A program made the translations under genes and the position numbers. From Lishizhenia tianjinensis (GTDB taxonomy: Bacteria > Bacteroidota > Bacteroidia > Flavobacteriales_D > Crocinitomicaceae), in contig CAMDLY010000028.1 of NCBI GenBank assembly GCA_945902115.1, positions 1 through 32,877 on the forward strand: a stretch of DNA of 32,877 nt. The letters run 5' to 3'. Positions 1 through 32,877 of the stretch are shown in pieces. The notes beneath the pieces are model-generated. The model searched no databases. It was not told where the DNA came from and worked only from the letters and a program-made list of their open reading frames with translations. Position 1 is the first letter of the stretch; the number at the start of each line of letters is the position of its first letter.

Positions 1-369
1 GCAATGGACGAAATCGCCACAGTGACGGCTTCGGAGAATCAATTGAAAGAAGCCTTGAAGATGATAAATGTTGTACCTAACCCGTATTATGCATTTTCTG
101 ACTACGAAAGAAATAGGCTCGACACCCGAGTGAAAATTACCAATTTGCCAAACGTTTGTACAATTAAAATATATACTATCAGCGGAAAATTGATAAAAAC
201 GTTCAATAAAGACTCAGAGGTTACCTCTCAGGATTGGGATTTGACTAATTGGAAAAATATTCCTGTTTCAGGAGGTGTTTACCTAATTCATGTAGATATT
301 CCGGATGTTGGGGAAAGGGTGTTAAAATTCTTCGGCGGAATGAGACAAGTAGACTTACAAGGTATTTAA
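1..369 (+). CDS. C-terminal part of a large surface/T9SS-type protein (5' end outside window)
   Basis: The reading frame is open from base 1, so this is the 3' end of a longer gene; the ATG at 4 is probably an internal Met. About 122 residues are visible. They contain a PNPYY motif, then alternating strand-like segments with IKIYTISGKLIKTF, a WDLTNW segment and a GGVYLIHVDIP segment, ending in FFGGMRQVDLQ. This is the pattern of the FlgD/T9SS type A-like Ig fold that closes many secreted Bacteroidota proteins (PNP..., GxxV/I, W.G/NxxG.xV..G.Y). The ending is not a textbook type A sorting tail, so outer-membrane attachment or secretion by T9SS is inferred. It lies 19 bp upstream of a PorV/PorQ-family gene, a common pairing of a large surface protein with its dedicated barrel. 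The function of the missing N-terminal part cannot be told. Confidence 0.7.
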   Translation, partial: AMDEIATVTASENQLKEALKMINVVPNPYYAFSDYERNRLDTRVKITNLPNVCTIKIYTISGKLIKTFNKDSEVTSQDWDLTNWKNIPVSGGVYLIHVDIPDVGERVLKFFGGMRQVDLQGI

Positions 370-388
370 GATTACAAAAGTGGAAATT

Positions 389-1438
389 ATGAAAAAAAAC
401 TTAGCAACATTCGCAATTTTTTCTTTGCTTGGCTCCTTTGTCATGGCAGGGAATGAGGATAGGGTTGGCTCGGCAGGAGCTTCACATCTTCTAATGAATC
501 CATGGGCTAGAAGCTCGGCGATTGCTGATGCAGCGTATGCAAATATTAATGGTCTCGAAGCGACATATACGAACATTGCAGGGTTGGCTTTTACCGAGAA
601 GACACAGTTGAAATTTAACTATTCGAATTGGATGGGTAATGCAGGAATAGGACTGAATTCAGCCGGTTTTGCTCAACGTATTTCTAGTTCTGATGTTATT
701 GCTGTAAGTGTTCAGTCATTAAATTTTGGCGATATTCCTATCACTACGGTTAATAATCCAGAGGGAAATATTGGTTTCTTTTCTCCAAGAGCGAACGTGT
801 TTAATCTCGGATACGCTAAAGAATTTTCTTCTAGTATTTACGGTGGGATTAACTTCAAGGTGATTTCTGAAAGTATTTCTAACTTAAGAGCTTCTGGAAT
901 CGCAATTGATGCAGGTATCCGTTATGTGACAGGTGAGCAAGATCAATTGAAGTTCGGTATTACACTAAAAAATGTTGGTCCAGTAATGAAGTTTAGAGGA
1001 GACGGTTTGGCCAACCAAGTTACCTATGTAACGAATGGTAATATTGCTACTTTGGAGCAAAGATCTGCTACTTTCGAGTTGCCATCCTTGTTGGGAATTG
1101 GAGCTTCGTATGATGTTATTTTTAATGAACAGAATAAGCTAAACTTAGCTTTTGGTTTTACGGCAAATTCATTTATGAAAGACCAATTTAGGTTAGGTTT
1201 GGATTATGCTATTGTAAACGATAAAATGGCGTTTAACTTAAGAGGAGGATACTGTTATGAAAGCGGTATTCTATCTGAGGAGAATCGTTCGAATGCTTTT
1301 ACAGGTCCTACAGCTGGGTTTTCTATTGATGCACTTGTTGGGAAAAGTAAAAGCGCTTTAGGTATTGAATATTGTGCAAGAATGGCGGGAGTATTTGGAA
1401 TTATTCATACGGTTGGAGCAACAATAAGTCTTAAATAA
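389..1438 (+). CDS. PorV/PorQ-family outer-membrane barrel protein
   Basis: A protein of 349 residues with a clear signal peptide (MKKNLATFAIFSLLGSFVMAG) followed by amphipathic beta-strand-rich sequence. It shows the family opening: RVGSAGASHLLMNPWARSSA, then a segment equivalent to GLEATYTNIAGLAFTEKTQL, and later GGINFKVISESISNLRASG and GIRYVTGEQDQLKFGITLKNVG. PorV is the T9SS shuttle that receives cargo from the SprA translocon, and PorQ-like members act in cargo attachment; this copy could be either or a specialised paralogue. The ATG at 389 is preferred over the in-frame GTG at 380 because it places the signal peptide at the N-terminus. The gene follows the upstream surface-protein gene by 19 bp and probably shares its transcript, ending at the hairpin at 1459. 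It is not beside a porU gene, so I give no symbol. Confidence 0.85.
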   Translation: MKKNLATFAIFSLLGSFVMAGNEDRVGSAGASHLLMNPWARSSAIADAAYANINGLEATYTNIAGLAFTEKTQLKFNYSNWMGNAGIGLNSAGFAQRISSSDVIAVSVQSLNFGDIPITTVNNPEGNIGFFSPRANVFNLGYAKEFSSSIYGGINFKVISESISNLRASGIAIDAGIRYVTGEQDQLKFGITLKNVGPVMKFRGDGLANQVTYVTNGNIATLEQRSATFELPSLLGIGASYDVIFNEQNKLNLAFGFTANSFMKDQFRLGLDYAIVNDKMAFNLRGGYCYESGILSEENRSNAFTGPTAGFSIDALVGKSKSALGIEYCARMAGVFGIIHTVGATISLK

Positions 1439-1458
1439 ATTTTTACTAATTTTGTTAT

Positions 1459-1490
1459 AGAAAGGAGTCCTTCAGGGCTCTTTTCTATTT
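1459..1490 (+). terminator. Intrinsic terminator after the PorV-like gene
   Basis: A 12-bp stem (1459-1470 with 1475-1486) closes a TTCA loop, with two G-T wobble pairs, and is followed by a short ATTT tract. It sits 20 bp after the PorV-like stop codon and just before greA. The U-tract is short, so efficiency may be modest. Confidence 0.65.
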
Positions 1491-1506
1491 AATAAAGTTC
1501 AAGGAA

Positions 1507-1980
1507 ATGGCACAAATTAATTATTATACAGCAGAGGGGCTAAAGAAGCTAAAAGAGGAGTTGCATGAATTGAAGACAGTGCAGCGTCCTTCAATAACAG
1601 AGCAAATAGCCGAAGCCAGGGATAAAGGGGATCTATCAGAGAATGCTGAATATGATGCAGCTAAAGAAGCGCAGGGCATTCTTGAGATGAAGATTTCAAA
1701 GTTAGATAATATTATTGCAAATGCTCGTTTACTAGATAAAGCAAACATTGATAATTCGAAAGTATATATATTGTCTATAGTTAAAATTAAAAATCAAGTC
1801 AACGGAATGGAGATGGAGTATACTCTTGTTGCGGAAAATGAGGCAGATATTAAATTGAAGAAGATTTCTGTGGATTCTCCCATTGGCAGGGGGCTTTTAG
1901 GCAAAAAGCAAGGTGATATTGCTGAAATCAATACTCCAAATGGAACAGTAAAATTTGAAATAATAGGCATCTCAAGATAA
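1507..1980 (+). CDS. greA: Transcription elongation factor GreA
   Basis: The product has 157 residues, the normal GreA length. GreA rescues backtracked RNA polymerase by stimulating cleavage of the nascent RNA 3' end through the secondary channel. The N-terminal coiled coil (about 1-75) carries the diagnostic tip ARDKGDLSENAEYDAAKE, with acidic tip residues D42 and E45. The C-terminal FKBP-like domain (about 80-157) includes SPIGRGLLGKKQGDIAEI, which matches the conserved SP.G.ALLGK..GD region with RG in place of A. The ATG at 1507 begins MAQINYYTAEGLKKLKEEL, the usual GreA start. The stop overlaps the start of the next gene by one base (TAATG), which suggests translational coupling with the HIT hydrolase, an arrangement common in Bacteroidota. 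Confidence 0.97.
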   Translation: MAQINYYTAEGLKKLKEELHELKTVQRPSITEQIAEARDKGDLSENAEYDAAKEAQGILEMKISKLDNIIANARLLDKANIDNSKVYILSIVKIKNQVNGMEMEYTLVAENEADIKLKKISVDSPIGRGLLGKKQGDIAEINTPNGTVKFEIIGISR

Positions 1981-2378
1981 TGTCTTCTATTTTTACCAAA
2001 ATAATTAATCGAGAAATACCTGCGTTTATTCTACATGAGGATGACGATCATCTGGCGTTTTTGGATGTTAACCCTCTTGCTTTCGGTCATACGCTGGTGA
2101 TACCAAAAGTTGAACTTGATTATATTTTTGATCTACCTGCAGAGAAATTACAAAGACTAATAGCTTTTAGTCAAGAAGTTGCTAAAATGTTAAAAATGGA
2201 AATTCCTTGTAAAAAGATAGGCATGACAGTAATTGGACTTGAGGTACATCATGTACACATTCATTTAATTCCTATAAACACTATCAACGATATGAATTTT
2301 TCCAATAAAAAATTACAGCTAAATTCTAAGGATGCGGAAGAATTTGTTAAAAATATAAAAAAAAACACTAAAAATTAG
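1980..2378 (+). CDS. HIT family protein (histidine-triad nucleotide hydrolase)
   Basis: A 132-residue cytosolic protein of the HIT superfamily, nucleotide-binding hydrolases that act on AMP-linked substrates such as adenosine phosphoramidates. The N-terminus reads IFTKIINREIPAFILHEDDDHLAFLDVNPL, followed by FGHTLVIPK, both typical of the Hint branch. The histidine triad is H91-V-H93-I-H95-L-I, with the central His as expected nucleophile. The gene starts inside the greA stop codon (TAATG), so it should be co-transcribed and translationally coupled with greA. The exact substrate cannot be read from sequence. Confidence 0.95.
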   Translation: MSSIFTKIINREIPAFILHEDDDHLAFLDVNPLAFGHTLVIPKVELDYIFDLPAEKLQRLIAFSQEVAKMLKMEIPCKKIGMTVIGLEVHHVHIHLIPINTINDMNFSNKKLQLNSKDAEEFVKNIKKNTKN

Positions 2379-2398
2379 TACCACATAAAAAATTGATA

Positions 2399-2406
2399 GT
2401 ATTTTT
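2399..2406 (+). promoter_or_regulatory. Bacteroidota -7 element upstream of the small lipoprotein gene
   Basis: TATTTTTG is an exact match to TAnnTTTG. It lies 29 bp before the ATG at 2436, so a start site near 2412 would leave a leader of about 23 nt. A clear TTG -33 element at the right distance is not visible, so the call rests on the -7 box and position. Confidence 0.5.
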
Positions 2407-2435
2407 GCTTCGATTTAATTATAAAAATTTACAAA

Positions 2436-2606
2436 ATGAAAAAAGTATTTATGTTATTAATCGCTTCTGCAGCTCTTACAATGACTGCATGTGGTGGTAA
2501 AGATGAGAAAGCAGCAGCGTCTGCTGAAGCAACTGCTGAAGCAACAATGGAAGCTGAAGCAACAATGGAAGCTGAAGAAGCGACTATGGATGCTACAGCT
2601 GAGTAA
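2436..2606 (+). CDS. Tiny repeat-rich lipoprotein (56 aa)
   Basis: A 57-codon frame with an ATG, a stop and strong flanking signals (-7 box upstream, perfect terminator downstream). The N-terminus is a convincing signal peptide, MKKVFMLLIASAALTMTACG, with Cys19 in a lipobox-like M-T-A-C context, so it is predicted to be a lipoprotein. The mature part starts GGKDEKAAAS and then consists almost entirely of degenerate Glu-Ala-Thr repeats (AEAT, AEATME, AEATME, AEEATMD), ending in ATAE. It is acidic and probably disordered. The repeats are also visible in the DNA as near-copies of GCTGAAGCAACAATGGAA. I do not recognise a family. Its isolated transcription unit and the Bacteroidota lipoprotein look suggest an abundant small envelope protein; that is inference. 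Confidence 0.8.
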   Translation: MKKVFMLLIASAALTMTACGGKDEKAAASAEATAEATMEAEATMEAEEATMDATAE

Positions 2607-2623
2607 TCAGATAGTAAATCATT

Positions 2624-2659
2624 AAAAAAGGGGAAGACAATGTCTTCCCCTTTTTTTTT
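2624..2659 (+). terminator. Strong intrinsic terminator after the small lipoprotein gene
   Basis: A perfect 15-bp stem (2624-2638 with 2642-2656) closes an AAT loop. The core is GGGGAAGAC/GTCTTCCCC flanked by A6 and T9, so it can work on both strands. It begins 18 bp after the stop codon at 2606. Confidence 0.92.
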
Positions 2660-2676
2660 GAAGGTAAGATCAAATT

Positions 2677-3966
2677 ATGCGAGAATTAATATCGAATTGG
2701 ATAGATTATATATTGTGGGGAGTACTTATTGTACTCCCCACGGCGATATCTTTTGTTGATATACACAATCTTTTCAGCCCATTTAAATTCCCCATCCTCA
2801 TAAGTCTATCAACCTTAGTTTTAATACTCGTTATCATTAACAGAAAAGTTAAATGGGATTTTTTAAGTTATTGCGCAGTATTGTGGTTGTCGCTCGTTTT
2901 CTTGGCAAGTTTAAATGCTTACAATCAAGAACTCGCATTTCTCGGATTCATTGAAGGTTATGGTAGATATGAAGGATTTATTTCTTTGGCCTGCTATGTG
3001 ATTCTTTGGTTTGCCGCCAAGAATTTTTTAATAGTGACCTATAAAAGAATTTTGATTTGGTTTATTGGAATGATACCCTTTGCTGTTTACGCATTAGTTC
3101 AATATTATGGATACGATCCATTGGTTTTGAATTATGGTTTTACTCCTCGTATTTTTAGTACAATTGGTAACCAAAACTTTGTTGGCTCATTGGCGGTAAT
3201 TTTGGTAGTTTTTTCCTCTGTGTTGTTTATTTCGTCTAAGAACTGGCTATTTTTTATTTTTAGCTTGTTGTTTTTTTCAACCTTAGTAGTCTGTCAGACG
3301 AGAAGTGCATGGGTCGCATGTTCTCTAGTCATGGTATTATTTATGCTTGATCAGGTAATTAGAAAAAGAAATTTTTACTTTCCGTCATTCTTAATTATAG
3401 GTTTTGTTCTCGTGGGTCTATTTCTTGTGACTTCTCAACATGATAACTCTGTTATTCAAAAATCAAAAACGATATCGAAGGAATTAAACTTGTCAAATGA
3501 ATATGGAGGATCTGGTCGACTAAAAATATGGTCAATTACAGAAAAGGTGATTTGGGCGAATCCATGGGCAGGAGTAGGGCCTGAGAATTTGAAAATAGCG
3601 ATTAAAAAGGAACAACCAGAATTATATAAAGAATACTATAAACGAACAAAAACAACAATTGATAAAGCGCATAATGAGTATTTACATATGGCGGTAACTT
3701 GTGGAATCCCTGCATTAATAATTTATTTAGTTATGCTAGGAACGAGCTTGGTTTCATTTATAAGGTCAGGTTGTAAATCGGCTATAAGATTGGCCTTTTT
3801 TTTAACTGTTATAGCTTATTTAATACAAGCATTTTTTAATATCAGCGTAATAGCTGTAGCTCCTGTATTTTGGATCCTGCTAGGCGGCCTTGCCGGAGAT
3901 CTTTCTATTTCCCAAAAATTGGTGAATGAAAATAACCAAGAAAATCAAGTCGAAGTTATAGAATAA
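2677..3966 (+). CDS. O-antigen ligase / Wzy-type polymerase family membrane protein
   Basis: A 429-residue, highly hydrophobic protein with about 10-12 predicted membrane segments. It belongs to the Wzy_C (O-antigen ligase) superfamily, which transfers or polymerises lipid-linked glycans on the outer face of the inner membrane. Family marks: an NQNFVGSLAVILV segment after the middle helices, a TRSAWVA segment, the large external loop with W297-A-G-V-G-P-E-N-L, and H332-N-E-Y-L followed by a GIPALIIYLVML helix. Whether the acceptor is lipid A core, a protein or a growing chain cannot be decided, because no glycosyltransferase lies nearby. The start at 2677 follows a terminator directly and no clear promoter is seen. 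The last 87 bases overlap the convergent cyclase gene. Confidence 0.85.
   Translation: MRELISNWIDYILWGVLIVLPTAISFVDIHNLFSPFKFPILISLSTLVLILVIINRKVKWDFLSYCAVLWLSLVFLASLNAYNQELAFLGFIEGYGRYEGFISLACYVILWFAAKNFLIVTYKRILIWFIGMIPFAVYALVQYYGYDPLVLNYGFTPRIFSTIGNQNFVGSLAVILVVFSSVLFISSKNWLFFIFSLLFFSTLVVCQTRSAWVACSLVMVLFMLDQVIRKRNFYFPSFLIIGFVLVGLFLVTSQHDNSVIQKSKTISKELNLSNEYGGSGRLKIWSITEKVIWANPWAGVGPENLKIAIKKEQPELYKEYYKRTKTTIDKAHNEYLHMAVTCGIPALIIYLVMLGTSLVSFIRSGCKSAIRLAFFLTVIAYLIQAFFNISVIAVAPVFWILLGGLAGDLSISQKLVNENNQENQVEVIE
2715..2741. repeat. Perfect 11-bp inverted repeat inside the 5' end of the O-antigen-ligase gene
   Basis: GTGGGGAGTAC (2715-2725) and GTACTCCCCAC (2731-2741) pair perfectly around the loop TTATT. 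It lies 38-64 bases after the start codon, inside the first membrane segment. No T-tract follows, so it is not a standard terminator. It may be an mRNA hairpin that influences early elongation, or chance. Confidence 0.7.
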
Positions 3967-4575
3967 GTCCTCATATGGAATAGTAATTATTCTCAATCCA
4001 ATAATATGTTCATCACTGTACCACACTATGGGATGATCTGTGACTGCTCCTGTCAAAATCCCGTTTACGATTATAAAGGGAATAAGTGCCACCAAGTAGG
4101 TTAAACTGAAATATTGAAGCCAATATGCTTTAGATCTAAAGGCGAAAAAACCCAATACTGCGGCGAGGGCACTTGCATAAAAAGTATAAAGGTTATCCAT
4201 GAATACCAAGGCATTAAAGGAGGCCATACTTGCAAATACTAAGTAAAAGATCCGAGAAAACTGTGCAATTGCGATACCGCTAAAGTAGCTTTTCAGGACT
4301 TCGAAAATAAATACACAATTATATGGTACTACAAAGAAGAATAATACCTCTTCAAGCGGAAGACGACCAATGTAAATGCCTAAAAGGTAGTTTTCTGTGA
4401 ATCCCCAAATGGACCACTTAGTAAATAATTCATCCCAGATTAAAAACGGAATAGCGACGGAAACAATTGCGATAAATATAGTTTTCCAATGTTTATAAAA
4501 AGCAACTTTTTTATCAAAACTTAGTAGTAAGGGGCCTAGAAATGAACATATTATAACCCAACCGTAGGTGCTCAT
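3880..4575 (-). CDS. crtY: Lycopene cyclase, CarR/CrtYcd domain type
   Basis: A 231-residue integral membrane protein with two copies of the small lycopene-cyclase domain found in heterodimeric CrtYc/CrtYd and in archaeal and fungal fused cyclases. Copy 1 (about 1-100) has FSFDKKVAFY-like text near 19-27, IWDELFTKWSIWGF and the core L72-P-L-E-E-V-L-F-F. Copy 2 (about 105-220) has the matching IGLRIITIPYEDLFYNF, with P200-Y-E-D. The enzyme closes the psi end of lycopene to a beta-ionone ring; single-ended or double-ended cyclisation cannot be read here. Start ATG overlaps the crtZ stop by four bases (ATGA). It is the last gene of the cassette, and its final 87 bases run into the convergent O-antigen-ligase gene. 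The symbol is used by analogy; crtYcd is more exact. Confidence 0.88.
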   Translation of the reverse strand: MSTYGWVIICSFLGPLLLSFDKKVAFYKHWKTIFIAIVSVAIPFLIWDELFTKWSIWGFTENYLLGIYIGRLPLEEVLFFFVVPYNCVFIFEVLKSYFSGIAIAQFSRIFYLVFASMASFNALVFMDNLYTFYASALAAVLGFFAFRSKAYWLQYFSLTYLVALIPFIIVNGILTGAVTDHPIVWYSDEHIIGLRIITIPYEDLFYNFDLIFLVIFIHQFLGNRKISGKAA

Positions 4576-5051
4576 CCTTTTGAGTATTTCCTTTTATACG
4601 TTTGCACGGCCTCTTTGTAAAATTTTCTAGGAACTATAAGCATTCCAAAACATTCCCCATGACTTTTACCAAGTTTTTTGTGATGAACTTTATGCGCTTT
4701 CCTTATAGCATAAAAATAGGGGTGATCAATATCCCTTAACCATTTAAAGCGGCGATGGATATATACATCGTGAATCATAAAATAGGTGAATCCATACAGC
4801 GCAATTCCAAAACCGATGAATACAGAAATATATACTTCATTCATTAGTCCCAACATAATACATAACCAGGATGGTATTGCATAAATAAGAAAGAACACAT
4901 CGTTTCTCTCAAAAAAACCAGGCTCTTCTTGATGATGATCCTTGTGGAAATACCACATTAAACCATGCATCACGAATTTGTGTGTAGCCCACGCCATAAA
5001 CTCCATTCCAAAAAATGTTGCAATGAGAACTAACAAACCTGTCCAAATCAT
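4572..5051 (-). CDS. crtZ: Beta-carotene hydroxylase (CrtZ)
   Basis: A 159-residue membrane di-iron hydroxylase of the fatty-acid hydroxylase superfamily, adding 3-hydroxyl groups to beta-ionone rings. All four histidine clusters are present: H24-K-F-V-M-H29, H36-K-D-H-H40, H94-D-V-Y-I-H99-R-R and H120-K-V-H-H124. Membrane segments lie around 3-22, 52-68 and 74-92. Length and motif spacing fit bacterial CrtZ. It overlaps both neighbours by ATGA-type junctions, so the cassette should be translated from a single mRNA. Confidence 0.95.
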   Translation of the reverse strand: MIWTGLLVLIATFFGMEFMAWATHKFVMHGLMWYFHKDHHQEEPGFFERNDVFFLIYAIPSWLCIMLGLMNEVYISVFIGFGIALYGFTYFMIHDVYIHRRFKWLRDIDHPYFYAIRKAHKVHHKKLGKSHGECFGMLIVPRKFYKEAVQTYKRKYSKG

Positions 5052-5689
5052 AAATAATGTATATTAAGTACGATAAAAAAAGTTATCAAAGTTACTAACA
5101 ACACTTCATATACTTTGTTCTTTTCGTCAAGTTTTAACAGATGAAAAATATATTGAAGAACTCCTCCAACCACGAACCAACAAATAAAATTGTATATAGG
5201 AATGATATTATTTTCCCAATACCAAAAATCAGTTTTATGGGCTATGGGCTCAATGAGCATATCAATAGTTGTCATGATAACGGCACTTATTAATGGTTTG
5301 AGTGTTGTTCTAATGTTTATTGCAGCAGACACAGATGTGGCGGCCACAGCGACGATACCCCAATTTAATCCAATCACAATAGGCACACCCCATATTTTTG
5401 TTCCTAAATTATTTCCGTAAGTATAGTTTCCAAATAACATCCCTGTATGCACACCAATTAATTCTACAGCGATTCCCACTGCAAAAGCTAGCAACAAGAA
5501 CAGCAAAAATCTTAATCGACTTGTTTTTTTCGCAAGAATTACCACAGAAAATGTCAAAAGTAAATTAAACGGTGTCAAAGACAAAAACCAGTCACTTTTT
5601 GAAGGTATAATCGCACCAACAGCACCGATGACATAAAATAGGACAATTATAAAAATTAGAAGAAGTTCTTTTCTATTTATAGAGTTCAC
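5048..5689 (-). CDS. CruF-like carotenoid biosynthesis membrane protein (carotenoid 1,2-hydratase family)
   Basis: A 213-residue protein with about seven membrane segments. It matches the carotenoid-biosynthesis family that includes cyanobacterial CruF and haloarchaeal bisanhydrobacterioruberin hydratase (formerly DUF422). Recognisable text: VELIGVHTGMLFGNYTYG (75-92), GVPIVIGLNW (101-110) and a later TIDMLIEPIAHKTDFWYW segment. Known members hydrate the terminal 1,2 double bond of an acyclic psi end, leaving a tertiary hydroxyl. The gene sits between a reductase-like gene and crtZ, overlapping each by four bases. With the cyclase and hydroxylase this suggests a carotenoid with one ring and one hydrated open end, as in saproxanthin or myxol; product identity is inference. 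Confidence 0.82.
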   Translation of the reverse strand: MNSINRKELLLIFIIVLFYVIGAVGAIIPSKSDWFLSLTPFNLLLTFSVVILAKKTSRLRFLLFLLLAFAVGIAVELIGVHTGMLFGNYTYGNNLGTKIWGVPIVIGLNWGIVAVAATSVSAAINIRTTLKPLISAVIMTTIDMLIEPIAHKTDFWYWENNIIPIYNFICWFVVGGVLQYIFHLLKLDEKNKVYEVLLVTLITFFIVLNIHYL

Positions 5690-6693
5690 GAAATCCTATT
5701 TTTTATAGCGTAATCAATAGTTTCTTCGATACTGTAAAATCGGTGATCTACAGATGTAATGAGTTTTATCGAATCATACGAAATTGTTTTGTAGGATGAA
5801 TTAACCGTATCTCTGCTTAGTCCTGTTTTTTTTGCTGAAAAAAATTGTAATTGTTCATGTATGAAAGCAGAAGCCCAAGCTAAATAATAGGGTGCTTTTA
5901 CTTTTGGAGGTTTTTTTCCAAGGAGAGTTGCAATCTTCGTGAACAACTCAAAATAACTAATATTTTCTCCCGTGCACAAAAATCTGTCGGCTGTAATAGG
6001 AGAATTCATGAGCTTAATCATACAATTTGCAACATCACGTGCATCCACTACCGCATTCGAGCCAGTTGTGTAAAAGGAAATTCCTTTTGCTGCAGTTTTC
6101 AAAATAGAGAGAGATGACTCATTCCAATCTCCTGCACCTAAAATTACACAAGGATTAATAATTACAGCATCCAATCCTTCTTCAATGCCTCTCCAAACTT
6201 CTTTCTCGGCTAGGAATTTTGATAACGAATAGGCACTTGTTTTTTTCGTTAATTCCCATTTAGTATTTTCGGTCGTTGGAATTTCCTTAGAATTTCCAAC
6301 AGCTGCCGTTGAACTTACGTAACAAAGCCTAATATTTTGCATATCTAGACATGTTTTTACGATTAATGCAGTAATTTCTCTGTTTTGCTTCAGCAGTTTA
6401 GGAAAATCAGAGGAAAAGAATGAAACTAAGGCTGAACAATGGTATACCTGAGTGCCATCTTCAAGTAATTTTTGAACGTCAAATGGATTAGCAAGATCCG
6501 CCTTGAGCCATTGAATTTTATTAAAAAGTTTTTTTGAATTAATATGATCAAGCTGTTCAAATAATTTTTTTACCAGAATTATTTTATGTTCTGATCTATA
6601 GCTAGCGCGAATGAACGCTAACTCGTCATTTTGAGCAATATGATACAATAAATGTGAACCTAGGAGACCTGTTCCCCCTGTAACAATGATCAT
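5686..6693 (-). CDS. NAD(P)-dependent extended SDR (epimerase/reductase family)
   Basis: A 335-residue extended short-chain dehydrogenase. The Rossmann motif is G6-G-T-G-L-L-G12, the strand-4 region gives YHCSALVSF (84-92), the catalytic serine region is VSSTAAVG (126-133) and the active pair is Y155-S-L-S-K159. The overall look, including RDVANCMIKLM later, is that of the dihydroflavonol-4-reductase/3-beta-HSD-like branch. It is the first enzyme of the carotenoid cassette and overlaps the CruF-like gene by four bases, so a role in tailoring carotenoid or a linked sugar or lipid is plausible, but no substrate can be assigned. Start: ATG at 6693, directly opening with the nucleotide-binding strand MIIVTGG. 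Confidence 0.85.
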   Translation of the reverse strand: MIIVTGGTGLLGSHLLYHIAQNDELAFIRASYRSEHKIILVKKLFEQLDHINSKKLFNKIQWLKADLANPFDVQKLLEDGTQVYHCSALVSFFSSDFPKLLKQNREITALIVKTCLDMQNIRLCYVSSTAAVGNSKEIPTTENTKWELTKKTSAYSLSKFLAEKEVWRGIEEGLDAVIINPCVILGAGDWNESSLSILKTAAKGISFYTTGSNAVVDARDVANCMIKLMNSPITADRFLCTGENISYFELFTKIATLLGKKPPKVKAPYYLAWASAFIHEQLQFFSAKKTGLSRDTVNSSYKTISYDSIKLITSVDHRFYSIEETIDYAIKNRIS

Positions 6694-6716
6694 CAGACAA
6701 AACTAATGATAAAATA

Positions 6717-7058
6717 CTATTTCGAATTTTTCTCGAGTAAAAGATTATACTTTTCGAGTAACGAAACATACTTATTCTTCCAAAAATCAGAACTTGTTCC
6801 TTCCTCTTGGGATTCACGAATTAACTCATAGTTTCCGGTTGAGGCCATGTTTCTATATTTTTTGAGTTCAATGATATCCTCAGAAAAGTCGTAATGAATT
6901 ATCTTGCCGATTTCTAAAATATAGTCAATTGAAACATTTGAGTTTTCGAAAGAATTGTAAATCCATCTTCTACTCTTTTTAAGACGTTGCGTTAATTTGG
7001 TCAAAGGCATTCCACTTTCGCGAACCGCCTTTTCTAAAATTTTTCCTTTGTGCTGCAT
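6717..7058 (-). CDS. Small helix-turn-helix DNA-binding-like protein
   Basis: A 113-residue protein. Residues 8-60 resemble an XRE-type helix-turn-helix: GKILEKAVRESGMPLTKLTQRLKKS followed by RRWIYNSFENSNVSIDYI, then EIGKIIHYDFSEDI. The C-terminal part is charged and ends in a short coiled-coil-like helix (SDFWKNKYVSLLEKYNLLLEK). Similar small regulators with a KYxxLLEKYNxLL tail are common in Bacteroidota. The gene ends 23 bp before the SDR gene on the same strand and so may be co-transcribed with, and control, the carotenoid cassette; this is inference from position. A 7-base TACTTTG element lies right at its start (7061-7067). Confidence 0.7.
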   Translation of the reverse strand: MQHKGKILEKAVRESGMPLTKLTQRLKKSRRWIYNSFENSNVSIDYILEIGKIIHYDFSEDIIELKKYRNMASTGNYELIRESQEEGTSSDFWKNKYVSLLEKYNLLLEKNSK

Positions 7059-7078
7059 ATCAAAGTATTAATTTTTAG

Positions 7079-7103
7079 ATGCACAGTGCGTTTACACGTG
7101 CAT
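7079..7103. repeat. Dyad ATGCAC-N13-GTGCAT upstream of the HTH gene
   Basis: Six-base arms at 7079-7084 and 7098-7103, with further CACAGTG and CACGTG text between them. It lies about 20-45 bp upstream of the HTH protein start. It could be an autoregulatory operator; short arms make chance quite possible. Confidence 0.35.
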
Positions 7104-7185
7104 GTTCGGTTAAAACATTGTCTACTAAAATATTAAAATTTTTAATAAACTTATAGTACTTATAACAACTATAACAAAAAATAGT

Positions 7186-8493
7186 TTAACCAAATAGTTC
7201 TTTAATACCCTCAATAATTTTTAAGGAAGCTTCATCCAGTATGTGGTGGCTATGTTTATCTGACACGAAACCAACCTCATAGCCGCTCGGGCCTATATAC
7301 ACGCCATTATTCAATAAAAAGTTATGAAGCTTATTGAAGTATGACATATCTGGATCAATTTGACTAGACCTCACGATACGTTTTTTACCATTAAATGAAA
7401 ACCAAAATATTGACCCTATTGATACAAGTTCCAAGGGGTAATTATTTTCGCTGCAAAAGAGGTTAATTTCTGCTGTGAATTTTTCGGTTCTGATGGCTAT
7501 ATTTTTATAAAACCCTTCTTGTGAACATTTTTTTAACTGCGCCAAACCAGCGGCCATTGCTACTGGGTTTCCGGAAAGAGTTCCTGCCTGATAAACAGGT
7601 CCATCAGGTGAAACGAATTGCATAATTTCTTTCTTAGCACCATAGGCTCCAACAGGTAGCCCACCGCCAATAATTTTACCATAAGTAACTATATCAGGAT
7701 ATATTCCATATAATTCTGAAGCACCACCAAATGCGACACGAAATCCTGAAATTACCTCATCAAAAATTAAGAGAATTTTGAATTCATTACATAGCAGTCT
7801 CAGTCCATTTAAGAACACGTTATTTTGTAAAAGAAGACCATTATTTGCAGGAACAGGTTCAATTATGACACAAGCTATGTCTTGTTCGTATTCCTCAAAA
7901 CATCTTCTCAGGCCATCTAAATCATTTAAAGGAAGAACTATTGTTTCTTTCGCAAAAGCTTCAGGAACGCCTGCACTTGAAGAAGTACCAAAAGTTGCCA
8001 ACCCACTTCCTGCATTCACAAGTAATGCATCAACATGACCATGGTAACAACCATCGAATTTGATAATTTTGTTTTTCCCAGTATATCCTCGTGCAAGGCG
8101 AATTGCGGACATAACTGCCTCAGTACCAGAACTTACAAAACGTAATTTGTCGATAAAAGGAATTCTTTCTAGAATAAAACTAGCGAGGTCATTTTCTTTT
8201 CTTGTTGGTGCTCCAAAACTCGTCCCATTTTTCAGTGTTTCAACGATACTTTCAAAAATATCAGGATCATTGTGCCCAAGAATTAAAGGCCCCCAACTGC
8301 AACAAAAATCAATGAACTTATTGCCATCCTCATCCCAAATAAATGGACCATCTCCTTTTTTAATAAATAAGGGGGTTCCACCAACAGATTTGAATGCTCT
8401 CACAGGTGAATTTACACCACCCGGGAATAGCATTTTTGATTTTTCGAACAACTCTTCTGAAGCCACTTTTGTAATTGATTCGGTTTTGTTCAT
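7186..8493 (-). CDS. hemL: Glutamate-1-semialdehyde 2,1-aminomutase
   Basis: A 435-residue PLP enzyme of aminotransferase class III that converts glutamate-1-semialdehyde to 5-aminolevulinate in the C5 route to haem. Visible signatures: FPGGVNSPVRAF (23-34), the SSGTEAVMSAIRLARGYTG block (121-139), FDGCYHGH (146-153), IFDEVISGFR (243-252) and the PLP-binding Lys273 in TYGKIIGGGLPVGAYG. The length is typical. The start at 8493 lies about 20 bp downstream of an exact -7 box (8520 to 8513), giving a very short leader. It diverges from kynureninase across 41 bp. Confidence 0.97.
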   Translation of the reverse strand: MNKTESITKVASEELFEKSKMLFPGGVNSPVRAFKSVGGTPLFIKKGDGPFIWDEDGNKFIDFCCSWGPLILGHNDPDIFESIVETLKNGTSFGAPTRKENDLASFILERIPFIDKLRFVSSGTEAVMSAIRLARGYTGKNKIIKFDGCYHGHVDALLVNAGSGLATFGTSSSAGVPEAFAKETIVLPLNDLDGLRRCFEEYEQDIACVIIEPVPANNGLLLQNNVFLNGLRLLCNEFKILLIFDEVISGFRVAFGGASELYGIYPDIVTYGKIIGGGLPVGAYGAKKEIMQFVSPDGPVYQAGTLSGNPVAMAAGLAQLKKCSQEGFYKNIAIRTEKFTAEINLFCSENNYPLELVSIGSIFWFSFNGKKRIVRSSQIDPDMSYFNKLHNFLLNNGVYIGPSGYEVGFVSDKHSHHILDEASLKIIEGIKELFG

Positions 8494-8507
8494 TTGTCTT
8501 ACCTTTG
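8475..8507 (+). promoter_or_regulatory. Promoter of the kynureninase gene
   Basis: TTG at 8475-8477, a 22-bp spacer and TACCTTTG at 8500-8507, an exact TAnnTTTG. The -33 part lies inside the hemL start region on the other strand. The kynureninase ATG follows 28 bp later. Confidence 0.6.
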
Positions 8508-8512
8508 TGGCA

Positions 8513-8520
8513 CAAAATTA
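8513..8520 (-). promoter_or_regulatory. -7 element of the hemL promoter
   Basis: Read on the minus strand this is TAATTTTG, an exact TAnnTTTG, 20 bp upstream of the hemL ATG. The -33 partner is less clear (TTTGG at 8550-8546 is 26 bp away). It is separated by only five bases from the opposing kynureninase -7 box. Confidence 0.55.
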
Positions 8521-8534
8521 CGAATAATCAAAGA

Positions 8535-9812
8535 ATGATGGAATTCCAAAATAGCGAGAATTTTGCAAAAAAAATGGATGAATTGGACCCCTTAAAGTCC
8601 TTCAGAGACGAGTTTATATTTCCTACTTTCACCGAAAAGCCAATTGTCTATTTTACAGGTAATTCGCTAGGCCTTCAGCCCAGAAATGCAGCAGTTTATA
8701 TCCAAGATGAATTAAAGGATTGGGCAACTTATGGGGTAGAAGGACATTTTTTAGCAAAAAGACCCTGGTATTCGTATCATGAACAATTGACCCTGATGAC
8801 GGCGAAATTAGTAGGTGCAAAACCTATTGAGGTTGTTGTAACACACTCTTTAACAACAAATTTGCATTTGCTAATGGTTTCTTTTTTCAGGCCATCGGGA
8901 AAAAGAACTAAAATTCTTTGTGAAGCAAAAGCCTTTCCTAGTGACCAATATGTTCTTGAGTCGCAAATTGCATTCCATGGGCTACCGAACAGTGATTTAG
9001 TTGAAGTTTCTCCTAGGAAGGGAGAACAACTCATAAGGGAAGAAGATATTATCTCGAAAATTGAAGAATTGGGGGAAGAGCTCGCACTAGTTATGATTGG
9101 AGGTGTCAATTATTATACCGGGCAACTTTTCGATATGAAGAAAATTACAACAGCGGGGCATGCTGTCGGTGCAAAAGTTGGATTTGACCTCGCTCATGCG
9201 GCAGGCAATGTCAACTTACAATTACACGACTGGAATATAGACTTTGCCGCCTGGTGTAGTTATAAGTACTTGAATTCGTCTCCTGGTGGGGTTTCGGGCT
9301 TGTTTATTCATGAACGTTTTGCTGATGACAATTCTCTCCCTCGATTTGCTGGGTGGTGGGGATATGACAAATCAAAGCGGTTTAAAATGGAGTCGGGGTT
9401 TATACCAATGCCTGGAGCAGAGGGTTGGCAATTGAGTAATGCTCCCGTGCTTGCTATGGCAGCACATTTGGCCTCCCTTGAGTTATTTGAGAAAGCAGGT
9501 ATGTACGCTATTGGAGAGAAAAGAGACTTAATGACTGCTTATTTGGAATTTATCATTGATGAATTATCAGCGAGAAACAAAGATAGATGCACCTTTGAAT
9601 TAATTACCCCTCGTGATAAAACAAAGCGTGGTGCACAACTATCAATTATGGCTAAAGGTCAGGGGAAATCTCTATTTGAGGCCTTGAGTAAAGAGGGAGT
9701 AGTTGCAGATTGGAGAGAGCCAAATGTGATCCGAGTGGCACCTGTACCCTTGTATAATTCCTTTGAAGATTGTTTCCGATTTGGTGTAGCTTTAGAGGCG
9801 GCTATCCAATAA
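8535..9812 (+). CDS. kynU: Kynureninase
   Basis: A 425-residue PLP enzyme that cleaves kynurenine (or 3-hydroxykynurenine) to anthranilate (or 3-hydroxyanthranilate) plus alanine. Family text: FTGNSLGLQPRNAA near the N-terminus, GVEGHFLAKRPWYSYHE, HSLTTNLHLLMVSFF, GVNYYTGQLFDM, DLAHAAGNV and WCSYKYLNSSPGG with the PLP Lys244, then RFAGWWGYDKSKRFKM and the C-terminal RVAPVPLYNSFEDC. I chose ATG 8535 (an ATG at 8538 follows at once) because the longer upstream frame would run into the hemL start and promoter. Length agrees with the family. No other kyn-pathway gene is nearby. The 3' end overlaps the convergent purN by 11 bp. Confidence 0.95.
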   Translation: MMEFQNSENFAKKMDELDPLKSFRDEFIFPTFTEKPIVYFTGNSLGLQPRNAAVYIQDELKDWATYGVEGHFLAKRPWYSYHEQLTLMTAKLVGAKPIEVVVTHSLTTNLHLLMVSFFRPSGKRTKILCEAKAFPSDQYVLESQIAFHGLPNSDLVEVSPRKGEQLIREEDIISKIEELGEELALVMIGGVNYYTGQLFDMKKITTAGHAVGAKVGFDLAHAAGNVNLQLHDWNIDFAAWCSYKYLNSSPGGVSGLFIHERFADDNSLPRFAGWWGYDKSKRFKMESGFIPMPGAEGWQLSNAPVLAMAAHLASLELFEKAGMYAIGEKRDLMTAYLEFIIDELSARNKDRCTFELITPRDKTKRGAQLSIMAKGQGKSLFEALSKEGVVADWREPNVIRVAPVPLYNSFEDCFRFGVALEAAIQ

Positions 9813-10371
9813 CAAAGTGAAATACTGTTTGAGGAAAATATTCATATTCAAGTAAGCGCACCTTATTTTCTATATTTTCGGCGCTATCCTCCTCACTAAT
9901 TGGCACTTTAAATTGAGCCACAATTCTCCCCTCGTCATAAATTTCACTTACCTCATGGATGGTTATACCTGATTCTCGTTCGTTAGCCTCGTATACAGCT
10001 TGATGAACATGCCTTCCAAACATACCCTTTCCTCCGAACTTTGGCAATAAAGAAGGGTGAAGGTTTAGTATTCGATTTTTATAGGTTTGAATTAACGAAG
10101 GAGAAATTTTTTTGAGAAAACCAGCTAAAACGATGTGTGTTACCTCTTCTTCAAGGCAAACCGACGCAATTTCCTCATTCAAACCGTCGGAGCCATTCAA
10201 TAGTTCAATGTATTTGATACTTTTCGTTGAACAAAATTCGCAGATATCCTGATTATTTTTGGTGGAAATCAATACAAATTTACTTATGTTAGCTAGAGGT
10301 TCAAATTGGATCAAACGTTTTGCATTTGTTCCAGTTCCTGAAATTAAAATCGCTATTTTCAACGGTCTCAT
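9802..10371 (-). CDS. purN: Phosphoribosylglycinamide formyltransferase (GART)
   Basis: A 189-residue formyltransferase that transfers a formyl group from 10-formyl-THF to GAR in purine synthesis. It opens with IAILISGTGTNAKRLI, the phosphate-binding loop region. The catalytic triad is N103 and H105 in ILNLHPSLLPKFGG and D146 in IYDEGRIVAQ. FGRHVHQAVYEA and SGITIHEVSE also match. The length is standard. The start codon is the centre of a 14-bp palindrome, and an exact -7 box lies 8-15 bp upstream, so the mRNA may be leaderless or nearly so. It converges on kynureninase. Confidence 0.96.
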   Translation of the reverse strand: MRPLKIAILISGTGTNAKRLIQFEPLANISKFVLISTKNNQDICEFCSTKSIKYIELLNGSDGLNEEIASVCLEEEVTHIVLAGFLKKISPSLIQTYKNRILNLHPSLLPKFGGKGMFGRHVHQAVYEANERESGITIHEVSEIYDEGRIVAQFKVPISEEDSAENIENKVRLLEYEYFPQTVFHFVIG

Positions 10372-10377
10372 GAGACC
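10364..10377. repeat. Perfect 14-bp palindrome centred on the purN start codon
   Basis: GGTCTCATGAGACC reads identically on both strands, with the purN ATG at its centre. It lies just downstream of the purN -7 box, where a regulator bound there could block transcription. No known Bacteroidota purine operator is recognised. Confidence 0.6.
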
Positions 10378-10378
10378 A

Positions 10379-10386
10379 CAAAGTTA
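10379..10386 (-). promoter_or_regulatory. -7 element of the purN promoter
   Basis: TAACTTTG on the minus strand, an exact TAnnTTTG eight bases before the purN ATG. No TTG at the -33 distance is seen. Confidence 0.45.
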
Positions 10387-10427
10387 GAAAACTTGTCTGA
10401 ATGACTTATTTTTTAGAATAGTTGATA

Positions 10428-10453
10428 AATAAACAAGAATTATTTTGTTTATT
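10428..10453. repeat. 9-bp inverted repeat in the purN-acpP intergenic region
   Basis: AATAAACAA (10428-10436) and TTGTTTATT (10445-10453) around an 8-base spacer. The right arm contains the TTTTG that would serve as the -33 element of acpP, so it is a candidate operator. The AT-rich content raises the odds of chance. Confidence 0.5.
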
Positions 10454-10475
10454 GGGTGTTTGTTTTTTTACTTTG
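10443..10475 (+). promoter_or_regulatory. Candidate promoter of acpP-fabF-rnc
   Basis: TTTTG (10443-10447), 21 bp, then TACTTTG (10469-10475). The -7 box is one base short of TAnnTTTG. The predicted leader is about 20 nt to the ATG at 10503. Confidence 0.4.
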
Positions 10476-10502
10476 CAGGTTGAAACCTTTAAATTTTTTA
10501 AG

Positions 10503-10739
10503 ATGTCTGAAATCAAAGCTAAAGTTATCGCGATAATCGTAGATAAACTGAATGTTGAAGAAAGTGAAGTGTCAAACGATGCAAGCTTCACAAATGACTT
10601 AGGTGCCGATTCATTGGACACCGTTGAGTTAATTATGGAATTTGAAAAGCAATTCAATATTTCAATTCCAGATGATAAAGCAGAGGGCATCCAAACGGTT
10701 GGTCATGCGATTGCCTACATTGAGGAAAACGCAAAATAA
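10503..10739 (+). CDS. acpP: Acyl carrier protein
   Basis: A 78-residue acidic four-helix protein that carries fatty-acid intermediates on 4'-phosphopantetheine. The attachment motif is [10 protein letters not shown] with Ser37. It ends [13 protein letters not shown], as usual for AcpP. The ATG at 10503 is chosen over earlier in-frame codons because it gives the canonical length and N-terminus ([18 protein letters not shown]). It precedes fabF by 21 bp, the classic acpP-fabF-rnc order, giving a shared transcript for fatty-acid elongation and RNase III. Confidence 0.97.
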
Positions 10740-10760
10740 TTTGTCATTCCAAACTAAACG

Positions 10761-12014
10761 ATGCAATTAAAAAGAGTTGTTGTAACAGGTATGGGGGCGC
10801 TGACTCCACTAGGTAATTCATTGGAAGCATATTGGGAAGGATTGATTTCCGGAAGAAGTGGTGCTGCTCCAATTACGCAGTTTGATGCAACTTTATTTAA
10901 AACACAATTTGCTTGTGAGTTGAAAGGATTCAATGTGGAAGAGCACATGGACAAAAAAGAGGCTCGTAAGTTAGATCAATTTTCTCAGTACGCCATGGTT
11001 TCCTCCACGGAAGCTATGGCTGACTCTGGGTTGATGGAGGCAAATCCTAATTTGGATAGAATTGGTGTTATTTGGGGTTCTGGCATTGGAGGGCTTAAAA
11101 CTTTTCAAGAAGAGGCTCGAGAATTTTTTCGTGGGGACGGAACTCCACGATTCAACCCTTTTTTCATACCTAAAATGATTGCTGACATTGCAGCAGGGCA
11201 TATTTCTATCAAATATGGTTTAAGAGGTCCAAATTATGTTACCGTTTCGGCGTGTGCCTCTTCAACTAATGCGATTATTGATGCTTTTAACTTAATTCGT
11301 TTGGGTAAAGCCGATGCAATCGTAACAGGTGGCTCTGAGGCGGCAGTGAATGAAATGGGAATGGGTGGTTTTAATGCATTAAAAGCCCTATCTACTAGAA
11401 ACGATGATCCACAAACAGCTTCTAGACCTTTTGACGCTGAGCGTGACGGTTTTGTACTCGGCGAGGGTGCAGGTACCCTAATCCTTGAAGAGTATGAACA
11501 TGCGATTAAAAGAGATGCAAAAATATACGCTGAAGTAATTGGAGGTGGAATGTCAGGTGATGCTTATCACATGACGGCACCGCATCCCGACGGAATTGGT
11601 GCAAGAAATACGATGTTGGCAGCAATTGATGACGCAGAAATTTCTGCAGAACAGATTGACTATGTCAATGTCCATGGTACATCAACACCTCTCGGTGATG
11701 TCGCTGAGGTTAAAGCAATACAGCAAGTATTTGGAGCGCATGCTTACAAGTTGAATATCAGTTCAACTAAATCTATGACGGGTCACTTACTAGGTGCGGC
11801 TGGTGCGATTGAGGCTATAGCATGTATTATGGCCGTTAAAAACGATATTATTCCTCCCACAATAAATCATTTCAATGATGATCCTGAATTGGATCAGCAA
11901 CTTAATTTTACTTTTAATACCGCTCAGAAAAGAGTAGTGAACGTAGCGCTATCCAATACTTTTGGGTTTGGCGGTCACAACACCTCAGTAATTGTCAAGA
12001 AATTTAAAGGATAA
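10761..12014 (+). CDS. fabF: Beta-ketoacyl-ACP synthase II
   Basis: A 417-residue condensing enzyme (thiolase fold) that extends acyl-ACP with malonyl-ACP. The Cys-His-His triad is C165 in VSACASSTNAI, H305 in NVHGTSTPLGD and H342 in STKSMTGHLLGAAG. It starts RVVVTGMGALTPLGNS and ends in the glycine-rich NTFGFGGHNTSVIVKKF. The length is typical. The stop codon is followed after three bases by the presumed CTG start of rnc. Confidence 0.98.
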   Translation: MQLKRVVVTGMGALTPLGNSLEAYWEGLISGRSGAAPITQFDATLFKTQFACELKGFNVEEHMDKKEARKLDQFSQYAMVSSTEAMADSGLMEANPNLDRIGVIWGSGIGGLKTFQEEAREFFRGDGTPRFNPFFIPKMIADIAAGHISIKYGLRGPNYVTVSACASSTNAIIDAFNLIRLGKADAIVTGGSEAAVNEMGMGGFNALKALSTRNDDPQTASRPFDAERDGFVLGEGAGTLILEEYEHAIKRDAKIYAEVIGGGMSGDAYHMTAPHPDGIGARNTMLAAIDDAEISAEQIDYVNVHGTSTPLGDVAEVKAIQQVFGAHAYKLNISSTKSMTGHLLGAAGAIEAIACIMAVKNDIIPPTINHFNDDPELDQQLNFTFNTAQKRVVNVALSNTFGFGGHNTSVIVKKFKG

Positions 12015-12017
12015 AAT

Positions 12018-12734
12018 CTGAAGCTATCTTTATTTTCAGGAAAGAAAAATGGGAATGAACTGAAATTAATTTCGTTCATTATCAAGCGATTCGGATATAA
12101 GCCTAAAAATATACAATTAGTTCAACTAGCAGTTACACATAAATCAAGTCTAGCGAATCTTAATTCTGAAGATTCAAATGAAAGGCTTGAATTCTTAGGC
12201 GATGCCATATTGGATGCTGTCATTGCAGAGTATTTGTTCTCTAAATTCCCAAAGGAGGACGAAGGTTATTTAACCAAAATCAAATCAAAAATAGTCAACC
12301 GGAAAAATTTAAGTGATATTGGGAATGAAATGAAAATAAGAGATATACTAATATTTAATGAGTCGAGAACAATAAACATAAACTCATTAGAGGGCAACGC
12401 TTTAGAAGCTATTATTGGCGCAATTTACCTCGATGGAGGATTTGAAAAAGCTAGATTGTCAATTAATAATTATGTTATCAGAAACCATGTGAATTTAACA
12501 AAATTATTGGAGGAAGAAATTGATTTTAAGTCCAAGTTGTTTATATGGTGCCAAAAGAGAAAACTTACAATTGAATTCATAGTAATTTCCGAGACACACG
12601 AAAATGGTCAATGGCTATACAGTGTAAAAGCTGTTATCAACAACTTACAATATGGAATTGGAATTGGACAATCTAAAAAAGTAGCTGAGCAAGAGGCGGC
12701 AAAAGAAACCTTTCAAATTATGGGGGAATTGTAG
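12018..12734 (+). CDS. rnc: Ribonuclease III, probable CTG start
   Basis: RNase III cuts double-stranded RNA in rRNA maturation and mRNA decay. The catalytic domain has NERLEFLGDAILD with metal ligands E55, E58 and D62, then GNALEAIIGAIYLDGG with E130. The C-terminal dsRNA-binding domain (about 165-238) includes DFKSKLFIWCQKRK and KVAEQEAAKETFQ. The frame is open back to fabF, but it holds no ATG or GTG before the catalytic motif, and the first TTG (12210) lies inside that motif and would delete most of the catalytic domain. CTG at 12018, three bases after the fabF stop, gives MKLSLFSGKKN and a normal 238-residue protein. Two nearby ATGs (12049, 12055) are out of frame and stop at once. ATT at 12069 is a less likely start. 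The usual Asp three residues before E130 is Asn127. Confidence 0.9.
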   Translation: MKLSLFSGKKNGNELKLISFIIKRFGYKPKNIQLVQLAVTHKSSLANLNSEDSNERLEFLGDAILDAVIAEYLFSKFPKEDEGYLTKIKSKIVNRKNLSDIGNEMKIRDILIFNESRTININSLEGNALEAIIGAIYLDGGFEKARLSINNYVIRNHVNLTKLLEEEIDFKSKLFIWCQKRKLTIEFIVISETHENGQWLYSVKAVINNLQYGIGIGQSKKVAEQEAAKETFQIMGEL

Positions 12735-12790
12735 GAAAATACTACTCAGATGTCGTAAAAAATCATTTTCTTTGTATAAATAATAAACGT

Positions 12791-13024
12791 ATGAATAGTA
12801 CAGATTTTTTTTGGGGTATAGCTGATGTATTTCAAATGGCTTTTTTATTTTTTGATGCCGTTGGTAACTATTTCAATTATTCACTGATTTTATTGGGTTT
12901 TTTCGGTTTTTATTATTGGATGAATACCCAAAGAAAGTTAAGTGCGAAATCCAATGTGCCGTCAGAGGTATCAGACCCATCATTTAAGGAATGGTACAAA
13001 GGAGAAGGCCGTCGTTTGAAATAA
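12791..13024 (+). CDS. Small single-span membrane protein (DUF6341-like)
   Basis: A 77-residue protein: a short N-terminal helix (FFWGIADVFQMAFLFFDAVGNY), a membrane segment around 28-46 (NYSLILLGFFGFYYWM), and a polar tail ending in EWYKGEGRRLK. It resembles the short DUF6341-type proteins encoded throughout Flavobacteriia, whose function is unknown; that family assignment is from memory of the pattern. It lies 56 bp after rnc and 35 bp before the T9SS gene on the same strand. Confidence 0.7.
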   Translation: MNSTDFFWGIADVFQMAFLFFDAVGNYFNYSLILLGFFGFYYWMNTQRKLSAKSNVPSEVSDPSFKEWYKGEGRRLK

Positions 13025-13059
13025 GGCAACTTTTTTTATAAAGATACGTCTTTGTTAAT

Positions 13060-15129
13060 ATGCTAAAAGGGTTCATTTTTATCTTTTTATTTTTTTTCAG
13101 TTATCTTTCGTTTGCACAAGTGACCGCTGCTGACTGCATAAACGCTGTAAATATTTGTCAAAACGCTACCTTCTCAATTGATCCAAATGGACCAGGTTTC
13201 GTAGCTGATTTTCAATCAGGAAGTGTCTCAAACCCATCTACGAATCCAGCTTCATCCAATTCAGGGTGTCTTTTGTCTGGAGAATTGAATCCAACTTGGA
13301 TGATCATTAATGTCGCAGGTACTGGTACTTTGGAATTTTCTTTGGGCCAAGACAACAGTATAGGTTGCTATGATTGGATTATGTGGCCTTATTCTGCAAC
13401 TGCTTGTACGCAAATTTTTAATAATCAATTATCCCCAATTCGATGTAATTGGAATGGCCTTTGTGAGGGTTTCACTGGAATATCTACACCGCCGCCTGCA
13501 GGGGGCGAACAAAATAATTTTGAGCCTGAACTTAATGTTATAGTAGGTCAACAATACTTGTTGTGTTTATCTAATTATAGTAGTCAAACGACAAATTTAC
13601 CCTTGAATTTTTTTGGAACTGCAAATATTAGTTGTAATCCAGTACTGCCAATCACCGTAAATAGCAGTACAATCTGTCCAGGTCAGTCAGCTACCCTCAC
13701 AGCGAATGCCCCAGGCGCCACAGCATTTTCATGGTCTCCAGGTGGTCAAACCACGTCATCCATTACAATTTCGCCAAATAGTACAACAGCATACACTTGT
13801 ACCGCAACTGGACCTGGGGTGAACGGAGGCACAACAACTGGCGTTGCGAGTGGTACTGTTACCGTATTGTCAGCTAATAGCGCGCAGTGCGCATGTACCA
13901 CTACGGCATCTAACAATGGGCCTATTTGTGAAGGGGGCAATTTTAATTTAACGACCACAGCTGTTCCTGTTGGTTCATATTCTTGGACATTGAATGGCGC
14001 GCAGGTTGGTAATACACAAACCTTGAATTCCATGCCTGCCTCTTCCGCTGGCACATACACCTTTAATGTAACAGCAACAGATGGTGTTGGAAATGTTTGT
14101 ACCTCCTCTACACTCGTAACTATTCTCCCATTACCTGTTGTCAGTGCTGGTCCTGATGTATCTATTTGCAATGGTAATTCAGTAATACTTTCAGGTTCTG
14201 GTGCCTTAACTTATCAATGGAATAATGGTATTCAAAACGGAATTTCCTTTATACCTGTTCAAAATCAGTCATATACGGTAACAGGAACAGACCAAAATAA
14301 TTGTATTGGCTCAGATCAAGTCACAGTCAATTTATTGTACGCACAAATACCTTCAATTACAGCAAGTTCCATATTAGGATGTGTTCCTATGTCTGTCTCC
14401 TTTACAAATTCTAATCCTTCATCGACAGATTGCTCTTGGACTTTTGGTAATGGCAATTCATTTCAGGGTTGTGTTGGTGCTAGTACCACATACAATCAGC
14501 TAGGATGTTTTGATGTTACCTTACAATCTACGGATTCACAAGGCTGCGACACCATTGTAACTTTCAATGACATTGTCTGCACTGAAGAATCCATTGCGTC
14601 ATTTTATCCCAGTCCGGGAATTATAGGAGCTTCAAATTCAACAGTGAGTTTTTTTAATACCTCCGAAGGTGCAGTGTCATACCAATGGTTTTTCGGTGAT
14701 GGTGAATCATCCATTACACCAGAGCCTGTACATACTTATTCAACTTCTCTTCAAACAGGATATATAGCAACTTTAGTAACTACTTCTCAGGCTGGTTGTA
14801 CTGATACGATTTCGTCTCCGATACAGTATGAAGAACAAATCATCTTTTACGTCCCGAATTGCTTTACTCCAGATGCCGATGAGCACAATCAAATATTTCA
14901 ACCGATATTTAATTCTGGTTTTTCTGCCGAACAATGGAAAATGTCTATTTATAACCGATGGGGAGAGCTAATATTTGAATCTGTCGATCATAACCGTGGT
15001 TGGGATGGCTCATTTGGTGGAGAAGGAGGAGTGGTTCAAGGCGGAATTTATTCATGGGTTATACGTTATAAACCACCAAATAATGACGAAAAAGTCGTAG
15101 TTAGTGGTTTTGTCAATGTTCTTAGATAA
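13060..15129 (+). CDS. Secreted protein with PKD/Ig-like domains and T9SS type B sorting domain
   Basis: A 689-residue protein. Residues 1-20 are a signal peptide (ends YLSFAQ). Residues 21-195 form an N-terminal domain with paired cysteines and text such as CINAVNICQNATFS and NPTWMIINVAGTG, seen on many Bacteroidota gliding-associated proteins. Two or three Ig/PKD-like domains follow (about 195-430), then two PKD-type domains (CSWTFGNGN near 457, YQWFFGDGES near 540). The last 92 residues (598-689) are a type B (CHU_C) domain: VPNCFTPDADEHNQIF, MSIYNRWGELIFES, GWDGSFGG and GGIYSWVIRY. It should therefore cross the outer membrane through T9SS. The substrate or adhesion target is unknown. Transcription ends at the hairpin at 15147. 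Confidence 0.92.
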   Translation: MLKGFIFIFLFFFSYLSFAQVTAADCINAVNICQNATFSIDPNGPGFVADFQSGSVSNPSTNPASSNSGCLLSGELNPTWMIINVAGTGTLEFSLGQDNSIGCYDWIMWPYSATACTQIFNNQLSPIRCNWNGLCEGFTGISTPPPAGGEQNNFEPELNVIVGQQYLLCLSNYSSQTTNLPLNFFGTANISCNPVLPITVNSSTICPGQSATLTANAPGATAFSWSPGGQTTSSITISPNSTTAYTCTATGPGVNGGTTTGVASGTVTVLSANSAQCACTTTASNNGPICEGGNFNLTTTAVPVGSYSWTLNGAQVGNTQTLNSMPASSAGTYTFNVTATDGVGNVCTSSTLVTILPLPVVSAGPDVSICNGNSVILSGSGALTYQWNNGIQNGISFIPVQNQSYTVTGTDQNNCIGSDQVTVNLLYAQIPSITASSILGCVPMSVSFTNSNPSSTDCSWTFGNGNSFQGCVGASTTYNQLGCFDVTLQSTDSQGCDTIVTFNDIVCTEESIASFYPSPGIIGASNSTVSFFNTSEGAVSYQWFFGDGESSITPEPVHTYSTSLQTGYIATLVTTSQAGCTDTISSPIQYEEQIIFYVPNCFTPDADEHNQIFQPIFNSGFSAEQWKMSIYNRWGELIFESVDHNRGWDGSFGGEGGVVQGGIYSWVIRYKPPNNDEKVVVSGFVNVLR

Positions 15130-15146
15130 TTCAATAAACTAGTTAA

Positions 15147-15181
15147 AAAGAAAAAGGCTACAACTAGTAGCCTTTTTCTTT
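15147..15181. terminator. Bidirectional terminator between the T9SS gene and sdhB
   Basis: A perfect 15-bp stem (15147-15161 with 15167-15181) around AACTA, core GGCTAC/GTAGCC, flanked by A-rich and T-rich runs on each side. It separates two convergent genes and can serve both. Confidence 0.92.
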
Positions 15182-15201
15182 AATTCTGTTGTCGTATTAT
15201 T

Positions 15202-15969
15202 TTATTTTTCAGAGGTAATACTTGCTTTCAAAAATTCGCGATTCATTCGTGCGATATTTTCAATCGAAATACCTTTAGGACATTCAACCTCACACGCACC
15301 TGTGTTTGTGCAATTTCCAAATCCTTCCTCATCCATTTGACGTACCATGTTCAAAACACGCTCTTTAGCTTCAACTCTTCCTTGAGGAAGTAAAGCATAT
15401 TGTGAGACTTTTGCCCCAACGAACAACATGGCAGACCCATTTTTACATGAAGCAACACAAGCGCCGCATCCTATACAAGCTGCTGCTTGAAAAGCCTTGT
15501 CAGCATTTACTTTAGGCACGGGTATGGCATTTGCATCCATCGTTCTTCCCGAAGTGTTCACTGAAATAAACCCACCAGCTTGCTGAATTCTATCAAAAGA
15601 ACTTCTATCTACAACTAAATCTTTCACAATAGGAAATGCAGCCGAGCGCCAAGGTTCTACATAAATTGTATCTCCGTCATTGAAGAGACGCATATGAAGT
15701 TGACAAGTGGTGATTCCTCTATCAGGACCATGCGCTCTTCCATTAATATAGAGTGAACACATACCGCAAATACCTTCTCTACAATCGTGGTCGAAAGCAA
15801 CTGGTTCTTTACGTTCATTAATCAATTGTTCATTTAGTTGATCCAACATTTCAAGGAAGGAACTATCTGTTGACACATTGTTCAAGGTATAAGTTTCCAT
15901 TTGACCTTTGGCATCTTTGTTTTTTTGACGCCAAATTTTCAAGGTAATATTGATGCTTTTCGATGCCAT
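15202..15969 (-). CDS. sdhB: Succinate dehydrogenase iron-sulfur subunit
   Basis: A 255-residue electron-transfer subunit of complex II. The plant-type ferredoxin domain binds [2Fe-2S] through C63, C68, C71 and C89. The C-terminal domain supplies C165-I-G-C-G-A-C171-V-A-S-C175 and C220...C226...C230-P for the [4Fe-4S] and [3Fe-4S] clusters. It passes electrons from SdhA to the haem-bearing SdhC. It is the last gene of sdhC-sdhA-sdhB, six bases after sdhA. Fumarate reductase of the same family cannot be excluded by sequence, but the setting fits an aerobic TCA enzyme. Confidence 0.96.
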
Positions 15970-15975
15970 ATCAGG

Positions 15976-17985
15976 TTATTTATAGTTTCTTGCTGCAATT
16001 TTGATTGCTTCGTATTTCAATTCTTCTTTGTGCAAAACAGATTGTGTGGCGTCGTTACCTTTGTATTCCCAAGCTGCTGCGTACTTGAAGTTTTCATCGT
16101 CACGCAAAGTTTCTCCTTCTGCATCTTGGTATTCTTCACGGAAGTGGCCACCGCAACTTTCGTTTCTATGTAGGGCATCAACCGCCATTAATTGTCCCAA
16201 TTCAATAAAGTCAGCCACGCGAAGTGCTTTTTCCAGCTCAGGATTCATTTCATTGGCATCCCCAGGAACATAAACGTCTTTATAAAATTCATCCCTAAGT
16301 TGACCAATTTCTTCAATAGCTTCTTTCAATCCTGCTTCGCTTCTTCCCATTCCAATTTTATTCCACACAATTAAGCCCAGTCTTTTGTGGAAATAATCTA
16401 CTGTTTTCGTTCCATTGTTCGCTAGGAACTTTTGAATAGAATTCTTGACTTCATTCTCAGCGTCTTCAAACTCAGGTGAATCTGTTGAAATGTTGCCTGT
16501 TCGTATTTCGTTTGCTAAATAATCTGAAAGGGTATAAGGTAACACAAAGTAGCCATCTGCTAGTCCTTGCATGAGTGCCGATGCACCCAATCTATTGGCG
16601 CCGTGGTCAGAAAAATTCGCTTCTCCTGTTACGAAACATCCGGGGATGGTACTTTGTAGATTATAGTCAACCCATACTCCTCCCATCGTGTAATGCACAG
16701 CAGGATAAATTTTCATAGGAGTTTCATATGGGTTTTCATCTGTGATTTTCTGGTACATCGTGAAAAGGTTACCGTACTTCTCTCCAATCCATTGTTTACC
16801 GAGTTCCAGAATACGTTCGTCTGAAGCACTGTGCTCCCCCTTCGCAAAAGCAGCTTGTTTTCCTTTACTTCTAATTTCAGAGGCAAAGTCAAGATATACT
16901 CCCTCATTAGTATCGTTGGCTTCAATACCGAAACCTGCATCGCATCTTTCTTTAGCAGCGCGAGAAGCAACATCTCGTGGAACCAAGTTACCAAAAGCTG
17001 GATATCTTCTCTCAAGAAAATAATCTCTTTCTTCTTCTGGTATTTGGGTTGGTTTTAAATTTCCTGATCGAATTGCTTCAGCATCCTCTTTCTTTTTGGG
17101 AACCCAAATTCGTCCGGAGTTTCTCAGAGATTCAGACATTAACGTCAATTTAGACTGATTGGTTCCGTGCACGGGAATGCAAGTGGGATGAATTTGCACG
17201 AAACAAGGATTAGCAAATAAAGCCCCTCTTTTGTGAATTTTCCATGCTGCCGAAACATTACTTCTCATAGCATTAGTAGAGAGGAAGTAAACATTGCCGT
17301 AACCTCCCGAGGCAAGAACTACTGCGTGAGCTGCATGCCTTTCAATTTCTCCAGTAACTAAATTTCGCGCAATAATGCCACGTGCCTTACCATCTACAAC
17401 GACAATATCGAGCATTTCGTGACGGTGATACATTTTTACCCTCCCAAGACCAATTTGTCTTGAAAGCGCGGAATAAGCACCTAATAAAAGTTGTTGACCC
17501 GTCTGACCTGCAGCATAAAATGTGCGTTGTACTTGCGTACCTCCAAATGATCTGTTGTCAAGAAGACCCCCATATTCACGGGCAAAAGGAACGCCTTGAG
17601 CCACACATTGGTCAATTATATTTCCAGAAACCTCAGCCAGACGATGCACATTTCCTTCGCGTGCTCTGTAATCCCCACCTTTGATGGTGTCATAGAATAA
17701 TCTGTATACTGAGTCTCCATCGTTTTGATAGTTTTTAGCCGCATTGATGCCGCCTTGAGCTGCGATAGAGTGAGCCCTTCTTGGAGAATCTTGAAAACAA
17801 AATGCACTTACATTGTAGCCCATTTCGCCCAAGGATGCTGCAGCCGAAGAACCCGCTAAACCTGTTCCGACTATGATAACATCAATTTTCGGACGGTTGT
17901 TGGGCGCAACTAGCTTCATGTTATTTTTGTGATTGGCCCATTTCTCAGCTATTGGACCTTCAGGAATTTTAGAATCTAATTTCAT
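15976..17985 (-). CDS. sdhA: Succinate dehydrogenase flavoprotein subunit
   Basis: A 669-residue FAD protein that oxidises succinate to fumarate. The FAD-binding loop is G40-T-G-L-A-G45, and covalent FAD attachment is expected at H72 in [16 protein letters not shown]. Other marks: [40 protein letters not shown] near the active site, GGVWVDYN and [30 protein letters not shown]. The 669-residue length fits the longer Bacteroidota/epsilon-type form. It lies 10 bases after sdhC, same transcript. Confidence 0.96.
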
Positions 17986-17995
17986 ATATATTTCC

Positions 17996-18847
17996 TTATT
18001 TAATGAAAATTAATATCGGAATCAAAGCAAATAATAAGGGCACAATTACTGCAAATCCTTGCCCGATTCTTTTAATCAATTGATTGTATTTTGGATGATT
18101 TAACCCAAGAGATTGAAAACCCGAAGCAAAGCCATGCCATAAGTGAAATCCTAGTACTGCCATGCTGCCAGCGTATATAAGCAGATATAACAGCGCTAAA
18201 TTGTTCACATCCGGATTAAAGAAATCCATCACCACAGTATGGAGGTCACGGTAACCTTCTGCTAACTTCAAGTTTGATGATTTTAAAAAAAGCTCAGTAC
18301 CTTTCTCTTCAATTTGAGCAGTATCTTTTGGTATTGGATTAACGCTCGGAACATGCGTGTAATAATAATCTATGTTAGGGGATTGCCCCAAATGTTCATC
18401 GATTTTCAGTTTGTAGGTATGTAGAGGTATTTCCTCTGAAATTTTCATTTTCCACCAGAAATTCGCCATGTGCGTCACTATGAATACTAAAATAAGCGAG
18501 CCTAATACGGCCATCCATCGAGAAGGTAGAGATGAATTTGCGGACGGCTTGGTATATACGTAATTAACGGGTCTTGCTTTTTTATTTTGAATAGTTAACA
18601 TTATTCCATCAACAGCGTGAAAAATTATGGAAGCATAAGTTACGTAGGACAGAACTTTGATAAATATATTATGCCCCATGAAATAGGCATATTCATTGAA
18701 AGCTCTTCTGCCTTCTTCCCCTGTATTCAGAATCAATTGCAAATTACCCAATAGGTGTCCTACTAAGAAAGTACACAAGAATAAACCAGTAATTGCCATC
18801 CAATATTTTTTGGCAATCGAAGACTTGATTAGTGCGGAATTACTCAT
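17996..18847 (-). CDS. sdhC: Succinate dehydrogenase cytochrome b subunit
   Basis: A 283-residue membrane anchor of the single-polypeptide type (no separate SdhD), with five membrane segments near 16-38, 62-84, 112-131, 216-236 and 262-281. It carries candidate haem-ligating histidines H31, H77, H126 and H235/H238 in [26 protein letters not shown] and [13 protein letters not shown]. The protein reduces menaquinone. It is longer than the roughly 220-230 residues I expect for this family, because of a polar loop of about 65 residues (137-200) between segments 3 and 4. It is the first gene of the operon, with a strong promoter at 18872-18904. Confidence 0.93.
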
Positions 18848-18871
18848 AAGTTTAAAACTTTAATTTGACTG

Positions 18872-18904
18872 CAAATTTAATGCATTGAACAACGCATTAC
18901 AAAA
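18872..18904 (-). promoter_or_regulatory. Promoter of the sdhCAB operon
   Basis: On the minus strand: TTTTG (18904-18900), a 20-bp spacer, then TAAATTTG (18879-18872), an exact TAnnTTTG. The predicted leader to the sdhC ATG is about 18-20 nt. It is the clearest Bacteroidota sigma-A promoter in the window. Confidence 0.75.
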
Positions 18905-18924
18905 TAAGTTCTTATTTAGAACAA

Positions 18925-19821
18925 TTATAGATAAGATAGATTTACTTCTGCTGAATCAACAGAAAAAATAACATTAGCTCCCACTTTCATCGCTCGATTA
19001 TCAGCAATGTGCCCACAAGGAAAATCAAAAGCCACAGGTATTTTTGAGAAAGTTAAATGCTGTAAAATAATCTCAGGTACGTTCATACCGATGGTATCTG
19101 AAGTGTCTTTCATATCTGTCATTCCGCCGACGATTAGGCCTCTAATGAGTTCAAATACACCAAATTTTTTAAGTGTAAAAAGCATCCTGTCAAGATGATA
19201 GAGTTGCTCGGATAAATCTTCAATAAATAATATGGCGTCTTTGAATATGTAACTGTCTTTGGTTGCTAATAGAGAGTATATTATACTTAAGTTTCCCCCA
19301 ACAAGTACCCCCTCTGCGGAACCTATTTTATAGTTGGCCTTACTTGGGTAATTTATGATAATTTCACCTCCGCAAATCGAATCAATTAATGTATTTAATG
19401 CCTCAGAAGAATTTTCTTTATAATTCAAGGGCATAGAACCGTGAATAGATTGAATCCCTAGGTTGTATAGTCGATGATGAAATACGGTGATGTCACTAAA
19501 CCCAATTAGCCATTTAGGTTCACGAAGCATTGTTGCCCAATTTATACTATCTAAAATTCGAATACATCCATATCCTCCTCTGGCACATACTATAGCTTTT
19601 ACATCCGGAGACTCTATTGCATATTGTAAATCTGATTGTCTAATAACATCTGTACCTGAAAAATAACCAGACTTTCCCCGACAATTTGGCGAAACCTCTG
19701 TGCGGAAGCCGTGAGAATGGAAAAATTCAACAGCATATTGAATAAATTCCGGCTCAATTGCTTTCGCGGGAGCCGTTATATAAATTAAATCACCTTTAGT
19801 TAGTGCTTTTGGGGGAATCAT
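18925..19821 (-). CDS. ldcA: LD-carboxypeptidase (peptidase S66 family)
   Basis: A 298-residue member of family S66, which removes the terminal D-Ala from tetrapeptides during peptidoglycan recycling, or cleaves related amide compounds. The Ser-Glu-His triad is S109 in WLIGFSDIT, E201 in LFIEDLSEQLYHLDRML and H271 in PCGHIADN. ARGGYGCIRIL (80-90), IHGSMP and VGGNLSII also match. No signal peptide is seen, so it acts in the cytosol. It overlaps ispD by four bases (ATGA), in a block with a lipid kinase and an ECF sigma factor. Confidence 0.92.
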   Translation of the reverse strand: MIPPKALTKGDLIYITAPAKAIEPEFIQYAVEFFHSHGFRTEVSPNCRGKSGYFSGTDVIRQSDLQYAIESPDVKAIVCARGGYGCIRILDSINWATMLREPKWLIGFSDITVFHHRLYNLGIQSIHGSMPLNYKENSSEALNTLIDSICGGEIIINYPSKANYKIGSAEGVLVGGNLSIIYSLLATKDSYIFKDAILFIEDLSEQLYHLDRMLFTLKKFGVFELIRGLIVGGMTDMKDTSDTIGMNVPEIILQHLTFSKIPVAFDFPCGHIADNRAMKVGANVIFSVDSAEVNLSYL

Positions 19822-20489
19822 TTTTTCCTCGTCAATAAGGTTTCTGCGACCTGCATATCAAAACGTGTAGTTATCTTGATATTTTCCTCGTTCCCCTCGA
19901 TAAGGTGAATGGGAAGCCCCATTCGCTCGGCAAGACTCGCATCATCCGTGAATGACTCATCATAAGGTTGCTCGTAGATTTGTTTTAAGACATCGGTGTG
20001 AAAGCATTGTGGGGTTTGTACAAGCCTATATTCAGTTCGATTTAACGCATGTGTAGTTTCATTTTTTACAAAACGAATTGATTCCTTTATCTGAATTACG
20101 GGTACTACAACTTTATGGTTTTCAAGGGCTCGGAAACTATTTTTTATTAATTCTTGACTAGCGAATGGCCTAACCCCATCGTGGACTGCTACGAAATCTC
20201 CTGTGACTCTATTGAGTGCATTTTTAATAGAAAAAAAACGTTCCTCACCGCCACTTATAACCGCGTGCGGGATACGAAAGTAGTGTTTGTCAACGAGTGT
20301 CTCCCAGTAGCCTTTCCAAGCGGAAGGTAAGGTTAAAAATATTTCAATCTCTTTATCTATGTTATGGAACAACTCTATGGTATGCATCAAAATTGGTTTT
20401 GCTCCAATCGTGATGAATTGCTTCGGTAAATCGCTTTCCATTCTTTTTCCAATACCACCTGCGGTAATTATAACACTTTTATTCGCCAT
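19818..20489 (-). CDS. ispD: 2-C-methyl-D-erythritol 4-phosphate cytidylyltransferase
   Basis: A 223-residue nucleotidyltransferase that makes CDP-ME from CTP and MEP in the MEP isoprenoid route. The N-terminal signature is VIITAGGIGKRMESDLPKQF; it starts with TAGG rather than the more frequent AAGxG, but keeps K15, R16 and K23. VAVHDGVRPFAS (about 98-109) and TPQCFHTDVL with FTDDASLAERMG follow, all family-conserved. MEP-pathway products feed the carotenoids made from genes elsewhere in the window. It starts 13 bases after the lipid-kinase gene. Confidence 0.95.
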   Translation of the reverse strand: MANKSVIITAGGIGKRMESDLPKQFITIGAKPILMHTIELFHNIDKEIEIFLTLPSAWKGYWETLVDKHYFRIPHAVISGGEERFFSIKNALNRVTGDFVAVHDGVRPFASQELIKNSFRALENHKVVVPVIQIKESIRFVKNETTHALNRTEYRLVQTPQCFHTDVLKQIYEQPYDESFTDDASLAERMGLPIHLIEGNEENIKITTRFDMQVAETLLTRKK

Positions 20490-20502
20490 TACTCAAATCT
20501 AG

Positions 20503-21393
20503 TCAATTTTTTAAAGAAGCAGTAATCAGATTGAATTTATGCGCGGATAAACCAATTTTAAAGGTATTCCCGGAAATTAATTCACCGTCACATTCCCCGT
20601 AGATTATCTTTGGTGAAGAAATGGAATAATCTAAATTTTTACCATACTCTACCTCAGGGTGTGTTAATTTAATCCCTCTTTTTACCTTGCTTAAATTAAT
20701 CAGGTAGTCAATTAAAGTTACATTTTTAAAGAAAGAGTGATGTAAAAGTTGATCATTTACCTTCGCGTCTGGTTGTACAATCAATCCATCTGCAAACATA
20801 GGACCATTACAAAATGCGAGCAAGAGAATTTCCCCCTCTATTATTTTATCACCAATGTCAATCTTTACTTTTTTATTTCTATGAAAAATAAACGTGCGTA
20901 ATATTGCCAGTCCATAAGAAAACCTGGTTCCAAAGCACCTTCTGTATTGTGTAAGTTTACGGACGACCTCACCGCCAAATCCAATATCACAAATATTAAC
21001 GAAATATCTGATTTCTTCGTCGTATTTAACAAAAGGCACATCGACTTCTATCAGCTGAGGATTAAGCAATGTATCAATAAAATTATCCATTGTTATGTTA
21101 GCCTGTATTCCTCTAGTAAAGTCATTACCTGTTCCATAAGGAATTATGGCAATCTTAGGTCCATTTTTATTAGATACCCAACCATTGATAACTTCATTAA
21201 CAGTTCCATCACCACCTATAATTAAAATGATATCTTCCTCAATGTTTTTCGCGATTTCAGCAGCGTGCATTGGAGCTATTGTTTCTGAGAGGTGAAAAGA
21301 GGCACCAAAAACTGTTTGACAATTAGCTAAGAAAATCTGTAATTTTTTAGATTTTTTCTTGCCCCCATGAAGTATGCAATGAATTGTTTTCAC
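20503..21393 (-). CDS. Diacylglycerol/lipid kinase family protein
   Basis: A 296-residue member of the DAGK catalytic / YegS-like family, which phosphorylates a lipid alcohol with ATP. The signature loop is IIGGDGTVNEVINGW (G60-G-D-G-T64), followed by IPYGTGNDFTRG (GTGND at 87-91), then the C-terminal beta-sandwich with DIGFGGEVVRKLTQ and CDGELISG. No membrane segment is visible. The lipid substrate (diacylglycerol, undecaprenol or other) cannot be told. It follows the anti-sigma-like gene by 20 bases on the same strand. Confidence 0.9.
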   Translation of the reverse strand: MKTIHCILHGGKKKSKKLQIFLANCQTVFGASFHLSETIAPMHAAEIAKNIEEDIILIIGGDGTVNEVINGWVSNKNGPKIAIIPYGTGNDFTRGIQANITMDNFIDTLLNPQLIEVDVPFVKYDEEIRYFVNICDIGFGGEVVRKLTQYRRCFGTRFSYGLAILRTFIFHRNKKVKIDIGDKIIEGEILLLAFCNGPMFADGLIVQPDAKVNDQLLHHSFFKNVTLIDYLINLSKVKRGIKLTHPEVEYGKNLDYSISSPKIIYGECDGELISGNTFKIGLSAHKFNLITASLKN

Positions 21394-21413
21394 GGCATAA
21401 AATTAATGGGATA

Positions 21414-22235
21414 TTAATATTTAACTTCTAAGTTGGTATATTTTTTATACAACTCTCCAAGACTATCTTTTCCGGTGATGAAATATATGTAAGATCCTGA
21501 TGGAACTAAATCGCCATTTTTATCACGTCCATCCCACATAAATTCAGTTCCTTGGAAAGTAAATTGAACCTGCCCTTTCATATTTAATACCACTAAAGAG
21601 ACATCCTCAAGTTGGGTCATATTTATAGTCAATAGATCATTGCTTCCATCACCATTAGGGGTAAAAATATTTGGCAATAAAAGTTCAAGGTCACTAGATT
21701 TAGGTGCGCGTTGATCTTCATTTACTATTGGTGTTTCCTTGATAGTTGAATTTTTCATAACCTCAGCTATTGGTTTACTGCTGCTTTCAATGTTATTTGG
21801 CGTAACTTTTTCCGAAAGAGAATGTTGCGTTGAGGTTTGTTGAACTGACACGGGTGTTTCTGAATAAATTTCAGCTTCTTTCAACACATTTTCAATAGGT
21901 CTATTTTGAAACTTGATAGATTCGATTTCGTCTCGATTTAGACTATTATTCGATGGTGTTTTTTCCTTGTTATCAAAGGTTTGCTGCTTTGGTGTTTCGA
22001 TTGTCTTTTTTTCTTGTTGACTAGTATCAACTGTAAAATAGAGAACGCTGGTTACTGTTGCTGCAACAACAGAAACACCAATTGCAACTTTTGAGAGGAG
22101 ACTTAAGCCAGTAGAGATAGAACTTGTATTTGAAATAGCTGTGGAGACATTAGACCAAATTTCAGGACGCACTGAAGACTCAAAGTTATCTAACTTGTTC
22201 TTTAATAAGTTATTAAATAAATCTTTATCTTCCAT
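21414..22235 (-). CDS. Membrane anti-sigma-like protein with C-terminal T9SS type B-like domain
   Basis: A 273-residue protein directly downstream of an ECF sigma gene, sharing a TAATG junction. The N-terminal 45 residues (DLFNNLLKNKLDNFESSVRPEIWSNV as one short region) match the cytosolic segment seen on many Bacteroidota proteins encoded after sigma genes. A single membrane span lies at 48-67. Residues 70-182 are a Ser/Thr/Gln/Glu/Lys-rich, probably disordered spacer. Residues 185-273 look like a type B/gliding-associated C-terminal domain: LLPNIFTPNGDGSNDLLTI, VVLNMKGQVQF, MWDGRDKNGDLVPSGSYIYFI, ending LEVKY. There is no cleavable signal peptide. I infer a sigma-sequestering membrane protein whose outer domain senses an envelope state. 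No zinc-finger HHCC motif is present. Confidence 0.75.
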   Translation of the reverse strand: MEDKDLFNNLLKNKLDNFESSVRPEIWSNVSTAISNTSSISTGLSLLSKVAIGVSVVAATVTSVLYFTVDTSQQEKKTIETPKQQTFDNKEKTPSNNSLNRDEIESIKFQNRPIENVLKEAEIYSETPVSVQQTSTQHSLSEKVTPNNIESSSKPIAEVMKNSTIKETPIVNEDQRAPKSSDLELLLPNIFTPNGDGSNDLLTINMTQLEDVSLVVLNMKGQVQFTFQGTEFMWDGRDKNGDLVPSGSYIYFITGKDSLGELYKKYTNLEVKY

Positions 22236-22759
22236 TATTTCTTTTCAATTCGTTCTCTTAAATAAGCCCTTGCTCGGAGGTATTGCGATTTAGATGTGCT
22301 TTCGGTTATCTTTAAATGCGCAGCAATATCCTGATGACTGAAACCTTCAATTGCAAACATATTGAATACCACTCTGTAACCATCAGGCATTTTTTGGATA
22401 AGCTTAAGTAAATCTCCTGCAGCTATATTTTCTAGAATTCTGTCGTTTGATACTAATTTGTATTCTACTTCATCAGTGGACTGATCACCTAATAATTTAG
22501 CATTTTTTCTTATTTGATCGATACAGGTATTTACTACAATTCGTCTAATCCAACCTTCTAATGACCCTTCGTTTTTATATTTATTTAAATAGCTAAAAAC
22601 CTTGGTCATACTATCTTGCAGCATATCCTCGGCTTCTTGGCTGTTTTTCATATATCTTAGACAAACAGTCATCATTTTAGGGGCAAACTTGTCAAAAAAC
22701 GTTTTTTGTGCTCTTGGATTTCCTTTTAAACATTCGGCAACGAGTGTAATTTCATCCAT
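22235..22759 (-). CDS. ECF-type RNA polymerase sigma factor
   Basis: A 174-residue sigma-70 family factor with only regions 2 and 4. Region 2 (about 15-85) includes CLRYMKNSQEAEDMLQDSMTKVF and EGWIRRIVVNTCIDQIRK. Region 4 (about 115-170) includes MPDGYRVVFNMFAIEGFSHQDIAAHL followed by the helix ITESTSKSQYLRARAYLR. The gene heads a compact minus-strand block: sigma, anti-sigma-like, lipid kinase, ispD, ldcA. An exact -7 element lies 41 bp upstream of its start. Targets are unknown. Confidence 0.95.
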   Translation of the reverse strand: MDEITLVAECLKGNPRAQKTFFDKFAPKMMTVCLRYMKNSQEAEDMLQDSMTKVFSYLNKYKNEGSLEGWIRRIVVNTCIDQIRKNAKLLGDQSTDEVEYKLVSNDRILENIAAGDLLKLIQKMPDGYRVVFNMFAIEGFSHQDIAAHLKITESTSKSQYLRARAYLRERIEKK

Positions 22760-22799
22760 ATTACCCTTTAAAGACTTGTGATATGATTAAAAAGTTGCA

Positions 22800-22807
22800 C
22801 AAACTTA
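22800..22807 (-). promoter_or_regulatory. -7 element upstream of the ECF sigma gene
   Basis: TAAGTTTG on the minus strand, an exact TAnnTTTG, 40 bp upstream of the sigma ATG; a TTG at 22836-22834 is 26 bp further, a longer spacer than ideal. This looks like a housekeeping promoter rather than an ECF-type autoregulated one. Confidence 0.5.
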
Positions 22808-22891
22808 TTTTTTTATGAAGATAGAGAAAAAATCAACTTAATAAAAGTTCTTAATTTGGCTAAAGCACTTAACTTCGAAATAGAATTTGTC

Positions 22892-24100
22892 ATGAAAATA
22901 CTTATTGTCTTAATTTTTTTTCTTGTCGCCACTTGCTCTTTTTCACAATCGCTGTCAAAAAAACCAATTTCCACTTGGAAAGGGATTCTTGGTATGAACG
23001 ACAGATTAGAAATTCCGTTTCTATTTGATTTTGCTAAGAAAGGAAGACATTATTCAATGATAATAAAGAATGGAGAGGAACGAATTAAACTCCGATGTAA
23101 GTATGAGAAAGACAGTATCACAGCACATTTTCCAGGTATTGATTCCTATTTAAGAATCAAATGTGAAGGGAAAGAAATGAGAGGTTATTGGGTAAACATG
23201 AACAAAACAAGGGCACAAAAAATCCCTCTACAAGCATACACGAGTAAAGATATTTTGCGTTTTGAGTTTATTGAAAAAGAAGTTCACGTCCCTTTATTTC
23301 CACGATATAGTTTTGTGTTTAATGATGTCAAAGAAAAAAATATTGCTGTGGGAATTTTTAAGTCTGCCGATAAATTTGTCAGTGGCACCATTATGACAGA
23401 AACAGGTGATTATCGTTATTTGGATGGCATATTAAATGGTTCTCACCTTAGTATGTCTACTTTTAATGGCATTTGGGCTATGCGGATAGAGTGTGAAATT
23501 AAGGAAGACAGTCTTATTGGGGAGTTTTATAGCGGTACCTCTTATCGAACAACCTTGGGAGGAGTTGCAAACGACAGTGTTAGGTTGCGCAAGGCCAATT
23601 CACTTACTTATGTGATAAATGATCAAGCCATTAATTTTTCATCTGTAAAATCCTTGAAGGGTAAAGCTTACAATGCAAATAAAAAATCAACGTTAACCCT
23701 GTTTCAAGTAATGGGGTCGTGGTGTCCGAATTGTTTAGATGAAATAGTTTTTTTTAAGGAGCTGCATAAGGACTATGCAAAAGAAGGATTAAGCATTGTT
23801 GCAATGGCCTATGAAAACCAGAAAGAATTGAAAATAGCTCTTTCAAGATTGAAAAAATTTAAAAATCGAATGCAAATACCATACGAAATCTGTTATGCGG
23901 GTAATGCTTCTAAAGAGGAGGCCTCTGCAACTTTTCCCATGTTAAACGAAATTATGAGTTTTCCAACAAGTATACTCGTCGACGAAAATGGAAAAATCAG
24001 ACATATTCACACAGGGTTTAGTGGTCCTGCTACCGGGAAAATCTACGAGGATTATAAGAAGGAAATGAGGGAAATCATCGAACAGTTACTTAAAGAATGA
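22892..24100 (+). CDS. Exported TlpA-like thiol-disulfide protein with N-terminal beta-rich region
   Basis: A 402-residue protein. The ATG at 22892 is chosen because it gives a clean signal peptide (MKILIVLIFFLVATCSFSQ); a TTG further up adds a charged extension. Residues 22-255 are beta-rich, perhaps two related halves, the second with SGTIMTETGDYRYLDGILNG and GEFYSGTSY, text typical of Bacteroidota TlpA-like proteins. Residues 260-402 form a thioredoxin fold with the redox site W277-C-P-N-C281 and a cis-Pro loop near SFPTSILVDENGKI. It probably reduces or oxidises periplasmic thiols, for example in cytochrome c maturation or envelope redox; the exact partner is unknown. It overlaps the next gene by ATGA. 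Confidence 0.88.
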   Translation: MKILIVLIFFLVATCSFSQSLSKKPISTWKGILGMNDRLEIPFLFDFAKKGRHYSMIIKNGEERIKLRCKYEKDSITAHFPGIDSYLRIKCEGKEMRGYWVNMNKTRAQKIPLQAYTSKDILRFEFIEKEVHVPLFPRYSFVFNDVKEKNIAVGIFKSADKFVSGTIMTETGDYRYLDGILNGSHLSMSTFNGIWAMRIECEIKEDSLIGEFYSGTSYRTTLGGVANDSVRLRKANSLTYVINDQAINFSSVKSLKGKAYNANKKSTLTLFQVMGSWCPNCLDEIVFFKELHKDYAKEGLSIVAMAYENQKELKIALSRLKKFKNRMQIPYEICYAGNASKEEASATFPMLNEIMSFPTSILVDENGKIRHIHTGFSGPATGKIYEDYKKEMREIIEQLLKE

Positions 24101-24558
24101 GGCAAGTACTTGTTTTAGGAGTTTTACTTATGGCGCAGCTGTTCTTTGCGCAATCAGTGACATTCTCGAATAAACTATGGAAAAAATCAGTTCAAAAAGC
24201 GTTTGACAAAGCTGATTTCAGTGCTATCAGTCCTATACTAATTACAAGAGAATGTATAATTGTAATGCCAATTTCTGATGACTTAAGAAGTCGTTTGTTT
24301 GAGTCACATAACTCCAATTTTTCTTCAGAGAGAAACTTATTTGAGAAGCAAATAACCTATCACTCCAAGTTTTGGATTAAAAATAAAAGTTCTAAGATTA
24401 CAGAAATGAGAATATTATCCTCTGTGGAAGGGGTATTTTATACAATTTTCATTCAATTAAAAGCTCATGGTTCAAACTACATGATCAAATTTCCCAGATG
24501 CTTTTTACACAACCACCAGTATTTCACTACAGGAGATATAGAGTTATTTAAGCAGTAA
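24097..24558 (+). CDS. Exported protein of unknown function
   Basis: A 153-residue protein with a signal peptide (MRQVLVLGVLLMAQLFFAQ). I do not recognise a family. The mature part is basic, mixed alpha/beta, and includes CIIVMPISDDLRSRLFES, a KQITYHSKFWIKNKSSKITEMRIL segment and a C-terminal MIKFPRCFLHNHQYFTTGD. It has two cysteines, one at about residue 45 and one near the end, so it might be a redox client of the TlpA-like protein. Its start overlaps the upstream stop by four bases, so the two are translated together. It converges on mreB with only four bases between the stops. Confidence 0.75.
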   Translation: MRQVLVLGVLLMAQLFFAQSVTFSNKLWKKSVQKAFDKADFSAISPILITRECIIVMPISDDLRSRLFESHNSNFSSERNLFEKQITYHSKFWIKNKSSKITEMRILSSVEGVFYTIFIQLKAHGSNYMIKFPRCFLHNHQYFTTGDIELFKQ

Positions 24559-24562
24559 AAAA

Positions 24563-25588
24563 TTAATCTCTGATCAAGAACTGATATTTGTCGATATTTT
24601 TTAATGCGATGCTTGTACCTCTTGCCACAGCACGAAGGGGATCTTCAGCAATGTGTACAGGTAGTTTCGTTTTGGCGGAAATTCTTTTATCAAGACCACG
24701 CAACATAGATCCGCCACCAGCAAGGTAAATTCCTGTTTTGTAGATATCAGCAGATAATTCAGGCGGTGTCATCTCTAAAGCACTTAAAATAGCTTCCTCA
24801 ATTTTAGAGATAGTTTTATCTAAAGCATGAGCTACCTCCACATAAGACACCATGATTTCTTTTGGAATTCCTGTCATTAAATCGCGTCCTCGTACAGCAA
24901 AATCTGCAGGTGGATTTTCTAATTCAGGAAGAGCTGCACCAACTTCAATTTTTATTTGTTCAGCTGTCCGTTCACCCACAAGAATGTTATGTTGGCGACG
25001 CATGTATTCTTCAATATCGTTTGTAAAGTCATCTCCCGCAATTCGAATTGACTTATCACAAACAATTCCTCCTAGGGCAATAACAGCAATTTCTGATGTC
25101 CCTCCACCAATGTCGATAATCATGTTTCCCATTGGTTCTTCTACATCTATTCCTATTCCAATGGCAGCTGCCATTGGTTCATGAATAAGGTATACCTCTT
25201 TTGCTCCTGCATGTTCTGCGGAATCTCGTACTGCACGTTTTTCTACTTCTGTAATACCAGAAGGGATACAAATAACCATGCGAAGTGATGGGTTGAACAA
25301 ACTTCTTCCTGGGTTGATCATTTTAATCATACCACGAATCATTTGCTCAGCACTTTGGAAGTCTGCAATAACACCATCTTTCAAGGGCCTAATTGTCTCA
25401 ATCATTTTATGCGTTTTGCCATGCATTTGTTGAGCTTTTTTTCCGATGGCAACAATTTTACCAGTTTGAATATCTTTTGCAACAATAGATGGTTCATCAA
25501 CCACAACCTTGTCGTTCCAAATAATCAGCGTATTCGCAGTGCCTAAGTCTATAGCAATTTCTTGAGTTAAAAAGCTAAATAATCCCAT
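24563..25588 (-). CDS. mreB: Rod shape-determining protein MreB
   Basis: A 341-residue actin-like ATPase that polymerises on the inner membrane to guide side-wall peptidoglycan synthesis. Phosphate-1 loop D14-L-G-T-A-N-T20, then MVICIPSGITEVEKRAVRDSAEHAGAKEVYLIHEPMAAAIGIG, phosphate-2 IIDIGGGTSEIAVIALGGIV and the adenosine motif YLAGGGSMLRGLD. The N-terminus MGLFSFLTQEIAIDL gives the short membrane-binding segment. The length is normal. The usual mreC partner is not immediately downstream, where the convergent exported-protein gene lies. Confidence 0.97.
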   Translation of the reverse strand: MGLFSFLTQEIAIDLGTANTLIIWNDKVVVDEPSIVAKDIQTGKIVAIGKKAQQMHGKTHKMIETIRPLKDGVIADFQSAEQMIRGMIKMINPGRSLFNPSLRMVICIPSGITEVEKRAVRDSAEHAGAKEVYLIHEPMAAAIGIGIDVEEPMGNMIIDIGGGTSEIAVIALGGIVCDKSIRIAGDDFTNDIEEYMRRQHNILVGERTAEQIKIEVGAALPELENPPADFAVRGRDLMTGIPKEIMVSYVEVAHALDKTISKIEEAILSALEMTPPELSADIYKTGIYLAGGGSMLRGLDKRISAKTKLPVHIAEDPLRAVARGTSIALKNIDKYQFLIRD

Positions 25589-25694
25589 TTCGTGTCCCCA
25601 CTTTAAATAATTAAGAAGCTACTAATTTGCTCAATTGCGTCTTTGAACTCCTTATTGTATGTAAAGATATAAAAGTTCAGTTGATTTAAAAAAA

Positions 25695-27224
25695 TTAGTG
25701 CTTAAAATGACGAATTCCCGAAAATACCATCGCCATTTCGTTTGCATTACAATAATCTATTGATAATTGATCCTTTACTGACCCGCCAGGCTGAATAACC
25801 AAATTTATCCCTTCAAGATGTGCAATCTCTACGCAATCAGGGAAAGGAAAGAAGGCGTCACTTGCCATGACCGCATTGCTTAAGTCAAAATTAAATGTCT
25901 TTGCCTTGTGTATGGCTTGCCGCAATGCATCCACTCGAGAGGTTTGTCCTGTGCCACTGGCTAATAATTGATTATTTTTCGCTAATACGATGGTATTAGA
26001 TTTCGTGTGCTTAGCTATTTTATTGGCAAAGAGGAGGTCGGATAAACTCTCAGAAGAAACTTGTTTATGTGTTACGGTAGTCAGATTTTCCTCTTTTTCA
26101 GTTTTTAAATCTTTGTCCTGGACTAAGAAGCCATTCAATGAACTTCTTACCTGTTTTTGATTAAAGTCAAATCCATGTTGTTGTAATATTACTCTATTCT
26201 TTTTGGATTTTAGCAACGCTAAACCCTTCGCATCGTAACCGGGAGCAATCAGCACTTCGCAAAAAAGATCATTTATAAGGATGGCTGTATTTTCATCTAT
26301 GAATCCGTTAGAAATAAGTATACCTCCAAAAGCACTCACAGGATCGGCGGAAAGAGCGGCTTCGTAGGCATCCTTGACCGTATTTTTTGTGGCTAAACCA
26401 CAGGCATTATTGTGTTTGAGAATGGCAAAAGTTGGGCCATCAAGCTTGAATTCTGCCATCAAGTTAATGGCAGCATCAACATCCAAAAGATTATTGTACG
26501 ACAATTCTTTCCCATGTAACTTTTCGAAAATAGCATCTAAGTCACCACAAAACCATCCCCGTTGATGAGGGTTTTCACCATATCTAAGTATTTCTGATCG
26601 CTGCTCACTTATTTTTAAGTAAGGACTATTATTGGCGGTAAAATAGTAGTGTATGGCGGTATCGTAGTGAGATGAAATATTAAAAGCTTCACCGGCGAGA
26701 TGCTTACGTTGTGCGTTTGTTGTTGAACCAGTCTGGGTAATTAGTAACTCTAACAGATGCGCATATTGAGTGACAGAAGATATAATGACCACATCTTGAT
26801 AGTTTTTAGCGGCTGCACGAATTAAGGAAATGCCACCAATATCAATCTTTTCTATAACATCTTCATGGGATGCTCCTGATGCTACGGTTTCTTCAAACGG
26901 ATAAAGATCTACAATGACAAGATCAATGTGAGGAATATCGTGAGATTCAACAGCTACTTGATCTTCAGGGAGCTCCCTTCTGTTTAAAATACCCCCGAAA
27001 ATTTTAGGATGTAATGTTTTTACTCTTCCCCCCAATATTTCTGGGAATTGGGTCAAGGTTTGTACTGAGATAACAGGAATATGCAGATCCTCAATAAATT
27101 TTTGCGTTCCTCCCGTAGAGTAAATTACCACGTCATTGGCATGCAATTGTTTAACGATTTCATCTAATCCTTCTTTGTAAAACACCGAAATTAAAGCAGA
27201 TTTAATCTTTTTAAAATCACCCAT
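25695..27224 (-). CDS. purH: Bifunctional AICAR transformylase / IMP cyclohydrolase
   Basis: A 509-residue enzyme for the last two steps to IMP. The N-terminal MGS-like cyclohydrolase domain has SALISVFYKEGLDEIVK, YSTGGTQKFIED and GRVKTLHPKIFGGIL. The transformylase domain has RYGENPHQRGWF, then K270-H271-N-N-A-C-G for formyl transfer, DPVSAFGGI, and the C-terminal SDAFFPFPDCVEIAHLEGI and IQPGGSVKDQ. I use the ATG at 27224 because the TTG at 27245 adds seven residues with no family match and falls on the -7 box. Together with purN, the window holds both folate-dependent formylation steps of purine synthesis, at separate sites. Confidence 0.97.
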   Translation of the reverse strand: MGDFKKIKSALISVFYKEGLDEIVKQLHANDVVIYSTGGTQKFIEDLHIPVISVQTLTQFPEILGGRVKTLHPKIFGGILNRRELPEDQVAVESHDIPHIDLVIVDLYPFEETVASGASHEDVIEKIDIGGISLIRAAAKNYQDVVIISSVTQYAHLLELLITQTGSTTNAQRKHLAGEAFNISSHYDTAIHYYFTANNSPYLKISEQRSEILRYGENPHQRGWFCGDLDAIFEKLHGKELSYNNLLDVDAAINLMAEFKLDGPTFAILKHNNACGLATKNTVKDAYEAALSADPVSAFGGILISNGFIDENTAILINDLFCEVLIAPGYDAKGLALLKSKKNRVILQQHGFDFNQKQVRSSLNGFLVQDKDLKTEKEENLTTVTHKQVSSESLSDLLFANKIAKHTKSNTIVLAKNNQLLASGTGQTSRVDALRQAIHKAKTFNFDLSNAVMASDAFFPFPDCVEIAHLEGINLVIQPGGSVKDQLSIDYCNANEMAMVFSGIRHFKH

Positions 27225-27242
27225 TGTTGTAAAAATAAGGTG

Positions 27243-27250
27243 CAAAACTA
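27243..27250 (-). promoter_or_regulatory. -7 element of the purH promoter
   Basis: TAGTTTTG on the minus strand, an exact TAnnTTTG, 18 bases before the purH ATG. No clear -33 TTG at the right distance. Confidence 0.5.
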
Positions 27251-27416
27251 CCTATTATTTCATTTTTTTATTCGGTAAATCTTTAAACAATTTGAATAAG
27301 TTTTCAATGTTAAGAGATTATTAACAAATTATAACGCTCAATTAATAAAAACATAACCTTCCATTAATTTCAAGATTATGGCAATACCCTTCCTTTGCAT
27401 GAGAAAAAAAATACAA

Positions 27417-30260
27417 ATGAAAAGATTTATAAACGGATTGCTTTTGGGAATAATGTTTTGTTTATCCGGTTCATTATTGGGCCAAAATGCAAGCATTAGT
27501 GGTCAAATAACAGATGCATTGACAAGTGAAAAGTTATTCAGCGTAAAAATAGTAATACAAGGTTTAGGTAAGGGTGCAACGAGTGATTTAGAGGGTAAGT
27601 ACAGCATTAAAGGCCTTACAGCGGGCTCTTATAAAGTTGAAGTTCGCTACAACGAATACAATAATTTATTGTTGGATGTTAGCCTAAAAGAGAATGAGGT
27701 TTTTTTGCTGGATTTAAAACTTGAGAAGGCATCGCAATTAGGACCTGTCACCTTGCAAGGAAAGGTTAGAAAAGACGGTTCAGTTGACAACATCCGAATG
27801 ATTCGGATGACACCAAATAATATTAGTGTAATCAGCAGAGAGTTAATTTCAAGGACTCCGGATTCGAAGGTTTCGGAAGTGCTTAAGCGTGTGAGTGGAG
27901 CTAGTGTTCAAGACAACAAATTTGTGGTGGTGAGAGGGTTAAGTGATCGATATAATTTCGCGTTAATCAATGGAGCACCACTTCCAAGTTCCGAAACAGA
28001 TAGGAAGGCCTTTTCTTTTGATATTTTCCCATCTAGTTTTTTAGATAACCTAATTATTATCAAAACTGCCACGCCTGATATGCCTGGAGAATTTTCTGGT
28101 GGAGTGATAGATATTAATACTTCAGAACCTAAGGATACGAATTTTCAAAGTTTTCAAATCAGCGGGGCTTATAATGCCATAACAACTTTTAGAGTAAATA
28201 ATACATACACAGGGTCGAGTACAGATTTTCTTGGTTTTGGCGGAAATGCTCGGTCACTTCCTGAAGGTATAGCCTCTACCGAAGAATTCAATACTATGTC
28301 TGCTCAGGACAAGGCAGAGCAAGCAAAATTGATCAATACCTCCTGGGGAACTTTTAGTTCAAGAGCACTTCCTAACCTAACTTTACAGTATAATCTGAGT
28401 CATTTTATTCCTCTTAAAAGGAAAAGATCTTTGGGGCTTGTTTTCGGTTACATTTATCAAAACAATCAGAGTTTTAGTGTAAATACCCGCAGGGAATTTG
28501 AGGAGCAGTCTACGGGAGTAATTACGAAAAATGAATTGAAGGATTCTGTATTTACAAATGCCATTTTAAATAGTGGGATGTTGAATTTGAAATTTACATT
28601 AAACCCTAAAAATACGATTTCTCTAAAGAATCTCTACTCCATTACGGCAGACGATAGGCTAAGTATTCGTAAAGGCCGTCGCGACATGGATATTGAGTCT
28701 GTCTATAATGAGAAGGCAACCAACATGTGGTATACCCAGAACAACTTATACACTTCCCAATTAATTGGTGCCCATGAGTTGAAAAATAAGGCGAAAATAA
28801 ACTGGAATGCAGGTATGAGTGATGTTCGGAGACAGGTTCCATTCTTACGGAGAACAGTATATCAACAAGTGGACACGACGCTTCCTTACTTTGCCGTCAT
28901 TCAAAATAATGATATTTCCACGTTAGGAGCAGGAAATATGTTTTGGTCTAACTTATCTGAGGGTATTTACCACTCGAAGTATGATATTTCGCTTCCTTTT
29001 GGAAATGAAGTTAATCAATATGTTTTGAAATTTGGTGGATTTCATCAGTATAGATCTCGAAATTTTGCCTCTCGAAATTTAGGGTTTTCCAAGTTCGACC
29101 CTGTCGGGTCAGAAGGATTTAATTCCAATCTATTGTTATTGCCTGGAGATCAGATTTTTGCCTATGAAAATTTAGGATTAACCACAGATGGACAAGGAGG
29201 ATTTAAATTGGAAGAAGGAACAAATGTTGATGATAGCTATCAGGCCTCTTCTTTTTTAAATGCTGCATTCGGTATGTTCGATATCAAATTTGGGGATAAA
29301 TTTAAAATTGTAGGTGGTGCAAGAGTTGAATCCTACAATCAAGTATTTAAATTCATTGAATTCGGCAGCAATGAACCTCAAAATTCAGATACAACGGTTA
29401 TTGATTTGTTACCATCTTTGAACATTATTTACTCTTTGACAAAGAAAATGAATTTTAGAGCAAGTGCTTCAAGAACAGTTTCTCGTCCAGAATTCCGAGA
29501 ATTAGCCCCATTCATGTTTTACAACTTCATCAACGATAATTTAACTTCTGGGGATCCGACATTGCAGCGAGCAAGAATAAATAATTTTGACTTCCGATAT
29601 GAGCTTTTCCCGGGGAAAGGTCAATTGTTTAGTATTTCAACTTTTTATAAACAATTCTACAGTCCAATAGAATTATTATTGCGCACAGGAACCTCCGGTC
29701 AACCAGAATTATATTTCGATAATGTAGGTGATGTGGTAAATTTGGGGGCTGAAATCGAGTACAGAATGAATCTAGGAATATTGAAACCAGCTGATTCATC
29801 AAGTTTTTTAAAGGATATCACACTTCTTTTTAACGGTTCATATATTAAGTCCACTATTGATTTAAGTCAGTTCCCCGGCTTAAATGAATATAATAACGGT
29901 ACAAGGCCCTTACAAGGCCAATCGCCTTATATTTTGAATGCTGGTGTTCTCTATAATGGACCTAAGAATTGGAATTTCTCTGCATCTTATAATTACGTTG
30001 CTCAACGAATTTCTATTGCAGGAAGTATTCAAGAACCTAGTGTTTGGGAAAATGGACGTCACGTAATTGATTTGCAAGTTTCAAAAATTTGGAAAGAAAG
30101 GCTTGAATTGAAATTTAACGTGAAAGATTTGTTGGCACAAGACCTTATTTTCTTCCAAGACAACAATAAGAATTACCGCTACAATAAAGGAGTGGATAGT
30201 GAATGGCAGCGTATAACGTTCGGCCAAATTGTATCCATAGGTTTGAAATATACATTTTAA
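27417..30260 (+). CDS. TonB-dependent outer-membrane receptor
   Basis: A 947-residue receptor. Residues 1-23 are a signal peptide (ends GSLLGQ). The carboxypeptidase-regulatory-like domain follows (about 24-110: ISGQITDALTSEKLFSVKI, GATSDLEGKYSIKGLTAGSY). The plug (about 120-240) has SEVLKRVSGASVQDNKFVVVRGLSDRYNF as its core and FSGGVIDINTSEP. The rest is a beta barrel ending in the outer-membrane terminal phenylalanine (GLKYTF). Upstream in-frame ATGs at 27378 and 27399 exist, but 27417 places the signal peptide correctly. It imports a ligand with TonB energy; which ligand is unknown. No SusD-like gene follows; instead a secreted T9SS protein does. Confidence 0.9.
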   Translation: MKRFINGLLLGIMFCLSGSLLGQNASISGQITDALTSEKLFSVKIVIQGLGKGATSDLEGKYSIKGLTAGSYKVEVRYNEYNNLLLDVSLKENEVFLLDLKLEKASQLGPVTLQGKVRKDGSVDNIRMIRMTPNNISVISRELISRTPDSKVSEVLKRVSGASVQDNKFVVVRGLSDRYNFALINGAPLPSSETDRKAFSFDIFPSSFLDNLIIIKTATPDMPGEFSGGVIDINTSEPKDTNFQSFQISGAYNAITTFRVNNTYTGSSTDFLGFGGNARSLPEGIASTEEFNTMSAQDKAEQAKLINTSWGTFSSRALPNLTLQYNLSHFIPLKRKRSLGLVFGYIYQNNQSFSVNTRREFEEQSTGVITKNELKDSVFTNAILNSGMLNLKFTLNPKNTISLKNLYSITADDRLSIRKGRRDMDIESVYNEKATNMWYTQNNLYTSQLIGAHELKNKAKINWNAGMSDVRRQVPFLRRTVYQQVDTTLPYFAVIQNNDISTLGAGNMFWSNLSEGIYHSKYDISLPFGNEVNQYVLKFGGFHQYRSRNFASRNLGFSKFDPVGSEGFNSNLLLLPGDQIFAYENLGLTTDGQGGFKLEEGTNVDDSYQASSFLNAAFGMFDIKFGDKFKIVGGARVESYNQVFKFIEFGSNEPQNSDTTVIDLLPSLNIIYSLTKKMNFRASASRTVSRPEFRELAPFMFYNFINDNLTSGDPTLQRARINNFDFRYELFPGKGQLFSISTFYKQFYSPIELLLRTGTSGQPELYFDNVGDVVNLGAEIEYRMNLGILKPADSSSFLKDITLLFNGSYIKSTIDLSQFPGLNEYNNGTRPLQGQSPYILNAGVLYNGPKNWNFSASYNYVAQRISIAGSIQEPSVWENGRHVIDLQVSKIWKERLELKFNVKDLLAQDLIFFQDNNKNYRYNKGVDSEWQRITFGQIVSIGLKYTF

Positions 30261-30454
30261 GATTTTTTGAATTTGGTATGCACAATGGGCATAAGACACT
30301 ATGTCTATTTACCTTTCTTAAGTGCTCTAATGGGATTTCAATATTACCAAATTATTTACAAAAGTTAATTTTTACTTAACGAACATTTAAGACTGCTATA
30401 ACTTCTTGGGTACTATTTGTCTAGAAATTTGTACAATCAAAAAATAAACTAAAT
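30261..30454. other. 194-bp intergenic region between the TonB receptor and the secreted T9SS protein
   Basis: AT-rich, with no open frame of note. It has a weak 5-bp hairpin (TATGC 30277-30281 with GCATA 30289-30293) and no T-tract, so no convincing terminator. TACTATTTG near 30411-30419 resembles a -7 box but with a three-base gap instead of two. The gene at 30455 may have its own promoter here. Confidence 0.4.
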
Positions 30455-32877
30455 ATGAAAAAGATTTACACAACATTAGCAGCAGTTTTACTAACGGCTG
30501 CGTCGTTCGCCCAAGACGTTTTTTGGACGCCGACTGCTTACAAAGGAGCGTTTCCTGTCACAGACAATACGCCCGCATCAGACTGGACATCTGGATGGTC
30601 GAATTTTGACCCAGAAAATACAGTTTATCCCGCAACACTTACTACAGTATCGTCTGATATTATTACTAATACAACATGGTCAGGAGTGGTTTTGATGCAA
30701 AATAAAATTTATGTAAAAAACAATGCAACCTTGACTATTGCACCGGGAACAATTATCCGTGGTGATAAAGCTACTCAAGCTACTTTAATTATAACAAGAG
30801 GCGCAAAAATTAACGCTCAGGGAACAGCATCTCAACCAATTATTTTCACTTCAAACGAAGCTGTTGGAAGTAGAAACGAAGGAGATTGGGGTGGTATTGT
30901 GATTTTAGGTCTTGCAAAGAGCAACCAACCTGGTGGAGTTGCAAATATTGAAGGTCTTGTGGCTTCAACGGATACGCAGTACGGTGGTGCATTTGATACT
31001 GATAATTCAGGAACAATCAAATATGTGCGAATCGAGTTTGCAGGTATTGCACTTGAACCAAATAAAGAGGTTAACGGAATAACTTTTGGGTCGGTTGGTT
31101 CGGCAACTACTGTTGATTATGTTCAGGTTTCTTTTTCCGGCGATGACTCTTTCGAGTGGTTTGGTGGAACAGTAAATTGTAAGCACCTAATCGCCTACAG
31201 AGGGTTGGATGATGACTTCGATACAGATTTTGGTTATCGAGGAAAAGTTCAATTTGCCCTTTCTATTCGAGACAAAGATATGTATGATGCTCCTGGAGAT
31301 TCAAATTCTTTTGAATGTGATAACGATGCTGCTGGTTCAAATGCCACACCTAAAACAAAACCAATATTTTCTAACGTGACCTTGGTAGGCCCAAAAGCAA
31401 ATGGATCAATTGCATTACCAACAGGAGAGAAGTTTGAAAAAGCATTTCGTCTAAGAAGAAATTCTGCGGTTTCTGTTTTGAATTCACTGGTAACTGGTTG
31501 GGAAAAGGGTCTTTCAATCGAAGGAGCTCCTGTAGTTGCAAATTTGAATGGTGATACGATGGTGTTTGTAAATAATATTTTGACAAATTTTGCAACACCA
31601 AGTTGGTTAGCGTCAAATACAAATACAGTTTTAAATTCAGGTGGTGCTACTACTCCTTGGTATCAGTCATGGTGGGTAGCTGAAGGGAACGATTCAACGG
31701 CAACACTGGCTCAAGTGAACTGGGTGAATATTTTTACCCCACTTGGAACTACTCCGGATGCTCGTTTGGCTGCAGGTTCAGTGGCTGCATCAGGTGCAAC
31801 ATTTACTAATCCAATATTCTTCAGTGTAGCTGCCCCAACAGTTGCTACTACTTCTTTTACCTATTGTCAAGGTGCTAACGTAACACAATTGTCAGCTACT
31901 GCCTCAACAGGAAATACATTAAGTTGGTACAACGTTGCAACTGGTGGAACTCAACTATCTGGCGCTCCTACACCAAGTACTGCTGCTCCAGGGTCATTTA
32001 CGTATTATGTAAGTCAAAAAAATGCAGCTGGTGACGAAAGTCCAAGAGTTGCTGTTACCGTTACTGTTAATGCGCTTCCTTCAACACCAACGATTTCAGC
32101 AAACGGAGCAACTTCTTTCTGTACAGGTGGAAGCGTTGAATTAACATCATCCTCTGCAACAGGCAATGTGTGGTCTAACAACACTACAACTCAAGCTATT
32201 ACTGTAACTACCTCTGGTTCTTACACAGTTACAGTTACAGATAACAATGGTTGTACAGCAAGTTCTACAGCAACAACTGTAAATGTTAGTAATGCACCAG
32301 CTCCTACTGTTACTTCTTCAGCAACTCAAGTTTGTTCTGGAGAGGTTGTAACATTAACATCGTCAACTGCTGATTCATATACATGGTCAAATGGAGACAC
32401 AACTCAATCTATCCAAGTTACTGCCTCAGGAACGTTTTCAGTTGTTACAACGAATGATGATGCTTGTGCTGGTGTTGGAACATCAAATACAGTAAACGTA
32501 ACGTTCACAGCTACACCAACTGCAGCTGGTTCGTTTACTTCAAATGGCGATGTAGTAACATTTAGCAATACCTCTACTGGAGCGTCTTCTTACTCATGGG
32601 ATTTTGGAGATTTCACAAATTCATCTGCAGCTGCTCCGGTACATGCTTACGCTGTTGACGGCACGTATCAAGTTGTTTTAACGGCAATAAATGGTAACTG
32701 TACAGATACAGTAACATTTAATGTTGTAATCAATACTTCTTCATTGAATGAAATGACAGGTTTTGACCAAGTGAAATTATATCCTAATCCAACCAACGGA
32801 AATGCGACACTTCAGTTTGTAAATAATTTAGGAACTGAAACGACAATCGTACTTCAAGATCAGTTTGGAAGAATTTT
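30455..32877 (+). CDS. Secreted T9SS type A protein with Ig/PKD domains (3' end outside window)
   Basis: The frame is open from ATG 30455 to the window edge: 807 codons and two bases. Residues 1-20 are a signal peptide (MKKIYTTLAAVLLTAASFAQ). Residues 21 to about 455 resemble the beta-helix-like surface proteins of Flavobacteriia: LTIAPGTIIRGDKATQ, GDWGGIVILGLAKSN, GIALEPNKEVNGITFGSVG, DDSFEWFGGTVNCKHLIAYRG (read with the preceding Gly as one block) and FRLRRNSAVSVFNSLVTGW. Three Ig-like repeats follow (about 457-540, 542-615, 615-690; the last two share VWSNN/TWSNG and a CxxG core). A PKD domain (about 690-758) contains W715-D-F-G-D. The type A sorting domain begins at L775-Y-P-N-P and is cut off. 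It should be exported by T9SS, and sits downstream of the TonB receptor. Confidence 0.88.
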   Translation, partial: MKKIYTTLAAVLLTAASFAQDVFWTPTAYKGAFPVTDNTPASDWTSGWSNFDPENTVYPATLTTVSSDIITNTTWSGVVLMQNKIYVKNNATLTIAPGTIIRGDKATQATLIITRGAKINAQGTASQPIIFTSNEAVGSRNEGDWGGIVILGLAKSNQPGGVANIEGLVASTDTQYGGAFDTDNSGTIKYVRIEFAGIALEPNKEVNGITFGSVGSATTVDYVQVSFSGDDSFEWFGGTVNCKHLIAYRGLDDDFDTDFGYRGKVQFALSIRDKDMYDAPGDSNSFECDNDAAGSNATPKTKPIFSNVTLVGPKANGSIALPTGEKFEKAFRLRRNSAVSVLNSLVTGWEKGLSIEGAPVVANLNGDTMVFVNNILTNFATPSWLASNTNTVLNSGGATTPWYQSWWVAEGNDSTATLAQVNWVNIFTPLGTTPDARLAAGSVAASGATFTNPIFFSVAAPTVATTSFTYCQGANVTQLSATASTGNTLSWYNVATGGTQLSGAPTPSTAAPGSFTYYVSQKNAAGDESPRVAVTVTVNALPSTPTISANGATSFCTGGSVELTSSSATGNVWSNNTTTQAITVTTSGSYTVTVTDNNGCTASSTATTVNVSNAPAPTVTSSATQVCSGEVVTLTSSTADSYTWSNGDTTQSIQVTASGTFSVVTTNDDACAGVGTSNTVNVTFTATPTAAGSFTSNGDVVTFSNTSTGASSYSWDFGDFTNSSAAAPVHAYAVDGTYQVVLTAINGNCTDTVTFNVVINTSSLNEMTGFDQVKLYPNPTNGNATLQFVNNLGTETTIVLQDQFGRI

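Follow-up and report, generated by a model that had tools for sequence, protein, structure and literature searches.

Lishizhenia tianjinensis carries a two-gene unit in which an ECF sigma factor is followed by a membrane protein ending in a domain that resembles the sorting domains of T9SS cargo. The best explanation for this unit, and one for which we hold belief and doubt in equal measure, is a tethered anti-sigma factor that senses the T9SS and sets the expression of its cargo. The unit lies in the window, which is the whole stretch of 32,877 nt that was analysed, and has the following features:

22773..22799 (-): putative autoregulatory ECF promoter TGCAACTTT-N15-GTC, 13 nt before the sigma ATG
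22235..22759 (-): ECF sigma factor, 174 aa (PF04542, PF08281, TIGR02937)
21414..22235 (-): anti-sigma-like membrane protein with a T9SS-CTD-like domain, 273 aa (open reading frame; conserved neighbour of the sigma gene)
22101..22235 (-): its residues 1-45, presumed sigma-binding segment with two predicted helices (3-16, 24-35)
22032..22088 (-): residues 50-68 (about), single membrane span (hydropathy)
21687..22031 (-): residues 69-183, unstructured tether of about 115 residues (low pLDDT)
21417..21686 (-): residues 184-273, T9SS type B CTD-like Ig domain (PF13585, TIGR04131, model compared with T9SS CTDs)

Of the sigma regions, the sigma factor has 2 and 4 only (Pfam PF04542, E 6.5e-14; PF08281, E 1.9e-13), and with 84.6 bits for the NCBIfam model TIGR02937 (cut-off 42.9) it qualifies as an ECF sigma factor. 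From the shared architecture of its neighbour and from the sigma tree we infer that it belongs to the ECF21 group. Both reading frames and the TAATG junction that the initial annotation had described were found as stated: the sigma stop codon ends in the same A that opens the following ATG, so that the frames overlap by one base. The anti-sigma-like gene thus lies directly downstream in the sigma operon, and of 30 family loci found via the anti-sigma-like protein, 28 have a close sigma homologue immediately upstream, and contig ends cut the remaining two. Elsewhere in the window, a thioredoxin-like protein of the ResA/DsbE type (22862-24100 (+)) is encoded divergently from the sigma operon. 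The contig start cuts a T9SS type A sorting-domain protein (4-369 (+); best models PorZ and PorU C-termini), which is followed by a PorV/PorQ-family gene (380-1438 (+); NF033709 135.9 bits, cut-off 90).

We are nearly certain of the anatomy of the partner protein. Its AlphaFold2 model, built from an alignment of 34 sequences, consists of two short N-terminal helices, a middle part of low confidence and an Ig-like C-terminal domain at pLDDT 91-98 (whole model: pLDDT 69.9, pTM 0.42). Kyte-Doolittle hydropathy on the 276-aa open frame places the sole hydrophobic segment internally, at about residues 50-68, and no N-terminal Sec signal peptide was seen. One membrane span, a long disordered-looking linker and an end domain had been suggested before, together with the lack of a cleavable signal peptide and a location in the inner membrane; hydropathy, low pLDDT and the modelled Ig-like domain bear out this layout, and the inner membrane is the predicted location. 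A plain T9SS cargo protein was rejected, since there is no signal peptide and the span is internal, and a FecR-type anti-sigma factor was rejected as well, as no FecR model was among the Pfam and NCBIfam matches up to E 1.

Residues 1-45 matched no Pfam or NCBIfam model. Their Trp at position 27 is nearly invariant, with no exception among 34 sequences of alignment A5. Mutual information between the sigma and anti-sigma proteins did not single out this segment, with 21 of the 50 top pairs in the N-terminal part and 21.6 expected. Some anti-sigma-like proteins carry two to three tandem N-terminal PxxxW motifs (L129 577-1470 (-), L128 617-1474 (-), L150, L188 4554-5624 (+)), as if the presumed sigma-binding segment had duplicated. 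The tether of the Crocinitomicaceae, the family of the window, has a median length of 129 residues (interquartile 124-133, n=33) and a variable sequence; this combination of narrow length and free sequence is as expected of a spacer.

For the end domain, a comparison of residues 185-273 with the type B sorting-domain profiles had been suggested, and the protein passes both cut-offs: PF13585 matches residues 187-265 with E 1e-14 and 54.8 bits (cut-off 27), and TIGR04131 scores 35.9 bits, just above the curated cut-off of 35. The cargo protein at 13060-15129, to which the initial annotation had likened the domain, reaches 35.2 bits with TIGR04131. No beta-barrel family was matched by the C-terminal domain in Pfam. 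The modelled domain aligns with the T9SS CTDs of PorZ (5m11, Z 9.2, rmsd 2.8 over 88), PorU (6za2, Z 8.9), RgpB (5ag8, Z 8.1) and mirolase (8qb1, Z 7.8), with chain D of the NucA-substrate-bound T9SS complex (8glk, Z 9.0, rmsd 1.8 over 72) and with the RemA CTD complex (8gl6, Z 7.9). However, streptococcal protease domains reach Z 10.2, as high as the T9SS CTDs, and Foldseek also retrieved FlgD. Since these Ig domains align about equally well, T9SS kinship does not follow from the fold by itself. A PDB sequence search gave weak matches only (antibody, FlgD, C5a peptidase).

The statement that the domain is of the same kind as that of cargo holds in part: it is related to T9SS sorting domains, but two cargo motifs are lost, and the wording was too strong. 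For comparison we took type B CTDs of 26 cargo proteins, of which the predicted regulon supplied 19 and the genome of the window seven. The (N/D/S)RxG motif is present in 26/26 cargo CTDs, in 2/34 anti-sigmas of the Crocinitomicaceae and in 13/47 of other families, and the terminal GxPhixPhi motif in 24/26, 1/34 and 30/47, respectively; the window protein has neither. Cargo and window protein share the domain family TIGR04131/PF13585, but exported cargo starts with a Sec signal peptide (PMC9143113), while the window protein has an internal span and lacks the two motifs. In a few relatives the TPNGDG loop is gone, too (L177, L189; alignment A5). The sequences point to a common ancestry of the anti-sigma domain with sorting domains, with the terminal motif kept in many lineages and lost in the Crocinitomicaceae. 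Due to this loss the domain need not be a working export signal in this family, and the idea of direct export is weakened; together with the loss of the TPNGDG loop it also means that recognition by the T9SS is not assured. The loss would suit a module whose task is to read a receptor and which must itself escape export.

The missing motifs also bear on a reading in which the sigma factor controls T9SS cargo, but the domain is an Ig-like module for a cue unrelated to the T9SS, such as peptidoglycan, glycan or another outer-membrane protein, and the cargo genes follow a signal from the envelope or the environment. The fold is common, and the related Dma2 was proposed to sense glycan at the outer membrane (PMC13088901). 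On the other hand, a cargo-type domain beside the cargo-rich regulon predicted below would then be a coincidence, and the terminal motif persists in those 30 of the 47 anti-sigmas from other families. We regard this reading as unlikely, though worth serious attention.

The same gene pair recurs far beyond the family, as a survey proposed in the initial annotation made clear. A sigma homologue at E up to 1e-30 is present in 323 of 396 genomes of the class. The gene after the sigma was inspected in 112 class genomes, comprising 110 of the 323 plus two, G167 and G226, whose sigma matches do not reach E 1e-30; this set is not random, as it holds mostly the closest sigmas and 22 hand-picked cases (other families, SprA-negative genomes), G167 and G226 among them. 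Here the neighbour had a CTD-like end in 62 genomes, including 15/15 of the Crocinitomicaceae, was long and barrel-like (at least 380 aa) in 35, short in 14 and cut in one. Of the uncut barrel-like neighbours, 21/30 matched PF13568. The collected CTD-type proteins, including those of further Crocinitomicaceae loci, were selected by our own HMM seeded from 50 of them; in the Pfam and NCBIfam models, which are independent of this HMM, PF13585 matched 81/81 and TIGR04131 80/81 at E up to 0.001. PKD models matched 28 of these 81 proteins, and many other families place at least one PKD domain between tether and CTD (e.g. L164, L165), so that the arm becomes longer or stiffer. Among 80 loci of named records the neighbour was of the CTD type in 42, long in 21 and short or cut in 17.

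With the pair recurring across the family, the class genomes and the named records, chance neighbourhood was rejected, and conservation of the sigma/anti-sigma pair across the Bacteroidia is highly probable. A sigma tree of 190 rows requires eight changes of the CTD label compared to 61 when labels are shuffled, and one branch of 117 rows (SH-aLRT 83) holds 108 of the 109 CTD rows, which makes a single origin of the CTD type likely as judged from the tree. Whether the CTD pair needs the T9SS can be tested only weakly, since SprA was found in 385/396 class genomes, that of the window included; the eight SprA-negative genomes with a sigma neighbour had five barrel-like, two short and one CTD type. 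The CTD-type neighbour belongs to the draft genome G154 (locus L142), in which SprA was not found, and counts against a T9SS role. The assembly may lack SprA, or else the domain is able to survive where there is no T9SS.

The closest described architecture is that of the dual membrane-spanning anti-sigma (Dma) family of Bacteroides thetaiotaomicron, which works with the ECF21 sigmas Das1 and Das2; beside the ECF21 sigma gene, Dma combines an N-terminal anti-sigma segment, a TM helix, a disordered tether and a C-terminal beta-barrel (PMC13088901). Our long barrel-like neighbours share this layout, and Dma-associated and CTD-type sigmas are related in one sigma tree. Like Dma, the window protein is encoded after an ECF sigma factor, and its chain runs from an N-terminal segment through a single TM helix into a long disordered tether, but it ends in a T9SS-CTD-like Ig domain instead of an outer-membrane beta-barrel, and the predicted regulon holds T9SS cargo, while NigD1 or PUL genes are reported for the Dma system in the same text. 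Since the barrel is missing, we do not file the window protein as a Dma, although it is Dma-like in architecture.

The putative promoter of the sigma gene has 18 nt between TGCAAC and GTC and is the sole match in the window, with 0.01 expected in shuffled sequence. The same spacing was found upstream of the sigma gene in 32 of 34 Crocinitomicaceae loci, and spacings of 16 or 20 nt in none. In the looser form GCAAC-18-RTC the motif precedes 89/98 CTD-type sigmas of all families (16- and 20-nt controls, 1/98 and 2/98), 22/30 short-type and 6/35 barrel-type sigmas. We thus add a fixed-spacing putative promoter of the sigma gene, TGCAACYTTT-N14-GTC, that is new here. The genome of the window contains only two TGCAACYTT...GTC sites with 18-nt spacing, one at the sigma operon and one 29 nt before the gene of a 663-aa type B protein with a PF13585 domain. 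It could be argued that a different ECF sigma factor with the same motif serves the cargo promoters, and that the domain match is incidental to the window pair. The occurrence of the motif before short- and barrel-type sigmas agrees with this, and so do the second match to the sigma (E up to 1e-30) and the 14 first-look candidates in the window's genome. However, the two strict sites in this genome are those of the window sigma and of one cargo gene, and the motif accompanies the Crocinitomicaceae sigma in nearly all loci, so we consider this explanation very improbable.

The motif TGCAACYTTTN14GTC is present in 77 of 100 Crocinitomicaceae genomes, compared to 18 sites in 18 of the 100 genomes for a control with the spacing shifted by 2. 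We fetched 76 of the at least 102 listed sites that did not look like the sigma gene's own; five of the 26 left out proved to lie at the sigma gene. Of these 76 motif sites 67 are located between genes and nine inside, in contrast to 6/18 intergenic control sites (Fisher P 6e-6). After removal of two sites at sigma genes and three without a gene, 62 downstream genes were left, with a median distance of 31 nt from site to start codon. A type B sorting-domain model matched 20 of them and a type A model seven, two sets that may overlap; a choice-of-anchor L domain was present in 15 and a PKD domain in 15. On a crude scale, 53/62 products have a hydrophobic, signal-peptide-like start, and a sorting domain may be hidden in the ten genes that are cut by contig ends.

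The 2.5 Mb genome of the window has 39 places matching TIGR04131 and 99 matching TIGR04183 at E up to 0.001, which sets the background at about 2% for type B (39 places in about 2,300 genes, the gene number being an estimate) and about 6% for both types. The binomial P for 20/62 type B genes is 2e-20 at a background of 1.7% and 3e-10 at 6%. Related species do not count as independent cases, which makes the tally by genera more reliable: with our own HMM a type B gene (22 genes) was found in 12 of 15 genera. By the same HMM, 0/11 genes downstream of control-spacing sites have a sorting domain. We conclude that the regulon of the sigma factor, as predicted from the motif, is probably rich in T9SS cargo, which lends independent support to a T9SS role of the pair.

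Other genes lie behind the same type of promoter. A recurrent secreted protein of 118-130 aa, in which no sorting domain was seen, accounts for 11 of the 62 genes (L277, L280, L284, L288, L291, L292, L293, L296, L297, L300, L302) and may belong to the regulon as a conserved component. In the genus of the window, the promoter in four genomes precedes a 214-aa LuxR-type response regulator (L275, L281, L283, L289), a hint at a possible second regulatory layer. At least three of the 62 genes look like housekeeping genes (L326, L329, L335), and these sites may have arisen by chance.

Two further families were considered. In the Acidiluteibacter family, where CATCT forms the end of the motif, there are 43 sites in 32 genomes compared to two for the reversed pattern. 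We fetched 33 of the 43 sites; nine others were taken as the sigma's own by position and one by its identical site sequence. Eight of the 33 precede a sigma gene (one of these counted as lying inside a reading frame on the opposite strand), six more lie inside genes, three have no gene and 16 precede another gene. Among these 16 genes nine encode a type B domain by our own HMM; in addition, L427 looks like type A by eye, and the cut genes L424 and L440 resemble CTD ones. As seven of the nine cargo genes come from one genus, this is a partial replication. A contrast comes from a family whose anti-sigmas are short and which, from the adjacent named loci of the short type on the tree, would be Sphingobacteriaceae. 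Here the motif gave 32 sites compared to eight for the reversed pattern, and these sites are partly real. Loci for 30 of the 32 sites comprised 13 inside genes, 12 at the sigma gene and five others, and a sorting domain was found by HMM in 0/20 genes within short flanks (1.5 kb).

We propose that residues 1-45 would hold the sigma factor at the inner membrane, and that the tether would reach through the periplasm with, at its end, the domain that descends from a type B sorting domain. There this domain would meet an outer-membrane T9SS partner. A PorP/SprF-like protein is our first choice, since type B CTD proteins bind PorP-like outer-membrane proteins (PG1035-PorP, SprB-SprF) and secretion of SprB is reported to need SprF rather than PorV (PMC9143113); otherwise, the SprA/PorV translocon may take this role. 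If the machine is free and the domain engaged, the anti-sigma would be pulled or cut and the sigma factor released to transcribe its own operon and the cargo-rich regulon, and if the machine is saturated with cargo, the domain would be unbound and the sigma factor held back. That the domain reads the T9SS at all seems to us evenly balanced. Given a predicted regulon of cargo, it makes sense for a free machine to cause the release; we put this sign forward as a tentative and rather doubtful assignment. Where the terminal motif is retained, the translocon might even thread the domain through, resulting in an anti-sigma factor across both membranes without a barrel.

FlgM is a soluble anti-sigma factor that is exported through the flagellar T3SS. 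The window pair resembles FlgM-FliA in its logic, as the anti-sigma bears the signal of a secretion system and the sigma factor is predicted to control the substrates of that system. Unlike FlgM, the window protein is membrane-anchored and its engagement by the T9SS is presumed. A T9SS counterpart of FlgM-FliA, in which the gripped domain reads vacancy of the machine and frees a cargo-dedicated sigma factor so that supply follows export capacity, is conceivable, if somewhat short of evenly balanced.

The opposite sign would turn the same anatomy into an alarm: a T9SS that is blocked or leaves the domain unengaged would lead to cleavage of the anti-sigma, for which RseA-DegS is the model, and the sigma factor would answer secretion failure. 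An ECF-type motif before T9SS machine genes and a sigma/anti-sigma pair in Flavobacterium psychrophilum (PMC9723704) is in agreement with such a function. Yet the predicted regulon consists of cargo and not of machine, protease or chaperone genes, and extra cargo during a jam would be harmful, which renders the alarm quite improbable.

Sensing of free T9SS capacity by an anti-sigma factor would differ from the described control of this system. As is proposed for the window pair, a CTD protein feeds ECF-sigma control of the T9SS in Porphyromonas gingivalis (PorXY-SigP/PorA), where the CTD of PorA binds PorV. In that system the surface is the site of the CTD protein, the signal is relayed by a two-component system and the targets are machine genes, and in the available part of that account no anti-sigma factor carries a CTD (PMC7712824). 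The SM6 ECF-type motif of F. psychrophilum is likewise a promoter motif before T9SS genes and a sigma/anti-sigma pair, but its targets are T9SS components such as GldN and PorU, and the accessible portion of the paper contains no mention of a CTD on the anti-sigma (PMC9723704). Among the papers listed in our literature search, none was on an anti-sigma factor with a T9SS sorting domain; the 2024 PNAS paper on Dma or the 2013 paper on EcfO may mention one.

These results touch on the question of how Bacteroidota match the production of T9SS cargo to secretion capacity. The cases that we found in the literature, PorXY-SigP in P. gingivalis and the ECF-type motif in F. psychrophilum, are both aimed at machine genes. 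Here, one conserved two-gene unit joins a secretion-signal domain to the control of secreted genes, and the Dma kind of envelope-spanning anti-sigma factor is widened to a second, T9SS-type sensor domain. A defined sigma factor, a defined promoter motif and a cargo list form a directly testable set. Since the sigma factor seems to switch on the genes of tagged proteins, cells may in this way match cargo production to secretion.
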